This document shows, piece after piece, positions 1 through 64,000 of a stretch of 64,000 nucleotides of DNA. Positions within the stretch are counted from its first letter, which is position 1. The number at the start of each line of letters is the position of its first letter. Below the pieces are notes generated by a model. It searched no databases. It saw only the letters and a program-made list of their open reading frames with translations, and had not been told where the DNA came from. The stretch covers positions 186,001 through 250,000 of the forward strand of contig NZ_CP024845.1 in the NCBI RefSeq assembly GCF_002788215.1. Reading direction: 5' to 3'. The translations under genes were made by a program, and so were the position numbers. Source of the DNA: Halohasta litchfieldiae (lineage in GTDB: Archaea > Halobacteriota > Halobacteria > Halobacteriales > Haloferacaceae).

Positions 1-338
1 CCGCTCGGCCCGCGCGTCGACTGCGGTCCTTCGTCGGCGATCTCGACACGCTCGCTCGGCTTGCGGGGATCGAGTTCTTCGCCGTCCTCGAATTTGACGA
101 AACTGAGATAGAACGACTCGCCGCAGCCCTCGCTTTCCTCATCTTTTAACAGACCGTCCTCGCCGCAGGTGAAGGCGACGCCGTCGACGTCCTCGCGGTC
201 CTCGAACGGTTCGTCGGGCGAGACGTAGGCCCAGCCCTCGAACGGGAACGGCGTCACCGCTTTGTCCGCGAGGTAGCCCTCGCGCTGGAGTTCGACGAGC
301 GCCTCGCAGTGTGGACAGTAATATGTTACTCCGTACAT
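1..338 (-). CDS. Zinc-ribbon-like halobacterial hypothetical protein (3' end beyond window)
   Basis: The frame is open from ATG at 338 to the window edge, so only the first 112 codons are seen. The N-terminus has a CPHC pair (YYCPHCE), and a second CG...CG pair (FTCGEDG, GCGESF) follows about 60 residues later, which looks like a zinc ribbon. Residues between are acidic and codons are GC-rich, as in core genes. It marks the left edge of the AT-rich island, which starts immediately upstream of its start codon. Function is unknown. A 67-residue Arg-rich reading in another frame over the same bases is a shadow. Confidence 0.7.
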   Translation of the reverse strand, partial: MYGVTYYCPHCEALVELQREGYLADKAVTPFPFEGWAYVSPDEPFEDREDVDGVAFTCGEDGLLKDEESEGCGESFYLSFVKFEDGEELDPRKPSERVEIADEGPQSTRGPS

Positions 339-344
339 ACAATT

Positions 345-582
345 AACATAAAGCCGTAATACAATAATGCTTGTCCTCAGCCTTGCGCATTCGATTGAAT
401 CTCCTAACTAAAAAGTCTCTGTAGCACAAGGTGGCGGTACCCGAATACACGATTATTTGAACAGGAGTGGTACAGTAATCCAAGGCCATATAGACAAAAT
501 CTCCATATCAGACCCTGTGTCCAGATAAAATATATGTAAATCTCCGGATAAATTCATTAGGTTGTAACATAAATATAGATGT
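345..582. other. AT-rich gap at left island edge
   Basis: Base composition drops sharply compared with positions 1-338. I see no convincing gene or RNA here. An antisense ORF at 453-644 overlaps the start of the next gene and looks like chance. This is presumably the left junction of the accessory island plus the promoter of the gene at 583. Confidence 0.5.
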
Positions 583-939
583 ATGGTATCACAGCCAAGA
601 ACTGCACTGAACAAGGTTCGGATTGATGAGAGGCAGATGTCCACTGAGCAACTTCGGAAACTGTTCTATCGTATCAATATAGGTGATGTGCTAGGATTCA
701 CCACAGACCACTATTGTCTCTACGCAGGCTACGAAGTATTCACACAAAAACGGTCGCCTGAGAGCCAATTCCCTCGCCACATCATTGCAGAGAACTCCGG
801 TGGAGCGACATACCGATTCACGGATACAGGAGAGCGAATCAAGATATATCATATCAGCCCTACGGATGGGCAGCCTGTCTCAACAGGGGAGGTACAGCAT
901 GTCGAAATTCTTGAGTATGCGGACCATCCGCTACATTAA
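583..939 (+). CDS. Hypothetical protein, 118 aa
   Basis: An uninterrupted ORF with AT-rich codons typical of this island. No known family is recognised. The middle (residues 33-60) alternates hydrophobic and aromatic residues (GDVLGFTTDHYCLYAGYEVF) and may be a small beta-barrel of NlpC/LRAT or PUA-like size, but no catalytic set is clear. An AT-rich promoter-like stretch precedes the ATG. A second in-frame ATG at codon 19 is an alternative start. It stands alone: its right neighbour is on the other strand and about 245 bp of featureless DNA follow. Confidence 0.5.
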   Translation: MVSQPRTALNKVRIDERQMSTEQLRKLFYRINIGDVLGFTTDHYCLYAGYEVFTQKRSPESQFPRHIIAENSGGATYRFTDTGERIKIYHISPTDGQPVSTGEVQHVEILEYADHPLH

Positions 940-1184
940 GCGTCGTCATCTTTATCTGCGGTCTCGGAGTCGCCAGTCGTCGGGGTTGTATTCAAGCAGA
1001 CCTAGCCTATCAGGTATACCTTTCCCCGCAACGTAGCGGAGGTCTACTCTATAGACATAGCCCAGTGCACTAACGGCCTTAGGGGCTGCGTCTACCCCTT
1101 ATTGTGAGTTTTAATTTGGTCTTGGAATCGGGAAGTGGTGGCTTCTTCAATTCTCACTTCGTCTGTTTCTTTCGAACAGCGAAC

Positions 1185-1730
1185 CTATGCGCGTCCCCGA
1201 ATGAGGTCAACTAATAGTTGGGCTCGTTCGGTATCTTTGATTCTGCGAACGGTCTCACTGGGCGAATACTTCTCTTTGTAATCCAGAATACCATTTCCAT
1301 GCTGTCTTGACACAGCATCTTCCAAGTCAAGAACCGCTTCCCATCGGACTGGGAGGTGCCACTCAGGGACCCTTGGGTCAATTTTTTCATCTTCGTTTTG
1401 GATTTCTTGACCATTGAATGGGCCGACTACACGACCGGTTGCGCAGTACCCTTTTCGGTTGACGTATGCGATGAGTTGGTCACCAATCGACGGCTCCTCT
1501 AACTGACTTCCCCATTGGTCATAATCCCCATACGCTGCAGCAACACCTTGGTAAAGTGCTTCTGTTCCGTCCTCTCCTTCCGGGAAATGCTGCTTATTTG
1601 TGTTCCAAATATAACACTGAGATTTATCTAATTTGTGTCTCAGCGCCTTATTACAGACTTGAGATATGTTTATTCCCTCTTCTTTTGCTTGCTCGTGTAT
1701 ATTGTCGTCAAGGTTGATTGTTGTTCTCAT
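1185..1730 (-). CDS. RHH (CcdA/VapB-like) N-terminus fused to EVE/PUA-like domain
   Basis: Residues 1-35 (MRTTINLDDNIHEQAKEEG...) read as a ribbon-helix-helix strand and helix of the antitoxin type. Residues about 40-165 resemble the EVE/PUA-like fold: a YIWNTNKQHF start, a central PSIGDQLIAYVNRKG strand pair followed by ATGRVVG, and later VRWEAVLDL. EVE domains bind modified bases in DNA or RNA and are common in defence islands. The pairing suggests a DNA-binding regulator that also senses modified bases; that role is inference. It lies next to an SRA/EVE/HNH nuclease on the same strand, separated only by a DUF6884 remnant, so the genes may share a transcript. Confidence 0.55.
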   Translation of the reverse strand: MRTTINLDDNIHEQAKEEGINISQVCNKALRHKLDKSQCYIWNTNKQHFPEGEDGTEALYQGVAAAYGDYDQWGSQLEEPSIGDQLIAYVNRKGYCATGRVVGPFNGQEIQNEDEKIDPRVPEWHLPVRWEAVLDLEDAVSRQHGNGILDYKEKYSPSETVRRIKDTERAQLLVDLIRGRA

Positions 1731-1898
1731 CTACTATATTCGATGGTCTACAATAAATTAAAACTTATGCATAGCAGAAGCATTAGTGCATAATTATGGC
1801 CCAAGTGTGTTCACCTATTGATTTCCCTATTATCAGAATAACAATCTTAAATTGGTGAAATTAATCAAAACTTATCGTAGGGGTAGATAGAATTTGTA

Positions 1899-2066
1899 TC
1901 ACGATTGTGTAAGGCGTTTGGCTGAGTGTATACTCCACTCATCGTGATTCTGTTCAGCATAGGCACCCATCTTTTCAAAATACGGAGAGGTGTAGAGATA
2001 CCTCGGAGAAGCTGACTCATCTCGCTTGGTCTTCACGCAACTGACGAGGCCAATTTCAGTCATCAT
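1899..2066 (-). pseudogene. Truncated DUF6884-family remnant
   Basis: The frame starts at ATG ATG (2066/2063), overlapping the TGA of the upstream HNH gene (stop 2056-2058), an arrangement typical of translational coupling. The residues MTEIGLVSCVKTKRDE, then LYTSPYFEKMGAYAEQNHDEW and SAK, match the N-terminal pattern I know from DUF6884 proteins (IGLVSC.KsK.d...ar.LY.SplF...r.yae). The reading then ends at about 55 residues, whereas the family is normally well over 100. I call it a 3'-truncated remnant of the second gene of the HNH operon. Confidence 0.6.
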
Positions 2067-3459
2067 GGAATCCGTTGAGTTGGCGATGTTCTGCAAGGAA
2101 CATTGGATGAGGTTTCACAGCATCTTCGTTAGGAAGTCGCATCTTATTCTCTCCCAGTTCTTTAAATTCATCATAGCCGTTTCGTTCTGGTTCCTCTTTC
2201 ACTAATATCTTGTACTCATCCGAGATTGAAAGCCATCCTGTGTCGAAGGCCCAATGATGAAGTTTGCAAAGTGATATTCCGTTTCTAACATCATCGCTTC
2301 CGCCTTCCTTTTTTGGGTAGATATGAGCGGCCTCTGTCTCGGGATTTCCTTTAGGGGTTTCTCTCTGACTTCCACAGAAGACGCACTGGGAATCGTAGGC
2401 CTCTCTCACCAATCGTGCGAAGGCAGAATCTCTCGCCCTCCGCCGACTCACCGTATATAATTCCTCGTCCTCTGTGAGTTGTGGCGGGGAATCAACTACC
2501 TTCTCCAAAGCCGACTTCTCTTCCTCTATCTCGTCCTCAGTCGGTTCTCGTTCGACATTGAAGATAGCAGCTTGGAGTGAACCATGCTCCTGCCTCAAGC
2601 GGGCTAACCTCTCATTGGCGACTCGGGTGAATCCTTGGACGACTTCCCTCCCCTCGTAGCCTAACCAGTCCCACACTTGTTCGACGGAAGGAACGTCAGT
2701 GGTGACTTCATCGAGGATGTAGATATGGCGACTCTCTGGCTGACTCCAAATGAGAGCGCCTACGTCGGAGTTGTCGAAGGTGCGTTGCACGCGAGCACCC
2801 AATATGAAATCTCCGCCGTGGTAGAAGAGAATGTAGTCACCAGCCTCCATCTTCTCGATAGCGGCCTGCTTCTTTGCGGAGTCTGTCTCAGTCGTCCCCC
2901 AAATCCGTAGTTCTTCATAGCCTACCAACTGTGGAGGTACTTCCTCATATCCGCTTAGGTTGTGAGGATTTTCGACGGAATTTCTAAATCGCATTCGCCA
3001 CTCTTGGCTGACAGGAATCAGGTAGAGGCCATTTGAAGAAAAGTCCTCTCTATACTCCATTATATAAGCTAAAATGTTTCTCTCATCCTGCTCTCTAAAC
3101 TCGTAGTCAATCACATCGACGAGGCCTTGATATTCCCATCCGTCATCTCTCGCTCTCTTATAAAAGAAGTAAATAGGAATGTCGGTACTGATGGCGTCGA
3201 TGAGGGTGGAGTTGCCAGGAGACTTCTTATTTTGGTCACCACTCAACCCTTCCCCGATGTACTCGAATCGCCCTTGCGTTACCGAATCGCTGTACGGCCC
3301 ATTTTCGTTTGCAAAGAGGAGGATATAGCGCCTATCCTGTTCGTCGCGTCTTGGATTGATTCCGGAGATTCGATAGCCGAAACCAGTGTTGAACGCAGAT
3401 TCAATTTCCTCCTGAGTGTAATTGTGGCTGATTTCTATGCCTTCAGGTGGTTCCTTCAT
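2056..3459 (-). CDS. HNH endonuclease with SRA-like and EVE-like N-terminal domains (type IV restriction-like)
   Basis: 467 aa. Residues about 60-125 carry an SRA/YDG-like signature (FEYIGEG.sGDQ...GN, then WEYQGLVDVIDYEF). Residues about 180-290 look EVE/PUA-like (ELRIWGTTET, MEAGDYILFYHGG, LGARVQRTF, VQGFTRV). Residues about 357-412 form an HNH module: CVFCGSQ zinc pair, AAHIYPKKEGGSDDVRNGISLCKLHHWAFD. This order is that of nucleases that read modified bases and cut, such as McrA/ScoMcrA-type enzymes, so the expected role is restriction of modified phage DNA. The stop overlaps the DUF6884 remnant downstream. All recognisable catalytic and zinc residues are present. Confidence 0.75.
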   Translation of the reverse strand: MKEPPEGIEISHNYTQEEIESAFNTGFGYRISGINPRRDEQDRRYILLFANENGPYSDSVTQGRFEYIGEGLSGDQNKKSPGNSTLIDAISTDIPIYFFYKRARDDGWEYQGLVDVIDYEFREQDERNILAYIMEYREDFSSNGLYLIPVSQEWRMRFRNSVENPHNLSGYEEVPPQLVGYEELRIWGTTETDSAKKQAAIEKMEAGDYILFYHGGDFILGARVQRTFDNSDVGALIWSQPESRHIYILDEVTTDVPSVEQVWDWLGYEGREVVQGFTRVANERLARLRQEHGSLQAAIFNVEREPTEDEIEEEKSALEKVVDSPPQLTEDEELYTVSRRRARDSAFARLVREAYDSQCVFCGSQRETPKGNPETEAAHIYPKKEGGSDDVRNGISLCKLHHWAFDTGWLSISDEYKILVKEEPERNGYDEFKELGENKMRLPNEDAVKPHPMFLAEHRQLNGFHDD

Positions 3460-3652
3460 CCTTGTTTGAGACTAATACTTTCTCGATTTATAATAGCTCT
3501 CCCATCGACGTCAGAATCTTCTCACTGTGGGCATATATTGTATATTACTAATGTCGGATGTTAATCGTTCAATAAACAAAATTGACTGCAATCTGGAGAT
3601 GCACCTTATCGGATTGGGTTCGCTATTCAGACCCTACATAACGTAAACCCGA

Positions 3653-4678
3653 CTACCTAAACAGGCTACTTGTCCCAGTTCTGCCCCCTGTAACTGTGGT
3701 GAGGAAGCCGTGGGCTCGTGAGGAAATTTCCGACAGGGCTGGGATATCCCCCTCTTCGGCTATATCGCTAAGGTCAATATTCTTCCGTAGTTCCGTCTCA
3801 CCCTTTGTAAGGGAGATGGTTTCGTCGGAATTATTCTTCTCGATAGTGACCTTGACGTTGTTGTACGAGACGCCGTCTATCGTCTCGAATGCAGTCTCCG
3901 ACTCGTTGTGCCAAGCTTCTAGTTCGTCAACGATGAGGTTCATATCGTCACCGCCCTCTGGCCGGAATTCGATTGCCTGCTTCATCTCTTCTTGGTCGAA
4001 GACTGAGTCAAAGTCAGAATGAAGCTGGTCTGGAGACCCGTCCTTCTCTAGTCGAAGCCGAGAAGTTCGGTCGGCTTCACGCATCTTGGGAAAGATGTCC
4101 TCAGTTTTGACGGGGTCCATCTTGACATTGATATCGTTAGAATAGTTGTCCCAGACCCACTTACGAAGCGTAACATGGAACGGCTCTTTTATACCGTATC
4201 GGCGGGACCGCTCAAGAAGAAGGTATCTTGTCGTAGTGCTTTCTGGTGGGATATACAACAAGAAGTAGAGGGGTTTCTCTTCAGCGTCATCGAAATCGCG
4301 CTCACCTTCTCTTCGCTCACCGCTCTGCCTATTGGTGAGATTTCGCTTGACACCATAATTGCCAAGAAAGAGATTCCCTTCGACAATCAGCTCAGACGAT
4401 TTCCACTCTGAGCTTACTGCTAACGTTTTGTTTGACATCCGCTCAAATGTTTCACCCAAGTCCTCAAGGTCCGATTCATACTGCCGACAGAACTCACAGA
4501 ACAGTTCAATGAATGAGTTGACGTTTGTGACTTGGTCCTGATTGTTCAAGTCACTGAGACGGCTCTGGTAGGTCGTATCGTACTGCTGGAAATCTCGCAA
4601 ATCCCAGAGGTCGTCTTCGCTGGTTTTTCTAGGTGGATGTACCTGTACAGTGTACGGAATGAGTTTCGTGGCAGCCAT
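3653..4678 (-). CDS. Hypothetical island protein, about 341 aa
   Basis: Not confidently assigned to a family. The start is set at ATG 4678 (MAATKLIPYTVQVHPP...); an ATG at 4714 is also in frame. Visible features: an N-terminal acidic helical stretch (residues 15-85); a central beta-rich part with LIVEGNLFLGNYGVKRNL and PLYFLLYIPP...RYLLLERSRRYGIKEPF; a charged C-terminal half (EEMKQAIEFRPEGGDDM..). The central pattern resembles proteins that process a small nucleic-acid-linked substrate, but I cannot name a fold. The next gene on the same strand (4845-5198) lies about 166 bp upstream and may be co-transcribed. Confidence 0.55.
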   Translation of the reverse strand: MAATKLIPYTVQVHPPRKTSEDDLWDLRDFQQYDTTYQSRLSDLNNQDQVTNVNSFIELFCEFCRQYESDLEDLGETFERMSNKTLAVSSEWKSSELIVEGNLFLGNYGVKRNLTNRQSGERREGERDFDDAEEKPLYFLLYIPPESTTTRYLLLERSRRYGIKEPFHVTLRKWVWDNYSNDINVKMDPVKTEDIFPKMREADRTSRLRLEKDGSPDQLHSDFDSVFDQEEMKQAIEFRPEGGDDMNLIVDELEAWHNESETAFETIDGVSYNNVKVTIEKNNSDETISLTKGETELRKNIDLSDIAEEGDIPALSEISSRAHGFLTTVTGGRTGTSSLFR

Positions 4679-4844
4679 GGTATTCTGTCTCCGATGTGTT
4701 TCGTTGGGAGACAAGTGATGTTACGCAGACATTCATATAAAACATAACGGTGGCGAGGTGAAAGTGAAATAAAGACCGAGAAACAACCGCAAAGAAGAGC
4801 TACGCCCTATTCTGTAGCTTTTGGGCATTCGAGAGAGAGTATAT

Positions 4845-5198
4845 CTAAGTTCCGGGAGGTGTCCCAGGAACGAAGTCTTGCACGCGTCCCTCCTCTAAAC
4901 TCCGACTGAAGAAAGAGTTCATCTTCTCTCGTAGAGTCTCTTTCCGAGAATCAACCCGAAGGCCGTACGCTTTCGTTTCACCGACTTTGAGGTCTCGCCA
5001 ACTCTCTGGCTTTGGCTCGTTAAGTGGTACGAGGAGACTCCCAGTAGAATCAACTTCGCCTTCGATTAACAGCTCACCCCGAATGATACCGGCGTCTTCC
5101 TCAATGAGTTCCATTTCGAGGACGACAATCGAGTCTTTGAATCCCTCATCGTCCTCCCGTTCATTAAGCATCAGTTCTTTCGCTCGTTCCTTATCCAT
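4845..5198 (-). CDS. Hypothetical protein, 117 aa
   Basis: An ORF starting at ATG 5198 with a highly charged N-terminus (MDKERAKELMLNEREDDEG) followed by alternating strands (IVVLEMELIEEDAGIIRGELLIEGEVDSTGSLLVPL), suggesting a small beta-sandwich or barrel. No family is recognised. It is upstream of, and on the same strand as, the 341-aa unknown, so the two probably form an operon. It is divergent from the gene at 5331 with about 130 bp between, room for two promoters. Confidence 0.5.
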   Translation of the reverse strand: MDKERAKELMLNEREDDEGFKDSIVVLEMELIEEDAGIIRGELLIEGEVDSTGSLLVPLNEPKPESWRDLKVGETKAYGLRVDSRKETLREKMNSFFSRSLEEGRVQDFVPGTPPGT

Positions 5199-5330
5199 TG
5201 TCAGATGTTGCAGTGAATCGTGGATAAGTCCTTGTTGTTCGGGTTATAGTGGGGACGATTCTCTATCTTTGATGGAACTGTCCTATGTATGAAGATTGAT
5301 AGCCTGATAACGTGACCTCGCAAGTAGTCA

Positions 5331-6395
5331 ATGGTCCATAGTGCCAAGGAATTCATGCGGGAGGCCGTCCCGGTTGCAAAGCTACTGCGCTCAATTAACG
5401 ATAGCTTCTATGGTGCGTATGAATTTGATAAACATGACTATGCAGAAGGCGGAATCGCGGCAGATGATGGTGAGGGGGCTCCTCGTGAAAAATGGGGTTT
5501 AGACCTTTCAAAAAAGAGTACACCACGTGGTACGTGGGGGGATAGTTTGATTGATGTTCAGAACCATGTATTGTATCATGTCGTTTCAAACGCTATTCGA
5601 CACGAACAAGAATTAGACAACTTTTTTGAAGACGTCCGGCCCGTCTCTCAAATCCAACAAGTTCGAGATAACCTTTCTAATGCATGGCGTGACGAGTTTG
5701 CACTGAACGACCCCATCAGTGGTTCTGCGGCGGACCGAATGCGAACGACAGAATGGCGGATTTCGATGGCGTATTATGCGATTTTCAAATCTCATAGCGC
5801 TTTAATGCGAACACAGTTTGACGAAATAACAGATGGGTCTCCCCATTCTGGAATGTGGATGAAGCATCGTTCGGAATTCATGGAAGTGTTGGGAAACAAA
5901 CTGTACGTATTTCCGTTTATGTTCTTTCCACGAGATTGTGGCCCTCATTCAAGTAAATGGTTTGATTGGACTGTCCCATATCCTATCCAAGATGAGTTCT
6001 ACGAAGACCAGCAGGACACACTTCAGAGTATTGCTAAGAACTCATTGTCTACAATACACCCCCAAGCCTCAGAAATCACTTGGGAAGATAATCAACATAT
6101 CATTACTTTCTACGACCTACTGCTGGTGCTTCGTCATTGGGCAAATTATCAGAATGGAGGTATATTTAGCCGACTCTATGGTGAAGGATATATCAAATCA
6201 ATTGACGAAGCTCTTCGACTTATCACATTTACTGGAATGACAATTGCTGAAGTCGGAATCATAATGGCACGGGGATTAGATGTGGTTGAGTTTGAGTATA
6301 ATTGGTACCGTCAAAGCTGTGAGGAAGGTGTCTCTGATGCTCTTCACCTTATCGAACGAAGAATGAGTGTATATCAACAGGCGTTTGATTCATAG
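5331..6395 (+). CDS. Hypothetical protein, 354 aa, mostly helical
   Basis: A clean ORF. The sequence is predominantly alpha-helical with many aromatics. Segments such as EWRISMAYYAIFKSHSALMR and VLYHVVSNAIRHEQEL look like long amphipathic helices of the kind seen in HEPN-like bundles, but I do not see a clear R-x4-6-H catalytic motif and do not assign the family. It precedes the NucS-like gene on the same strand by about 43 bp (or overlaps it if an earlier start is used), so the pair is likely one transcript. In a defence island this suggests a partner or effector for the nuclease-like protein (inference). Confidence 0.55.
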   Translation: MVHSAKEFMREAVPVAKLLRSINDSFYGAYEFDKHDYAEGGIAADDGEGAPREKWGLDLSKKSTPRGTWGDSLIDVQNHVLYHVVSNAIRHEQELDNFFEDVRPVSQIQQVRDNLSNAWRDEFALNDPISGSAADRMRTTEWRISMAYYAIFKSHSALMRTQFDEITDGSPHSGMWMKHRSEFMEVLGNKLYVFPFMFFPRDCGPHSSKWFDWTVPYPIQDEFYEDQQDTLQSIAKNSLSTIHPQASEITWEDNQHIITFYDLLLVLRHWANYQNGGIFSRLYGEGYIKSIDEALRLITFTGMTIAEVGIIMARGLDVVEFEYNWYRQSCEEGVSDALHLIERRMSVYQQAFDS

Positions 6396-6438
6396 TCAAC
6401 ATCATTATACAGACTCATACTCTGTCTCCATTCATCAA

Positions 6439-7575
6439 ATGTCATCAGACAACCGAAATGCAAGCGAAAAAGCGATTGAGGATGTACTGGCCAAATATCC
6501 CAATATAACTGAATCTGTGCTCAACTATCAGCCAGATTCGCTCACCTTCCTAGCTCGCCAGCAATCGGTCAAGGTTGGTCGGACAGACCTCTTGTTCCTG
6601 TCTGGAGACGAATTGCTTCTTATTGAATTGAAAGCTGAGTCCGCTACCCAGGCTCACGTAGAGCAGCTTGAGGAGTACCGCGACCATTACGAGCAGGTCG
6701 TAATCGGCGAGAAGTATCCTTCAGCATCAAATTTAGTACCGATTCTACTGGCACCTGAAATATCTGACCGTATTCGCTCTGCGTGTAGCAACCGAGGCCT
6801 GAGAGCTGTAGATTTTGATATTGGCGATGTTCTACAACAGTTTGAGAATCAGCTCTTCACTGGCCACGCGATGTTTGAGAACAAGCCGGTGAGTACCGGA
6901 GTAGCGTCACTTCATCTGATTAGTGGCCTCATTGGATTCCTTGGTGAATCTGATGTACCGAAAACTAAGAACGACTGTGTAAACAATCTCGAACGAATCG
7001 CAAAGAGGCCTAGTTGGAATCATCCAGACGCCCGGATGGGACAATTCATTCGGTTAGGTATTCGCCTTAATCTTATTCAACAGATAGGAAAGCCACCTCT
7101 TACACAAGTGAGCCAGCTCAGAGTATCTCACGATGACAAACTGCTCCTAACCGAGCGAGGACAAACCTATTACCAAGAGATGCTAGACGGGCCAGAACGG
7201 GTTCCCCCACTCAGCGTCTCACAGGCAGATGTTATCACTGAGTTGCTCTACGAACGGCCCTTTTATTCAGATGTCACTACTGGTATGGTCGTCTTCCTTG
7301 ATACTGTCTATGACCTTTCGCGCTCGTCAGACCGAGTGAGTTCAGACGCTCTCGAAGAGTGGTATCCAAAAAAATCTGGTCGGAGCTGGAGTGGGGAATC
7401 TCCAAGTTCGTTGGTTGATTGGTATGGGAACTACTTGGACGAGATTGGCCTAATTAGCAAGGTCAGTCTAACTGGAGGAAATGGATATTATCACCATCTC
7501 ACGCCGGAGGGTGCTAGGATGCTCTCATATTTGCAGGTAGACATTGGTAAAGAAATGATTCGAGCACAACAATAA
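6439..7575 (+). CDS. NucS/DUF91-like PD-(D/E)XK nuclease-domain protein with C-terminal winged helices
   Basis: From ATG 6439 (MSSDNRNASEKAIEDVL): an N-terminal AIEDVL helix, then VGRTDLLFLSGDELLLIELKAESATQAHVEQLEEY, the D...(I)ELKA core of PD-(D/E)XK nucleases of the NucS/DUF91 type, within the first 75 residues. The C-terminal half has two wHTH-like stretches ending in LTERGQTYY and LTPEGARML. An in-frame ATG at 6367 would overlap the previous gene by 29 bp and adds a non-conserved tail, so I prefer 6439. Likely acts on DNA; which substrate (branched, mismatched or invading) cannot be told. The stop TAA abuts the resolvase pseudogene on the other strand. Confidence 0.7.
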   Translation: MSSDNRNASEKAIEDVLAKYPNITESVLNYQPDSLTFLARQQSVKVGRTDLLFLSGDELLLIELKAESATQAHVEQLEEYRDHYEQVVIGEKYPSASNLVPILLAPEISDRIRSACSNRGLRAVDFDIGDVLQQFENQLFTGHAMFENKPVSTGVASLHLISGLIGFLGESDVPKTKNDCVNNLERIAKRPSWNHPDARMGQFIRLGIRLNLIQQIGKPPLTQVSQLRVSHDDKLLLTERGQTYYQEMLDGPERVPPLSVSQADVITELLYERPFYSDVTTGMVVFLDTVYDLSRSSDRVSSDALEEWYPKKSGRSWSGESPSSLVDWYGNYLDEIGLISKVSLTGGNGYYHHLTPEGARMLSYLQVDIGKEMIRAQQ

Positions 7576-8269
7576 TCATTTTGAAACTGATAAATCATAC
7601 AACTTGCGTCGTTCATTGTCTTCCAGAATCCGCTTAATAGTGGTTCTTGAAGTGTTCAACATGTGTGCTCCTTTCGATTGACTCAACTCACCACTATCAA
7701 TCAAATCGAGAACCCCACAGATACGGTCAAAATCATCGGTCGGATACAGGTCTCCACTATTTTTTGAGAATCCTAACGGAGACCGTCACCATTTGTACCC
7801 ATTGGCCCTCATCTGCCTGATAGACTCCTTGGTTCGTTGCTGAGTTATTTTGGCTTCGAGCTCAGCAAATACTCCGAGCATCTGCAACATAGCTCTTTGA
7901 TAAGGGTAGTTGGTTCGTGGGTCGTACTTAATAGATTCTCTGATGAAGTACAATGCAGTTTCATTCTCTTCGTATACATGGACGAAATCGCTAAAGTCTC
8001 GAATCGAACGAGCGACACGAGATACAGAGGTCGTGATTACTGAGTGTATATTTTCTTTTTTAATATCATCTCGTAATCTGTTATACTCTTCCCCGTCCAA
8101 CGGTGCTTGTCCCCGTATATATGTCAGCATACTCTCGTTGGTCATGCTCAGGAAATTCGCTTTCTATGAATTCGATTACTTCTGAACGGTGATTCTCTGG
8201 CTGTTGGTCTTCAGTTGATACGCGGACATAGGTGGCGACAATTCTCTCTTTGTTCTTTATTTGTTCTAT
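7576..8269 (-). pseudogene. Serine recombinase/resolvase pseudogene (frameshift plus in-frame stop)
   Basis: Three pieces of one resolvase are readable. The N-terminus (IVATYVRVSTEDQQPENH..., with catalytic Ser) lies in one frame to about 8081. The continuation (EEYNRLRDDI..SVITTSVSRVARS..ELEAKITQQRTKESIRQM) is in another frame from about 8110. After KW there is an in-frame TGA, then SPLGFSKNSGDLYP and a C-terminal HTH (LSQSKGAHMLNTSRTTIKRIL) to the stop at 7576. No ATG is visible at the expected start near 8269 (ATA is there instead). Clearly inactive, a leftover of an earlier mobile element. Confidence 0.8.
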
Positions 8270-8627
8270 ACCTAAAGTACAGGGTGAATTATATTTAAAA
8301 GACGCGCTTTTCGTACAGTGAGAAAGACACCCGTATGAAAACAGTCCATAGAGTACCGGTAGTGTTAGTTTATTTGCCAATACCAGATTTCTGTAAGTAC
8401 CTAATTTACAAACTAACTTATTTCCACTAGATTTGTTTAACTATACACTCGTATCTACTACAAATCTAAAATAAAATCATTATACTTAAGTAGTTAACCA
8501 GTATATGTCTATATGTGATATCAAAAATAATGAAATCATCCTTCAAACTGCTCAAGCTAAAAAATGAAATCGAAGAAGAGGACTGGTGAAACCAGGATAG
8601 CCCATTAGAACAAAACCTACCTCTACC
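8270..8627. other. AT-rich gap without recognisable gene
   Basis: About 360 bp between the resolvase remnant and the repeat array. It is very AT-rich and holds only very short ORFs (under 25 codons). No RNA gene or terminator could be made out. Confidence 0.5.
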
Positions 8628-8852
8628 ACCGCAGTCCCCCACTGCATTCGGCCCCCACCGCAGTCCCCCACTGCATTCGGCCCCCACCGCAGTCCCCCAC
8701 TGCATTCGGCCCCCACCGCAGTCCCCCACTGCATTCGGCCCCCACCGCATTCGGCCTCCACCGCAGTTGCCCCCGCTGCATTCGGCCTCCACCGCAGTTG
8801 CCCCCGCTGCATTCGGCCTCCACCGCAGTTGCCCCCGCTGCATTCGGCCCTC
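8628..8852. repeat. GC-rich tandem array: 4 x 29-bp and 3 x 31-bp related units
   Basis: Four perfect 29-bp units (starting at 8628, 8657, 8686 and 8715; core GCAGTCCCCCACTGC plus ATTCGGCCCCC) are followed by a 16-bp partial unit (8744-8759) and three 31-bp units (8760, 8791, 8822; core GCAGTTGCCCCCGCTGC). Each unit holds an inverted repeat: GCAGT-CCCCC-ACTGC in the first type, GCAG-N9-CTGC in the second. The complementary strand has a G-run (GGGGG) about every 14 bp, giving quadruplex potential. Unit length is not a multiple of three and the apparent proteins change frame each unit, so it is not coding. GC content stands out against the AT-rich surroundings. Confidence 0.95.
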
Positions 8853-9075
8853 ACCTCAGTCAGCTCCAATAAATTACACTCGTGCAAAAATTGGAGCAGA
8901 ATGAAACTGTATTCAACCCTGCAGATGGCAATTACAGAGTCTGATTCCGCACTATGCCAATATAGGGCGACTTAAAACTAATATTCTAATAATAACGGTT
9001 GAAACAATCTCAATAAATTGTTTTTATTGTATTTACACCGAAACCTTTATATTAATACTTTCTTTATGATATTAT

Positions 9076-9243
9076 ATGCTAAGAAAATATACGAGTCGAG
9101 AAATGGTAGAGGTTTCAGAAAAAATTGTAGAACAGTTCGGCAGCTTGTTGCACGTTAGTGTAGCTTCTTCAAAATCAGAAGCGTATGTTGCAGATGGTTG
9201 TCCTCGCTCTGCAGAAGCATATTCTAATGGAGGTGAGCAATAA
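9076..9243 (+). CDS. Small hypothetical protein, 55 aa, first gene of a three-gene operon
   Basis: ATG 9076 (MLRKYTSREMVEVSEKIVEQFG...) to TAA 9241-9243. The stop overlaps the ATG of the next gene by one base (TAATG), and that gene in turn overlaps the third, so this short frame is very likely real. A TATA-like AT stretch lies just upstream. The sequence has an amphipathic helix (EMVEVSEKIVEQFGSLL). No family recognised. Confidence 0.55.
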   Translation: MLRKYTSREMVEVSEKIVEQFGSLLHVSVASSKSEAYVADGCPRSAEAYSNGGEQ

Positions 9244-9641
9244 TGAGTACTTTTGAAGACACACAAAATGACTGCGAGATTACGGTAATCATGAACAAGT
9301 ACGATTTTAAAAACGATAATGAGTATCTTTTCTTATCACCTGATGAAGCAACGTTCGATATAATAACTGAGCTCCTGTACAATGCTGGGAGCGACTTTAT
9401 TGCTATTGACCAAGGTACATTCTCGCAAAACAAATGTCACATCTTATATCATGTGCCCGTTGGTGCTGATGTAGGTAGGTTTGAGACGCATACTGAGAAG
9501 GCTGAAATGTTTGAGAGTGTGATAACCTATAATCAGAAATACTCTCTCCAACTGACTGAAATTGAAAATAGAGATACAAATAACCGACTCGTATTGTACG
9601 ATGAAGAAGAGCAGAATGAAATAAGGAGGAAGAATGACTGA
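9243..9641 (+). CDS. Hypothetical protein, 132 aa, second gene of the operon
   Basis: Starts at the TAATG overlap. Acidic and mixed alpha/beta (CEITVIMNKYDF, EYLFLSPDEATFDIITELLYNAGSDFIAIDQG, KCHILYHVPVG). The VPVGADVGRFETH segment may form a loop-strand unit. No known domain recognised. It is followed by an 8-bp overlap with the zinc-finger-like gene at 9634. The tight arrangement argues for products made together, possibly as one complex. Confidence 0.55.
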   Translation: MSTFEDTQNDCEITVIMNKYDFKNDNEYLFLSPDEATFDIITELLYNAGSDFIAIDQGTFSQNKCHILYHVPVGADVGRFETHTEKAEMFESVITYNQKYSLQLTEIENRDTNNRLVLYDEEEQNEIRRKND

Positions 9642-9966
9642 AGCCAACTCTGGAACAGGTTCTACGAACCAGATTAGAGTCTCTCCAATCTGCCAAGCAA
9701 AAGGGTGCGAAACAACAGCAACACACGCAATCTCAAGCCAAAATGGACACCCCAATGGTGAATGGAAACTCTGTTGGGGTCACTTTGACGAGGTCGATGG
9801 AAGAGACCCATGGTATGACGAAGACCGACAATGGACTCTACGAAAACTCTACTATCGGTGTCCAGACGGGGGACGAATCTCACATAATCTCATTCTAAAA
9901 TATAAAAGTAAAGGTGGGTATCCTTGTTCCTGTGGTGAGAGGCATCCTCCGCAGATAATACAATAA
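9634..9966 (+). CDS. Small cysteine-rich (zinc-binding) hypothetical protein, 110 aa
   Basis: Overlaps the previous gene by 8 bp. Metal-ligand pattern: C..K.C (residues about 20-25), an H, C..GH (WKLCWGHFDE), then YYRCPDGGR and PCSCGERH near the end. This suggests two small zinc-binding sites. The middle is rich in Trp and acidic residues. No family name can be given. It is the last gene of the three-gene operon; about 170 bp of AT-rich DNA separates it from the GmrSD fragment. Confidence 0.55.
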   Translation: MTEANSGTGSTNQIRVSPICQAKGCETTATHAISSQNGHPNGEWKLCWGHFDEVDGRDPWYDEDRQWTLRKLYYRCPDGGRISHNLILKYKSKGGYPCSCGERHPPQIIQ

Positions 9967-10133
9967 ATTCGAGCTTACTCCCTGCTTTCCAGTGTATAAT
10001 CCAATCTATCTATTGACTGGTCTTAACCAACAAAATACATGGAACGTTGGTTAATAGAATGCGAGTTGAACTTCGTTAGTCGTAATTCATAGTATACAGG
10101 GTTTATATATTGTTGCTACTTGGATAGTATATA

Positions 10134-10685
10134 ATGCCGACATCAGGTTTCAATCTTTCAGCCGACGATTACGACATCAATGAGATACTACAAGGGTCTC
10201 ATCAGATTCGTGTTCCAGATTATCAGAGGGAGTATTCATGGTCGAAAGACCAGTGGGCAGAGTTATGGGATGATGTGTATGCTCTTACCCGTGAGAGAGA
10301 TAATCACTTCTTAGGTTCGATAGTTGTAATCAATAACAAGAGTGAAGACATCAAAACGTTGGAGCTTGTGGATGGCCAACAAAGACTGACGACTATCTCA
10401 ATTTTACTCTGCGTTATTAGAGACCGATTTGAGGCTGAAGATGACGATGATTATTCTAATTTACCTGAATTGGTTAACAGCAACTTCTTACAAATAAAGA
10501 ATCCAACCACAGGAGAGACCCATAATAAATTGAAATTGAATAAGTTCCATAATGATGATTTCAAACGTGTTTTAGATGGGAACTTTGACCTTATTGACGA
10601 TTCGGAAATCAAGGATGCTTATGAATATTATGCGAATAGAATAGTCAAAACCTTATATTCGGAGAAAAACTTAGTATCGATGTAA
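10134..10685 (+). pseudogene. GmrSD-type (DUF262) restriction protein, N-terminal fragment
   Basis: 183 aa with the DUF262 signature: an IRVPDYQREYSWSKDQW motif (residues about 25-40), HFLGSIVV, and the nucleotide-site motif LVDGQQRLTTISIL (about 80-93). The frame stops at 10685, before the rest of the DUF262 domain. The missing remainder, including the DUF1524 HNH half, continues at 12613 after an intervening lipoprotein gene. GmrSD proteins are type IV enzymes that cut glucosylated or otherwise modified phage DNA and use both halves, so the fragment is probably inactive unless the halves associate. Confidence 0.75.
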
Positions 10686-10812
10686 CTTCAGATATAGGGT
10701 AATATAAGACTCTTTATTGTACAAATTAAAACACATTTTGTATATAAATATTATTTACTTATAGTTAAAACGATATCATAACACTTATTAATAAATAAAA
10801 TAAAGTACAAGT

Positions 10813-12525
10813 ATGAACCGAAGAGAACTACTTACGTCCCTTGGTGTTGGTACGGTGACCGCTCTTGCTGGATGTATGGGCGGTAATTCAGATGCAGAAC
10901 CTATGGGGGGCGAAGAGTCCACTAGTTATGATGACCTCTCCGAAGAAAAGCAGGAAGAACTGCTTAATGAAGAATTAGATGAAGTGTATAATCAGCGTGT
11001 GGAAGATGGTTCCTTGATTAAAGGACATAATCTTGATGTTGCGAGCGTAGACACAATTACGGATAACAGTGTAACTATCGAAACGACAATTAGCCTAAAC
11101 CCAATCGAGGACTATAATATCACGGTTCACTATAATCCTGTAACGGCTAATGATAATGGGGAATGGGTCTTCAAGAATTCTACAGACCCAGTTTATGGAC
11201 AAGATGCAGAATATGATTCTGAAACAGATACATGGATTCCATCAAATCAGGATGCAACGAAGACACTTCAGTATGATTTCAAAAACACAGAAGTCGGAGA
11301 ACATGTTTCTTCACTGACGGTTCCAAGCGAAGCATATTGGAATGAAGATGTTACGGTGGGAGAAGAACGTATCAATAACCGAGCATTTTACCGACAAGAT
11401 ATCTATAGTCATGGATGGAGTCGTGTAAACGAATTCTCACTCGAAAGTCCACCAGAAATGTATGAAACATTCGTTTATACACTTACATGGGAAGATGAGA
11501 ATACGGACAGCCCTCGTGGTGGAGAAGTAATCGCTAATACAGCACCGATGCTTCGCGTTGGTGAAGATGATTATATTTACCTACGAACACACAATGGAAA
11601 TTTCATTATCAACCCTAATTGGGATAGTAAGGGTTTCATCCGAAACGACAATCGAGATTACAAAATGAGCGATATCTATCGAGATAATATTGATAAATCG
11701 GGGGACTCGTTTGATGCTCACATCACCCGATTATCGAACTATGGGCGTTTCAGTCCGCGAATTCGCAATGAATTTGCAGATGCTAATTCTGTAAAGGTAG
11801 CAAGTGCTCAGGGTCCAGAATACTTTGATGCTCACCTTCAGTACCCATGGACTGTATCATACGAAATTGACCGTTCTACATTTGAAGAAGCTCAGAAAAC
11901 GGCTGCTTCGTATAAAGTTGGAGGAAAACAGACCAACGATGTAAAGGCTCTTGTGAATGCTCCAGAAGTAATGAACCATGATGTCGTTCAGGAAGTTGCA
12001 TCTAAACTCGGTGATGTTTGTGAGATGATGAATGCTACGCATCCATCTGAACAACTTCGTGTTGTTGCTGACTTTGTTCAGTATTTCTCACACACTTCGG
12101 AAGATGCTCTCCCATTTGGTCGTCCAAGTAACCTACTACCCGGAACAGCACATCCTGTAGCAACTCTAGCACGAGGGCTTGGGGACTGTAAGGATTATAC
12201 GGTTCTTGGTAATGCGATTCTACAGCAGGAGCCGTTCAACATGAATCCTGATGTAATCTGTATCCCAGAGGTTTACCAATATATCGCAGAGGAAGGTGAT
12301 GTGAATGCTGTGGGTCACGTTACGACAGCAGTTCCATCATCTGAACTTGGACTCGATGAACTGTCAATTGATAATGTTGGTGAACCACTCGGTGGAACGT
12401 TGGGTACTTTAGATATTGACGGTGTTGAGTATTCATACATTGAAATGTCTGGCCCATTCGATGTTGGTTTCGTTAGTAGTCAATGGATGGACTTCAGTGA
12501 GTTGGTTCATATCGATAATGTGTAA
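10813..12525 (+). CDS. Tat/lipobox-type lipoprotein with transglutaminase-like cysteine peptidase domain
   Basis: 570 aa. The N-terminus MNRRELLTSLGVGTVTALAGC has a twin-arginine-like start and an AGC lipobox, so it is exported and lipid-anchored, with an acidic linker after it. The middle is beta-rich with no known domain. The C-terminal part (residues about 410-540) resembles the transglutaminase-like core: LARGLGDCKDYTVLGNAIL with Cys459, then GHVTTAV with His502. Transglutaminase-like proteins act as peptidases or cross-linkers at the cell surface. The gene lies between the two halves of a GmrSD gene with its own AT-rich promoter region, so it arrived as an insertion. Confidence 0.65.
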   Translation: MNRRELLTSLGVGTVTALAGCMGGNSDAEPMGGEESTSYDDLSEEKQEELLNEELDEVYNQRVEDGSLIKGHNLDVASVDTITDNSVTIETTISLNPIEDYNITVHYNPVTANDNGEWVFKNSTDPVYGQDAEYDSETDTWIPSNQDATKTLQYDFKNTEVGEHVSSLTVPSEAYWNEDVTVGEERINNRAFYRQDIYSHGWSRVNEFSLESPPEMYETFVYTLTWEDENTDSPRGGEVIANTAPMLRVGEDDYIYLRTHNGNFIINPNWDSKGFIRNDNRDYKMSDIYRDNIDKSGDSFDAHITRLSNYGRFSPRIRNEFADANSVKVASAQGPEYFDAHLQYPWTVSYEIDRSTFEEAQKTAASYKVGGKQTNDVKALVNAPEVMNHDVVQEVASKLGDVCEMMNATHPSEQLRVVADFVQYFSHTSEDALPFGRPSNLLPGTAHPVATLARGLGDCKDYTVLGNAILQQEPFNMNPDVICIPEVYQYIAEEGDVNAVGHVTTAVPSSELGLDELSIDNVGEPLGGTLGTLDIDGVEYSYIEMSGPFDVGFVSSQWMDFSELVHIDNV

Positions 12526-12612
12526 AAATTAGTTCAATTTTTACATTTAAACTATCAATTTGTTATTTTGGACTATCACAACAATTTAATAGTTTAAAAT
12601 GTATTATCTATT

Positions 12613-13875
12613 ATGGATGATGATTTAAAAAAATATATAATTGATATTATTGAACCTCACAAGATTGAGAAAGTACGTGAAATTTATAATGAGCTAGTCA
12701 ATTCAATTTACCTAGTTCAGATTGAGTGTGGTAGTGAAGTTTCTGCATTCCGGCTTTTCGAGAGCTTGAACGATAAAGGGCTTGACCTCAGTGCTGTTGA
12801 CTTGGTGAAGAATCGAGTGTTTATGGAAGCCAATCAAAATGATTCTATTGATGAAGAGAGAGTGAAGGCCCTCTGGGAAGATATAATGACTATCATTCGT
12901 CCTGAAATTAACCAGATGTATCGGTTCTTCACTCACTACTATATGTCCATACCTTCTCCCGAAATCAAAGATAACGTTTCCAAAAACAAACTCTATGACT
13001 ATGTTGATGAGCTTCTATCTGGTGAATTAGCGAACAATGGTATTTCTCTTGAAGAGATGCTAGAGGATATGCGTACAAAAGCTGAAGTGTATGTTGATAT
13101 CAAAAACTGTGAAGTCAGTGAGAATTTCCAGAAGAGTAGGATTCAGGAACTCAACTCAAAACTACGTTCAACGCAGATTAAGAATGACCGGATTCGAACT
13201 CTCTTACTGAAGATTGTCATTGAGTATGAGAGTGCTGATGAGGTTCTTGAAGCTCTCAACATCTTAGAGATATTGAATACACGAGATAAGATTGCAGGAC
13301 GAGATTCGAACACTAGTCGTGATAGATTCTGGTCTAAAATATGTTCTAAGATGAATCAACATGATAATCCGAATATGTACTTACGACGGATTGCAGAACA
13401 ACGGTCACCAAATAATACGATAATGAAGGAGCGGATTATTAATCGAGATTTCAAAAACAACGACTTTACGAAATACATTCTTGATAGAATTGAAGAAGAA
13501 CACTATATGCGTTCTAGTGGGAATGAAAAATCGGTTGCTAATAGAGATACGGTAGATATTGAGCATATTGCTCCACAACGGATTGGTGCTGACAAATATG
13601 ATGAATGGGAAAAATACCTTAACTGTACTAAAGAGGAATTCCAAGAGTACAAAAAGAGGATTGGGAATCTTACTCTGCTAAACGATAGTCTAAATCAAAC
13701 TGCGTCAGATAATCCATTTGAACAAAAACGTCAAATTTACAAACATAAAACAGACTTCCTCATGACTCAAGCTGTTGCTGAAGAATACGATGAGTGGAGA
13801 ATTGAACAAATTAAACACCGTAGTGAAAAGATGGCAGATATAATCTGTGAGGTTTGGAATATGGATAACGTTTGA
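12613..13875 (+). pseudogene. GmrSD-type restriction protein, C-terminal fragment (DUF262 end plus DUF1524 HNH)
   Basis: 420 aa. It begins late in the DUF262 domain: SAFRLFESLNDKGLDLSAVDLVKN is the usual motif of its second half. Near the end are DIEHIAPQRIG and RIGNLTLLNDSLNQ..NPFEQKR, the His-containing HNH (DUF1524/GmrD) signature. The frame opens only at 12598 after a stop, so no upstream extension into the lipoprotein gene exists. Added to the N-terminal fragment this gives about 600 aa, the usual GmrSD length. It may still be translated, but without the N-terminal motifs. Confidence 0.75.
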
Positions 13876-13891
13876 ACAAACAGATTATTGA

Positions 13892-14080
13892 TTAATAGAA
13901 CGGTGGTCGAACTTCTTCCTTAGTGACCTCCAGCACGACACTGAATTCGTCAAGCGCAACTTCATAGACTCTATCTTGGCGTGAGAGTACCATCCCATGC
14001 TCTCCGTGAAATCTGAAATCTGAATCTCTCACATCAGGTATGTCTATACGTACGCGGTCGGCCAAGCGGTACTGTTGCAT
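13892..14080 (-). CDS. Small KOW/SH3-like hypothetical protein, 62 aa
   Basis: MQQYRLADRVRIDIPDVRD...HGEHGMVLSRQDRVYEVALDEFSVVLEVTKEEVRPPFY. It has alternating strands with a conserved-looking G-x-V-L turn, as in small KOW/SH3 barrels used for nucleic-acid or protein contacts. Same strand as, and 66 bp downstream of, the restriction endonuclease-like gene, so probably in one operon with it. Confidence 0.5.
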   Translation of the reverse strand: MQQYRLADRVRIDIPDVRDSDFRFHGEHGMVLSRQDRVYEVALDEFSVVLEVTKEEVRPPFY

Positions 14081-14146
14081 ACGCCAACGTGGATTCGGTT
14101 TCGTATTTCAATATGTGGAGTAATGATTATCCAGGACTCTACTATC

Positions 14147-14938
14147 CTAGAAACTATTTAGAGTTGAATCCGTAGATTTAGCTTCGAATTCATACTTCCA
14201 AACACGCTCTGTGCTCAGCTTGTCTTCGCCGTCTTCTTGGTATACGTCGAATTCGAATAGGTAGAAGTAACCGTTCTCGTCCACTTTGACAGCGATTGTC
14301 TCGACAGAGTTTGGATAGTCTGATTTATTCTCAATTCCACGCGTGTTGCGAATCAGTTGATTCCGATTCAGTGTTTCACCCTCTCCTTTGGCTTCAACAG
14401 TGATTGCATGATGTTCCTCATACTCATCAACACCTACGTATAGGTCATCCAGTTCAGCTTCACGTCCATTGACTCTCATTCGAAGGTGACTCTGGAGATG
14501 GTACGCCTCCAGCCCAGTGAAGTCTTCGAGCAAACCTGCATATCGAACTTGGGTTAGTGCTCCCTGTTCGTCCTGTCCGATGTAGTCTCGAACAGGTTTT
14601 GGAAGAGCTGCTGTAGTTGTGGTATAGATTTCATCAACATCATCATCACTTGGAACAGGAATTAGTTGGTCCTGCTTGGTGAACATATACGTCGGGTCTG
14701 AGCCTTCGCGCGTGTCATCGATGATTACTGCTGTATACCCATATTCTGCGATTTCATCAGGGAGTGGACGACGGCTCCGATATGCGTACGGAATGTCTGG
14801 AACGTTGCCTACACTAATGTCAAGCTCGTCCATTGCGTCTTCAATATCGCTACGACGGAACGGTAGTTCTTCTTCAGTTCCATACTCCTCAGCCTTCTTC
14901 TCAAATACCCGTTTAATCACAGGTTCATACTTTGCCAT
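14147..14938 (-). CDS. Type II restriction endonuclease-like protein, PD-(D/E)XK
   Basis: 263 aa. The C-terminal half holds a nuclease-like core: AELDDLYVGVDEYEEHHAITVEAKGEGETLNRNQLIRNTRGI, i.e. D-D...VEAK followed by a QL helix, as in many type II enzymes. The N-terminal half has FRRSDIEDAMDELDISVGNVPDIPYAYRSRR, typical of halobacterial restriction enzymes of this sort. It sits behind a winged-helix gene and opposite a DNA methyltransferase gene, which supports the restriction role. The recognition sequence cannot be read from sequence. Confidence 0.7.
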   Translation of the reverse strand: MAKYEPVIKRVFEKKAEEYGTEEELPFRRSDIEDAMDELDISVGNVPDIPYAYRSRRPLPDEIAEYGYTAVIIDDTREGSDPTYMFTKQDQLIPVPSDDDVDEIYTTTTAALPKPVRDYIGQDEQGALTQVRYAGLLEDFTGLEAYHLQSHLRMRVNGREAELDDLYVGVDEYEEHHAITVEAKGEGETLNRNQLIRNTRGIENKSDYPNSVETIAVKVDENGYFYLFEFDVYQEDGEDKLSTERVWKYEFEAKSTDSTLNSF

Positions 14939-15040
14939 GCAACCAGACAGTCACACAGATGAGAATTAAACATGTCTTTGATTTTATATATTCGAAGACT
15001 ACTAACAGATATCTTTGAAGAAACTCGATATACTAAAAAA

Positions 15041-15382
15041 TCAGAATTTAGCTACACCAGCATCTTCGAAGCTGAAGTGGTAATCGTCTGGAACCAATTC
15101 AAACCGGAGTGTTTTGCCGTCTTCAGGGATATAGAATTCTTTCCTTGGCCTGTTACCGGGGCCGCGCACATTTTTAGATTTTAACAGTCCCACATTCTCA
15201 AGCTGATTGAGATTGTTCACGATGCTTTCTGGCGTAATATCGAAATCACCAGTCTTAGCTAACTTAGGAGCCGAAATTGCATTACTCTCTGTTGCTTTCA
15301 TCAAGAGTCTAAGCCGTACTTCTGAACTCAGAACCTTATGCAGCTTTTCTTGATGAGCTAGATTTTGTTCTTCTTCAGACAC
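15041..15382 (-). CDS. Winged-helix (ArsR-like) regulator of the restriction-modification locus
   Basis: 113 aa. KLHKVLSSEVRLRLLMKATES, then APKLAKTGDFDITPESIVNNLNQLENVGLLKS and a basic wing (RGPGNRPRKEFYIPEDGKTLRFELV) form an ArsR-type wHTH. It is placed 102 bp upstream of the endonuclease on the same strand and divergent from the methyltransferase, with 141 bp between the divergent starts, the usual position of a control protein timing R and M expression. Its role here is inferred from position. Confidence 0.7.
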   Translation of the reverse strand: MSEEEQNLAHQEKLHKVLSSEVRLRLLMKATESNAISAPKLAKTGDFDITPESIVNNLNQLENVGLLKSKNVRGPGNRPRKEFYIPEDGKTLRFELVPDDYHFSFEDAGVAKF

Positions 15383-15523
15383 AGTAGCGACTCATAATAG
15401 AAGTATAAAATAGCTTCCTTAAAACGAAGATACTATGAATCTATACGTTATTTGTCTTTGTAGAATCTCGATGGAAGAATCGAATTATATCAAAGATAGT
15501 AACCGTAAATCCTACTCGGAACT

Positions 15524-16918
15524 ATGAATACAGTCAGAGACAACGAGGTAGATAAGTTGAAGCACCAGAGCAATATCGGGCGGCTTGATGATGTTAGTAT
15601 CCACAGTTGGTACAGATTCGTCTATGCGTATTCTGATAGAGTAATTACTGGGTTGGCTGATGAATTTGGAATCACACAAGATGACCTGATTTTAGACCCA
15701 TTTAATGGAACAGGCACAACTACGCTAGCGGCCAAGAAATTAGGTATCGATGCTATTGGAACAGATACTAGTCCTGCAAGCGTTCTCTCTGCTCGAACTA
15801 AGACTAATTGGGATGTAGACCTTGACGAGTTCAGGAAAAGACGTAAGGAGCTTCTTGATACTCTTGAACCGATATTTAGTCAAATTGGTTCAGGAGAGAA
15901 CAAAACATTAGGTGACTTTTCCAGCAGTGAAGAAGAGAATGAAATTTCTCTTGAAAAATATGATTTCACAGAGCCGAAGAAAACGCCGAAAGGTTGGCTC
16001 AGTGAAAAGCCGCTGAAGAAGATGAAGGTCATGAAATACCACATCGAGGAGATGCCCGATAATGATGTGACTGACCTCTTCAAATTGGCTATGATTGCTA
16101 TTCTTCCAGAGGATGTCGGTAACGTTCGGTTTGGACCAGAAGCTACGCGTGACCGGAAACAAGAGGGTGATAAAGATGTCCTCCTGTATTTCGAACAGAA
16201 GCTCCGGCAAATGGAGGATGACTTAGAGAAAGTCCAACAGACCACCAATAAGGATGATGTCGTTGTTGGTGATGTTGAAATTATTCGTGGAGATGCGAGG
16301 CAAATTGGAGACCAGCTTCGAGAAGAATCTACTCTACTGAATAGTGAGAAACACGAAGGTGAGATTGACTATTTAATCACATCTCCACCGTATCCAGCAG
16401 AACATGATTACACTCGGAATCAGCGTCTTGAACTAATCTGGTTGAACGCTGCTGACGATAACAAAGACCTTCAGAAAATCAAGAAGGCGAATATCCGTTC
16501 ACACACTAAGAATATCTACGTAGCTGATAATGAAGGTGAGCAAGTCAATATTCGAGAAAATGAGCACGTAGATGAAATCGCGTCTAAGATGGAGCAGTAT
16601 ATTATCGATGAGGATATTTCACATGGATTTGGAAATTACTATCCTCGTGTCGTCGAAGAGTATTTTGCAGGAATGCAACATCACTTCGAGCAGGTTTACG
16701 ACATCATGTCACCGGGTGGAAAGGCGGCCTATGTTGTAGGTGACTCTGGTTCATATTGGCAGTTCGAGATTCCGACTGCGAAAATTCTCAAAGAACTTGC
16801 TGAAGAACGAGTCGGATTTGTTAATGCTGAAATCAAGCTCTGGAGAAACATGGCCGCAACCACAGCAGACTACGACGATGTTAAGGAAAATATTCTTGTT
16901 CTGAGTAAACCAGAATAG
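15524..16918 (+). CDS. DNA methyltransferase (N4-cytosine/N6-adenine type)
   Basis: 464 aa. The AdoMet motif I (LDPFNGTGTTTLAAKKLGIDAIGTD) is at residues about 56-82, and the catalytic motif IV (TSPPYPAEHDYTRNQ) at about 285. The long stretch between probably holds the target-recognition part, an alpha-type motif order. SPPY is most often N4-cytosine but also occurs in N6-adenine enzymes. The partner nuclease and winged-helix genes lie just left. It would protect host DNA from the linked endonuclease. Codon use is AT-rich like the island. Confidence 0.85.
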   Translation: MNTVRDNEVDKLKHQSNIGRLDDVSIHSWYRFVYAYSDRVITGLADEFGITQDDLILDPFNGTGTTTLAAKKLGIDAIGTDTSPASVLSARTKTNWDVDLDEFRKRRKELLDTLEPIFSQIGSGENKTLGDFSSSEEENEISLEKYDFTEPKKTPKGWLSEKPLKKMKVMKYHIEEMPDNDVTDLFKLAMIAILPEDVGNVRFGPEATRDRKQEGDKDVLLYFEQKLRQMEDDLEKVQQTTNKDDVVVGDVEIIRGDARQIGDQLREESTLLNSEKHEGEIDYLITSPPYPAEHDYTRNQRLELIWLNAADDNKDLQKIKKANIRSHTKNIYVADNEGEQVNIRENEHVDEIASKMEQYIIDEDISHGFGNYYPRVVEEYFAGMQHHFEQVYDIMSPGGKAAYVVGDSGSYWQFEIPTAKILKELAEERVGFVNAEIKLWRNMAATTADYDDVKENILVLSKPE

Positions 16919-17044
16919 CTGTTGGTATTGTTAGAAACGAGCGGTACGGGTTTTGTATTAATGGTTAATACTTTCTCACACTCAATCATACAGTATCATT
17001 CTCAATCTTGATTTATATACTCTTACTAAGTACGAGGCGTGCAG

Positions 17045-17353
17045 ATGAAAAATGAGAAACGATACCAATTTGGAAATAGACCAGACGCAATCAAACCGAC
17101 GCCGCGTAGCTCCGAACACGGCACGGTAACTGAGGAAGAAGGAGTGTTTGAACGAGGTTCCGATAAAAACTATTGGAAGGTAATTCAGCGCATCAAAGAT
17201 GGAGATAGTACAATCACTCGGCGTGGTTACTACGTAGGAAAAGGCAATGACTGGACTTGGGCACAAGATGCCCTACTCCTTGAAACAGATATTGATAACC
17301 AACTAACGGCGCGAGCTACAACTGCAGGGATTCTCACGGAATCGAGTCACTAG
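17045..17353 (+). CDS. Hypothetical protein, about 102 aa
   Basis: ATG 17045 (a GTG at 17039 is also in frame). A charged N-terminus (MKNEKRYQFGNRPDAIKPTP) is followed by GSDKNYWKVIQRIKDGDSTITRRGYYVGKGNDWTWAQDALLLE, which looks like a small beta-barrel or wing. No family recognised. It is convergent with the YwgA/Panacea-like gene at 17430. Confidence 0.45.
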   Translation: MKNEKRYQFGNRPDAIKPTPRSSEHGTVTEEEGVFERGSDKNYWKVIQRIKDGDSTITRRGYYVGKGNDWTWAQDALLLETDIDNQLTARATTAGILTESSH

Positions 17354-17429
17354 TAAAATGTAGATAATGTCTAACTTGTAAGAGTTGGACATTTAATTAG
17401 CAAGCTAGAGTTGATTAGAAAACGTACTG

Positions 17430-17882
17430 TTACCAAACGCTGTTCTTGGCATATTCGGGATATTCAGCATAAACCTCATCAATCAGCTCAGACAGTAACA
17501 TTCCGTTGTACTCCGAAGCAAGGTCCTCCGCTAATGAATGCGCTGTGGCAGCACTCTTATCTGCTAATTGGTACTGGACCCACGACTGACCTTCCTCTGT
17601 GAGCCGATAGCTGTATTTTACCTTACCGTCCGCCATATCCTCTTCTTCCATATTAATCAGCCCAGCATCCTCAAGTGAATCTAAGTCGTCGTACAGTTCC
17701 TTCGAGAATGGCCCATAGTCATAGGGGATGAAATTATAATCGGAGCTATCAAGCGATGCAGTCGAATCATCTTCTAACTCCTGCTCCATGAGGAAAACAA
17801 GCTTCTGTAGGCGTGTGCGTCCCTCAATTTGGTCTCCTTCGCAGGCATCCAAGAGTGCCATTGGGAGCATTTTTCTATGCAT
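17430..17882 (-). CDS. YwgA/Panacea (DUF4065)-like protein
   Basis: 150 aa. MLPMALLDACEGDQIEGRTRLQKLVFLMEQELEDD, FIPYDYGPFSKELYDDLDSLEDAGLI and the wHTH-like YRLTEEGQSWV follow the YwgA/Panacea pattern (R.rLQKLvFl......F..Y.yGPfS.el). Such proteins are antitoxins or regulators near defence genes. The ATG overlaps the last 8 bp of the broken TrmB gene upstream, so the two were co-translated. It may now be poorly translated because the TrmB frame stops early. Confidence 0.6.
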   Translation of the reverse strand: MHRKMLPMALLDACEGDQIEGRTRLQKLVFLMEQELEDDSTASLDSSDYNFIPYDYGPFSKELYDDLDSLEDAGLINMEEEDMADGKVKYSYRLTEEGQSWVQYQLADKSAATAHSLAEDLASEYNGMLLSELIDEVYAEYPEYAKNSVW

Positions 17883-18618
17883 TAGGTGTCACCTCATTCG
17901 CGTCCTTATATATAGATTGGAAATACTCTGTGAAAATCTTTGCCGTACCAGTATCATGGAAGAGCATTCCAGTCTCGCCTTGGTTGAGATTAATCAATAC
18001 TGCCCCTTCGTCGCACATGTAGAACGATGTTTCGACCTCATCAGCTTCTCTAAACTCGGTAGCGGGCATCTCTTCGGCAACATCCTGGAGCTCTGGTCGG
18101 CCGCTCCATCCGACAATCTGGACATCAACGCCCGATTCAGCTTTAGATTGGAGTAATTTCTTATCTTGTTTCGAGAATCAAAAAGTGCGCTCAAGAATCC
18201 AAATTCGATTTTCAGCCTGTTCAAAGAATTCGCTTGCTTTGGTTGATGTATCTGCAATTCCAGTCGTCACCCATGCTGGATGTGATTGGGATTCCAAATT
18301 CAGGTCATAGGCAGGCTCCAAACGTTCGATGGCTTCAACTGCCATTTCTTCGAACCGCCGCTGGTTTGGCTCAATGAGCTTACGTGGATTCTGAGCATCC
18401 CATTTCGTCGGCTGGATGCCCTGTTTCACGACCGCATCTTGGCTGTGTAACTTGTTCAAGATGTCATAGACACGACCTTGGGGAATCTCGGCTCGAACTA
18501 CGACATCTGACGCCTCAAGTGGCCCATATCGAACGAGAACCCGATAAGCAGCTGCTTCGTACTTTCCCCACTCCATTATTGTTTGGAGCGATTCATCAAG
18601 GTCGGAGGTGTCTGACAC
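17875..18618 (-). pseudogene. TrmB-family transcriptional regulator interrupted by in-frame TGA
   Basis: The N-terminal part (GKYEAAAYRVLVRYGPLEASDVVVRAEIPQGRVYDILNKL) is a TrmB winged helix, followed by the sensor start (WVTTGIADTSTKASEFFEQAENRIWIL). An in-frame TGA at 18178-18180 ends it after LERTF. The same frame continues without further stops (SKQDKKLLQSKAESGVDVQIVGW ... MLFHDTGTAKIFTEYFQSIY) to 17875, so one nonsense change (perhaps TGG to TGA) splits a gene of about 247 codons. Start is set at GTG 18618, because GTG 18630 lies inside a perfect palindrome. Confidence 0.75.
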
Positions 18619-18622
18619 AGTA

Positions 18623-18642
18623 ACAACCACTTGTGTGGTTGT
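18623..18642. promoter_or_regulatory. Perfect 8-bp inverted repeat, candidate TrmB operator
   Basis: ACAACCAC-ttgt-GTGGTTGT. It lies directly upstream of the TrmB start and next to a TATA-like TTTAATATA on the minus strand (about 18641-18650), in the position of an autorepressor site. It also faces the promoter of the divergent TGT-like/CD-NTase operon. Confidence 0.6.
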
Positions 18643-18703
18643 ATATTAAAACATTGTTTAGTTGTGCTAATGATACAATGATTTGTGTTGTTTAGGTTAT
18701 GTT

Positions 18704-18711
18704 ATAAACCC
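18704..18711 (+). promoter_or_regulatory. Candidate TATA box for TGT-like/CD-NTase/SLATT operon
   Basis: TTATAAAC about 65 bp before the ATG at 18775, in otherwise mixed sequence. This would give a leader of about 40 nt. Imperfect half-sites (ACAATG, TTGTGTTGT) lie just upstream and may bind the divergent regulator. Confidence 0.35.
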
Positions 18712-18774
18712 TACCCGTTCGTCTACGTAACTGTCCCCGATAATGCAGGAAAATAAGATGAGAGGTGTTGGTAG

Positions 18775-19557
18775 ATGATGAGCAGCTATCTGTCAGGTCC
18801 TATCCCCCGGATAGAAGCAAAAGATGAGCATCTCAACCTCGTCTCAAAGGCGCAGACAGTTGAGGCTGTGATGCTTGATTATCCTCACGCCCGTCGTTTG
18901 GACCAGAATGGTATTGACCTCGAAAACATTGATGCCAAACTCATTCTTGCATCTACGATTCCGGACGAAACACTGGAGGAATGGTTCCCCGACCGTGAAC
19001 TAGCATTTGCCAAACGAGTCGGTGCTGATGCTATTGTCCCCTGCGACCGACCAGTGTACAATCGTGACGCGCGTGCTCAGCGGATTGAAACCATCCAGAC
19101 GTATGTAGCGGACCTCCGGGATATCGTCCCTCACTTCCGGGATGCTGGTATCGAAGTAGTTCCTTTAGTGAAAGGTGAGACCGAGTACGAACGTCGATTG
19201 TGTTATGATGCGTTCGATGAGCTCGGCTGTACAAGAGTAGCCTACTACTGTGTCCAGTATTTCAGCTACGGGTTTCGGTATAATGAACTGCTTGAGCGTG
19301 TCCAACAAATTTCATTCGAATACGAACCAGAGAACATGATATTAATTGGCCTTCAATCGGAGAACCTAGTATCGGACTTCCCACCATGTGTGACCGGAGC
19401 AGCTGGTCAACGGTGGCTACGTAACTGCAACCCTCGTGATGTGTCGGTTGTCGAGGCCGCACATCAATACGACGAATGGAGCCGACAGGTTACCGCTGCT
19501 CTGAGTACGGGGCAGTCACAGCTTCATACGTTTACGAGTTCGAAGGGGTGGGCCTGA
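18775..19557 (+). CDS. TGT/DpdA-like TIM-barrel protein coupled to CD-NTase
   Basis: 260 aa. An alternating strand-helix pattern of a TIM barrel: VEAVMLDYPHARRL, AKLILASTIPDE, FAKRVGADAIVPCDRPVYN, IEVVPLVKGETEYERRLCYDAFDELGCTRVAYYCVQYFS, ENMILIGLQSENL, then PPCVTGAAGQRWL. This order resembles tRNA-guanine transglycosylases and the DNA-modifying DpdA group (late strand with a V.P...G motif, a C..a...lG helix, a final S-W element). The classical zinc site is not evident. The TGA overlaps the next ATG (TGATG), so it is translationally coupled to the CD-NTase. Family assignment is moderate; a base-exchange or base-binding role is inference. Confidence 0.5.
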   Translation: MMSSYLSGPIPRIEAKDEHLNLVSKAQTVEAVMLDYPHARRLDQNGIDLENIDAKLILASTIPDETLEEWFPDRELAFAKRVGADAIVPCDRPVYNRDARAQRIETIQTYVADLRDIVPHFRDAGIEVVPLVKGETEYERRLCYDAFDELGCTRVAYYCVQYFSYGFRYNELLERVQQISFEYEPENMILIGLQSENLVSDFPPCVTGAAGQRWLRNCNPRDVSVVEAAHQYDEWSRQVTAALSTGQSQLHTFTSSKGWA

Positions 19558-20495
19558 TGGGGTCTGGTATTGCACCGCCGAGTCACCCTGGAAATCAAGA
19601 TGAGCATGGGCCAGGCCACGATGAATCCGGTCAGACTTCGTTAGATGATTATGCCGATGAGACTGGTCCTACGAATCGGCAGGGTAAGACAATCAACGAA
19701 CGTCGTGAGCGGCTGGAACAGATTCTAGAAGAGGAGATGGTGATTGTTGAAAGTCATCAGTTCGGGTCCTTTACGCGCGGAACAATGGTTGGACCTCTTT
19801 CGGAAGATTCCGATACAGATGTGATGTTCGTGCTGAGCCGTGAGAAGCACGGCCAATGGGAACGTGGAGAAAATGGGTCAAGTAACTGTCTTCGGGCAGT
19901 AAAGCGAGTACTTGAAAAGCGGTATCCTAATTCGAATGTTAGCATCGACCGAAACGTCGTAAGCGTCCAATTCAGTGATTTCACAGTGGACGTTGCACCA
20001 GCGTTTAAAGATGACACAGGTGGATACAAAATCCCAGACACGTATAGTGACGGACAGTCTTGGGTACGGACAAATCCACGAGGATACAAGCAACGGTTCG
20101 AAGCCATCGATAACGCTCGTGGAGGCAAGCTTCAGAAGGTCGCCCGCGTTGCAAAGAAACTCCGTGAGAATCGGAATATACCGGTCAGTTCGTATCACAT
20201 GGAGGTGATGGCGTATGATTACGTCCATAATCATCCCAATAAGGATGCCACGACAGAGGAGTTGACCGAGGGATTCGTCGAGGAACTACCTCGTCGAGTT
20301 TCGCGGGGTACTCGGGACCCTGTCAATGGGGACCGATTGGACTCGAATATGGACCAGGCGAATCGGAAAGAAGCTATCAGGAAGGCAAAGGCTGCCCGGA
20401 AGAAGATGCGTGAGGCGAGAACACGTCGTCGAGACGGAGACAGCAGAGAGGCAAATGAAAAATATGGTGATGCTCTTGGGGAGGATATCGATTGA
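19557..20495 (+). CDS. CD-NTase (CBASS cyclic-oligonucleotide synthase)
   Basis: 312 aa from ATG 19557, which overlaps the upstream TGA. After a disordered N-terminus (residues 1-40) come the nucleotidyltransferase hallmarks: FGSFTRGT (Gly70-Ser71), EDSDTDVM (Asp86, Asp88) and FTVDVAPAF (Asp145), the full catalytic triad. The C-terminal helical part with HMEVMAYDYV and a basic tail fits the CD-NTase/OAS-like fold. Such enzymes make cyclic di- or trinucleotides or oligoadenylates after phage infection and activate a toxic effector, here the SLATT protein downstream (ATG overlaps this TGA). No Cap2/Cap3 genes are present, so it would be a minimal type I-like CBASS with an extra upstream gene. 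Confidence 0.8.
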   Translation: MGSGIAPPSHPGNQDEHGPGHDESGQTSLDDYADETGPTNRQGKTINERRERLEQILEEEMVIVESHQFGSFTRGTMVGPLSEDSDTDVMFVLSREKHGQWERGENGSSNCLRAVKRVLEKRYPNSNVSIDRNVVSVQFSDFTVDVAPAFKDDTGGYKIPDTYSDGQSWVRTNPRGYKQRFEAIDNARGGKLQKVARVAKKLRENRNIPVSSYHMEVMAYDYVHNHPNKDATTEELTEGFVEELPRRVSRGTRDPVNGDRLDSNMDQANRKEAIRKAKAARKKMREARTRRRDGDSREANEKYGDALGEDID

Positions 20496-20555
20496 TGGAC
20501 GGAATCCGGAGCAAACTGCGCTATAGGGCCGAGAACAAGGCTGAGTCAGTTTGCT

Positions 20556-20564
20556 ATACGTACA
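20556..20564. repeat. 9-bp target-site duplication, left copy
   Basis: ATACGTACA, repeated exactly at 21634-21642 after the right terminal repeat. It shows that the IS moved into the SLATT gene by transposition. Confidence 0.9.
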
Positions 20565-21633
20565 GAGGGTGTCATAGAAAGCGTCACACACGAAGACGCA
20601 GGATGTTGGAACTGTGTCTACGAGCGCCAGCATCCTGCAAGAGGAGACTTCTATCGACGAGTTCTTCAATGTAATGGCGACCGAGACGCTCGCGTTGTTC
20701 GAGCATCTTGAGTTCGACTTTCTCGAAGAATTCGATGTGTTCGCCCCCGCTCGCCGGGGGCGAACACGAGATCATCACCCACCAGCACTCTTCCGAGCGT
20801 TCCTGCACTGCTACTACAAGAACGTCTACGGCATCCGTCCAGTCACGCGAGAACTCCAGAACACGGTCGTCTGGCTCAGCTGTGGCTTCGATCGACCGCC
20901 GTCGAGAGACGCGGTCGATCGCTTCCTCACCGACCTCGAACACGTCGTCGACGAGGTCTTCGACCGCCTCGTCGAGCAGGCCGCCTGCCGCGGCCTGCTC
21001 GACTTGACCTACTCCATCGATTCCACCGACGTGAGGACGATGCCCGCCGACCAAGACGCGTCGAAAGGCTACGATCCAACCGCCGAAGAGTACTACCACG
21101 GCTACGGCTGTACGATCGTCTCGACCGGGCAAAAGATCCCGATTGCCGCGGAGTTCACCGAGAGCAAGCAAGCGCCAGAGGAGACGGCGATGCGCGTCAC
21201 GTGTGACGCGCTCGCCGTCGAGAAACCGATCTGGATGCTTGGAGACAGCGCCTACGACACGCTCGGCTGGCACGACCACCTGCTGGCCGCAGGGGTCGTG
21301 CCAGTCGCTCCGTACAACGCACGAAACACCGACGATCCGAAAGACATCGAGTACAGGGTCGAAGCCCGCATCGACGAACACAGCGAGGACGTTCAGCTGA
21401 AGCAATCGACGCTAGACGAGACGTACAACCGCCGGAGTGGAGTCGAACGAACCAACGACGCCGTCAAGGACTGCGGCCTCGGGCACGTTCGCGCCCGAGG
21501 CCGCGTCCACGCACGAGCACAAGTGTTCCTCGCGCTGTGCCTTCGTCTCGTTATTGCGATCACCAACGACGAACGCGGAGACAATCCAGGAAGCACCGTC
21601 ATCACGCTATGAGAACTATTCTATGACACCCTC
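20565..21633 (+). mobile_element. Insertion sequence, 1,069 bp, perfect 15-bp terminal inverted repeats
   Basis: Ends are GAGGGTGTCATAGAA (20565-20579) and its exact reverse complement (21619-21633), flanked by 9-bp direct repeats ATACGTACA. It carries a single transposase gene. Its GC-rich composition matches the core chromosome rather than the island, so it probably came from a resident haloarchaeal IS. Size and repeat length recall the ISH11-type elements of the IS5 superfamily, but I cannot confirm the name. Confidence 0.95.
20614..21612 (+). CDS. DDE transposase (IS5/IS4 superfamily)
   Basis: 332 aa, intact. The DDE triad is visible as YSIDSTDV, GDSAYDTLGW and SGVERTNDAVK. The N-terminal part (LFRAFLHCYYKNVYGIRPVTRELQNT..LSCGFDRPPSRDAVDRFLTDL) is the usual helical DNA-binding region. 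It occupies almost all of the IS. The terminal repeat and duplication are intact, so the element may still be active. Confidence 0.85.
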   Translation: MSTSASILQEETSIDEFFNVMATETLALFEHLEFDFLEEFDVFAPARRGRTRDHHPPALFRAFLHCYYKNVYGIRPVTRELQNTVVWLSCGFDRPPSRDAVDRFLTDLEHVVDEVFDRLVEQAACRGLLDLTYSIDSTDVRTMPADQDASKGYDPTAEEYYHGYGCTIVSTGQKIPIAAEFTESKQAPEETAMRVTCDALAVEKPIWMLGDSAYDTLGWHDHLLAAGVVPVAPYNARNTDDPKDIEYRVEARIDEHSEDVQLKQSTLDETYNRRSGVERTNDAVKDCGLGHVRARGRVHARAQVFLALCLRLVIAITNDERGDNPGSTVITL

Positions 21634-21642
21634 ATACGTACA
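21634..21642. repeat. 9-bp target-site duplication, right copy
   Basis: ATACGTACA. The second copy of the duplication, immediately followed by AGCAACAC of the SLATT gene. Confidence 0.9.
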
Positions 21643-22166
21643 AGCAACACTTTGCAGCAGCTAACTTCTACCGTGCTCTATCACGGGCTCTGGATGGTCT
21701 AATATTCGCTGCCGCAGCTCTCATTCTTGCCACCAATTTTTGGGGTGTTATGCCGAATCGCTATATCGCAATACCTGCATTGCTCATTGCAGCTATCACC
21801 GGATATCGGAGAGGTACGAATTTGCAAGACAGAGCAGAGGAGTTTCGACGGTCGGCGCGTCGGTATCACGCGTTGTTTGATGAATACCGTGACTTTCTCT
21901 CTATTACCGTTGCATCAAACGAAGTGAGTACAGAGGAAGTAAGGGCAGAATTTAATCGGCTCAGCAATGACCGCCGAGAACTCAACCAGACCACACCCGA
22001 TGCAAGTGGAATTTGGTATCGATACATCAAGTGGAAAGGTGAGGACCGCATTCGAGAGGAAATCACAACGACCCCAGAGACCCGCGAAGCATTGTCCAAC
22101 AAGCCCAAATAATTCCTCAAAAGGGAACATAGAACCCCGAAAAATCTCTCTTAGTCACTATTAAAA

Positions 22167-22673
22167 TCACTTACTCTCGAATTGGAGTTCTACTTCAAAT
22201 ACACCAATATTTTTATATTCTTCTCTCAATTTTAAATACCCATTCTCAATTTGGAGTATCTCACAGCCGTCTTCACCACGTGTGAACCTCTCCACGAGTT
22301 CATGTTCTATCAAATCCTCAATCTCTTCTCCAACGGAATTAAATTGGGATTTGATGTGCTCTGGTAGACCCGTTACATGCATTACCTTGACTTCCGACCC
22401 TGCCTGGTATATTTTCCAACTTGGTTTAGAGCCATCTCGATTCTGACAGTCGTCGCGTCGATATCCAAATGCATAGTTCTCTCCATCAGATAATATCCCA
22501 GACAAGGTATTCCCAAATCTGTCATTCTTGCGTGAGATGACTTTATAATCTGCACTGTCTGAATCTGAATGATAATATGGTAAGCAATCTTTTGGTGCTA
22601 TATAGTCAACTTCTGTGAGTAGTTTTGATTCTTGCTCGTTCTGGTCAATTTCACTGTTATTTTTACCCACCAT
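22167..22673 (-). CDS. Hypothetical protein, 168 aa
   Basis: An intact ORF on the opposite strand, convergent with the SLATT remnant. Acidic and probably soluble: a polar N-terminus, then YKVISRKNDRFGNTLSGILSDGENYAFGYRRDDC, WKIYQAGSEVKVMHVTGLPEH and a C-terminal ILQIENGYLKLREEYKNIGVFEVELQF strand-helix end. No family recognised. AT-rich codon use. It ends a few tens of bases after the SLATT stop. Confidence 0.55.
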   Translation of the reverse strand: MVGKNNSEIDQNEQESKLLTEVDYIAPKDCLPYYHSDSDSADYKVISRKNDRFGNTLSGILSDGENYAFGYRRDDCQNRDGSKPSWKIYQAGSEVKVMHVTGLPEHIKSQFNSVGEEIEDLIEHELVERFTRGEDGCEILQIENGYLKLREEYKNIGVFEVELQFESK

Positions 22674-22853
22674 TTCTCAACTAGACATGTATTTCACTTC
22701 TATTCATTTTTATTTCTATAAATAAGATTAAATTCCTTACTTATTCAAATTATATTGTTTTTCAAAGCTAGATTCCACGAAAACGAGCGTTCTCTACCAT
22801 CTAAAATATAGTTCCAGTTTCTTACAAGGGGTGATTTATTCTCTACATGGTTG

Positions 22854-22894
22854 ACCGTGTTAACCGTGTGTAGACCGTGTAACTCTGACCGTGT
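22854..22894. repeat. Four direct copies of ACCGTGT (iteron-like)
   Basis: Copies start at 22854, 22863, 22874 and 22888. They lie in an AT-rich 410-bp gap between divergent genes. A palindrome follows six bases downstream. The arrangement is like an operator cluster or a small set of replication iterons for the coiled-coil protein at 23085. Confidence 0.75.
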
Positions 22895-22899
22895 AGTAC

Positions 22900-22914
22900 A
22901 CCATATCACATGGT
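22900..22914. promoter_or_regulatory. Short palindrome ACCAT-atcac-ATGGT
   Basis: A 5-bp perfect inverted repeat with a 5-nt spacer, directly right of the ACCGTGT cluster. Could be part of the same binding region. Short enough to be chance. Confidence 0.35.
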
Positions 22915-23084
22915 ATGCTGAGCTGAACGACAACCATTGAATGGCTATCTGTCGTTAGATAGTATGATTTCAATCAACAAGCTGGCTCTCAACAGAGTTA
23001 GAATCTCAAATAAATGAATAAATCTAAGAATTTTCTATAAAATCGGCAAAGGTTTTAATAACCATTTGTCCTTACTAATTTTAG

Positions 23085-23669
23085 ATGACTAATTCAAAAG
23101 CTGATATTGAGGCACTATCTGACCTCATTGAGAAACAGCAAACCCAAATTGAAGAGCAACAGAAACAAATTGAGTCGCAAGCCGAACGTCTCAAAGAATT
23201 AGAAGATAACTGTACACTCAGAGAATCACGAATTAATAGTATCACACGTAGTTTGGATTCTATTGAAGATGATATTGATTCTTTAGCAGTAGGTGCAGGA
23301 AACGTTACTTTGTCTCCAATTGAAAATGCAATTGTGAAATATAATGACCCTGAAAAATCTGATTTCATCAAACATCAAAGAGATATAAGAGCAGCACGGA
23401 TTATTCTGAATTTCTCTAAGTGGTCTTCGAAAACACCAGGTGGCAGCAAATTAAATGTTAAAAATAACAACTTGAAAACACTATACGAATCAAAATACGG
23501 AGAGCATCTAGCAAGTACACAAATTGGACGTGCATTCAGGGCTGCAGTGGACCTTAGTAACGGGAAATTTGAACACAGACGGAAGAATGGACACGGACTT
23601 TACCTTCCCTCTAACAAAAAAATCGTTACAACAGAACAAGAACTTAGGAAGGAAGCGAAGTCAACTTAA
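23085..23669 (+). CDS. Coiled-coil protein with C-terminal DNA-binding-like domain
   Basis: 194 aa. Residues about 5-65 are a heptad-rich coiled coil (LIEKQQTQIEEQQKQIESQAERLKELED). The C-terminal part (RAARIILNFSKWSSKTPGGSKLNV.., LYESKYGEHLASTQIGRAFRAAVDLSNGKFEHRRKNGHGLYLP) looks like a basic helical DNA-binding module. Similar coiled-coil proteins are common on haloarchaeal plasmids and viruses. Iterated ACCGTGT sites lie 190 bp upstream, so it could be an element-encoded DNA-binding or replication-linked protein (inference). Confidence 0.55.
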   Translation: MTNSKADIEALSDLIEKQQTQIEEQQKQIESQAERLKELEDNCTLRESRINSITRSLDSIEDDIDSLAVGAGNVTLSPIENAIVKYNDPEKSDFIKHQRDIRAARIILNFSKWSSKTPGGSKLNVKNNNLKTLYESKYGEHLASTQIGRAFRAAVDLSNGKFEHRRKNGHGLYLPSNKKIVTTEQELRKEAKST

Positions 23670-24178
23670 GAAAATTAGATTCTAGGATTATTCTATATAG
23701 TGTCTGACGATTGGTGTCAGGTATGAATGTCACCTAAGGCTATTCTAAAGAGTTAAAATCGTTAAAACAAGAGATTTTACGGGTTTTGATAAGAGTCACA
23801 AAATATTTCACGACGAACCATATTCGAAACCGAATCCTCAAACCAATTTATCTTCAATAAATACGAATTTTATTTAGTTAATTTAGGGTAATACTTATAA
23901 CAGTAGGGAACGAAAAGAAACTATAGGGTGTAACTTAGAAACAAGCTATAATACTCCCGTTTGGAGTCTATAGCGCAGTTGGCCCCCCGTGACATCCTTA
24001 CCTAACATCAATTGTCAGGTCGATGTGCCAAATTTTGTGTGAGATAAAAACTGGTTACGGACTTGAGCCCGATATGGAACATTCTCCTCAAAGACATTCG
24101 GGAGAAATAATTGACAAGTCAACATATTTCTGGTCGTGGCAGTAGTTCCATGAGTTAGCCACTGACGAATAGCCCACT
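23670..24178. other. 509-bp gene-free AT-rich gap
   Basis: No ORF of note on either strand. A stretch near 23968-23985 (TATAGCGCAGTTGGC) resembles the D-arm start of a tRNA, but no acceptor, anticodon or T arm can be folded around it. It could be a scar of an old attachment site or an untranslated leader. Confidence 0.4.
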
Positions 24179-24760
24179 TTACCGTAGATGTTCAAGTATC
24201 TGTAGGATACGGAATCCGAGCTCACCGTAGTCCTTCTCGGTTTGCCCTGCCTTTTCGCGCAATGCTTTCATACATTCAGTGTACTCCTCGTTGATTACGA
24301 GTTCGAGTTCGGTACCGGTTTGCTCGTCGAACTCATTAGTCATGTCGTAGAGGCCCGTTAGCAGGTACTTTTCGTCACGGTTCCCGCGTACGACGGGCGA
24401 CCAGAATTGGAAAATGAAGGAATAATCATCCGAGTCAAAGAGTTCGGTGACATACTCTTTGTCCGACTTGAATTTCTGCCACAGGCGTTCGAGAGTATGC
24501 TGGTAGTCTTCGTTCCCGTATTCCGCCCATCGGTCAGTGTTAGGTGTCCCCGAATAGTGAAGACCGTCAATGTGGGTTACAACCTCACAGGTATAGACGA
24601 CCTGTTCGCCATGTTCGGTATTTTTCACGCCTATCACGTCGATTTCGAGCTGGTCACCTTGCTTTTGCGACCGCTGGTTGTACATTACCAACTCGCATCC
24701 TTCTACGAGTCGAAGGTACGAACCGACGAGAAGTTCACCTGATTCAGGCTGTTCGGTCAT
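24179..24760 (-). CDS. PD-(D/E)XK nuclease-like protein, 193 aa
   Basis: GSYLRLVEGCELVMYNQRSQKQGDQLEIDVIGVKNTEHGEQVVYTCEVVTHIDG (residues 12-66) has the E...EIDVIG...v(y)tCEV order of PD-(D/E)XK nucleases: an early Glu, E-x-D, then E-V-x-T/H in place of E-x-K. The lysine of ExK is not visible, so catalysis is uncertain. The rest is alpha-helical (HTLERLWQKFKSDKEYV..). No partner gene is adjacent on the same strand. Likely a defence-related nuclease or a nuclease-fold protein. Confidence 0.5.
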   Translation of the reverse strand: MTEQPESGELLVGSYLRLVEGCELVMYNQRSQKQGDQLEIDVIGVKNTEHGEQVVYTCEVVTHIDGLHYSGTPNTDRWAEYGNEDYQHTLERLWQKFKSDKEYVTELFDSDDYSFIFQFWSPVVRGNRDEKYLLTGLYDMTNEFDEQTGTELELVINEEYTECMKALREKAGQTEKDYGELGFRILQILEHLR

Positions 24761-24947
24761 ACTGGAACGATTCTATCATGATACAAAACAGTTGGTCTAC
24801 TCTACTGTTGTAAGTTTTTATTGAATCTCTGTTAATATGCGCGTAGAAGACATCTCTGGGATAAAGAATAACTTAGTATGTTCATCTAGAAATCAAATCG
24901 GTATGTTTACATATGCTTAGACTTATAATTAATCAAGGTGATTAAAC

Positions 24948-25607
24948 ATGGAAAAATACGTATGTTCAATTTGTGAGGCAAAGTTTGATAATGAGATGCT
25001 AGTTCGGACGCATATCTCTCTTTCAGAACATTATGGCCATAAAAACAAAACCGGTTTCTCGCCAGCTGATTCAGTTTCTGTGATTAATGAGAATAATGAA
25101 ATTGTAGATAGAATTAACGGAAAAGGAAACCCAGAGGCAGCGAACCTATTGAAGAGTGAGGTTCCTGATGAATTAGACAGAGTTGATGCAGTAATAATCA
25201 AGACGGCAGTCAATTCAAACACTGTTGATAGTTCAGAACTTATTCGACTCACAAACGCTGCTCTTGATGATGCGGGATTAGCAATTGAACCAACAGACTC
25301 TGCTCTTCATCGAGGAGAAACAGATGTACCCTCATCAGTAATAATCCTGAAAAAACTAAATGATTTCTTTGAGCTCAGTCGGACAGAAGGTGCAAAATTT
25401 GAGGAACTCACTAAACTCAAACAACGTATTCTCAAAGCCTATGCGAAAGACACGTCTATTGGGGTGTCTGAATTAGCTAAGGAAACAAATGTCTCTCCGA
25501 GCTACTGTGCTCTGATAGTCGAGAGGTACGGAGATATTATTGAGAGAGTAACTTCTGACGAAATGGATAAATATTTAGACGAAATCTCGTCAGGGAGTCG
25601 AACATAA
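24948..25607 (+). CDS. C2H2 zinc-finger and helix-turn-helix protein
   Basis: 219 aa. The N-terminus YVCSICEAKFDNEMLVRTHISLSEH is a classical C2H2 finger (C-x2-C...H-x6-H), uncommon in archaea but recurrent in haloarchaeal elements and viruses. Residues about 160-205 (LKQRILKAYAKDTSIGVSELAKETNVSPSYCALIVERYGDII) are an HTH. Two DNA-contact modules suggest a regulator of the element. An AT-rich promoter region precedes the ATG. Confidence 0.65.
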   Translation: MEKYVCSICEAKFDNEMLVRTHISLSEHYGHKNKTGFSPADSVSVINENNEIVDRINGKGNPEAANLLKSEVPDELDRVDAVIIKTAVNSNTVDSSELIRLTNAALDDAGLAIEPTDSALHRGETDVPSSVIILKKLNDFFELSRTEGAKFEELTKLKQRILKAYAKDTSIGVSELAKETNVSPSYCALIVERYGDIIERVTSDEMDKYLDEISSGSRT

Positions 25608-25940
25608 ATGTCTCAATGAACGTAACTGGGAAATAGATTAGCGATAAAGACTTTGGATTCGAAGTTGGTAGTGTTGTAGAATAGCTCAGAATCCGACAAT
25701 CATACCCACTCTCACCCGCGGCGAGCACTCAAATATCTCGTCCCTCTTTGTGTTCTTTGATACCAGAAGAGAAATGGCAAATCGTAATCAGTGAAGTTCC
25801 AGTAACCGAACGGTCAGGACTAGCCCGATGCTGGCTGTACGAAAACAGCGTAAAGCAATACCGAGACCAACCCCGCCACCACCCAAAATTAATCGAGTTG
25901 GTCTTGTGCTTCAAATATACTCAATCTTGAATAAATATTA
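25608..25940. other. Gap with a possible gene remnant
   Basis: A 60-codon frame at 25748-25930 (+; ...SGLARCWLYENSVKQYRDQPRHHPKLIELVL) has protein-like composition but no start other than TTG, and no known match. It may be a decayed gene. Otherwise nothing recognised. Confidence 0.3.
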
Positions 25941-26975
25941 TTAATCTATTCTCGGTGCGTGTCTATCCGCCTCACTTCGCAAGAAATCATCTTTCTCACT
26001 GAGCAAGTACTGTTCAGTAGTGGATACATCTTTGTGACCTAATAATTCTTTAAGCGAATATATTGAGGCCTCTCCTGATGATTGGATAAATTGCTCTGCG
26101 AATCCGTGACGATATGAATGAGTTGAATATTTATATCGTTCTGTGTCGTCTGCAGTTGTAACTGTGTCCTGCTCTTCTAAGGACTCGGCTGCATACGAGA
26201 CAATATCACCAACGGTACGAGGTGACATTCCATTTTCAGACCTTGCGTCATCTGTGATAAAGAAATAATCAGAATCAGAATTAATGTATGCTTCCCGACG
26301 GACATCCCTCCAGATTTCAAGTTGAGTAGATAATTTTTTAGAGATACTTGCTGGTCTTGTTTTGTCGGACTTTACTGCAGGTACTATAATTTCGTTTTTC
26401 TTCAAATCGACATGCTGTTTTTCAAGTGAACTAATCTCAGCTCTTCGCATCCCTGTTTCATAAAGCAAATTTAGAACCATTTTATTTCTGAATTTCGGTG
26501 GTCCTACATTTTCAATCATTGTTTTATGTTGCTCAGGAGAGATAACAACGTAATTTTCAGGCCACTTATTTTGCTGGAGTGTAGCTCCGTAATCAATATA
26601 GCTACCAATCACAAAATCTTCTGTCAGATTCTTTGTGACATGGCCTTCATTATAGAGATACAGAAAGAATGAACGAGCATAACTGTACGTTGTTTCTATA
26701 GTGCTCTCAGCATACCCTTTCTCATGTAACATCCACTTTGCCCAGTAATCTAAGAGTGTATTAGAAGTTCCAAGACTTGTCTCTTTTTTGGGTATATGAA
26801 CTACAAGGTCTGACCGCTTATTTATTGCAGTGTAATCTAAATCGGCATAATCTAGAAACCACTCAAGGCGTTTTATTGACTGCTTATAACTAACAACCGA
26901 CTTGTCTGCTAATTTCTCTGGAAGACCTGCAAGAAAATCTGATTTAAGTTGTTCGAACGACTCTTGTTGGCTCAT
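25941..26975 (-). CDS. Tyrosine recombinase/integrase of the island
   Basis: 344 aa. An N-terminal SAM-like core-binding domain (residues 1-120) and a catalytic domain with the full set: GMRRAEISSL (Arg), a K in the beta hairpin (KSDKTRPASIS), HSYRHGF (His-x-x-Arg), LLGHKDV (His) and EQYLL (nucleophile Tyr). Its ATG overlaps the last bases of the RHH gene upstream (4 bp), so they form an operon. Position at the right edge of the AT-rich island suggests it integrated the element; the attachment site is not certain. Confidence 0.85.
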   Translation of the reverse strand: MSQQESFEQLKSDFLAGLPEKLADKSVVSYKQSIKRLEWFLDYADLDYTAINKRSDLVVHIPKKETSLGTSNTLLDYWAKWMLHEKGYAESTIETTYSYARSFFLYLYNEGHVTKNLTEDFVIGSYIDYGATLQQNKWPENYVVISPEQHKTMIENVGPPKFRNKMVLNLLYETGMRRAEISSLEKQHVDLKKNEIIVPAVKSDKTRPASISKKLSTQLEIWRDVRREAYINSDSDYFFITDDARSENGMSPRTVGDIVSYAAESLEEQDTVTTADDTERYKYSTHSYRHGFAEQFIQSSGEASIYSLKELLGHKDVSTTEQYLLSEKDDFLRSEADRHAPRID

Positions 26976-27556
26976 TCTTCTACCTCAAAAATGAATCTCT
27001 TGCCATCTTTTGAGAATTGATTGACTGAGCCAATATCTGAAATGAGTGTATCTAACGTACTCAGGACATCTTGGTCACTGTATCCTGCGAATTTAGTTTG
27101 AATATCTTGTACCCAGCCATACTCGTCTGAACGTAATCCATCAGGATTGGTCAGTTCATAGGCGTTATTTTTGATAGTGTTCTCAGCATCCCGCTGTGAT
27201 TCAAAGCGAGGCAGTGTCTCGTAGACTTCACTCTTTATGTTAACCGTTTCTCCTTCTAAATCAATGAGATAAGCAATGTTTGTCTCCAAACGACTGAGTG
27301 TTTCCTCTATGTCCCGGAATCGGTTCTCAAGCGATTGTAGACGGTTCTCTACAGGAGCGAGGTCAACATCTACACTTTCAAGCTCAGATTGCTTATCAAA
27401 TCCACCACTAACTTCCAAATTTGTTGCACGGCGAATGAGTTTGGTCCGGTCATTGTACTCGTCATTCTCAACAGCTTCATCCCAGGCATTGAGTTCAGAT
27501 TGAGGAACTCTCAGTGAGATTGGCTGTTTGTCATGCTCCGAATCGTCAGAGGCCAT
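26972..27556 (-). CDS. RHH-type DNA-binding protein with coiled coil, partner of integrase
   Basis: 194 aa. Residues 11-45 (KQPISLRVPQSELNAWDEAVENDEYNDRTKLIRRAT) are a ribbon-helix-helix. A coiled coil follows (VENRLQSLENRFRDIEETLSRLETNIAYLI) and a C-terminal wHTH-like end (LRSDEYGWVQDIQTKFAGYSDQDVLSTLDTLISD). Its start codon overlaps a 9-bp inverted repeat (27554-27587), a likely self-operator. Probably controls integrase synthesis or acts as a directionality factor. Confidence 0.7.
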   Translation of the reverse strand: MASDDSEHDKQPISLRVPQSELNAWDEAVENDEYNDRTKLIRRATNLEVSGGFDKQSELESVDVDLAPVENRLQSLENRFRDIEETLSRLETNIAYLIDLEGETVNIKSEVYETLPRFESQRDAENTIKNNAYELTNPDGLRSDEYGWVQDIQTKFAGYSDQDVLSTLDTLISDIGSVNQFSKDGKRFIFEVEE

Positions 27557-27587
27557 ATTACGGTATTTCTCATGCCAACGTAATATG
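27554..27587. promoter_or_regulatory. Inverted repeat CATATTACG...CGTAATATG at RHH start
   Basis: Perfect 9-bp arms (27554-27562, 27579-27587) with a 16-nt spacer. The left arm contains the RHH start codon. RHH proteins bind such palindromes as dimers of dimers, so autoregulation of the rhh-integrase operon is likely. Confidence 0.55.
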
Positions 27588-27624
27588 ATTGTGCATACGT
27601 TCGTACATATTTTGGACAGTAGTA

Positions 27625-27685
27625 GGTGACCGGATATCCCATACTGACTCGTTGGGCGTCGACGGGCTTACTTTGACCGGTCACC
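27625..27685. repeat. Inverted repeat GGTGACCGG / CCGGTCACC at island right edge
   Basis: 9-bp arms at 27625-27633 and 27677-27685, 43 nt apart, in the transition zone from AT-rich to GC-rich DNA. A related CCGGTCA occurs again near 27791. Could be a recombinase or regulator site; no further support. Confidence 0.35.
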
Positions 27686-27810
27686 CCCGGACTCATCGCT
27701 ACACACTGTCGACCGTACCCAGTCAAAGACCCATTTGTTACCATTTGATGGCAGCAAGTACCATCTCTTACCAAGTAGTGACAGTAATACCGGTCAACGT
27801 AGCGCTGTGG

Positions 27811-29475
27811 TTAGTCGATCTGTTTGAGCGCCCACGCCGCCCGCGCTCGAACCGCGTCGCTGGGGTCCTCACGCCGGTGTTCGGTCAGCGAGTCGACGGC
27901 CTCGCTGGCCTCACAGTGGCCCAACACCCAGCAGGCGTGGACTCGACTTTGGGTCCAGCTATCCTCCAGAAGCTCCACGACCTGCGGGACGAACGGATCG
28001 ATCCGGCCGGGGAACTCGTCGGCGATTCGCGCCAGCGTTCCCGCCGTATTCGACCGCACCGTCGGATCTGAGTCATCCAGTAGCGGCGCAATTTCGTCGG
28101 TGTAGGGTGCGACATCCGTCGGGAACCCCTGTGCGATGTCGCCCAACACGCCGACCGAGTTCCCCCGGAGTTCGGGATCGTAAGCAGTCAACTGATCCAA
28201 CAGCGTCGGGACGACCGGCGTTGCGGCGTCGGGATAGGCCGCCGTGACGTGGCCGAGCGCCGCCGTACAGCTGATCCGGTAGGGCGCGTCGTCGGCATCC
28301 AGAATCGAACACAGCTGGGGGACCAGCGGCCGGACCTCCTCGGGGAACGATTCGGCGATCACACTCAGGACGGCCAAGGCTTGTCGACGCGCCCGCGTGG
28401 GCGTCGGCGACAACAGCGAGGCAATCGCCGGGGTGGCATCCAGCGCGGCGGTGGGGTTGTGTTCGGCAACCGGCAGCAGGAACTGGGTAACAGCCGCGTT
28501 CAACAGCGAACTCTCGGTGTTCAGCTGATCGATGATCTCTGGAGTGATATCCACGACGGCCTCGGGGAACCGCTCGGCAACGGTCGCCAGACTCCGGACG
28601 GCATACAGCCGGATCGGGCGGTCGTCATCGAGCCGGTCGACAAGCCGGTCGACCGCCGTCAGCCCGACCTCGGGGCGGTCCTCAACCACAGATTCGACCG
28701 TGCGGATCGCGTCGTACCGGACCGCAGTACTGTCGTCGTCGATCAAGGGCCACAGCGACTCGGTTTTCAGCAGGCCGGGAGCGACCGCCGCCAACTGCCG
28801 GTAACGGTCGACGCGGTCGTCCGGCGACCCCTCGTCGAGTGCTGGCAGCGAGGCCCGCGTGACGACCTCGACGGCCGTAATTTCGGGCACCGAGAGCTGA
28901 ACCCGCTGGGGAGAAGCTTCGACGGTCATCAGTTCGAACGTGGGTGGAGCCGTTAGTCCAACGGCCGCCGCCGGCAGACGCGTCGGGCCGGCAACCGGCT
29001 GGTCGGCCGTCACTGATGTCGACCCGCCTTCCTCGCTCACGATCCGAAACGCCGTCGAGCTATCGAACTGGTCGAAAAACGCCTCCAAGGCCTCCCCGGA
29101 GTCGGGAGCCGACCGGATCTGCATCGGCTCGCCGGTCGGGCCGGGGGCGAACCACTGCAGTGGCTCGCCGTCGGCGTCGGTGTGGCGACGAATACAGTCG
29201 TGAACCGAGTCACAGCCGACCGCATCCCGAATCGTCAGGTGGTCGACACCGCCGGCGTCGACATCGGCCGGGAGTGTATACTGTCGCCAGCAAGTGTGAC
29301 CGTCGATGACGACCGGGTTTGGCTCGCCAGCTGCATCGGCGGGCCGACCGTCGACCGTTTCGGCGCGGCTATCACAGACATCGCAGACCGGGTTCGGAAC
29401 GTGCGCGGCGGCACTCCCGACGGGGGTTCCACAGATACTGCAGGGCGACCGTCGGGGAGTCGGCGTTGAAGGCAT
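27811..29475 (-). CDS. HEAT-repeat protein with N-terminal zinc ribbon
   Basis: 554 aa. An N-terminal CSICGTP...CDVCDSR zinc ribbon (residues 17-36), then a beta-rich region (about 60-200) similar in character to PATAN-less sensor or binding domains, then about seven HEAT-type repeats (for example RYDAIRTVESVVEDRPEVG, RLYAVRSLATVAERFPEAV, RRQALAVLSVIAESFPEEV, RSNTAGTLARIADEFPGRI). HEAT arrays are scaffolds for protein contacts. GC-rich and acidic: the first core gene right of the island. No operon partner is close. Confidence 0.75.
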   Translation of the reverse strand: MPSTPTPRRSPCSICGTPVGSAAAHVPNPVCDVCDSRAETVDGRPADAAGEPNPVVIDGHTCWRQYTLPADVDAGGVDHLTIRDAVGCDSVHDCIRRHTDADGEPLQWFAPGPTGEPMQIRSAPDSGEALEAFFDQFDSSTAFRIVSEEGGSTSVTADQPVAGPTRLPAAAVGLTAPPTFELMTVEASPQRVQLSVPEITAVEVVTRASLPALDEGSPDDRVDRYRQLAAVAPGLLKTESLWPLIDDDSTAVRYDAIRTVESVVEDRPEVGLTAVDRLVDRLDDDRPIRLYAVRSLATVAERFPEAVVDITPEIIDQLNTESSLLNAAVTQFLLPVAEHNPTAALDATPAIASLLSPTPTRARRQALAVLSVIAESFPEEVRPLVPQLCSILDADDAPYRISCTAALGHVTAAYPDAATPVVPTLLDQLTAYDPELRGNSVGVLGDIAQGFPTDVAPYTDEIAPLLDDSDPTVRSNTAGTLARIADEFPGRIDPFVPQVVELLEDSWTQSRVHACWVLGHCEASEAVDSLTEHRREDPSDAVRARAAWALKQID

Positions 29476-29602
29476 CGCTGGTGGTTATGTGTCGGATGAA
29501 CCATCGTCTCAAAAATCTTCCGTAGCAGATAACGGGTTTGATAATTGGGGTTGCCCCTTCGAACCCCGGAACACATTTCAGCCGAGGCGAAAAGATGTAG
29601 CT

Positions 29603-30451
29603 ATGATCGACGAAACAGTCGAGGAGATCCAAGGGATGCAGAGTCATAGCTCCTCGCTGATCGCTATCAAGGCGACACAGGCGCTATCGGAGCTACTCGA
29701 CCGCGAGTACGCCTCCGTCGAGGAGTTCGAGCGAGACCTCGAACGCAACGCGGGCGCACTCCGGCGAGCCAATCCATCGCACGCCTCGCTCCACAACGCG
29801 GTTCGGGCGGTCGAACGCTCGGTACTCGACGTCTCCGGCTCCGTCGACGAGGCCAAGGAATTCACCCGCGAGATGATCGACCGCGTCGTCGAGGATATCG
29901 AAACCGGCAAACGCCGCGCTGCCGCCAACGCCGCCGAAACGTTCGAAGACGGCGAAACCTTTCTGACACACGATTTCTCGACGACTGCACTGGCGGCCGT
30001 CGAGGCCGCCGCCCTCGACGGCAACTATCTGACGGCCTACGTGATGGAAGCCCGGCCTCGATACATCGGCCGCGGAACCGCCCGCATGCTGGCCGCAATC
30101 GACCGCGTCGAACCGCATCTCATGGTCGACAGTGCCTTGGGTCACTTCCTTTCGGAGTGCGACCGCGTCGTGATCGGCATGGACTGTATCGTCGACGACA
30201 CGCTCTACAACCGAGTCGGCACCCTACCGCTGGCGGCGACCGCCCAAGAACTCGGCGTGCCGGTCGTCGTCGTCGGCTCGGGGGCCAAAGTGATCGAAGA
30301 AGGGTTTGCCTTCCAAAATCAGCACCGCTCGCCGTCGGAAGTGATGCTCGAACCGGTCGAAGGAATCGCTATCGAGAACCCCGCCTACGATGCGACGCCG
30401 GTCGAATACATCGACCAGCTTATCACCGAGACCGGCATCCACGAGTTCTAA
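29603..30451 (+). CDS. eIF2B/ribose-1,5-bisphosphate isomerase family protein
   Basis: 282 aa from ATG 29603 (MIDETVEEIQGMQSHSSSLIAIKATQALSELL). An N-terminal helical bundle, then the Rossmann-like half with LTHDFSTTALAAVEAA, YVMEARPRYIGRGTARMLA, VVIGMDCIVDD, LYNRVGTLPLAATAQELGVPVVVVGSGAKV: the eIF2B alpha/beta/delta family. In haloarchaea members convert ribose 1,5-bisphosphate to ribulose 1,5-bisphosphate in the AMP/pentose bisphosphate pathway or act as initiation-factor homologues; the ARP and GMDC residues fit the former, but which one is not settled. A longer upstream frame is a shadow. Confidence 0.75.
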   Translation: MIDETVEEIQGMQSHSSSLIAIKATQALSELLDREYASVEEFERDLERNAGALRRANPSHASLHNAVRAVERSVLDVSGSVDEAKEFTREMIDRVVEDIETGKRRAAANAAETFEDGETFLTHDFSTTALAAVEAAALDGNYLTAYVMEARPRYIGRGTARMLAAIDRVEPHLMVDSALGHFLSECDRVVIGMDCIVDDTLYNRVGTLPLAATAQELGVPVVVVGSGAKVIEEGFAFQNQHRSPSEVMLEPVEGIAIENPAYDATPVEYIDQLITETGIHEF

Positions 30452-30454
30452 CGC

Positions 30455-30646
30455 TCACCGCCAGTCGAATTTTCGGCCACGAATCGCTCGCACAGTCAGA
30501 AAGCCAAGCAGTCCCATCAACATAAAGACGAACAGCGTGATCCCCTGTTCGAGCAGTCCGGCGGCCGATAGAACCACGCCGGCGATCAGAATAAAAAAGC
30601 TCGCGATGACGATTTCGAACCCACTAACCTCAACCATAGCTACCAC
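30455..30646 (-). CDS. Small two-TM membrane protein
   Basis: 63 aa. Two hydrophobic stretches (FEIVIASFFILIAGVVLSAAGLL; ITLFVFMLMGLLGFLTVRAI) and a basic end RGRKFDWR. Start could be the second Met (codon 4). It ends 3 bp after the eIF2B-family stop on the other strand (convergent). Function unknown. Confidence 0.6.
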   Translation of the reverse strand: MVAMVEVSGFEIVIASFFILIAGVVLSAAGLLEQGITLFVFMLMGLLGFLTVRAIRGRKFDWR

Positions 30647-31138
30647 TCTCCGTGTTCATGAAAAACCGTTTCGGTCTCGGGGGGAGCATGAGAGTATGAA
30701 GTCACCCGCCCGGCACGACACGACGCATGCAGCATCCGGGGGACGGATCGCACTGAGAATGTCGTGGCTGCGTCGTGTCGGTGCTACACGCGCCAGCCTT
30801 TGGGGGAGAGGTGGCTGAGGGGCGTGCAGGGCCGGCAGGGGAGACGGACAGGCCAAGTCGACCTGACCGCCTACTGCTACACCTGCCCCAAACTTAAGCG
30901 ACTTGGCACTTCTGGAAGAACACTCCGTTTGTTGTTACACTCATCACGACACAGTCAAGGCAGTGGTTGACGGCCATGTCAGCCGGGCATCCCCAACGAG
31001 ACGGCCGCCTAGAGTGACGGGATCGACTACGGGTTTGCCACATTCACCGACCGCGTCTTTACCGACGAGTTGGAGCGGAATCTGGATCTGTCGACCGAAT
31101 CCAAAGAGATCGACGCCGAAGACTGATCGGAGACGTGG
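30647..31138. other. 492-bp degenerate stretch
   Basis: No intact gene. At 31013-31126 (+) about 37 codons of acidic, haloarchaea-like protein end in TGA (DGIDYGFATFTDRVFTDEL...), preceded by an in-frame TAG. This looks like the C-terminal stub of a decayed gene. The rest, with short Arg-rich frames, appears noncoding. Confidence 0.4.
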
Positions 31139-32275
31139 TTACTGTTCTCTCACGTCGACCCACTGACCGATATCGTCGGCTCGCTCGATTGCATCGAGGA
31201 TGACCTGCACATCGTAGGCGTCGTCGAAGGACGGCGAGAACTCCGTTCCATCGGCGACCGCCGAGAGGAACTCGTAGTTTTCGTGGACGAAACTGTGTTC
31301 CCAGCCGATGGTGTGGCCCGGCGGCCACCAGTGGTCGACGTAGGGGTCGGTTTCGTCGGTCACGAGAATCGTCTCGTAGCCGCGATTGTCGCCGGTCAAC
31401 AGCTTGAGTTCGTTGAGCCGTTCCAGCGAGAACTTCAGGCTTCCCTCCGTGCCATGAATCTCTATCGTGTGGTCGTTTTTGTGACCGGTCGCCACCCGTG
31501 AGGCCTCGAAGCTCCCGACCGCGCCGTTGGCGAACTCGGCTTGGGCAGTGTAGGCGTCGTCGACGGTCACCGGTCGGTACTCCTCGATAGCCTCCTCGTC
31601 GTCGTACACTGGTCGTTCGTCGACGAACGTTTCGAGGTGGCCCGAGACACGTTCGATGTCGCCCGTTTGGTCGCCGCCGAGGAAGCGCGCGAGGTCGACG
31701 GTGTGAGCGCCCAGATCACCGAGCGCGCCGGAGCCAGCCAGTTCGGAATCCATCCGCCACGCCCACGGTGCCTCGGGGTCGACGAGCCAATCCTGCAGAT
31801 ATCGACCTCGAACGTGCTGGATCGTCCCGAGATCACCGTTGGCGATCAGCTGCTTTGCATACTGGATCGCGGGCAGAAATCGGTAGTTGAACGCACAGCC
31901 CGCCGGGACGCCCGCCTCGCTCGCCGCATCGCGCATTCGTTCGGCGGTCTCCAGCGTTGGCGCGAGGGGTTTCTCGCAGAGCACGGGTGTTCCGGCCTCC
32001 AAGGCGGCAATCGAGGGCTCGGCGTGGAGATGGTTCGGCCCGAGATTGTAGAACACGTCGACCTCCTCGACGACAGCTTCCCAATCGGTCGCCGTCTGTG
32101 CAAACCCAAATTGGTCGGCGGCCTCGGCCAAGGCCTCCTTATCGCGTCCAATGAGTGTGTGGCGCTCGATCTCGGGTGCGTCGGGGAAAAACATCGGCAA
32201 CCGAGCGATGGCATTCGAGTGGGCACGACCCATAAACCGGTAGCCGAGCATGCCGATGGTAAGTGGCTCAGTCAC
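31139..32275 (-). CDS. Gfo/Idh/MocA-family oxidoreductase
   Basis: 378 aa. A Rossmann start (IGMLGYRFMGRAHSNA), then NHLHAEPSIAALEAGTPVLCEKPLAPT with the EKP motif, and a C-terminal alpha/beta domain with QDWLVDPEAPWAWRMD..GSGALGDLGAHTVDLARFL, all typical of sugar (inositol or glucose-type) dehydrogenases of this family. NAD(P)-dependent oxidation of a sugar or inositol is expected; the exact substrate is unknown. Single gene, same strand as the SDR gene to its right (180 bp apart). Confidence 0.85.
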   Translation of the reverse strand: MTEPLTIGMLGYRFMGRAHSNAIARLPMFFPDAPEIERHTLIGRDKEALAEAADQFGFAQTATDWEAVVEEVDVFYNLGPNHLHAEPSIAALEAGTPVLCEKPLAPTLETAERMRDAASEAGVPAGCAFNYRFLPAIQYAKQLIANGDLGTIQHVRGRYLQDWLVDPEAPWAWRMDSELAGSGALGDLGAHTVDLARFLGGDQTGDIERVSGHLETFVDERPVYDDEEAIEEYRPVTVDDAYTAQAEFANGAVGSFEASRVATGHKNDHTIEIHGTEGSLKFSLERLNELKLLTGDNRGYETILVTDETDPYVDHWWPPGHTIGWEHSFVHENYEFLSAVADGTEFSPSFDDAYDVQVILDAIERADDIGQWVDVREQ

Positions 32276-32455
32276 GACTTCTCACTCCGCCCAGTAGGCG
32301 TCGCCGGGTTCGGTTTCGAACATCGCACGTGAGAGCACGTCGACTGGCTTTTCGAAGCCTTCGGTCGCCGAGGGGGACAGTGAGCACGCCGAGCGTCATA
32401 CAGCCACGTACAACGACATCCCGAATAAATGGGTATGTCGACTGTGAGCGAATGT

Positions 32456-33472
32456 TTAGGCGCTCCCATCTCCCAGTCGACCGAGCAGGTCCCAAAGAAG
32501 GAACGCCACGCCGACAGTGAGGGCGGCCACCTGCTTGGGATGGGTCATCGCCCACAGCAGATAGCTCCGCTCGCGTGCTTTGTTGTCGAACGAGCCACGG
32601 GCTCCGAAATCGGTGTCGTCGTCGACTGGCTCTCGAAGGTTGTCGGCCCTATCGGAGTCCACAGGCTCGTCGATCATCTGGGCGTTCCAGCCGGTGCGAG
32701 CCAGCAGGTAGTCGAGTCGACGGGGAATCACTCGATTGCCGAGGATAGCTTTCAGCGTCGACCCACCGACCCAGAGTTCGTTGCGGTCGTTGTGGGCCGC
32801 CCAAACGATGGCCTCGGCGGCAACTTCGGGCTGGTAGATGGGTGGCACTGGCTGTGGTTTGTTGGGGAGTCGACTCCGGACCCACTCGAACTGTGGCGTG
32901 TTGAGCGCGGGCATCTGGACCATCGTCAACTGGATGTTGCTGTCCTCGTGGATGAGTTCGGTCCGAACCGACTCGGTAAACCCCTGAATGGCGTGTTTGC
33001 CGCCGCAGTAGGCCGACTGAAGTGGAATCCCGCGGTAGGCCAGCGCCGACCCGACCTGAATTATGGTTCCCTCGTCACGCGGGCGCATGTGATCCAAGGC
33101 GACCTGCGTGCCGTAAACGTAGCCGAGATAGGTGACCGCGGTGACGCGTTCGTACTCGTCGGGTTCCATCTCACTCACTGGGGAAAACACGGAAGTCATC
33201 GCGTTGTTCACCCAGATGTCGATTGGACCAAACGCCTCCTCGACAGCCTCGGCGGCAGTGTCGACCTGCTCTGGGTGGGCGACATCCGTTTCGACGACGA
33301 CGGCCTCACTCCCGGCGTCGACGACCTCCTGTTTGGCGGCTTCGAGCCCTGCCTCACCGCGGGCGAGGAGACCGATCCGTGCGCCCTTCTCGGCAAAGGC
33401 ACGCGCCGTCGCTCGTCCAACGCCAGCCGATGCACCTGTGATAACGACCGTTGGGTCTGTGTTTGCTGACAT
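32456..33472 (-). CDS. SDR-family oxidoreductase with C-terminal membrane segment
   Basis: 338 aa. GASAGVG cofactor motif (residues 13-19), NNAMTS, the catalytic S and Y-x-x-x-K (VGSALAYRG..., SAYCGGKHA) of classical SDRs. A C-terminal hydrophobic end (VAALTVGVAFLLWDLLGRL) probably anchors it at the membrane. The neighbour on the left strand side is an SPW/VKOR protein 9 bp away, so they may share an operon. Substrate is unknown. Confidence 0.85.
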   Translation of the reverse strand: MSANTDPTVVITGASAGVGRATARAFAEKGARIGLLARGEAGLEAAKQEVVDAGSEAVVVETDVAHPEQVDTAAEAVEEAFGPIDIWVNNAMTSVFSPVSEMEPDEYERVTAVTYLGYVYGTQVALDHMRPRDEGTIIQVGSALAYRGIPLQSAYCGGKHAIQGFTESVRTELIHEDSNIQLTMVQMPALNTPQFEWVRSRLPNKPQPVPPIYQPEVAAEAIVWAAHNDRNELWVGGSTLKAILGNRVIPRRLDYLLARTGWNAQMIDEPVDSDRADNLREPVDDDTDFGARGSFDNKARERSYLLWAMTHPKQVAALTVGVAFLLWDLLGRLGDGSA

Positions 33473-33481
33473 AGTCTCGAC

Positions 33482-34822
33482 TTATCTGACATACTGCGGC
33501 CACCACGAGCCGTACTGATCCCGAATCTGACCCCGTGGGATGCTGGCAGCGATGAGCAGTGCACCCACGACAACACCGTTGAGAACTGTGAGTAGCGGCG
33601 CGCCGAACAGCCATGGTGCGAGGATGATCCACCCACCAAGCGGAATGTTGACGAACCGAAGCAGGCGGGCCGGTTCGGCGGTGGCGATCACCGACACCGA
33701 GACGACAAGCGACCCGACGAGATGGCTACTGTCGGCAAGCAACCCCTCCGAGCCGAAGACAGTCGGTGACAGCATGAGCCAAAAGCCGAGTGCCAGCGCC
33801 GCCAGCAGCGTCCACGGCAGCGACACCCCCCAGAACATTCCTGCCGCGCGGTCCGGGTCTTCTCGGGTTCCTTCAGGAAGCCCGGCCTCCTCCTCTGAGA
33901 GCATGCCGCCCATCCAGAACGCATGCCACAGTGAGACGCCCTCGCTCATCCGTCGACGGAGCAGTTGGAACATGGCGACGACCTCGTCGAACGTGAGCGA
34001 AATCATCCAAAGCATCCCGAACGCCGACAGCAGACAGAGGGTACACCACGTGCCGACCAGCAGGGGCTGGAAAACAACGAGGAGGACCTGCACAAGGCCC
34101 AGCGGGATAACGACGATGCCGAAAAACGCCACCATCCACGGCATCGTCCGCCAGCGCGTTTTGTCGCCCATAAACGACATCAGTCCCTCGATTGCGTAGG
34201 CCACCGCCCCCAACCCAGCATCCGAGACGGGGAAGGCCTCCGAGACCCAGGATTCGAGAATCTGGACCGTTCCGTCGCCAAAGACAGGGTCCCAGACGAA
34301 ATCAATATATCCCAACTGGTAGGCGGCCATATACCGTGAAGCGAAAAATCCGAAAAAACCGAGGACGACCAGTGGGAACCGTTGGGCCGCCGTCGACGGA
34401 TTGTATGTCCATCCCTGTGGCACACTCCCGCCAGACATCTCCATCCGCATCATGATGATAACCGAGAACGTAATCACCAGAATCCCGACCAGCGAGTCAT
34501 TAACATAGGCGGCGGCTGTCGGCGCGCTGAAGACGACTGGGGCCAACAGCAGCCAGAAGCCGACGAAGCCGTTGGCGTACGACGCCCACCGGTTGCCTCG
34601 CCAGACGGTGAGGCCACTCAGGGCGATCAGTACAACTCCCGTAAGTATGTCGCTCCAGGTCATCCAGATGCTTTCGTAGCCGAGCGACATCGGAGAGAAG
34701 ACGAGCCAGATCCCCAGCGAGATGACGCCGTACTGAATCCACGTCTCTTTGCGTGGATGGTTGAACATCATCGTTCCCGGCTCTTGCATATCGTCTTCGT
34801 CGTGGCTATCTGATTGATTCAT
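33482..34822 (-). CDS. SPW-repeat / VKOR-like / SPW-repeat membrane protein
   Basis: 446 aa, many TM segments. Residues about 30-135: two SPW repeats (VSGLTVWRG..WASYANGFVG; FSPMSLGYESIW). Residues about 155-300: a VKOR-like segment with VLGFFGFFASRYMAAYQLGYID and FQPLLVGTWCTLCLLSAFG (CxxC). Residues about 330-446: another SPW unit (LSPTVFGSEGLLADSSHLVG). VKOR proteins help disulfide formation. Only the CTLC pair is seen; the loop Cys pair of ordinary VKOR is absent. Follows the SDR gene; the GH15 gene follows on the same strand. Confidence 0.75.
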   Translation of the reverse strand: MNQSDSHDEDDMQEPGTMMFNHPRKETWIQYGVISLGIWLVFSPMSLGYESIWMTWSDILTGVVLIALSGLTVWRGNRWASYANGFVGFWLLLAPVVFSAPTAAAYVNDSLVGILVITFSVIIMMRMEMSGGSVPQGWTYNPSTAAQRFPLVVLGFFGFFASRYMAAYQLGYIDFVWDPVFGDGTVQILESWVSEAFPVSDAGLGAVAYAIEGLMSFMGDKTRWRTMPWMVAFFGIVVIPLGLVQVLLVVFQPLLVGTWCTLCLLSAFGMLWMISLTFDEVVAMFQLLRRRMSEGVSLWHAFWMGGMLSEEEAGLPEGTREDPDRAAGMFWGVSLPWTLLAALALGFWLMLSPTVFGSEGLLADSSHLVGSLVVSVSVIATAEPARLLRFVNIPLGGWIILAPWLFGAPLLTVLNGVVVGALLIAASIPRGQIRDQYGSWWPQYVR

Positions 34823-34831
34823 GATCTGGTA

Positions 34832-36724
34832 TCAGTGATCGTCTGCCTGTCTCAGCCCCGGATACGCCGTCGACGACTGGTCTGCAAGCGAGTAGGGTGG
34901 ATACCCCTTTTGAGCGTAGTGGTGCCCGCCATGGGTTGTGAGGGCCATTGCACTCGTGAGCACACCGATATGGCTGAACGCTTGGGGGATGTTCCCCAAC
35001 TGCTCTCCCTCCGGCGTCACCTCCTCGGCAAGCAGGCCCAGCGGGCGGCCACACTGACAGACACGCTCGAAGATGTCGGTCGCCTCCTCGATTCGGCCCG
35101 CCGCCGCCAACGCATTGACTAACCAAAACGAGCAGACGACGAACCTCGCTTCACCCCCCGGCAGCCCGTCGCTGCCTTCCAGTCGACGCACCAACCCATC
35201 CTCGGTCGTGAGGCGGCGGCGAATCGCCTCAATCGTCCCCGCTATCCGTGGATCGTCGGCGGGCAGAAAGTCGACTTGGGGAAGTCGCAGCAGCGCCGCA
35301 TCGAGTTGCTCGTCGGCTTCGAACGAGCGCACAAAGCTTCCTAACTCATCGTTGTATCCCCGCTGGAGGACAGCATCGCGGATCGTCTGACGTGTCTCCC
35401 GCCAGTGGTCGACTGGTCCCTCGATGTCAGCCTCCCCGACATCAGCCTCTTCGATGAACCGAATGGCGCGGTCGAGAGCTGCCCAACACATCACCTTCGA
35501 GTAGACGAACTGCTCTGGCTCGCCGCGAATCTCCCAGATACCAACGTCGGGTTCGTCCCATACCTCACAGACGTGATCCGCGACATCTCGAATCACCACC
35601 CAGTGGTCGACGAGCAGATCAGCCCCGTACTGAACCGCCTCGTAAACGCCGACGACGAGTTCGCCGTAGACGTCGAGTTGTCGTTGGGTGGCTGCGCTGT
35701 TGCCGACCCGCACGGGGGTCGAGTCACGGTAGCCATCAAGGTGATCAAGCGTCCGCTCTGTGAGATCCGTCGCGCCATAGAGGCCGTAGACTGGCTGCAT
35801 CTCGGCGGGTGTATCCTGCCCGCAGTGGGCGAGACACAACTCGAAATACGCCTCGATCTCCTCAATGTGGCCCAACTCCGCGAGGGCTTGGACCGTGAAT
35901 GCGGCGTCACGAATCCAGTTGTACCGGTAGTCCCAGTTTCGACTGCCGCCGATGGCTTCGGGCAGCGAGGTGGTGGGTGCGGCCGCAATCGTCCCGACGG
36001 CCTTCTGAATCAGTAGTTTCAGGACGAGCGTCGACCGGACAGCCAGATCGTGCCACGGGCCCGCGACGGGACAGGACGACGCCGAACAGGTGTGGGACCA
36101 CTCCTGCCAGTAGTCGACGACCCCTGCACGCAGATCCCGGTGGGCGTCGGGATTGATCCGAACCGCTTGATCGTAGCCGAGAACGAACCACTGGCTTTCG
36201 CCTGCCTGTAGGCTGAGGCTGGCTGTGGCCGACCCGTCGCTGATCTCGAAGGGAACGGTCCCCGAGAGCGTCAGTGTCTCGCCATCGCCGGTCGCGGTGA
36301 CGCCGTGGGTGGTGTGGTCGAGCGTTGGCATCGTTGCTGCGTAGTCGAACCGTGGTTCGAACTCGACTGCGAGGTCGACGGTGCCCGCGTTTCCCGTGAC
36401 CTCTCGGTAGAGTGTTCGATGGCGGTCATCAGCTGTCCGGTGTTGAACGGGCATGAAATCGGTCACGGTCGCTGCCCCGGAGGCTGTCGAAAACCGGGTC
36501 TGGAGGACGTTGGTTCGGTCGACATACGTCTGGGCCGCCTCGAACGATTCCGCGGGAGCGATGGTACAGTGGCCACCCTGACCGTCGAGCAGGCGCGCGA
36601 ACACGCTCGCATCGTCGACTCGCGGGAGGCACAGCCAGTCGATCCCGCCGTCGCGTCCGATCAGCGCGACCGTTTCGAGGTTCCCGACGACCCCGTAGGC
36701 GTCCAGCGGTTTGAACTGCGTCAC
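34832..36724 (-). CDS. Glycoside hydrolase family 15 protein (glucoamylase/trehalase type)
   Basis: About 630 aa from the likely start GTG 36724 (VTQFKPLDAYGVVGNLETVALIGRDGGIDWLCLPRVDDASVFARLLDG), the normal GH15 beginning; an ATG at 36802 gives a longer non-conserved tail. Catalytic region SRNWDYRYNWIRDAAFTVQALAELG (acid) and the second conserved site ETPEGEQLGNIPQAFSHIG (Glu). Six-hairpin fold; acts on alpha-glucosidic bonds of maltodextrins or trehalose. Predicted intracellular (no signal). The same strand also carries the SPW/VKOR gene, with 9 bp between. Confidence 0.85.
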   Translation of the reverse strand: MTQFKPLDAYGVVGNLETVALIGRDGGIDWLCLPRVDDASVFARLLDGQGGHCTIAPAESFEAAQTYVDRTNVLQTRFSTASGAATVTDFMPVQHRTADDRHRTLYREVTGNAGTVDLAVEFEPRFDYAATMPTLDHTTHGVTATGDGETLTLSGTVPFEISDGSATASLSLQAGESQWFVLGYDQAVRINPDAHRDLRAGVVDYWQEWSHTCSASSCPVAGPWHDLAVRSTLVLKLLIQKAVGTIAAAPTTSLPEAIGGSRNWDYRYNWIRDAAFTVQALAELGHIEEIEAYFELCLAHCGQDTPAEMQPVYGLYGATDLTERTLDHLDGYRDSTPVRVGNSAATQRQLDVYGELVVGVYEAVQYGADLLVDHWVVIRDVADHVCEVWDEPDVGIWEIRGEPEQFVYSKVMCWAALDRAIRFIEEADVGEADIEGPVDHWRETRQTIRDAVLQRGYNDELGSFVRSFEADEQLDAALLRLPQVDFLPADDPRIAGTIEAIRRRLTTEDGLVRRLEGSDGLPGGEARFVVCSFWLVNALAAAGRIEEATDIFERVCQCGRPLGLLAEEVTPEGEQLGNIPQAFSHIGVLTSAMALTTHGGHHYAQKGYPPYSLADQSSTAYPGLRQADDH

Positions 36725-36910
36725 TGTCGGGGCGGCTCCACTGACCCCATCGTGTAACTGACTGCACACCCACGGGTGTCTGTCAGAGACAATGCAGAGC
36801 AACGTTTGGCCGCCTCGGAGTCGTCTATTGTGGCCGGTTTGTTTCTGCTTGGTCGTCGGTCGACCGCGTTGGCGAGAAGGCTTAGGTAGCGGTTCGTGGT
36901 AGCCCTCCGC

Positions 36911-37465
36911 ATGTCACTCGAAAATTCGCTTGAGGAACGGCTCCACAAAACGACCCAGACCGACGACCGACTCCCGGATAGCCCGCGTGGAATTCACGCT
37001 GTGGTCGCCGCTCTCCGTGGACTGCAGGCGGGGTTCGTGGCGACGCTCATTATGACCGCGTTTCGACTCCCAATTATGCGGTCGCTGCCGCCCTCTGCTA
37101 ACTTCTGGGCGATGTACGTCGGCAGCGGTGATACCAACGACTACCCCGGTATTGGGCTTATTCTGCACTTGCTGTACGGGACCACGAGTGGGGCTCTCTT
37201 CGGTAGTCTGTTCGCGCTCCTGTCTGCAGAACGCTCAATCGAGGCCGAACAGCGGGGCATCGTCTGGGGGTCCGTGTTCGGGATGGTGCTGTCCGTCTTT
37301 GGGACGCAGGTCGTCCTCAACGAACTCCTCGATACACAGCTAGAGGCCGACGAACTCACGCTGTTTCACGCCGGGCATCTCGTCTACGGGATCTCTCTGG
37401 GCGCGTGGGTCGGTTCTCGAACAGAAGGAACAGAGAACGTCGACACCGAGTACGACTACAAGTGA
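36911..37465 (+). CDS. Membrane protein, DUF6789-like, 184 aa
   Basis: From ATG 36911 (MSLENSLEERLHKT). Four hydrophobic helices (GLQAGFVATLIMTAFRLPIM; IGLILHLLYGTTSGALFGSLFALL; IVWGSVFGMVLSVFGTQVVLNEL; LFHAGHLVYGISLGAWVG) and a HAGHLVYG motif, typical of the haloarchaeal DUF6789-type family. Function unknown. An earlier start at 36896 is possible but less usual. Confidence 0.65.
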   Translation: MSLENSLEERLHKTTQTDDRLPDSPRGIHAVVAALRGLQAGFVATLIMTAFRLPIMRSLPPSANFWAMYVGSGDTNDYPGIGLILHLLYGTTSGALFGSLFALLSAERSIEAEQRGIVWGSVFGMVLSVFGTQVVLNELLDTQLEADELTLFHAGHLVYGISLGAWVGSRTEGTENVDTEYDYK

Positions 37466-37498
37466 GACTCTCCAGGTCGTCGACGACCGATACTGTCG

Positions 37499-38149
37499 CT
37501 ACTCTGTTTCGACTGGTGCGCCGCGGACGTTCTGCTTGACGCTCCGCAGCCCCTGTTTTGCCTTCTGCTTCGAGGCATACCCGTGGCCACCGTCGGCGAT
37601 GATGTTCCCGTTGTCGTGGACGAGCCGCCAGCGCCATTTGCCGCCCTTGTCCGCGAACAGTTCGAACGTCGCGCTACTGCCACCGTCCTCAACAGTGTTC
37701 TCGTGATCGTCCTTCGAGGTGTCGACCACGTACGCACCCGGCGCGTTCCCCACGACGCTGTCGAGGCCCTGTTTGGCCTTCTGGGTCGAGGCATACCCCT
37801 GGCTGCCGTCGGCGATGATGTTGCCGTTGCGGTGAACGAGCCGCCAGCGCCATTTGCCCTCGCTGTCTTCGTACAGCTCGAACCGGGCTTTGCTCACGTT
37901 CGTCTCGGTGTCGACGTCCTCGATGTCACCCTCCCATTCCATTTCGATGTCGAGGCTGAGTGTCTCGCCGTCTTGTTCGATTTCGACTTCCAACTCGGGT
38001 TCGGCCGCCGGGGTGACCGTCACCGTCTGTTCGTCGTCGACCGGCACTGGCTCCCCCCGACCGAGCGCCGTTGCCAACCGGCGCAAATAGGACGCAATTG
38101 ATCGTCGACTCCGCTTCGTTTCGGATTCGTAGATTGTCTTTTCTGACAT
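37499..38149 (-). CDS. Amphi-Trp and double DUF1508 (YegP-like) protein
   Basis: 216 aa. Residues about 1-75: amphi-Trp-like domain (RSIASYLRRLATALGRGEPVPVDD..LEVEIEQDGETLSLDIEMEW). Then two DUF1508/UPF0339 repeats: FELYEDSEGKWRWRLVHRNGNIIADGSQGYASTQKAKQGLDSV and FELFADKGGKWRWRLVHDNGNIIADGGHGYASKQKAKQGLRSV. The HVO_2922-type fold is compact; its role is not established (stress link in bacteria). Intact and GC-rich. Confidence 0.85.
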   Translation of the reverse strand: MSEKTIYESETKRSRRSIASYLRRLATALGRGEPVPVDDEQTVTVTPAAEPELEVEIEQDGETLSLDIEMEWEGDIEDVDTETNVSKARFELYEDSEGKWRWRLVHRNGNIIADGSQGYASTQKAKQGLDSVVGNAPGAYVVDTSKDDHENTVEDGGSSATFELFADKGGKWRWRLVHDNGNIIADGGHGYASKQKAKQGLRSVKQNVRGAPVETE

Positions 38150-38273
38150 ACAGTTTTGCTTTCACAGGACTGTTATAAAGTCGTGTCCCCGACTTAGCCA
38201 CCTTGGAAAGACAGAGAACGGATCTATCAGTATGGGAAAACGCTATTGACCGTGTCGAACGTAGGGAGTTACA

Positions 38274-39176
38274 ATGCGTGTTCTCGTTGTTGGAGCGACT
38301 GGGTTCGTCGGTAGTCGACTGGTCGCTCGGCTCGCGGAGTTGGGTCATGATGTTGTCGCCTTCTCGCGGAGCGCGAGCCAGGAATCGTTCCCCGACGGCG
38401 TCGAGGTCTTCGAGGGTGACCTCGCCGACGGCGACTCGCTCACTGATCTCTGTGCGGGCGTCGACGTCGCCTACTACCTGATTCACTCGCTGACCGCCGA
38501 CAACTTCGCCGCCCGCGACCGGGAGTACGCCCGGCGGTTCCGGGATGTCGCCTCCGAAGCGGGCGTCGACCGCGTCGTTTATTTAAGTGGCATCAGCGGC
38601 ACCGGGGTCGACCTCTCGCCGCATCTCGAATCGCGCCGCGAGGTCGAGTCGATCCTGACCGGCGGCGAGTTCGATCTGACCGTCCTGCGGGCGGCGGTCA
38701 TCATCGGGGCCGGGAGCGCGAGTTTCAGAATCCTCCACGACCTGACCGACCGGCTCCCGATCATGGCGGTCCCCCAGTGGGTTCGCACCCCCTGTCAGCC
38801 GATCGGGATTCGGGATACGATCAGCTATCTGGTCGGTGTCCTGGATGCCGAGGAAACCCGCGGCGAGACCTACGACATCGGCGGCCCCTCCGTCTGGAAC
38901 TACGAGTCGTTGCTCCAGTTGACCGCGAAAGCAAAAGGCAAGACGGTGTACATCGTGCCGGTGCCGGTGATGACGCCGAAGCTCTCGTCGTACTGGCTCC
39001 GGCTGACGACCGACGTGCAGTTCGACATCGCCCAGGCGCTGGCCGAGAGTATGCGCAATCCGGTGACCGTCGAGGCCGCAAGCGACCTGCAGACCGTCGT
39101 GCCGATCGACCAAACTTCGATCGAGACCGCAGTCCAGGACGCGTTGGCCGAACTCCGAGCGGCCGCCGAACGCTGA
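38274..39176 (+). CDS. NAD(P)-binding epimerase-like protein (SDR, NDUFA9-like)
   Basis: 300 aa. LVVGATGFVGSRLVARLAELG is the extended-SDR nucleotide site. DVAYYLIHSL, VVYLSGISG and LTVLRAAVIIGAGSASFRILHDLTDRLPIMAVPQWVRTPCQPIGIRDTISYLVGVL are the pattern of NAD(P)H-binding proteins related to NDUFA9 and NmrA. The catalytic YxxxK of epimerases is not obvious, so it may bind nucleotide without epimerising. Function unknown; standalone gene. Confidence 0.75.
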   Translation: MRVLVVGATGFVGSRLVARLAELGHDVVAFSRSASQESFPDGVEVFEGDLADGDSLTDLCAGVDVAYYLIHSLTADNFAARDREYARRFRDVASEAGVDRVVYLSGISGTGVDLSPHLESRREVESILTGGEFDLTVLRAAVIIGAGSASFRILHDLTDRLPIMAVPQWVRTPCQPIGIRDTISYLVGVLDAEETRGETYDIGGPSVWNYESLLQLTAKAKGKTVYIVPVPVMTPKLSSYWLRLTTDVQFDIAQALAESMRNPVTVEAASDLQTVVPIDQTSIETAVQDALAELRAAAER

Positions 39177-39227
39177 GACGGCGGTCGACGACGCCTGCCA
39201 GTCGACCGACGACCGTCAGTGGTCGAC

Positions 39228-39644
39228 CTACTTCCGCCGGGAGTCGGCGTGGTCCTGTCGGATCGTCTCGACGAACTCCCGCGCGTCGGGATCGAGTCTG
39301 TAGGTGCCGTGGATCTCGGCGGGGGCCTCGCCGTGGACGACACGGCCGAAGGGCGCGGCGATTTTGGGGTACAGCGCTTCGAACCCGCGGGCCACCGGCG
39401 AGGCGATCCCGCGGGCATCCATCGCCCGCTTGACGGCCGTCTCGCCAGCGTGGACAGCATCGCCCTCGATCAGCACGAAGACGAACGGTCGGCTGCCGAA
39501 CTGGGCTTCGAGGAACTCCTGGACCACGTCGGACTCCCATGGGACCGGAATCACGTCGTCCATCCCGTAGGTCAACACGTCGACCGCGGTTCGAAACGCC
39601 TCTTTGCGGCCGTCGTAGACGAGAACCGACAGTGGGCTACTCAC
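39228..39644 (-). CDS. Halobacterial hypothetical protein, 138 aa
   Basis: GTG 39644 start (VSSPLSVLVYDGRKEAFRTAVDVLTYG); an ATG at 39737 is in frame, but its extra residues are basic and unlike the acidic rest, and it would leave only 12 bp to the divergent gene at 39750. Alpha/beta pattern with PFVFVLIEGDAVHAGETAVKRAMDARGIASPV and a YPKIAAPFGRVVHGEAPAEIHG segment. Looks like a small Rossmann-like fold, uncharacterised. The longer ORF in this frame over 39745-40646 is a shadow of the gene on the other strand. Confidence 0.65.
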   Translation of the reverse strand: MSSPLSVLVYDGRKEAFRTAVDVLTYGMDDVIPVPWESDVVQEFLEAQFGSRPFVFVLIEGDAVHAGETAVKRAMDARGIASPVARGFEALYPKIAAPFGRVVHGEAPAEIHGTYRLDPDAREFVETIRQDHADSRRK

Positions 39645-39749
39645 GACTGCTGGTATGTCGCCGAGCGGCGTGATTCTTTCGAACAGCCCCGAATAGAAGG
39701 ACCGACGAGCAGGCGGTTTTATGTTCCTATCTGACATTGGTGATTTTAA

Positions 39750-40628
39750 ATGCAGTATCGAGCAGCTATCGGCGGTGGCCTCGTCGTCTCCGGCGTCCTC
39801 CTCGGAGTGCTTCAGGTGTTGCAGTATCTTCAGTTCCCGGCAGCCGCGACGACCCTCCTGTTCAACACGGTCCCGTTTATATTGGTGTCGGCAGCGATCG
39901 TCTTCACTGGCGTCACCATCGTCCGCGACGACGCCTACGGCGAGTACGCGACGCTCATTATCTCCTGGAGCGTCGGGAGTGCGGTCGCCTTCGTTGCCGT
40001 TTTTACGCTCATCACCGGCATCAGTCAGCAGGCGGGCCTGACGCTGCTGTTCGGGGCCGCCGACGCAGGGACTGCTGGTGGGCTTGCCGGACTCCTGATC
40101 GGCCTCTACGACGCCCAGAGTCGACAAACGCTGGCCACCGTCGAGCGGTCGGCCGAGAAACTGAAGGGGCTCAACAAGTACGGCAAGGTGCTCAACGAGT
40201 CCTCGAACGTCGAATCGGTCAGCGCGCTCTGTATCGAAGTTCTCGAATTCGTCCTGGATAGCGACGGGGCTGTGTTTGTCCATGGCGACGGCGACTCGTG
40301 GCGGGTCGTCGACACCACGCTCCCGGATGTCGACACCGACGGCGCGCTCGGCCGGGCCGCCCGCGAGGCCAGCGACCGCGAGAAGCTCCAGACGCTCACC
40401 GACGGCGAGGGGTTCGACGGGATCAGAAACGGCGAGCCCGGGTCGACGCTGGCGGTGCCGATCTCCTACGGTGCGGACACTGTCGTCCTGTTCGCCGTCT
40501 ACTACGACCTCGCCGAGCCCGACACCGAGAACGTCGACCTCTTCGAGATCCTGGCAGCCCACGCCGCGACGGCGCTGTCCTCGGTCGACACAGCGGCTCG
40601 ACAGGCCGACGAGCCGGAGCCGCTGTAA
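39750..40628 (+). CDS. Membrane protein with cytoplasmic GAF-like domain
   Basis: 292 aa. Four hydrophobic helices (residues about 5-25, 35-58, 65-92, 95-120), then a linker (DAQSRQTLATVERSAEKLKGLNKYGKVLNESSNVESV) and a GAF-like sensor (CIEVLEFVLDSDGAVFVHGDGDSWRVVDTTLPD...LAVPISYGADTVVLFAVYYD..FEILAAHAATALSSV). No kinase or output domain follows. Suggests a membrane sensor that may signal through a partner. TATA-like TTTTATG lies about 31 bp upstream, fitting a leaderless start. Confidence 0.8.
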   Translation: MQYRAAIGGGLVVSGVLLGVLQVLQYLQFPAAATTLLFNTVPFILVSAAIVFTGVTIVRDDAYGEYATLIISWSVGSAVAFVAVFTLITGISQQAGLTLLFGAADAGTAGGLAGLLIGLYDAQSRQTLATVERSAEKLKGLNKYGKVLNESSNVESVSALCIEVLEFVLDSDGAVFVHGDGDSWRVVDTTLPDVDTDGALGRAAREASDREKLQTLTDGEGFDGIRNGEPGSTLAVPISYGADTVVLFAVYYDLAEPDTENVDLFEILAAHAATALSSVDTAARQADEPEPL

Positions 40629-40680
40629 GCCTGGGCTTCGAGTCACAACAGCTATTTTTCGGCCGGTCTTTCACTCGCCA

Positions 40681-41451
40681 ATGGAGGTTGCCCTGATCAC
40701 CGTCGGCGACGAGCTGCTGTCGGGCGACACGGTGAACACGAACGCCAACTGGCTCGCCGCGCGGCTCGCCGACCGCGGCGCGACGGTACCCCGGGTGCTC
40801 ACGTTGCCCGACAGCCGTGAGACGATCACTTCCCACGTCACGGAGTACAGCGAGGCCTTCGACCGCGTGATCGTCACCGGTGGCATCGGTGGGACGCCCG
40901 ACGACGTGACGATGGAGGCGGTCGCCGACGCCTTCGGCCGCGAGCTGGCTGCCTCGGAGCTGACCCGCGAGGCTGTAGACCGGCGACTCGCCGAGATCGA
41001 ACAGCGCATTCCGGACCGCGAGATCGATGTCGACCGCGAGGCCGAGGCCGCGATTCCGGCCGAGAGCCGACCACTTATAAACGAGGCCGGGCTCGCGCCG
41101 GGCTGTGTCGTCGCCAACGTCTACGTGCTGCCCGGCATTCCGGAGGAACTGAAAGCGATGTTCGAGTCGGTTGCCGAGGAGTTCGCCGGGGATCGTCGCT
41201 CGGAGTTCCTGTATACGGTCGAACCGGAGGCCAATATCGTGTGGGCCCTTGAGGAGGCGATGGATCGCTTCGCGGTGACCGTCGGCTGCTATCCCGACCG
41301 GGAGGCTGACCACAACCGGCTGAAGCTCACGGCGACCGACGAGGCGGTGTTGACTGGGGCCGTCGACTGGCTGCTGTCGAACATCAACGCGAGCGATACA
41401 CCAGTCTCCCGCGACTGGAACACCGACGAGCCCGCGAGCACGGACCAGTGA
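40681..41451 (+). CDS. CinA/MoaB-like molybdopterin-binding domain protein
   Basis: 256 aa from ATG 40681. VALITVGDELLSGDTVNTNANWLAARLADRG, IVTGGIGGTPDDVTMEAVADAFG and GCVVANVYVLPGIPEELKAMFESVAEEF are the MoCF/CinA-N signatures. Such proteins bind molybdopterin or act as nucleotide pyrophosphohydrolases (CinA N-domain). In haloarchaea the family is often annotated as competence/damage-inducible protein A. Same strand as the GAF gene, 52 bp away. Confidence 0.8.
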   Translation: MEVALITVGDELLSGDTVNTNANWLAARLADRGATVPRVLTLPDSRETITSHVTEYSEAFDRVIVTGGIGGTPDDVTMEAVADAFGRELAASELTREAVDRRLAEIEQRIPDREIDVDREAEAAIPAESRPLINEAGLAPGCVVANVYVLPGIPEELKAMFESVAEEFAGDRRSEFLYTVEPEANIVWALEEAMDRFAVTVGCYPDREADHNRLKLTATDEAVLTGAVDWLLSNINASDTPVSRDWNTDEPASTDQ

Positions 41452-41595
41452 CGACGCCACGACTGGTGCGTCTTTTATAACCGGATCGTCACACGGGTCC
41501 CTTGCTCGATCTACAGACGGCCGCTACAGTTCGTCCCGTCGACCACTCACTCGATTCGAACTAGAACTACCCATCTGGTCGCCGACGACCTGCCA

Positions 41596-42936
41596 ATGCG
41601 CTATCTCGAAATCACGATCCCAGAGGGTCGCCGACGGGCCGTCCTCGGCGTGCTCGACGAGGCGGGCGTCGACTACGTGATGAGCGACGAAACCAGCGGC
41701 GAGAAGTACAGCGACGTCGTCCGGTTCCCACTGCCGAATCGGGCGGTCGAACCGATCCTGGACAAACTCGCGCAGGTCGATATCGAAGACGCCCGCGTGG
41801 TTGTTATCAACGCCGAAACCGTGATCTCCGAGGAGTTCGACGCTGTCCGCGACCGCTACAGCGGAGGTGGGGCCAAAGGTGAACGCACTTCTCGGCAGGT
41901 GCTCCGAACGAAGGCCGACGAGTTCACCCCCGCGTTTCCCATTTATATTGTGATGCTGCTGATCAGTGCGGTCGTCGCCACCGCGGGGCTGCTGGGTGAT
42001 TCGCCCGCCGTCGTCGTCGGCTCGATGGTGATCGCGCCGCTGCTCGGCCCGGCGCTCGCCGCCAGCATCGGGATCGTCACCGGCGACGACGACCTCCGCC
42101 GGGAGGGGTTCCGCTACCAAGTGATCGGTGTTGCAGTCGTGATCGCGGCCTCCGTCAGCCTCGGGTTGCTCGCTCGACTGGCGGGGTTCGAACCGGGCGG
42201 CGTCGATATCGTCGTCGTCGCCGAACTCGAAGAACGCGTCTCGCCGAATCTGCTTTCGATCTTGGTCGCGCTGGGAGCGGGAATCGCCGGTATTCTGAGT
42301 CTCACGCGCGGCTTTTCGGAAGCCATCGTCGGCGTGATGATCGCCGCCGCGCTCATTCCGCCGTCGGCCGCCGTCGGAATCACCGCCGCGTGGGGGATGG
42401 ACGGCGCGACACTGGGAGCGTTCACGCTGGTCATCGTCAATCTGCTGTCGATCAACGTCGCCGCACTGGCGACGCTGTGGGTCGCGGGCTACCGCCCGCA
42501 GGGGCTGTTCGAGGTCTCGCCCACCCGGCGGCCGACGCTGACCTACGCGGCGATCTTCGGTGTCGGCCTCCTGGTGCTTGCGGCCCCACTGGGCAGTATC
42601 ACGCTGCTGGATTTCCAGACGACACAGATGGAAGCCAGCGCGGAGGAGGGCGTCGAGGCGGTCCTCGACAATCCCGAGTACGACGGGATCGAAAGCGATG
42701 AGATCGAAGTCGTCCTAGACGACGACTATCCGGTCCGGTCGGTCGATCGGATCGTCGTCACCGTCACTGGCCGGCAACCAGGGCCGAACCAGCCACTCGC
42801 GGACGATATTTATCAGGCCCTCGCCGACCGGATCGGCGAGCCACTCCTCGTCGAGGTCGAGTACGTAGTGTCCGAAGAGCGCGGCCAACAGCCTGCCGAC
42901 CGCGGGATCGTTGAGACCGAGTCGGTTGGGTCCTAA
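41596..42936 (+). CDS. DUF389 / TIGR00341 family membrane protein
   Basis: 446 aa. A soluble N-terminal part (residues 1-95), then TM helices with IVMLLISAVVATAGLLGDSPAVVVGSMVIAPLLGPALAASIGIVTGDD, ILVALGAGIAGILSLTRG, VGVMIAAALIPPSAAVGITAAWG: the DUF389 core, ending in a soluble C-domain. Conserved in archaea and bacteria, of unknown transport or sensor role. Intact. The DJ-1-like gene follows on the opposite strand, 18 bp away. Confidence 0.9.
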   Translation: MRYLEITIPEGRRRAVLGVLDEAGVDYVMSDETSGEKYSDVVRFPLPNRAVEPILDKLAQVDIEDARVVVINAETVISEEFDAVRDRYSGGGAKGERTSRQVLRTKADEFTPAFPIYIVMLLISAVVATAGLLGDSPAVVVGSMVIAPLLGPALAASIGIVTGDDDLRREGFRYQVIGVAVVIAASVSLGLLARLAGFEPGGVDIVVVAELEERVSPNLLSILVALGAGIAGILSLTRGFSEAIVGVMIAAALIPPSAAVGITAAWGMDGATLGAFTLVIVNLLSINVAALATLWVAGYRPQGLFEVSPTRRPTLTYAAIFGVGLLVLAAPLGSITLLDFQTTQMEASAEEGVEAVLDNPEYDGIESDEIEVVLDDDYPVRSVDRIVVTVTGRQPGPNQPLADDIYQALADRIGEPLLVEVEYVVSEERGQQPADRGIVETESVGS

Positions 42937-42954
42937 CCCGGTGCTGGCGACTCG

Positions 42955-43554
42955 CTACCGCATGACGACAGCGTCCTGTGGGTCGTACTCCATCTGTGTC
43001 GCCACAGTCGCGGCCACTTCGTCGCCGAACTCGCGGGCGACGAGATGGAATGCGAGGTCCAGCCCAGCGGTGACACCCCCAGCGGTCACGAGATCGCCGT
43101 CGTCGACCACCCGCCCGTCGACGAGATCGGCCCGTGAGTCTCGTAGTTCGTCGCGTGCGCTCGCGTGTGTCGTTGCTGGTCGACCGTCAGTCACTCCGGC
43201 CCGCGCCAGCAGCATCCCGCCGGTACAGACCGCTGCGAGGTCGACGCCCTCGTCGTGAAGTCGGGCGATTGCCTCAGGCAGGTCGCCCCGTTCGGCTTCA
43301 GCCCACGCGCCGGTCTCGCCGCGGGCCCCCCATTGGCCACCTGGCACGACCAGGAGATGGGGATCGAGGTCGTCGAGTCGGTGGTTGATGCCGATCCGGA
43401 GCCCGTGGCTCGCGGTGATCTCCGTTGCGTCGTCGAGTGTACAGAGCGTAACTTCGAGCTCCGCGCCCGCATTTCGGGCGTTCTCGAAGACCTCGAAGGG
43501 AGCGATGGCGTCGAGTTCGTCGACGCCCTCGAAGACGACGATTGCGATATGCAT
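42955..43554 (-). CDS. DJ-1/PfpI family protein
   Basis: 199 aa. IAIVVFEGVDELDAIAPFEVFENA at the start, HLLVVPGGQWGARG, then LAAVCTGGMLLARAGVTDGRPATTH with the nucleophile-elbow Cys, and the DGDLVTAGGVTAGLDLAFHLV stretch typical of the ThiJ/PfpI/AraC-N group. Members act as glyoxalases, deglycases or proteases/chaperones; the precise activity is unknown. The TRAP permease lies next, on the same strand. Confidence 0.85.
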   Translation of the reverse strand: MHIAIVVFEGVDELDAIAPFEVFENARNAGAELEVTLCTLDDATEITASHGLRIGINHRLDDLDPHLLVVPGGQWGARGETGAWAEAERGDLPEAIARLHDEGVDLAAVCTGGMLLARAGVTDGRPATTHASARDELRDSRADLVDGRVVDDGDLVTAGGVTAGLDLAFHLVAREFGDEVAATVATQMEYDPQDAVVMR

Positions 43555-43596
43555 GGCTGTGCTCGGCTGGGTGTCAAAAAAAGGGTTCCGCCGGTG

Positions 43597-45711
43597 TTAC
43601 TCGGTGTCAGGCTCGACCGAGGGGGTTGTCGACCCACCGGACGAACCAACGAGGTTTCGGATGTTTGCAACCGGGTTCGGTTTGCCGGTGATCGTCTGGA
43701 GGACGTACATCGCGATGATGGCCGCGAACGACCCGAACTGAACGACCCGCGAGGGGTGGACCATTGTCACGATTCCGAGCACGAAGAAGGCGACACCGGC
43801 ACCGAGCGAGACCGCCTTGCCGAAGCCGAAGCGGTAGTTGATGCCGTGGATCACCGCGATCGCGCCGATCATCGCCAGCGACCCCGAGATCAACGTCTGG
43901 GTGCCGAACTCCGCCGAGACGATCTCCGGATGGTAGATGAACGTGAACGGCAGAATGAACAGCGGCGCGGAGATCTTGATCGCCTCCAGGCAACTCTTCC
44001 AGAAGTCCGCCCCCGCGATCCCGCAGGCCACCGCCACACAGGTCGCGATCGGCGGCGTCAGCCCCGCGAGGATCGCCGCGTAGAACACGAAGAAGTGGCT
44101 CGCGAACTGCGGCAGCAGGAACTGGTTTGTCAGCGTCGGCGCGATCAGCAACGCGACGATCGTATACGAGGCGGTCGTCGGCATACCGAGTCCGAGGACG
44201 ATACAGATGATCATTGCTAAGATCGCCGCCACCAGCAGGATGCCGCCCGAGAGATCCATCAGCGTCAGCGAGATCTTGGTCGGCACGCCGGTCGCAGTGA
44301 GGATGTCGACGACGCCGTTGATCGCCGCGAGGATGATCGTCACTGGCGCGAGGACGACGACGCCCTCACGCATCCCGTTGAGCGTCTCCCAGACGCTCCG
44401 CGTGGCGGATTCGCCAGCCGTCTCGTCGCTAACACCAGTCAGCGACTGCAGCATCGGGATGATCGTCCCGGTGGCGACCATCGAGACCGCGGTGTAGAGC
44501 GCGGCGGTCATCACGGTGACCTGCACGATGCCCAGTAGGTAGATGAGGATGGCAAGCGGGAGGCCGTATTTGACGAGTTCGGTGAGGAACTCGCTGCGTG
44601 GCATCGCATCCTGGATCAGGATCTCAGGGTCGACGTCGTCGAGCTGCGGCACCGAGACGTAGTGGACCGCGATGGCGATCGTCACCACGAGGATCGCCGC
44701 CGGGATCAGCCCCGCGACGATCACGTCGGCGTAGGTGACGCCCGTAATGAGCGACGCCATAATGAAGGCTGCCGCACCCATGACCGGCGGCAGCACTTGG
44801 CCGGAAGTCGAGGCGACAGCCTCGATGGCTCCGGCGGTTTCGGGTTTCATCCCGTTGCGCTTCATCAGCGGGATCGTGAACGAACCGGTCATCCCGGCGT
44901 TTGCGGTCTGGCTCCCGTTGACCGAGCCGATGACTGCGCTCGCGAGAACCGCGGTTTGGGCAATCCCCGAATCGATGTACCGGGCCGACCGGAACGCCAG
45001 CCGCATGATGAGGTCGAACGCGCCGTAGGACTTCAGGAAGCCCGCATACAGCAGGAACAACGCGATCCACGCGGCGACGAGCTGGGTCAGGAAGCCGAAG
45101 AAGCCGTCGACGCTGATGACGAGCGTCCGCAGGATCCGCTCCCACGTGAGCCCGCCGTGTGAGAGCGCTCCCGGTGCGAACGCCCCGTAGCGCCCGTACA
45201 GAATGCCGAGGAAGATCACCGACAGGAACGTGAGTCCGAAGGAACGCCACGTGAGATAAATGATGACGAACGTGAACACGATCGCCATGATGTACTCGTT
45301 GGTAGCCGCCCGGCCGAGTCCGGAGACGTACAGCTCCTGGAAGTTCGTCGCGATGTAGGTGATCGTCACCAACACATCGAGCGCCGAAAACGTCAGTAGC
45401 CCGGCATGGAGTCGATTCCCGGGTCCGTAGGCCGTCTTCAAATCCTCGATGATGTGTCCGCGGCCGCCGCCCGCCATATCCATGAGCTCCGAGAGGACGT
45501 ACAGTTCGAGGACCCCACCGAGGAAAATCACCCCGTAGTAGGCCCGTGCCCACGTCTGGTCCCATGCGTACCAAATAATGACCGCCCAGAACGGGAGCGA
45601 ACACAGGATCAGCAGGTTCCGCAGCGAGAACGTCTCTGCATCCCCTGGCTGTTCGGTATCGAACCCGACCTCGGTGTCGGTCTCAGTCGACTCGTCGGTT
45701 GTATCACTCAT
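43597..45711 (-). CDS. TRAP transporter fused permease (4TM/12TM)
   Basis: 704 aa, about 17 hydrophobic helices. The small DctQ-like part (residues about 25-170) is fused to the large DctM-like part: IGSVNGSQTANAGMTGSFTIPLMKRNGMKPETAGAIEAVASTSGQVLPPVMGAAAFIMASL is diagnostic, as is VLGLGMPTTASYTIVALLIAPTL. Works with the TAXI-type binding protein encoded upstream (45841-46902) to import an organic acid or glutamate-like solute, driven by an ion gradient. USP and binding protein lie on the same strand: likely one unit. Confidence 0.95.
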   Translation of the reverse strand: MSDTTDESTETDTEVGFDTEQPGDAETFSLRNLLILCSLPFWAVIIWYAWDQTWARAYYGVIFLGGVLELYVLSELMDMAGGGRGHIIEDLKTAYGPGNRLHAGLLTFSALDVLVTITYIATNFQELYVSGLGRAATNEYIMAIVFTFVIIYLTWRSFGLTFLSVIFLGILYGRYGAFAPGALSHGGLTWERILRTLVISVDGFFGFLTQLVAAWIALFLLYAGFLKSYGAFDLIMRLAFRSARYIDSGIAQTAVLASAVIGSVNGSQTANAGMTGSFTIPLMKRNGMKPETAGAIEAVASTSGQVLPPVMGAAAFIMASLITGVTYADVIVAGLIPAAILVVTIAIAVHYVSVPQLDDVDPEILIQDAMPRSEFLTELVKYGLPLAILIYLLGIVQVTVMTAALYTAVSMVATGTIIPMLQSLTGVSDETAGESATRSVWETLNGMREGVVVLAPVTIILAAINGVVDILTATGVPTKISLTLMDLSGGILLVAAILAMIICIVLGLGMPTTASYTIVALLIAPTLTNQFLLPQFASHFFVFYAAILAGLTPPIATCVAVACGIAGADFWKSCLEAIKISAPLFILPFTFIYHPEIVSAEFGTQTLISGSLAMIGAIAVIHGINYRFGFGKAVSLGAGVAFFVLGIVTMVHPSRVVQFGSFAAIIAMYVLQTITGKPNPVANIRNLVGSSGGSTTPSVEPDTE

Positions 45712-45840
45712 AATTGGTCGATCCGTGTTCCTATCACGCCACGCTGCCCGTTCGACCGATAATTGTCTCTTTGCATGCTATGTGGTTGAAATATGGTTGG
45801 TCGTGTGTACTCCGTGAGGGGACCGACGGGGTGAGACGCG

Positions 45841-46902
45841 CTACTCGTTGGTCTCGCCGCGTGTCCACTCGTCGTTCCAGGCGTCGTTGGCCTCCCAGTA
45901 GTCGGCGACACCGGGGTGGACCTCCAGATCGGGGATAACCGCCTCGGTCATCGAGTCGACGCCCGAGTGGTCGAGGGCCGTCGGGTCGGCATCACGGATC
46001 GTATCGCCGTGTTCGGCCGAGAGGCGAGCGACTTCCTCGGTTGCTTCGGCGGGCACGTCCGGACCGAAGGCCCACTGACCGGCCAGCACCCACGAGGTGG
46101 TCGAATCGGTGATGCCGGTGACGTCCTGCTCCCAGCCGTAGGGTTCGAGCGTCTTCTTGAGTGCGCCCGGCGTCGCGTCGATGGCGTCCTCGAAGTTCTG
46201 GTCGACCTCCATGAGGTTGAGGTTGCCACCACTGCGGACGTCGACCTCCTGGACCCAACTCGAGAGCTCCGCGCCGTTGGCCCCGTACACACAGAGCGCG
46301 TCGACCCGGCCCTCCTCGACAGCGCCCGGAATGTCGCTGGTGTTGGAGTTGTTGATCTCGTTGTTCTCCCACAGCCCTGCCTCTTTGATGATCTCCTCGG
46401 TGAGGAGTCGCGTCCCGAAGCCGGGCTGGATCGGGTAGATCGTGTAGCCGCCGTCCTGGAGGTCGGCGGTCGACTCGATGCCCGAGTCCTCCATCGCAAC
46501 CCAGTGCATCTCGAGGTTCGTGAACACGAACCCTTGCATCGGCAGCGAGTCGACGGGCTCCTCGGCGAACGGCCCCTCCTCGTTCATCGCCTTCGACAGC
46601 GAGTTGTTGTCGACACCCATGCTGGAGATGTTGTCGCCGTCGAACTCGTAGAGGTTCGCCGTCCAGCCGTCGGTGACCTGCACCGAGATATCGAGGATAT
46701 CGCTGTGCTGGCTTGCCGCACGAGCAAGCGCCTGCCCGGCTTGCTGTGTCGAACTCCCCGAGGACGTTCCGCCGATGGAGATCTGGTAACTCTCGCTGTC
46801 ACCCTCGCCATCGCCACCACCGGTACAGCCCGCGGTCGTGATCACACCGAGTGTTGCAGCACCTTTGAGCATGTCCCGACGGCCGAGGTTATGTTCTGTC
46901 AT
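45841..46902 (-). CDS. TRAP transporter TAXI-family solute-binding lipoprotein
   Basis: Start set at ATG 46902 (MTEHNLGRRDMLKGAATLGVITTAGCTGGG), a Tat/lipobox signal; an ATG five codons earlier is also in frame. The mature part has ISIGGTSSGSSTQQAGQALARAAS, MEVDQ...YTIYPIQPGFGTRLLTEEIIKEAGL and VDALCVYGANGAELSSW, typical of TAXI proteins. Membrane-anchored ligand receptor for the permease 130 bp downstream. A universal stress gene (47071-47505) precedes it on the same strand. Confidence 0.9.
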   Translation of the reverse strand: MTEHNLGRRDMLKGAATLGVITTAGCTGGGDGEGDSESYQISIGGTSSGSSTQQAGQALARAASQHSDILDISVQVTDGWTANLYEFDGDNISSMGVDNNSLSKAMNEEGPFAEEPVDSLPMQGFVFTNLEMHWVAMEDSGIESTADLQDGGYTIYPIQPGFGTRLLTEEIIKEAGLWENNEINNSNTSDIPGAVEEGRVDALCVYGANGAELSSWVQEVDVRSGGNLNLMEVDQNFEDAIDATPGALKKTLEPYGWEQDVTGITDSTTSWVLAGQWAFGPDVPAEATEEVARLSAEHGDTIRDADPTALDHSGVDSMTEAVIPDLEVHPGVADYWEANDAWNDEWTRGETNE

Positions 46903-47070
46903 GAACGTTATACCCATTTTCGAAAGTCAGTATAAATCTAACGGTTGTAGTTAAAAAAGATAGATAATTTGAATGATTAGCCCATAATACAGGTTTGTGG
47001 TATGCGAAAGTTTAAAATAAGTAACACTATTTATCACCATATACTGCTCTTGTCGGCTATCAGTGTGGTG

Positions 47071-47505
47071 TTATCCGGCGACGAAGACCGGCCGCTCGCC
47101 CTGCAGAATGACGCCTTGCGTGACGCTCCCGAACACAGCCTTGCCGACCGGCGTTCGTCGCCGACCGGCGATGAGGATGGCCTCGACATCGAGCTCCTCG
47201 GCGGCCTCGATGATGCGGTCGGTCGGTTTCCCCTGTGTCTCGACGACGTCGACCGGCATGCCGGCGGCTTCGATTTCGTCGACGGCCTGTTCGACGGTCT
47301 CTGGAACACCCTGGAGCTCCCCGATGGCCTTGTTGACCGAGTCGATGATGGATTTGCCCGCCTCGTCGGGCATCGTGTCGACCTCCTCGTGAACATAAAG
47401 CACGGTCACGGTGATCTCGTCGTCTCCCGGCAGCGTCGTCAGCGTCTCGAGCTGTTTGGCGAGTCGATCTTCATCGCCGTCGACCGGTAGCAGCACGTGA
47501 TACAT
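47071..47505 (-). CDS. Universal stress protein (UspA family)
   Basis: 144 aa. YHVLLPVDGDEDRLAKQ at the start and the nucleotide-binding end GRRRTPVGKAVFGSVTQGVILQGERPVFVA (G-x2-G-x9-G(S/T) type). USPs next to TRAP transporters (as TeaD) bind ATP and modulate transport. It lies upstream of the TAXI protein on the same strand with about 170 bp between. Confidence 0.85.
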   Translation of the reverse strand: MYHVLLPVDGDEDRLAKQLETLTTLPGDDEITVTVLYVHEEVDTMPDEAGKSIIDSVNKAIGELQGVPETVEQAVDEIEAAGMPVDVVETQGKPTDRIIEAAEELDVEAILIAGRRRTPVGKAVFGSVTQGVILQGERPVFVAG

Positions 47506-47713
47506 AGCTCAGGATTCATCACGATATATAATATATGTTTCGAGACATTGGCATCGTGAAAAATTGACAACAGGATGAATGTATGAATCGGGAATCGGTT
47601 CGCTATCTGCGAGGGGCCGCTCGCGGCTCTCGGCCGCTACCGGCGAACTGCGTCGGTTGGCGGTCACGACCGGATCAATAATTATTAGCCACCCAGTGTA
47701 ACTATCAAATCTC

Positions 47714-48958
47714 GTGGACACCAACGACCGATCAATTGTCGGATTTGTAATGGTTAGCCACTCGATGGTCCACATTTACGAGCTGTCGGTGCCGATTTTG
47801 ATGACGGTGTGGCTGGTGGAGTTTTCGACGACATCGGCTGTCCTGGGGACGGCGGCGGCGATCGGCTACGGGTTGTTCGGCGTCGGTGCCCTGCCTGGCG
47901 GGCTGTTGGTCGATCGGTTCGGGTCCCGTCGGCTCATCGTCGCCTGTCTGGTCGGGATGTCTGCGTCCTTCATCGTCCTGAGCCTCGCACCGGGGGTCGT
48001 CGGCATCACGGTCGCCCTCGCGCTGTGGGGACTTGCCGCCAGCGTCTACCACCCGGCCGGACTGACACTCATCAGCAACGGGGTCCAGGATCGTGGGCAG
48101 GCCTTCGCCTACCACGGGATGGCTGGCAACGCTGGCATCGCTGGCGGCCCGCTTGTGACGGCGCTGCTCTTGCTCACCTTCGAGTGGCGGCTCGTGGCGG
48201 CAATCCTCGCTGTTCCGGCCGCGATCACGGCCGTCATCGGACTCACGGTCTCGTTCGATCCGACCGCCGCCGTCGGCGTCGATGACGGCGATCAGAATCA
48301 ACGCTCTCCGGCGAGCCTCGCAGCGTTCGGCAGCGAGACACGGCGGCTGTTTACGATCGGCTTTCTGTTGGTGTTCTGTATCGTCTCGTTCAACGGGCTC
48401 TACTACCGAGGGGTGCTAACCTTCCTGCCGGAGCTCCTCGGTGACTTCCTGACAGCGGCTGTCGGTGACCTCCAGCTCGGCCTCTTCGATCCCGACAGCC
48501 CGGTGGCCGCCGAGTTCGACCTCTCGCGGTATTTGTATGCCGGACTGCTGACCGTCGGCATCGGTGGTCAGTATCTGGGCGGTCGGCTCACCGACCGCAT
48601 CGAACCGGACCGTGGGCTGACGATCATGCTCGGTGTGCTCACGACTATCGCCATCGTGTTCGTTCCCCTGGTCGAAACCGGGCTTGCGGGGCTGTTGGTC
48701 GGGAGTTTCGTCCTCGGCGTCGCTCTGTTTGCGATCCAGCCACTGTCGCAGGCGACGATCGCCAAATACTCCCTGCCGGAGTCCCGCGGGCTGTCGTTCG
48801 GCTACACCTACCTCGCCATCTTCGGGATCGGTGCCCTCGGCGCGGCGATCACCGGCACAGTGCTCACCTACAGCTCCGTTTCGGTCATGTTCCTCGTCCT
48901 TGCGAGCTTTTCTGTGATCGGTGTCTCGCTGGGGATTACGCTGCTCCGGCGACAGTAG
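47714..48958 (+). CDS. MFS transporter
   Basis: 414 aa, start GTG 47714 (an ATG 12 codons on is possible). Twelve TM helices. LPGGLLVDRFGSRRLIVACLVGMSASFIVL is the loop 2-3 motif (G...D..G.R). A central soluble loop (FLPELLGDFLTAAVGDLQLGLFDPDSPVAAEF) is unusual in length. YLGGRLTDRIEPDRGL repeats the motif in the second half. Substrate unknown. Convergent with the next MFS gene (27 bp between stops). Confidence 0.85.
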   Translation: MDTNDRSIVGFVMVSHSMVHIYELSVPILMTVWLVEFSTTSAVLGTAAAIGYGLFGVGALPGGLLVDRFGSRRLIVACLVGMSASFIVLSLAPGVVGITVALALWGLAASVYHPAGLTLISNGVQDRGQAFAYHGMAGNAGIAGGPLVTALLLLTFEWRLVAAILAVPAAITAVIGLTVSFDPTAAVGVDDGDQNQRSPASLAAFGSETRRLFTIGFLLVFCIVSFNGLYYRGVLTFLPELLGDFLTAAVGDLQLGLFDPDSPVAAEFDLSRYLYAGLLTVGIGGQYLGGRLTDRIEPDRGLTIMLGVLTTIAIVFVPLVETGLAGLLVGSFVLGVALFAIQPLSQATIAKYSLPESRGLSFGYTYLAIFGIGALGAAITGTVLTYSSVSVMFLVLASFSVIGVSLGITLLRRQ

Positions 48959-48985
48959 CGCCTTGCCCAACCCCTTACATCCGAG

Positions 48986-50194
48986 TTACTCTTGGGAATC
49001 CGTGGAACCGACCGCCGCCTGAGACTGAGTTGGCGGCTCCTGGCGGATCACCCGGACGATAAACAGGGTTGCAAACAGCGAGAGCCCGGCGAGCATGAAC
49101 CAGCTGGCCCGATACCCCATCACGTCCGACAGATAGCCGAACGTCGGCGGGGCGACGAGCGCGCCGGTGACGAGGGCGAGCTGTCCGCCTCCGGTCGCGC
49201 TCCCCATCTCCTCGGCCGGGACCAGCGTTGCCATACAGGAAAAGTAGATGCCGGTAAAACCCAGTGCGAAAAAGCCGACTCCAACGAACAGCGCAGCCGC
49301 GAGCAGCCGACTGTCGACGAGACCGACAGCGACGAACAGCACGGCGCTGGCGGCGGCCTGAACAAGGAGAATCGTCCCGATTCGTCGCCGGGGCTCGCCC
49401 GGCAGTACATCACTCAGCCAGCCGGTGACGACACGGCCGGCGCTGCCCGAGACCTGGATCGCAGCGAGCACCAATCCGCCGAAGGAGACTGTCGCTCCCA
49501 CCGACTCATTGATGTAGATAATCGTGTAGCCGGTCGTTGTGAACAGTCCCGCGCCGAGACAGACCCCGACCACCGTCAGCGACAGGTAGGGGGTGTTGTC
49601 CAGGAGGGCACGATACTCGGGATACTCGGCCTCGTCGTCGACCGGTTGGCCCCGGTAGGCGATCCAGAAGGCGGCCGCGACGACGATTCCGACCGCCGCG
49701 GCAACGTAGAACCCAGCCTCCCAGAACAGTATCCCTGCGATCCCGGTCACCAGCAGCGCGCTCGCGCCGCTGCCGGCAGTCACGCCGACCTGTTTGATGC
49801 CGACCGCGAGGTTCTGTCGACCCACGGGTACGTTGTCGAAGATGGCCTTGTTCGTTCCCGGCATCGCCGTTCCGTACAGCGATCCAAGGAGGAAGGTCCC
49901 GATGAGTAACGTCGGGTACGACCACGCACCGGCGACGAGCACCGAGCCAATCGAGAGCCCGATCAGGCCGATCGTGAGCATCCGCCGCTCGCCGAACCGG
50001 TCTGTCATCGCACCCAGCGGGAGCAGAAACGCAGCGTAGCCGAGCGACAGCGCTGTCAGAACCAATCCGACCTGTGCTCCCGAGAGCCCGAACTCGTCCC
50101 GGAAAAAGGGTGTTGCAGCGAAGACGGTGTAGTAACAGATACTCGCCGCGAGTTGCCACAGGAACACGAGTGACAGAATCCGACGGACGTTCAT
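48986..50194 (-). CDS. MFS transporter
   Basis: About 402 aa from ATG 50194 (MNVRRILSLVFLWQLAASICYYTVFAATPFFRDEFGLSGAQVGLVLTALSLGYAAFLLPLGAMTDRFGERRM); a longer ORF upstream has no membrane or family character. Twelve TM segments with typical G-D-R-F-G-E-R-R motif. Substrate unknown, perhaps an organic anion. Tail AVGSTDSQE is polar. Confidence 0.85.
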   Translation of the reverse strand: MNVRRILSLVFLWQLAASICYYTVFAATPFFRDEFGLSGAQVGLVLTALSLGYAAFLLPLGAMTDRFGERRMLTIGLIGLSIGSVLVAGAWSYPTLLIGTFLLGSLYGTAMPGTNKAIFDNVPVGRQNLAVGIKQVGVTAGSGASALLVTGIAGILFWEAGFYVAAAVGIVVAAAFWIAYRGQPVDDEAEYPEYRALLDNTPYLSLTVVGVCLGAGLFTTTGYTIIYINESVGATVSFGGLVLAAIQVSGSAGRVVTGWLSDVLPGEPRRRIGTILLVQAAASAVLFVAVGLVDSRLLAAALFVGVGFFALGFTGIYFSCMATLVPAEEMGSATGGGQLALVTGALVAPPTFGYLSDVMGYRASWFMLAGLSLFATLFIVRVIRQEPPTQSQAAVGSTDSQE

Positions 50195-50610
50195 TGGCTC
50201 GCCCTTTGTTGAAGCCAGTATAAAATACTCAGCATTCCGTCGAGTCAATCGACACCTTCGAACTTCGTATAGCAGCATATAATTTATGTGTCGGCTACAC
50301 ATCGGCAATCACTGGATCGAACGTCGACACGATAGGTAACAGACTCCACAAACGGGTCGCTGACTCTTCGCGTTCGACACATCGCACCGATGACGACGTT
50401 GCAGTAGCACACATATCGTGTGACGGACGCGATATCGTCGCAGTCGATTGATCGAACCGAAGACGGAGCCCCGGGCCGACTACCTGGGAGCGATTTTTGG
50501 CACTCCAAGACGCGAGGCCGACCTTTGGAAGCGGGAGGTGGTCGCTGTAGCTGTTGGCCCTCTGTTGGTCGACCGTCGGATGTAGGTAGTCGGCAGCCGA
50601 ACCGCGAACT
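50195..50610. other. 416-bp intergenic stretch
   Basis: No gene or RNA recognised. Frames on the minus strand here are Arg/Ser-rich and look like chance. It contains the promoters of the MFS gene to the left and of the BtpA remnant to the right. Confidence 0.5.
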
Positions 50611-51420
50611 ATGACACTCCGCGCGTGGTTCGGAACCAACAGGCCGATCGTCGGGATGGTGCATCTCGACCCGCTTCCCGGGGCTCCAGGAGCCACAGAT
50701 GGGCTTGCAATCGTCTGTGAGGCCGCAGGGATGCTGATAGACTAGCCACAGGCGGCGTCGACGGCCTCATGATCGAAAACTACGGTGACGCCCCGTTCTA
50801 CCCCGACGGCGTGCCGAAACACACCGTCGCCGCGATGACACGCGTTGGGACTGCGGTTAGCGAGGCTGTCGACTGCCCCGTCGGCATCAACGTCCTGCGG
50901 AACGACGCCGAGGCGGCGCTCTCGGTCGCCGCAGTCATCGACGCCGACTACGTTCGGGTCAACGTCCACACCGGTGCGGTAGTTTCTGATCAGGGCGTCA
51001 TCGAGGGCCAGGCCCACGAAACCCTGCGACTCCGCGAGCAGCTCGGTGTCGACACGAAGATTCTGGCCGATGTCGACGTCAAACACGCCGCTCGCTGCCG
51101 AGCGCTCGGTCGGCAACCAGTTCGCCGATCTCGTCGAGCGAGGGCTGGCCGACGGCGTGATCGTCAGCGGCGCTGGGACCGGTGCGGCGGTCGACACAGA
51201 CACCCTCGAACGGATCGCCGCGGCTCGGTCCGACCGGGGTCTGTCGACGCCGCTTTTCGTCGGCAGCGGCCTCACCGCCGACTCGGTCGACCAACTGCTG
51301 GCCGTAGCTGACGGCGCGATCGTCGGCACTGCACTGAAAGACGGTGGCCAAACCACGAATCCGATCGATGTCGACCGGGTCGAGGCGTTGATGACTGCCG
51401 TCGAGGCAGTCCGTACGTAG
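50611..51420 (+). pseudogene. BtpA-family TIM-barrel protein with at least two frameshifts
   Basis: ATG 50611 begins MTLRAWFGTNRPIVGMVHLDPLPGAPG, the BtpA start, and runs to a TAG at 50743-50745. From about 50735 another frame continues (DRLATGGVDGLMIENYGDAPFYPDGVPKHTVAAMTRVG), then at about 51080 a further shift is needed to read AERSVGNQFADLVERGLADGVIVSGAGTGAAV...TPLFVGSGLTADSVDQLLAVADGAIVGTALK. Joined in the right frames it matches a full BtpA (about 270 aa), so it is broken or contains sequencing errors. Confidence 0.8.
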
Positions 51421-51784
51421 CCCACTCCGCAACCAGTATCAGAATTCAGACTTTTTTGCCGTTAGAGGTGTTCGGAAGTCGACCTCATTTCTCACATCAA
51501 TCGAGCGTTGCCGACTACCCGTTCCGATTCGACACGGTTGTTGGCGTGAGTTGAACGGAGCCGAGTCAATCACGATACCAATATCTATTAATTCGAAATC
51601 ACGATTCCGAATAACTGTGCTAACGTAATATCGTCTGTAGTAATAACAAATAGCGGATTTTGTGATTGCAGCTCAGACGATATTCTTGTTCACACCGGTA
51701 CTAAGTGGTTGTAGAACAGCGGATAAGATCCCTTATCGACTGTCGTACAGTCAGATTGAAGTGAGTGTGTGCGAACTCCTCTGT
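51421..51784. other. 364-bp intergenic stretch
   Basis: AT-rich between the BtpA remnant and the DUF5805 gene. No gene seen. The right part (about 51590-51660) is rich in TA and probably holds the promoter of the DUF5805/recombinase operon. Confidence 0.5.
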
Positions 51785-52180
51785 ATGGCCGAGGAGTCGG
51801 ATACTGAACGGTCGACTGTCATGACGTACGTCCCAGCGTATCAAAAACAGGAGTGGAAAGCCCACGCCGAAGAGCTCGGGATGAGTCAGGCCGAGTATGT
51901 CAGAACTATGGTACAAGCCGGGCGAAAGGGGTTCGAGATCGACACTGAGAGCCCAGATATGGAGGGGTCTTCTGACCCCTCTGACCCCAGGGGTAGCGGC
52001 CTCGAAACACGGGTCCTCGATGCGCTCGATTCGGCCGATTCGTTGTCGTGGGACGAGTTAGTCGACTCACTTTCGAACGATTTTGAGGATCGACTGGAGG
52101 AGACGCTCGACTCGTTACAGGATACAAACCGGATTCGGTACAGTGGCCGCGACGGCGGGTATCGGGTGGTCGACCAATGA
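51785..52180 (+). CDS. DUF5805 protein, partner of Xer-type recombinase
   Basis: 131 aa from ATG 51785. STVMTYVPAYQKQEWKAHAEELGMSQAEYVRTMVQAGRKG is the DUF5805 pattern (RHH-like helical start), with a C-terminal wHTH-like SLSWDELVDSLSNDFEDRLEETLDSLQDTNRIRYSGRDGGYRVV. Its stop overlaps the recombinase start (ATGA, 4 bp), so they are coupled; presumably a DNA-binding helper. Core-like GC content. Confidence 0.8.
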   Translation: MAEESDTERSTVMTYVPAYQKQEWKAHAEELGMSQAEYVRTMVQAGRKGFEIDTESPDMEGSSDPSDPRGSGLETRVLDALDSADSLSWDELVDSLSNDFEDRLEETLDSLQDTNRIRYSGRDGGYRVVDQ

Positions 52181-53232
52181 GTTCGACTGCTACCAACGAC
52201 GATCCGGACGATCCGATTGCGTACTTCCTCGAAGATCTCACGTTCCATGGGAAAACCGAGCGGACTCGGGAGGCCTACGGCAGAGTCCTCCGGCGGTTCG
52301 AGTCGTTTCTAGCCGACCGCACCGCTGGCTCGACAGCAACCCCCGCCGAAGCAACACACCGAGACTGTATGGCATGGGTCCATAGCCTTCGCGGAACAGT
52401 CGCCGACAGCACGATTGCCAGCTACGCCGCCTATCTCCACCGGTTTTACGCCTACATGACCCAAGTCGGCGTCTTCGAGGCGAACCCGATGACGCTGGTC
52501 GTCGAGGAGATGGACGAAACCATCGAGAAAGACCCCGCACGCCGTGAGATCGGCGTCGACCGAATGCGGTCATTTGTCTCCGGAATCCACCACCCACTCG
52601 ACCGTGCGCTCATCGTTACCCTACTTAAAACAGGAATGCGTGTTGGCGAACTCTGCAACCTCGATCTCCGTGATATCGCCCTCGACGATTCAGCAGTTGC
52701 GGCCGCCTTCGAGACAGATCCCCGGCCACAGCTCGATACCCGTCCGGATTCGCTCTACGTCGACAGCGACCCCTCGCGCGGTACAGTAGTCAACGGCGAG
52801 GAGCGAACCGCCTCGAACAAACGTAAACGACCAACGGTGATACCTATCGATGACGAGCTTAAAACCGAACTCAAACGCTGGCTTGCGGTACGGCCCGATA
52901 GCCAGTCGACTGCTGAACCGTTGTTCGTCTACACCGTGGGCGACTGGGGGGACCGACTCACGCCGCGAGCAGTCCGAAACGTGGTCTCCGACCATGCCCG
53001 CGAGATGGGCTGGTATCGCACGGGCGGTGACGCCTCCGAAAACGTCACGCCCCACTACTTCCGGCACTTTTTCACAACTCACCTCCGTGAGCGAACCGGC
53101 GACCGCGGCATCGTCAAATACCTCCGTGGCGACGTGGCCGACGACATCATCGACACTTACACCCACAACTGGGGCGATCAGGTCCGCGAAACGTACGAGG
53201 CCAACATCTACACGCTAACCGGTCGACAATAA
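52177..53232 (+). CDS. Xer-type tyrosine recombinase (chromosomal halobacterial type)
   Basis: 351 aa. An N-terminal SAM-like domain with YGRVLRRFESFLADR, then TGMRVGELCNLDLRD (Arg), a KRKRPTVIPID beta segment, HYFRHFFTTHL (His, Arg), YLRGDVADDIIDTYTH (nucleophile Tyr). The usual LGH is LRGD, a feature of the halobacterial group rather than a defect. GC-rich codons and the DUF5805 partner suggest a resident Xer-like function (chromosome dimer resolution or plasmid) rather than a recent element. Confidence 0.85.
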   Translation: MSSTATNDDPDDPIAYFLEDLTFHGKTERTREAYGRVLRRFESFLADRTAGSTATPAEATHRDCMAWVHSLRGTVADSTIASYAAYLHRFYAYMTQVGVFEANPMTLVVEEMDETIEKDPARREIGVDRMRSFVSGIHHPLDRALIVTLLKTGMRVGELCNLDLRDIALDDSAVAAAFETDPRPQLDTRPDSLYVDSDPSRGTVVNGEERTASNKRKRPTVIPIDDELKTELKRWLAVRPDSQSTAEPLFVYTVGDWGDRLTPRAVRNVVSDHAREMGWYRTGGDASENVTPHYFRHFFTTHLRERTGDRGIVKYLRGDVADDIIDTYTHNWGDQVRETYEANIYTLTGRQ

Positions 53233-53483
53233 TATTGCCAGAAGATTAGGTATTGTATATAAATTCAAAAACAGCAATTGCTGTTTCATCTACGACTCAT
53301 AAATCATATACTGCTATACTAATATAGGTCTCATAGTGGATCTAAGAGCGGGGAATTATTCCACTGGCAGATGGCCCATTTACGGTCGACAGCCTCGACG
53401 CTCATCGTTCCCTGCGGTCGACTGTCGTGAAATCGGGCAGTTGGCGGTCAGTCTCTTAGTTGAGGGGCACATAGTTGGTGTCT

Positions 53484-54596
53484 ATGCCCAGCGTCTCCCA
53501 GTCCATTTCCTTCGGTAAACGGGTCAAGACGGAGTTCTCCGAGAAGAACGTCACGTTCATGGCGGGCGGCATCGCGTACAACGCGTTGGTTTCGTTGGCT
53601 CCGCTTTTGATCTTACTTGTCCTTGCGGTCTCGTTTGTCGGCGGGGGGTTGGAGGATCGATTGGTGTCGGCCGCCGAAGAATCGCTGCCGGGACCGATAG
53701 CCGATGTCGTCACACAGATTTTCACCGCCGGTGCGGCCACCGGCGTTTCGGTTATCGGCCTCATCGTCCTCATCTGGGGGACGCTCAAGGTCTTCCGCGG
53801 CCTCGACACCGCCTTTTCGGAGATCTACGAGACCGAAGACGACAACTCGTTCGTCGACCAGATCGTCGACGGACTCGTCGTGTTGGTCGCGCTCGTTATC
53901 GCGATCATTGCGACCATTGTCGCCACGACCGTGTTTGGGATCTTTGCGGACACCATCCCGTACATCGGCGTTCTGACACCGCTCGTGCTTATCGCGGGGC
54001 TCGTCGTTGCATTTTTCCCGATCTACTATCGCTTTCCCGACGCCGACCTCGGCTGGCGAGACGTCCTTCCGGGAGTGGTGTTCGCTGCAGTCGGCTGGGC
54101 GGCACTCCAAGGGTTGTTCCAACTGTATCTCGCGTTCACCAGTGGCTCCGATAGCGTCTTCGGTGGCGTGATTGTCGTCATCACGTGGCTGTATTTCTCG
54201 GGTTTGGTGCTCCTGTTGGGTGCGGTTCTGAATGCTGTCGTCGGGGGCCACTCATCGGGCGCAGCCGGTGGCGTTGGCAGTGCCGCCACAGGTGCAGAGC
54301 GTCCAGTCGACGCGACCGAACTTGATCGTGCGGAGCTGGCGAGCTACCTGCGTGAACTCCGGCAGCAACTCACCGGCGAGTACGAGGAGATGGAGCCTGA
54401 GGCGATGGTATGGGCCGAACGCCAACCGGAGAACAACGTCGAGATTCAGGACCGCGACGGCACGCTCCGGAAATACCGACCGATTACCACACCGGACGAC
54501 ACCGTGTCGGTGATCGAACACACCAGCCACACCGATGGACGGGAGCAGTCGGTCACGATCCGCTGGCGAACTCCTGACGACGAGGCGGACAGCTAA
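53484..54596 (+). CDS. YihY/BrkB-family membrane protein
   Basis: 370 aa from ATG 53484 (MPSVSQSISFGKRVKTEFSEKNVTFMAGGIAYNALVSLAPLLILLVLAVSFVG). Six TM helices and FMAGGIAYNALVSLAPLL and GTLKVFRGLDTAFSEIYE motifs of the YihY family. A soluble C-terminal tail (ELDRAELASYLRELRQQLTGEYEEMEPEAMVWAERQPENNV) is halobacterial. Function is unclear (inner membrane protein). Intact. Confidence 0.9.
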   Translation: MPSVSQSISFGKRVKTEFSEKNVTFMAGGIAYNALVSLAPLLILLVLAVSFVGGGLEDRLVSAAEESLPGPIADVVTQIFTAGAATGVSVIGLIVLIWGTLKVFRGLDTAFSEIYETEDDNSFVDQIVDGLVVLVALVIAIIATIVATTVFGIFADTIPYIGVLTPLVLIAGLVVAFFPIYYRFPDADLGWRDVLPGVVFAAVGWAALQGLFQLYLAFTSGSDSVFGGVIVVITWLYFSGLVLLLGAVLNAVVGGHSSGAAGGVGSAATGAERPVDATELDRAELASYLRELRQQLTGEYEEMEPEAMVWAERQPENNVEIQDRDGTLRKYRPITTPDDTVSVIEHTSHTDGREQSVTIRWRTPDDEADS

Positions 54597-54731
54597 CGGT
54601 GGTATCTGCGCGGAGGTTCGATTACGTGACGAAGACATGACAGAATGGAGCCGAGCGACGTACCAATCAATCCCTAGATGAGTTCCTGATCGTATCCAAT
54701 GGCTTTTCCGCGTGTCGGACGTCATTCGCCC

Positions 54732-55199
54732 ATGACGATTGCTACCGGTGACTCTGTCACCCTCGAATACACGGGTCGACTGGACGACGGGACCGTTTTC
54801 GATACCTCGAAAGAGTCGGTTGCCAAAGAAGAAGGAATCGCGCAGGCGCAGCCGGATCGAGAGTACGAACCGCTGACCGTCGAAATCGGCGCAGGCCAGA
54901 TCATCGAAGGGATGGAAGACGGACTGGTCGGTCTCGACGCAGGCGAGGAGACGACCCTCGAAATCCCACCCGAAGAGGCCTACGGCGAGTGGAGCCAAGA
55001 GCAGGTCCAAGAGTTCGACACCGACGAACTCGTCGAGATGCTCGGCCAGACCCCCGAGGAAGGCGCGTTCCTCGAAGCCCAGAACGGCCAGCACGGCGAA
55101 ATCACCCACGTCGACGACGAGGTCGTCAAAGTGGACTTCAACCCTGACCTCGCGGGCGAAACCCTCGAATTCGACGTCGAGATCGTCGACGTCAACTGA
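54732..55199 (+). CDS. FKBP-type peptidyl-prolyl isomerase, SlyD-like
   Basis: 155 aa from ATG 54732 (MTIATGDSVTLEYTGRLDDGTVFDTS). EIGAGQIIEGMEDGLVGLDAGEETTLEIPPEEAYGE is the FKBP core; the insert-in-flap region (QVQEFDTDELVEMLGQ..GAFLEAQNGQHGEITHVDDEVVKVDFN) is SlyD type. Cytoplasmic prolyl isomerase and folding helper. No metal-rich C-tail. An ATG 11 codons earlier gives a non-conserved start. Confidence 0.95.
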   Translation: MTIATGDSVTLEYTGRLDDGTVFDTSKESVAKEEGIAQAQPDREYEPLTVEIGAGQIIEGMEDGLVGLDAGEETTLEIPPEEAYGEWSQEQVQEFDTDELVEMLGQTPEEGAFLEAQNGQHGEITHVDDEVVKVDFNPDLAGETLEFDVEIVDVN

Positions 55200-55254
55200 G
55201 GCCGACCTCATAGTTCAGCGAAGTTCTTACCTATCTACCGACCAACTAGCAACC

Positions 55255-55524
55255 ATGAGCGAAGCAACTGACGAGCCGCCGATCACGCTGTACCGACTGC
55301 AGGCCTGTCCGTTCTGTGAGCGTGTCGTCCGGAAACTCGACGAGTACGATCTCGACTACCACTCGCGGTTCGTCGAGCCGATGCATTCGGACCGTAACGT
55401 GGTCAAACGCGTCAGCGGTGCCCGAACCGTCCCAGCGATTGTCGACGAAGAGACGGGCGTCACCATGTCCGAGAGCGCCAACATCGTCGAATATCTCGAC
55501 AAAACCTACGGAGGAGCCAACTAA
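55255..55524 (+). CDS. Glutaredoxin/GST-N-like protein
   Basis: 89 aa. ITLYRLQACPFCERVVRKLDEYDLDYHSRFVEPMHSDRN: a CPFC motif in the thioredoxin-fold N-terminus, then ARTVPAIVDEETGVTMSESANIVEYLDKTYG, the GST-N cis-Pro end. Dithiol/monothiol reductant. Its stop TAA overlaps the ATG of the redoxin (TAATG), so it is translationally coupled to it; they may work as a pair. Confidence 0.9.
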   Translation: MSEATDEPPITLYRLQACPFCERVVRKLDEYDLDYHSRFVEPMHSDRNVVKRVSGARTVPAIVDEETGVTMSESANIVEYLDKTYGGAN

Positions 55525-56039
55525 TGGAACTCGGCTTCGAGGTCGTCGACCTCCCCGAGACCGATTACCCTACCGAGGGCGAGCAGGCCCCGGATTTCAC
55601 CCGCCCGCTGGTGACCGACGAACAGTGGGAGGACGTCAGCCTCTCGGAGTTGGCGGCTGACCAGCCCGTCCTCCTCGTATTCCATCCGATGGACGGGGCG
55701 TTCCCGTCGACTTATATGTGGAACGAACTCCGCGACCGGGCCTTTGAGGACGACCACGACGTGCAGGTCGTTGGGGTTTCGATCTCCTCACCGTATGAAC
55801 ACATGACGCTGATCGACGACCGAGAGATGGAGTTTGCTCTCTTTAGTGATCCACAGAACGGTGTGGCCGAAGCCTACGACATCGTCAACGATCTCGACGG
55901 GATGGCCGGCGTGAGCGAGCCACGCCCCGCCGTCTTCCTCGTCGACAGCGAACTCACGGTCCAGTATGCGTGGGCCGCCGAGGAGTGGCCCGACTTCCCC
56001 GACTACGACGCAGTAAGTGACGCGGTAGCCTCACTCTGA
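55524..56039 (+). CDS. Redoxin/AhpC-TSA-like protein without cysteine
   Basis: 171 aa. EGEQAPDFTRPLVTDEQWEDVSLSELAADQPVLLVFHPMDGAFPSTYMWNELRDRAFEDDHDVQVVGVSISSPYEHMTLIDDREMEFALFSDPQ follows the peroxiredoxin fold, but the peroxidatic Cys position (normally F-T-x-x-C) reads F-P-S-T-Y-M-W, and there is no Cys at all. So it is not a peroxidase by the usual chemistry. Coupled to the CPFC glutaredoxin-like gene upstream. Function may be a partner or scaffold. Confidence 0.8.
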   Translation: MELGFEVVDLPETDYPTEGEQAPDFTRPLVTDEQWEDVSLSELAADQPVLLVFHPMDGAFPSTYMWNELRDRAFEDDHDVQVVGVSISSPYEHMTLIDDREMEFALFSDPQNGVAEAYDIVNDLDGMAGVSEPRPAVFLVDSELTVQYAWAAEEWPDFPDYDAVSDAVASL

Positions 56040-56069
56040 CTGAGCGTAGGCTCGTTTTACTAGCAGTAG

Positions 56070-56765
56070 TTAGGTAGATACTCGGTCGACGAGCGATGGT
56101 TCGTCGATGGCCGGGTTGTTCACTCGCTGTGAGACCGGGTAGGACGTGAGTTCGTCGTCAGGATACGGTTCGAGGAGGTCGACCAGCGACTCGGAGCTGC
56201 CATGCAACCAATCGGACTCCCGGTCCGGCGGAAGAATGACTGCCATTCGGTGATGGAGGTTGGCAACGAGATCGTTCGGCTCAGTCGTGATGATGGTGAA
56301 CGTTTCGAGCGTCGACGATTCACCGCTGTCCCCGCTGCTCCCGAACTCCGCGAGCCCGGTTTGGCGGGTCGGTTCCTGCCAGTGTTCCCAAAGCCCGGCG
56401 ACAGCAAAGGGGCGGTCGTCCTCGAAGGCGACACGGTAGGGTTGCTTGCCGCCGTCGCGGTCGACCCACTCATAAAAGCCGTCGACGGGGACGAGACAGC
56501 GTCGGGATTCGTAGGCATCCGCGAAACTTCGCTTCTGCTGGACGGTCTCGGATCGGGCATTGATCAGCCCTTGCTCCTCATCGGCCCACTCCGGCGTCAA
56601 TCCCCACTTAAAGAACTGCATTCGGTTCGGCTCCTCGCCCGTGATAACCGGCAGCTCTTGGCCCGGAGCGCAGTTGTACCGCCTCGACAGCGGTCGGTCC
56701 GGGTCGGCATCGAACCGCTCGCTGAGCCGGTCGGGAGCCGTAGCGAGCGTGTAGCGACCACACAT
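56070..56765 (-). CDS. SRAP-domain protein (HMCES/YedK family)
   Basis: About 231 aa from ATG 56765 (MCGRYTLATAPDRLSERFDAD) with the catalytic Cys2. YNCAPGQELPVITGEE, FKWGLTPEWADEEQGLINARSETV, RRCLVPVDGFYEWVDRDGGKQPY and the late LHHRMAVIL contain the conserved N, E and H that form the Cys2 protein-DNA link. It shields abasic sites in single-stranded DNA. A longer upstream frame would bury Cys2 and is excluded. Confidence 0.95.
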   Translation of the reverse strand: MCGRYTLATAPDRLSERFDADPDRPLSRRYNCAPGQELPVITGEEPNRMQFFKWGLTPEWADEEQGLINARSETVQQKRSFADAYESRRCLVPVDGFYEWVDRDGGKQPYRVAFEDDRPFAVAGLWEHWQEPTRQTGLAEFGSSGDSGESSTLETFTIITTEPNDLVANLHHRMAVILPPDRESDWLHGSSESLVDLLEPYPDDELTSYPVSQRVNNPAIDEPSLVDRVST

Positions 56766-56871
56766 GGATGGGTCGACGCAGGACGTGGTCTTAGCAGCGG
56801 CGATGTCGACCACCGGGGTAGTCGATCACTGAGACGTGAGCTTTAGGTTCGCCGACTACCCTTGCTCGGAT

Positions 56872-57630
56872 GTGCGAATCGAGAACAGTTTCATCCCGGT
56901 CAGTGGCGTTGGGGAGACGACAGAGCGAACGCTGTGGGCCGAGGGGGCAACCGACTGGGACTGTTTCGACCAGTCGCTCGTGGGTCCGAAAACCGCCGAC
57001 AACATCGAGACCTTCATCGACACCGCCCGCCAGCGACTCGACGCGGGCGACACAGCCTACTTCGACGAGGTGTTTCCAAGCAGCGAGCGCTGGCGACTGT
57101 ACGAGAATTTCCGCGACAACGCCTGTTTCTTCGATATTGAGACGACTGGACTCAATCAGGAGTACGACAAGGTCACTACCGTCAGCTACCATCAGGCCGA
57201 TGAGACGACCACGCTCGTTCGTGGCGACGATCTGACCGCCGAGGCAGTCCAAGCCGCCGTCGACGACGCGAGCCTACTCGTCAGCTTCAACGGCATCCGG
57301 TTCGATCAGCCGTTTTTGGAGACCTCCTTCGGTATCGACGTCGACTGCCCGCATCTCGACTTGATGTACCCCTGCAAGACACTCGGCCTCTCAGGAGGAT
57401 TAAAAAAGATCGAGCAGGAAATCGGACTCGAACGCGACCGGCCAGACATTTCCGGTCGGGATGCAGTCCGGCTCTGGAACGAACACGGGGCCGGTGTCGA
57501 CGGCGCACTCGACACGCTGATCTCATATAATCGAGAAGACGCAGTCAACCTCGAAACACTGGCCGAGACCGTCACTGACGAACTCCACGAGTCAGTGTTC
57601 GAACAGGCCTGTCAGCGGTCGGTCGAGTAG
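56872..57630 (+). CDS. YprB/RNase H-like DEDDy exonuclease domain protein
   Basis: 252 aa from GTG 56872 (VRIENSFIPVSGVGETTERTLWAEGATDWDCF); a GTG at 56836 is earlier but its residues are not conserved. FFDIETTGL (D-x-E), LVSFNGIRFDQPFLE (N...FD), and YNREDAVNLE (Y-x3-D) make a DEDDy set. YprB-type nucleases belong to the RNase H-like/DnaQ group; substrate unknown. The start lies 106 bp from the SRAP start on the other strand (divergent), with promoters between. Confidence 0.8.
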   Translation: MRIENSFIPVSGVGETTERTLWAEGATDWDCFDQSLVGPKTADNIETFIDTARQRLDAGDTAYFDEVFPSSERWRLYENFRDNACFFDIETTGLNQEYDKVTTVSYHQADETTTLVRGDDLTAEAVQAAVDDASLLVSFNGIRFDQPFLETSFGIDVDCPHLDLMYPCKTLGLSGGLKKIEQEIGLERDRPDISGRDAVRLWNEHGAGVDGALDTLISYNREDAVNLETLAETVTDELHESVFEQACQRSVE

Positions 57631-58635
57631 CTACGCCGAATCCGCCGACTGCTCGGTTGGCTGTTCGGTCGACTCGGGTTTCGTCGACTCGGTTTTGGTC
57701 GTCTCTGTGCCCGTTTCTTCCGTCTCTGTCTCGTCGTCGGTATCTATCTCGTCTTCGTCGGTCGACGGTTCGGGTTCGTCCGTCGACACTGGCTGCTCAG
57801 TTTGCCGAACGAGTTTCATATCGCCTTTCGCTCGGAGCGCGCCGTCGACGTCGGCGCCCTCGTGGACGACGAGATCCTGACAGGAGACATCACCACGAAC
57901 CTCCGACCCCGCGTGCAGCGTGACGGTACCGTTTCTAGTCGTCACGTCGCCGATGATGACGGTTCCGGAGCCGACTTCGATATCCTCGCGCGCTCGAAGG
58001 CTCCCAAAGACCGTGGTGTCGGTGCCGACGGTGATCGCCTCGGCGCGGATGTTGCCGTGGAGTCGACAGCCGTCGCCGATTGTCGCGGGCGTCGAGACGC
58101 GCCAGGCGTCGTCGGAGAGCTCCGCACCGCGCGGGATCACCAGCGGCGGTCGCTGCTCGGCCGCCTCGCCGGTGATCGCGCTGGCGAACTCGTCGGCGTC
58201 GGCTTCGTTGCCGAACTTGAGGTACTGCGAAAGCACGATAAAGTAAAAGACGAGCGCCGGCACCGGATTCCGGGTGAGAATCCACCCGTTTGCTTCGAAC
58301 CCTTCGTCAATCGTGACGTCGTCGCCGATATCGAGGTCGCCCGACACGAGGAGTTGGCCGCCGATGTGGGTGCGGGCACCGATGTAGGCGTCGGAGCCGA
58401 CCAGCACGCTGTCGTGGACCTCACACAGCATATCGAGTCGACAGTCGCCGTCGACTTCGAGTTGTCGACCGAACTCGACGCGCTCGCCGGCCGCGATTGT
58501 TCGGCTCCGGATTCCGAACTCGATTTGGCTGTTGCTCCCGATCAACACGTCGCTGTCGGTGACGATGTCGTGTTCCTCGACGGTCGTGCCGTCGGGAATC
58601 GAGAGTTCGTCGAGCGGGTCGCCGGGAGATGACAC
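57631..58635 (-). CDS. Bactofilin/polymer-forming cytoskeletal-like protein
   Basis: About 334 aa from GTG 58635 (VSSPGDPLDELSIPDGTTVEEHDIVTDSDVLIGSNSQIEFGIRSRTIAAGERVEFGRQLEV). Repeating short strands (DCRLDMLCEVHDSVLVGSDAYIGARTHIGGQLLVSGDLDIG; GTVIIGDVTTRNGTVTLHAGSEVRGDVSC) form a right-handed beta-helix of the DUF583 type. A hydrophobic insert (NPVPALVFYFIVLSQYLKFG) interrupts it. The C-terminal tail is acidic/Thr-rich. May polymerise or anchor at the membrane; role unproven. Convergent with the exonuclease gene, stops abut. Confidence 0.8.
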   Translation of the reverse strand: MSSPGDPLDELSIPDGTTVEEHDIVTDSDVLIGSNSQIEFGIRSRTIAAGERVEFGRQLEVDGDCRLDMLCEVHDSVLVGSDAYIGARTHIGGQLLVSGDLDIGDDVTIDEGFEANGWILTRNPVPALVFYFIVLSQYLKFGNEADADEFASAITGEAAEQRPPLVIPRGAELSDDAWRVSTPATIGDGCRLHGNIRAEAITVGTDTTVFGSLRAREDIEVGSGTVIIGDVTTRNGTVTLHAGSEVRGDVSCQDLVVHEGADVDGALRAKGDMKLVRQTEQPVSTDEPEPSTDEDEIDTDDETETEETGTETTKTESTKPESTEQPTEQSADSA

Positions 58636-58762
58636 AGGCCAAATCAGTAGCTGAGCACTAATAAACAGTCCGTAAGACGGGTGGCAGACGTGGGCCGTTG
58701 GTACCGATTCAGTGGCGCGGCCACCTCGTCGTCCTTTTGAGTGTCGGCATCTAAGATGGGGT

Positions 58763-58957
58763 ATGACCGTACTTTCGTTCGACAAAACCGGCGTCGACGT
58801 CGTCTACGAGGGCACCGAGTTCCGCCTCGAAAAAGATCTCATCGAGGAGGCAACCGAGAAATCCTACCGGGACGTGACCGACCACGAAGTGTTACAGATC
58901 GTCGAAAAACAGCCGGCGCTGTCGGGCGAACCTGCGCGGATCGGCGACATCCTCTAG
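58763..58957 (+). CDS. DUF5800 family protein
   Basis: 64 aa from ATG 58763 (MTVLSFDKTGVDVVYEGTEFRLEKDLIEEATEKSYRDVTDHEVLQIVEKQPALSGEPARIGDIL), the DUF5800 sequence typical of haloarchaea. Small acidic domain of unknown role. 52 bp before the YchF-like GTPase gene on the same strand, so probably co-transcribed. Confidence 0.9.
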   Translation: MTVLSFDKTGVDVVYEGTEFRLEKDLIEEATEKSYRDVTDHEVLQIVEKQPALSGEPARIGDIL

Positions 58958-59009
58958 ACGGCCCAATCGGACCGAAAGGCAATTCCACCCAACCCACGAA
59001 CGCCGTGGT

Positions 59010-60191
59010 ATGCTTTCGCTTGCGCTCGCCGGGAAACCGAATGCGGGCAAGTCGACCTTTTATACCGCAGCCACGCTGGCCGACGTCGACGTGGCCAACT
59101 ATCCGTTTACGACAATCGACTCCAATCGCGGGGTCGCAACCGCCCGCACCGACTGTCCCTGTCTGGATCTCGACGAGCGGTGTGGCAACGACCGCTGCCG
59201 GGACGGCACGCGCTACGTCCCAATCGAACTGATCGATGTCGCTGGCCTCGTTCCCGGTGCCCACGAGGGGAAGGGCCTCGGCAACCAGTTCCTCGATGAA
59301 CTCACCAACGCCGACGCCATTCTCAACGTGCTGGATGCCTCCGGCAGCACCGACGAGGAGGGCGAACCCGTCGAGGAGGGGAGCCACGACCCCGTCGAGG
59401 ACGTCGAGTTCATCGAACGGGAGATGAACCTCTGGCTGACCGGCATCATCGACCGCAACTGGGAGTCCGTCAAGCGGAAATCCCGCTCGCCTGATTTCGA
59501 TATCAACGACGCGCTCTCGGACCTGCTGACCGGGTTCGGCGCGTCGACCGCCGACGTGGCGGCCTGTTTGCGGTCGCTTGAGTACCCTGAGGACCCAATC
59601 CAGTGGACCGACGCGGACCGAGAGGCACTGGCCAAAACCGTTCGCTCACGAACCAAGCCGATCATTCTGGTCGCCAATAAGGTCGACATCGCCTCCGAGG
59701 AAACGCTCGACCGACTGCAGGAGGCTGCCGAGATCGTGATTCCAGCGACTGCGGACGGTGAACTCGCCCTGCGTCGGGCAGTTGAGGCAGGGGTTGTCGA
59801 CTACAAGCCGGGCGACGTCGACTTCGAAATTACAGGCGACATTAGCGATGCCCAAGAGGCTGGGCTCGAACAGATCCGCGAGGTACTGACCGAGTACGGC
59901 GGGACCGGCGTCCAGCGCGCGCTCAACGCGGCCGTGTACGACCTCCTTGATCAGATCACCGCCTACCCAGTCCAAAACGAGACGAAGTGGACCGACGCCC
60001 AAGGCAACGTGTTGCCGGATGCCTTCCTGCTTCCGGAGGGGTCGACGCCGACGGATCTCGCCGAAGCAGTGCATACCGATATTGCCGAGGGGTATTTGCA
60101 TGCGGTCAACGGTAAGACGAAACGCCGGATTTCGGATAGCTACGAACTCGAAGACGGCGACGTGATCAAAATCGTCAGCACGGCCTCCTAG
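59010..60191 (+). CDS. YchF-like redox-regulated ATPase/GTPase with TGS domain
   Basis: 393 aa. G1 LAGKPNAGKSTFYTAATL, the switch region with PFTTIDSNRGVA, G3 ELIDVAGLVPGAHEGKGLGNQFLD, G4 ILVANKVDIAS. The C-terminal TGS-like part (VLPDAFLLPEGSTPTDLAEAVHTDIAEGYLHAVNGKTKRRISDSYELEDGDVIKIVS). Archaeal YchF/Obg-like ATPases bind ribosomes and take part in translation or stress. An insert with CPCLDLDERCGNDRCRDG carries three or four cysteines, perhaps a metal site. Confidence 0.92.
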   Translation: MLSLALAGKPNAGKSTFYTAATLADVDVANYPFTTIDSNRGVATARTDCPCLDLDERCGNDRCRDGTRYVPIELIDVAGLVPGAHEGKGLGNQFLDELTNADAILNVLDASGSTDEEGEPVEEGSHDPVEDVEFIEREMNLWLTGIIDRNWESVKRKSRSPDFDINDALSDLLTGFGASTADVAACLRSLEYPEDPIQWTDADREALAKTVRSRTKPIILVANKVDIASEETLDRLQEAAEIVIPATADGELALRRAVEAGVVDYKPGDVDFEITGDISDAQEAGLEQIREVLTEYGGTGVQRALNAAVYDLLDQITAYPVQNETKWTDAQGNVLPDAFLLPEGSTPTDLAEAVHTDIAEGYLHAVNGKTKRRISDSYELEDGDVIKIVSTAS

Positions 60192-60272
60192 GTGGGATGG
60201 TGTCCTACTGATCCAGCGATACTGTCACGCGAGCCTCACAATCCGTAAGTAGTCGACTTGCAACCACTAGGT

Positions 60273-61160
60273 GTGCAGACGAACACTCAAGTATCGCCAA
60301 CACTCGGTCTCGTTGCAGCAATCGTTGCGATTAGTGGGGGCGCGATACTGATCCGCTGGAGTCAAGCACCGAGCTCCGTCGCTGCGTTCTACCGCGTGTT
60401 GTTCACAACAGTTCCACTGCTCCCGATTGCAGTCTGGCGATACCACGACCATTTCGGCCGGATAACCCGTCGTGATCTCGTGTTCGCAACCCTATCGGGA
60501 ATCGCACTCGCGGTGCACTTCGCGGCGTGGTTCGAGAGTTTGTCATGGACGAGCGTCGCGGCGAGTGTCACCCTCGTTCAGGCCCAGCCAGTGTTCGTCG
60601 CACTCGGCGCGTGGCTCCTGCTCCGAGAACGAGTTACCCGACGGATGGCAGTTGGAATCGCCGTCGCCGTCTCGGGGATGGCCGCAATGTCGGTCGGCGA
60701 CTTCCTCGGCGGGGTAGCTGTCGGCCCGCGTCCGCTGTACGGGAACGTGCTCGCACTGGTCGGCGCGGTGATGGCCGCCGGCTATGTACTCGCCGGGCGG
60801 TCGCTCCGACAGCGCGTCGACCTGATCCCCTACGTGGTCGTCGTCTACAGCGTCTGTACAGCCACACTGCTTGGCATCGTTGTTCTCGATGGCCACGCGC
60901 TGACTGGGTATCCACCTCGTGAGTGGCTGCTTTTCGTGGGGTTGGCAGTCGGGCCGGGGCTGTTGGGTCACACCGTCATCAACTGGGCACTCGCCCATCT
61001 CGACTCCAGTGTGGTCTCGGTGTCGCTGCTCGGTGAACCAGTCGGAGCGACCATCCTTGCGGCCGTGTTCCTTTCGGAATCACCGACGCTCTACACGGTC
61101 GCTGGTGGGGTGGTTGTTCTGTTCGGAATCTATCTCACTGCCTCCGAGCGTACCGTCTGA
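60273..61160 (+). CDS. EamA-family drug/metabolite transporter
   Basis: About 295 aa, likely start GTG 60273 (VQTNTQVSPTLGLVAAIVAISGGAILIRWSQAPSSVAAFYRVLFT); a TTG at 60258 is earlier. Ten TM helices in two EamA halves, for example ARLAVHFAAWFESLSWTSVAASVTLVQAQPVFVALGAWLLLRE and VSVSLLGEPVGATILAAVFLSESPTLYTVAGGVVVLFGIYL. DMT superfamily exporter; substrate unknown. Confidence 0.88.
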   Translation: MQTNTQVSPTLGLVAAIVAISGGAILIRWSQAPSSVAAFYRVLFTTVPLLPIAVWRYHDHFGRITRRDLVFATLSGIALAVHFAAWFESLSWTSVAASVTLVQAQPVFVALGAWLLLRERVTRRMAVGIAVAVSGMAAMSVGDFLGGVAVGPRPLYGNVLALVGAVMAAGYVLAGRSLRQRVDLIPYVVVVYSVCTATLLGIVVLDGHALTGYPPREWLLFVGLAVGPGLLGHTVINWALAHLDSSVVSVSLLGEPVGATILAAVFLSESPTLYTVAGGVVVLFGIYLTASERTV

Positions 61161-61209
61161 GGGTCTCCGGACATACGAGCGGTTGACAACTCGTAGATAA
61201 TGACCGACG

Positions 61210-61731
61210 TTAGATGAGGGCGGCATAGAGGATACCGTGCGGCACTGCAAACAACAAAAAGACAGCGACGGCTGTGATCGGTGAGTGGCTCCAGAGGGCT
61301 GAAAAATCACCCGTCGGATGTCCCATATGGAAATTGAGTCCAAGATCGGAAAACAGGTGGTAGCTGGTCAGTATCAGCGAGACCAGGACCGCTGACTGGC
61401 CCACGATATCGACACCACTCAGTACACCGACGCCAGCAATGGCGACGACACCGACCGTCTGGAAGAGTTCGCCAGCAGCGAGAAACGCCACCACGTGGCT
61501 CAGATCAGCGTCCTGCTGGTGGTATGCAGTCAGATAATCCTTAAAATCCGTTGGCTTGGCCCACCGATCACCGTTCCGGAGTGCGACGTACTGCGGTAGG
61601 TTCGCTACCACGAATTTGATATTTGTGCTGGGAATACCGACGAGCCAGCGCCCCACGAGATAGTGGCCTAGCTTGTGAATACCAATGATAAGTGCGCCAA
61701 TAAAAAAGAAAATCAGAAGGCCATGTAACAT
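61210..61731 (-). CDS. Membrane protein, M50-like with altered HKLGH motif
   Basis: 173 aa, about five hydrophobic helices. The first helix has IGIHKLGHYLVGRWLVG, an M50/site-2 HExxH-like motif with Lys for Glu, so catalysis as a protease is unlikely. The end has LGLNFHMGHPTGDFSALWSHSPI in place of the second motif. Could be a pseudo-protease or only chance likeness. The PCD gene lies 27 bp upstream on the same strand. Confidence 0.55.
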   Translation of the reverse strand: MLHGLLIFFFIGALIIGIHKLGHYLVGRWLVGIPSTNIKFVVANLPQYVALRNGDRWAKPTDFKDYLTAYHQQDADLSHVVAFLAAGELFQTVGVVAIAGVGVLSGVDIVGQSAVLVSLILTSYHLFSDLGLNFHMGHPTGDFSALWSHSPITAVAVFLLFAVPHGILYAALI

Positions 61732-61758
61732 ACTCGCTCTGGAGTCGACAGACGGGCG

Positions 61759-62106
61759 TTAGGAATAATCCTCGTGGATTCGATCCATGCGGGCGGCCAT
61801 CACGAAGTCGGCCTTGTGGAGGCCGTCAATTTTGTGCGTCCACATCTCGATTTGAACCTCGCCCCACTGAAGATGAAAGTCGGGGTGGTGCCACTCCTCC
61901 TCGGCGAGTTCGCCGACCTCGTAGGTGAACTCAAGGGCATCGCGGAAATCCTCGAACTCGTAGGTGCCTTCGAGATGGTGGCCGTTGATCACGTCCCACA
62001 CCTCGGTGTCGAGTTCTGCGAGATACTCCTCGTATTCGGATTCCGGGAGCGGTTCGTCCTCGGAGGTGCAGGCTTCACAGGGTTCGTCGGCGAGTTCGGA
62101 TGCCAT
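61759..62106 (-). CDS. Pterin-4a-carbinolamine dehydratase
   Basis: About 115 aa from ATG 62106 ([20 protein letters not shown]); an ATG 7 codons earlier is possible. [63 protein letters not shown] has the HHPDF..(Y/W)..V.I...TH pattern. Dehydrates 4a-hydroxytetrahydropterin, or acts as a regulator in organisms without a pterin hydroxylase. Next to the aminotransferase gene on the same strand, 58 bp between. Confidence 0.92.
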
Positions 62107-62164
62107 ACAGTCACTCACGGTGTCCAATGGTTTGTAAGTTCAGTATCCAAATGGGTCGACTGGG

Positions 62165-63292
62165 TCAGTCAAGCGCGCCACAGTCGTCGAGGGCTGCAAC
62201 GAGGGCGTCGACCTCCGCCTCGGTGTTGAACGCATGCACAGAGGCCCGAACTGCATCCGGCTCCGGCAGGGATCGAATGCGGATCTCTTGGGCTGCAAGC
62301 GTCTCGACGACCGACTCGGGTTCGGCCACGTCAATCGTCACCAGTCCGGATTCGAACCCTGTGGGGCTCAGCAGCTGGCCGTCTGGAACCGCCGCCTTCA
62401 GCCGATCTGTGAGTTCTTCGATTCGATCTTCGAGTACGTCCATGCCGACTGCTTCGAACAGGTCGACCGCTGCGGCCATCCCGACGTGGGGGGCTGGTGA
62501 GGCTGTCCCGCGTTCGAACTGCTGCGCGGTCGACTTCAGCGTATACTCGTCGGCATCCGGATCTTCGACGCTGTTGTAGCAGACCTGTGCCGGATGCAGA
62601 TCAGCCCCACAGCCCTCCCGAACGTAGAGATAGCCCGATCCCCACGGCCCCAGAAGCCATTTGTGGCCAGATCCGGCGACGTACTCTGCGCCCCACGCAT
62701 CGAGATCGACTGACGTCTGCCCGGCCGACTGGACCGCGTCGACGAGTACCTCACAGTCGGCGTCGTGGGCGATGTCGACGAGTTGGGAGACGGGCAACTG
62801 CGTGCCGTAGTTCCATGACAGCGAGCTAAAACAGACCAAGCGTGCATCTGCGACCGCCTCGGTGTAGCTGTCGATGTCGACGCGTCCATCGGTGGTTTCG
62901 AGTACTCTAACGCTCGCTCCGTGTTGCCGGGCGGCGCGTTGCCACGGCAGCACACCGGCGGGATGTTCGAGATCAGTGCGGACGATTGTATCGCCGGGCT
63001 GCCAATCAATGGCGGCTGCCAGCGCGCTGATCGCGTCACTGGTCGACTCGGTGAGCGCGAGTTCGTCGGGAGCAACGCCGAGATGGGCCGCGATCGTCTC
63101 GCGGCTCTCGCTGCGCGCCTCGCGGGCGGCGGTGTACATTCCTTCGGCCGCCGGGGCTTCGGCTTTGTGATGCCTAAGACAGTCAGTCGCGGCATTGATT
63201 ACGGGCTGTGGGCTCGGTCCGCTTGCGCCCGTATTGAAAAAGGTCGTCTCTGCAAGCGCCGGAATCGACTCCCGGAGTTCGCGTGGGGTCAT
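62165..63292 (-). CDS. Class V PLP-dependent aminotransferase (cysteine desulfurase-like)
   Basis: About 375 aa from ATG 63292 (MTPRELRESIPALAETTFFNTGASGPSPQPV). The PLP region has VAGSGHKWLLGPWGSGYLYVREG with the Schiff-base Lys. LVDAVQSAGQTSVDLDAWG and GDTIVRTDLEHPAGVLPWQR are also typical. No Cys loop of SufS is visible. Could be a cysteine desulfurase-type or another group V enzyme; substrate unknown. Confidence 0.88.
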   Translation of the reverse strand: MTPRELRESIPALAETTFFNTGASGPSPQPVINAATDCLRHHKAEAPAAEGMYTAAREARSESRETIAAHLGVAPDELALTESTSDAISALAAAIDWQPGDTIVRTDLEHPAGVLPWQRAARQHGASVRVLETTDGRVDIDSYTEAVADARLVCFSSLSWNYGTQLPVSQLVDIAHDADCEVLVDAVQSAGQTSVDLDAWGAEYVAGSGHKWLLGPWGSGYLYVREGCGADLHPAQVCYNSVEDPDADEYTLKSTAQQFERGTASPAPHVGMAAAVDLFEAVGMDVLEDRIEELTDRLKAAVPDGQLLSPTGFESGLVTIDVAEPESVVETLAAQEIRIRSLPEPDAVRASVHAFNTEAEVDALVAALDDCGALD

Positions 63293-63447
63293 GCTCCCCA
63301 ATTGGCGTCGACCCGGTAAATCCTTCTGCCGAACAGGATGGTACCACTGTTAGAGAGTGATTATGTGACGTTAGAGATCGTATAATTCGCCGTACTTCTC
63401 GGTGACGTAGTCGACAAACATGGTTGCAGTGAACGTACTCTCTTAGA

Positions 63448-64000
63448 TCACAAAAACGCCAAGAGAATCACGACCCCGAACACGATTTTGGTGAGTCTAT
63501 TCTTGAGTATCGTTTGTGAAGCAACCGTTTGATCAGCGCTGTTCAGTAACCCGCCGATCAGAAGCAGGTATCCTACCAAAACAGCCAAAAAGAGACGTGA
63601 GTTCGATATATAGGCGAAAAGTAAAACAGAAATTGTCTCTCCAATTACAATACATACTTTCGTATTTTCCACGCCGATTACCATTGGTAGCGTTTTGTTC
63701 CCTTCAGCAGCGTCCGCTGACATATCTCTGATGTTGCCGAGCTCTGTCTCGGATGCCTTCATACACCCGAGTGCAAAGAAGGTCGGAACTATTGCTGCGT
63801 GATTGGGAGGTGTGTCTGTGAAGAATACTGCCGTACACAGCAGACACGACGCCCAAGCGACTGCGATGCCAGCAGTATCCAAGAACAGTGTTTGTTTGAG
63901 GTAATAGTACACAGAAAAAACAACGAGCGGGATATTTAGTAGTGAAAACTGTACGAGTGAAAGGGTACTAAACGTTATTATAAGAAAGGTAAGAAGCGAG
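63448..64000 (-). CDS. UbiA-family prenyltransferase (5' end beyond window)
   Basis: The frame stays open to the window edge, so the start and first Asp motif lie outside; about 183 codons are visible. Hydrophobic helices (for example VYYYLKQTLFLDTAGIAVAWASCLL, VVFTFFALGCMKASETELGNIRDMSADAAEGNKTLPMVIGVENTK) contain the second Asp-rich motif RDMSADAAEGNKTLP typical of UbiA. It transfers a prenyl chain to an aromatic or lipid acceptor. Codon use is more AT-rich than its neighbours, which hints at transfer. Confidence 0.8.
   Translation of the reverse strand, partial: SLLTFLIITFSTLSLVQFSLLNIPLVVFSVYYYLKQTLFLDTAGIAVAWASCLLCTAVFFTDTPPNHAAIVPTFFALGCMKASETELGNIRDMSADAAEGNKTLPMVIGVENTKVCIVIGETISVLLFAYISNSRLFLAVLVGYLLLIGGLLNSADQTVASQTILKNRLTKIVFGVVILLAFL

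What the first reader, a model, noticed from the sequence alone, without database searches (positions are those of the whole stretch)
10134..13875. GmrSD restriction gene split by a lipoprotein gene with a transglutaminase-like domain
The N-terminal DUF262 motifs (10134-10685) and the rest plus the DUF1524 HNH (12613-13875) lie in the same orientation with total length of about 600 aa, separated by about 1.9 kb holding one gene with its own AT-rich flanks. No transposase, inverted ends or target duplication can be made out, so the way it arrived is unclear. The cargo is a secreted lipid-anchored Cys/His enzyme-like protein, which could be a surface defence or adhesion factor.
Basis: partly seen in the sequence, partly recalled or inferred. 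Interest (0 to 1): 0.58.

Follow-up and report, generated by a model that had tools for sequence, protein, structure and literature searches.

The report
Restriction gene interrupted by lipoprotein gene
In a salt-loving archaeon, a gene for a DNA-cutting defence enzyme has been broken in the middle by a two-kilobase piece of DNA carrying a gene for a surface-anchored, protease-like protein; it looks like an ordinary accident of gene shuffling in a defence island, although both halves of the broken gene are still in good shape.

Summary
A haloarchaeal gmrSD-type gene (DUF262 + DUF1524/HNH) is split into a 183-aa N part (10134-10685) and a 420-aa C part (12613-13875), with a lipoprotein gene (10813-12525) in the same orientation between them. 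Close intact homologues (72-75% identical) place the break in a variable stretch of DUF262, at Ile 10641-10643 / Ile 12649-12651. About 2.0 kb came in, including the start codon now available to the C part. None of 25 other genomes with close homologues has a split gene (one has an internal TAG); none of 7 other genomes with the lipoprotein has it inside gmrSD. I found no terminal inverted repeats, no convincing target duplication, no transposase, no second copy of the ends. Simplest reading: illegitimate insertion of a free-standing gene, which broke gmrSD. The cargo is a Tat/lipobox lipoprotein with an Ig-like part and a C-terminal transglutaminase-like Cys-His domain (weak to moderate evidence). 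47 of 48 family-invariant residues survive, so the break is young or the halves still work together. Unexplained: the closest lipoprotein relative lies beside a homologue of the rare gene 9634-9966, which also adjoins this locus. Ordinary in kind; low to moderate interest.

The parts
10134..10685 (+). N part of the gmrSD-type gene (183-aa ORF; homologous up to Ile 10641-10643; the last 13 codons and the stop belong to the insert)
   Evidence: PF03235 1-152, E 8.9e-30; 75.4% identical to G226 over shared codons
10644..12648 (.). Inserted DNA, about 2.0 kb; left edge uncertain 10641-10667, right edge uncertain 12649-12672
   Evidence: Comparison with uninterrupted homologues L088, L089, L090, L024
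10813..12525 (+). Lipoprotein gene, 570 aa: Arg-Arg and lipobox Cys21, Ig-like middle part, C-terminal transglutaminase-like Cys459/His502 domain
12546..12598 (.). Palindrome (19-nt arms, 15-nt loop) behind the lipoprotein gene; terminator or element end, not decided
   Evidence: z -1.17; 6 of 300 controls as good
12613..13875 (+). C part of the gmrSD-type gene (420-aa ORF; ATG and first 12 codons come from the insert; homology from Ile 12649)
   Evidence: PF03235 142-199 and PF07510; PADLOC Orf5 PDLC02692 E 9.6e-87
9634..9966 (+). Rare Cys-rich (zinc-finger-like by my reading) 110-aa gene left of gmrSD whose homologue in G137 lies 0.76 kb from the lipoprotein gene there

Best explanation
A formerly intact, single-chain gmrSD-type (DUF262-DUF1524) gene in a haloarchaeal defence island was broken by insertion of about 2.0 kb of DNA carrying one complete gene with AT-rich flanks. 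Shown: two halves of one gene, one insert, the ancestral register, no second DUF262 gene. Inferred: the insert arrived by illegitimate, non-transposon joining. The N part meets a stop about 40 bases into the insert and the C part has an ATG inside the insert, so a full-length chain can no longer be made and restriction is most likely lost. The inserted gene brings its own promoter region (inferred); its product is exported by the Tat route, lipid-anchored outside the membrane, and most likely cleaves or modifies surface proteins or peptides with a papain/transglutaminase-fold Cys-His domain (inferred from residues and fold).
For: Of 26 genomes (of 371) with a C-half match at E<=1e-60, the 25 others all have it in one frame of 570 aa or more, one with an internal TAG. 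G226, G277, G094 and G345 run through the junction with no 2-kb insert. Both halves are equally close to the same homologue. Only these two PF03235 matches in the genome. No inverted ends above chance, no second copy of either end in the genome, insert DNA matched elsewhere in 371 genomes only inside the lipoprotein coding part. RR/lipobox residues invariant in 6 of 6; PF04473 and PF01841 each in 2 of 6 members; papain/transglutaminase-like structures lead the fold list.
Against: 47 of 48 family-invariant residues are kept and the C half shows no excess of changes, which fits a dead gene only if the break is young. The closest lipoprotein relative (G137) sits next to a homologue of gene 9634-9966, as here, which a random insertion does not explain. 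The transglutaminase-like assignment rests on family members and on low-confidence models (pLDDT 51.9 and 54.5).
Confidence: 0.7

Rival explanations
1. The insert is a mobile element (non-autonomous transposon or decayed insertion sequence) that carried the lipoprotein gene as cargo.
For: A shared GAGAAA at 10662-10667 and 12667-12672 could be a 6-bp target duplication in a register one codon longer than the homologues; a palindrome lies near the right end (6 of 300 controls as good).
Against: 13.9% of 5000 shuffles give a run as long; in the register of the homologues no direct repeat of 5 or more; best inverted match between the ends below the shuffle mean (10 against 11.9); ends single-copy in the genome; no transposase ORF in the insert.
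Confidence: 0.18
2. The halves still work: two separately made polypeptides reassemble into an active split enzyme, the C half using a start codon supplied by the insert.
For: 47 of 48 residues invariant in 15 homologues kept; C-half lineage-specific changes equal to those of intact homologues (29 v 30, 25 v 33); the break lies in a variable stretch (78th percentile of entropy); ATG in frame 12 codons before the homology.
Against: N-half changes somewhat raised (16 v 7, 15 v 11); no natural case of a split at this place among 25 other close homologues; known two-gene systems divide between the domains, not inside DUF262 (PMC4619093, passages seen).
Confidence: 0.12
3. Natural architecture: gmrSD halves encoded as separate genes around a lipoprotein gene form a system.
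For: Same strand and intact frames; lipoprotein relatives also lie near defence-type genes in G137, G155 and G314.
Against: 0 of 25 other genomes with close C-half matches show it; 0 of 7 other lipoprotein loci lie in gmrSD, although one (G314, L073) has a separate, intact 725-aa DUF262 gene about 5.9 kb away.
Confidence: 0.02
4. Two different gmrSD copies, one truncated at its 3' end and one at its 5' end, came to flank the lipoprotein gene by rearrangement; or the arrangement is an assembly error.
For: The lipoprotein and gene 9634-9966 are neighbours in G137, so an older pair may have been pulled apart by rearrangement.
Against: The two parts meet at the same ancestral residue and are equally close to the same homologue, which one insertion explains and two independent truncations do not. 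The genome is one contig.
Confidence: 0.04

Closest known systems
GmrSD family (PF03235 GmrSD_N + PF07510 GmrSD_C; PADLOC Orf5 PDLC02692 and HEC-06), single-chain form
   Same: Both domains, motif residues and order; 72-75% identity to intact haloarchaeal homologues
   Different: The chain is broken inside the N-terminal domain by 2.0 kb; the substrate (glucosylated hydroxymethylcytosine DNA for the founding enzyme, PMC4619093 abstract) was never tested for this branch
Two-gene GmrS/GmrD systems
   Same: Two consecutive same-strand genes make up the parts of the enzyme
   Different: Those divide between DUF262 and DUF1524 (PMC4619093, abstract and passages); here the break is at about residue 170 inside DUF262, with a foreign gene between
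Transglutaminase-like superfamily, DUF553 (PF04473) / Transglut_core (PF01841); by fold also LapG-type proteases
   Same: GDC with the Cys before a helix, a later GH, then YxYIE; 2 of 6 family members hit each Pfam model; fold rows 3kd4 Z 7.1 rmsd 3.8 126 aligned, LapG 4fgo Z 7.0 rmsd 4.7 122, 3isr Z 6.5 rmsd 4.1 123, 4xz7 Z 6.2 rmsd 5.5 130, 2f4m Z 5.4 rmsd 3.6 130
   Different: The window protein itself hits neither Pfam model; it is a 570-aa lipoprotein with an added beta-sandwich part; no activity tested

Membership tests
GmrSD (single-chain) | DUF262 (GmrSD_N) domain | tested here: met
   Present but divided: 1-152 in the N part, 142-199 in the C part, the latter alone below cut-off
GmrSD (single-chain) | DUF1524 (GmrSD_C) domain with HNH motif | tested here: met
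   PF07510 E 3.5e-23; 47 of 48 family-invariant residues kept over both parts
GmrSD (single-chain) | one uninterrupted chain | tested here: not met
   Stop at 10683-10685 and 2.0-kb insert; so it is a broken copy of a family gene
GmrSD (single-chain) | NTP-dependent cutting of modified DNA | not testable with these tools
   Needs protein and DNA
Two-gene GmrS/GmrD | genes divided at the domain border | tested here: not met
   Break inside PF03235
Transglutaminase-like superfamily | profile match | tested here: inconclusive
   Window protein none; PF04473 in 2 of 6 (best 3.6e-7) and PF01841 in 2 of 6 (best 0.0058) members
Transglutaminase-like superfamily | catalytic Cys, then His, then an acidic residue | tested here: met
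   C459, H502 and E544 invariant in 6 of 6; that E544 is the third catalytic residue is a guess
Transglutaminase-like superfamily | fold | tested here: inconclusive
   Papain/transglutaminase-like structures lead the list but all Z < 8, model pLDDT 54.5
Tat-exported lipoprotein | twin Arg and lipobox Cys | tested here: met
   R3 R4 G20 C21 invariant in 6 of 6; export itself untested
Insertion sequence / MITE with cargo | terminal inverted repeats | tested here: not met
   Best ungapped match 10, shuffle mean 11.9
Insertion sequence / MITE with cargo | target duplication | tested here: inconclusive
   GAGAAA only in a shifted register; 13.9% of shuffles as long
Insertion sequence / MITE with cargo | more than one copy of the ends in the genome | tested here: not met
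   Only second matches of 24-35 bases, E about 0.035

The most novel reading that the evidence does not exclude
The insertion did not kill the system: the insert supplied a stop for the N half and a start for the C half, and gmrSD now works as a two-chain enzyme divided inside its DUF262 domain, while the surface Cys-protease-like lipoprotein belongs to a small haloarchaeal island module together with gene 9634-9966 and was moved into gmrSD from next door.
Probability: 0.08. Interest if true: 0.5.

Novelty: new member of a known kind. Interest (0 to 1): 0.22.

Why it matters
It is a clean case of a defence gene broken by a cargo gene without recognisable mobile-element machinery. It adds an example of how haloarchaeal defence islands reshuffle and gives a natural split point inside DUF262 that could be tested for reassembly. 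It does not point to a new kind of system.

Tried and rejected
Rejected: a natural split architecture (0 of 25 other close homologues split); a MITE or IS with inverted ends; an end hairpin on the left (z 0.42; 120 of 300 controls as good), with only a modest palindrome on the right (z -1.17; 6 of 300). The lipoprotein was not found on plasmids, phages or viral contigs, and a first genome-contig scan with the single protein found nothing; the scan with the alignment gave 4 loci, of which the bacterial one (L087, 73 residues matched) was not used. The PDB sequence search with the lipoprotein alignment gave one chance-level row (4u65, E 1.1). The full-length lipoprotein model (pLDDT 51.9) gave mostly beta-sandwich rows, and for its C-terminal part two transglutaminase rows (5mho Z 6.5 rmsd 6.0 161 aligned; 8rmy Z 6.4 rmsd 6.7 160 aligned); Foldseek alone was uninformative for both models. 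In one search human menin and other rows appear below the transglutaminase-like ones. Gene 9634-9966 was not found on plasmids. Literature: no paper in the open-licence library held GmrSD + interrupted + insertion + pseudogene or transglutaminase-like + haloarchaea + lipoprotein; this says only that those term sets are absent there.

Rows dropped before counts: of 21 of 147 relatives with a lipoprotein match at E<=1e-3, only the own genome and G137 match along the whole protein; the others are short or weak matches, most of them to the signal-peptide region, and are left out. The class counts use E<=1e-8 for the lipoprotein and E<=1e-60 for the C half; weaker gmrSD relatives exist (35 of 147 at E<=1e-3) and were not all inspected for splits.

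Full report
What is there. The window is part of a 3.33-Mb single-contig chromosome, haloarchaeal by inference from its relatives (e.g. Haloarcula and Natronomonas for the lipoprotein). Three ORFs on the + strand carry the finding: 10134-10685, 10813-12525 and 12613-13875. The first and third together make a GmrSD-type protein: PF03235 positions 1-152 in the first, 142-199 plus PF07510 in the third. No other PF03235 match exists in the genome.

The break point. Of 371 class genomes, 26 have a match to the C part at E<=1e-60, one being this genome; in all 25 others it lies in a frame of 570 aa or more, one with an internal TAG. The closest are G226 (L088) and G277 (L089), 72-75% identical over both halves, then G094 and G345 at about 60-66%. 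In G226 the protein runs through the place where the window has AYEYYANRI on the N side and IEPHKIEKVREIY on the C side with the same number of residues, so Ile 10641-10643 and Ile 12649-12651 stand for one ancestral residue. What lies between, about 2.0 kb, includes the stop of the N ORF and the ATG of the C ORF. A register one codon longer would put the edges at a shared GAGAAA (10662-10667, 12667-12672), but 13.9% of 5000 shuffles do as well. The edges stay uncertain by about 25 bases.

How it arrived. The ends show no inverted repeat above chance and have no second copy in the genome. The whole insert as DNA query found, in 371 class genomes, only short matches inside the lipoprotein coding part in 3 other genomes. 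A palindrome at 12546-12598 is modestly unusual (6 of 300 controls) and could be a terminator. No transposase or recombinase lies in the insert; a frameshifted serine-recombinase-like frame pair lies 1.75 kb upstream of gmrSD (8380-7786, minus). I favour non-transposon joining of a free-standing gene. Microhomology-mediated end joining is reported for Haloferax, where it made deletions (PMC7521656, one abstract passage seen); its use for an insertion here is inference.

The cargo. A 570-aa protein with Arg3-Arg4 and lipobox Gly20-Cys21, invariant in 6 of 6 aligned members. Relatives are rare: 8 of 391 class genomes at E<=1e-8, own included; the closest is G137 (45%), then G155 (36%). G457-D458-C459, H502, Y542 and E544 are invariant. 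PF04473 and PF01841 are each hit by 2 of 6 members. The model of the C-terminal domain (pLDDT 54.5) aligns first to a run of papain/transglutaminase-like structures (3kd4, LapG, 3isr, 4xz7, PNGase), all at Z under 8: support, not proof. Residues from about 70 to 350 align to beta-sandwiches of Ig type. A surface-anchored protease- or amidase-like protein is the likeliest function. No PADLOC model matches it.

Surroundings. Downstream lie a type II restriction enzyme (14147-14938, PDLC03404, 6.2e-32), a methyltransferase (15524-16918, PDLC03224, 3.3e-38) and a CD-NTase (19476-20495, PDLC00805, 5.8e-162): a defence island. Lipoprotein relatives lie near defence-type genes in G137 (type IIG enzyme), G155 (LmuB-like and PDC-S11-like proteins) and G314 (DrmD/BrxH-like helicase piece and a HEC-05 DUF262 gene); in the other four loci I did not test the neighbours. 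The gene just left of gmrSD (9634-9966) is rare (2 of 147 and 6 of 391 genomes, own included), and its G137 homologue lies 0.76 kb from the lipoprotein gene there; it is absent from the fetched stretches (16-20 kb) of the other 6 lipoprotein loci. A random insertion does not explain this link; it remains open.

Does it still work? 47 of 48 residues invariant in 15 intact homologues are kept (the exception, by my reading of the alignment, is an Asp to Asn in the C half). Lineage-specific changes in the C half equal those of the intact homologues (29 v 30, 25 v 33); in the N half they are somewhat higher (16 v 7, 15 v 11). Synonymous sites are saturated, so there is no usable dN/dS. Either the break is young or the halves are still used. 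Natural two-gene GmrS/GmrD systems exist (PMC4619093, abstract and 12 passages seen) but divide between the domains; this break is inside DUF262, in a variable stretch (78th percentile of entropy). I put loss of function first.

Verdict. In kind this is an interrupted defence gene; only the detail is new. Interest 0.22.

Noticed in passing
window 9634-9966 (+); L053:12793-13545 (-): Rare Cys-rich small gene, found in 6 of 391 class genomes (own included), next to the lipoprotein gene in G137 and one gene part away from it here; other carriers (L076-L079) lack the lipoprotein in the fetched stretch.
   Followed up: partly
window 13892-14080 (-); also L077, L078, L097, L099: Small VRIDIPD-type protein (faint L21e-like match, E 0.0022, below cut-off) that recurs near restriction-type, gmrSD or recombinase genes in haloarchaeal islands.
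   Followed up: partly
window 7786-8380 (-): Serine-recombinase-like gene in two overlapping frames, apparently frameshifted.
   Followed up: no
window 8626-8860: GC-rich tandem repeat array, units of 13-31 nt, beside the recombinase remnant.
   Followed up: no
window 14147-16918: Type II restriction enzyme (-) and methyltransferase (+) flanking an ORF 15041-15382.
   Followed up: no
window 19476-20495 (+): CD-NTase of CBASS type (PDLC00805, E 5.8e-162); the next ORF 20614-21612 has no PADLOC match.
   Followed up: no
L073 (G314) 1180-3357 (-) and 9214-11094 (+): A distant relative of the lipoprotein lies about 5.9 kb from an intact 725-aa DUF262 protein (HEC-05, E 6.9e-47).
   Followed up: partly
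window 9243-9641 (+) and L053:13594-14661 (-): The 132-aa gene left of 9634-9966 is faintly similar (24% over 82 aa, E 8e-5) to the gene next to its homologue in G137, so the shared neighbourhood may be longer than one gene.
   Followed up: partly
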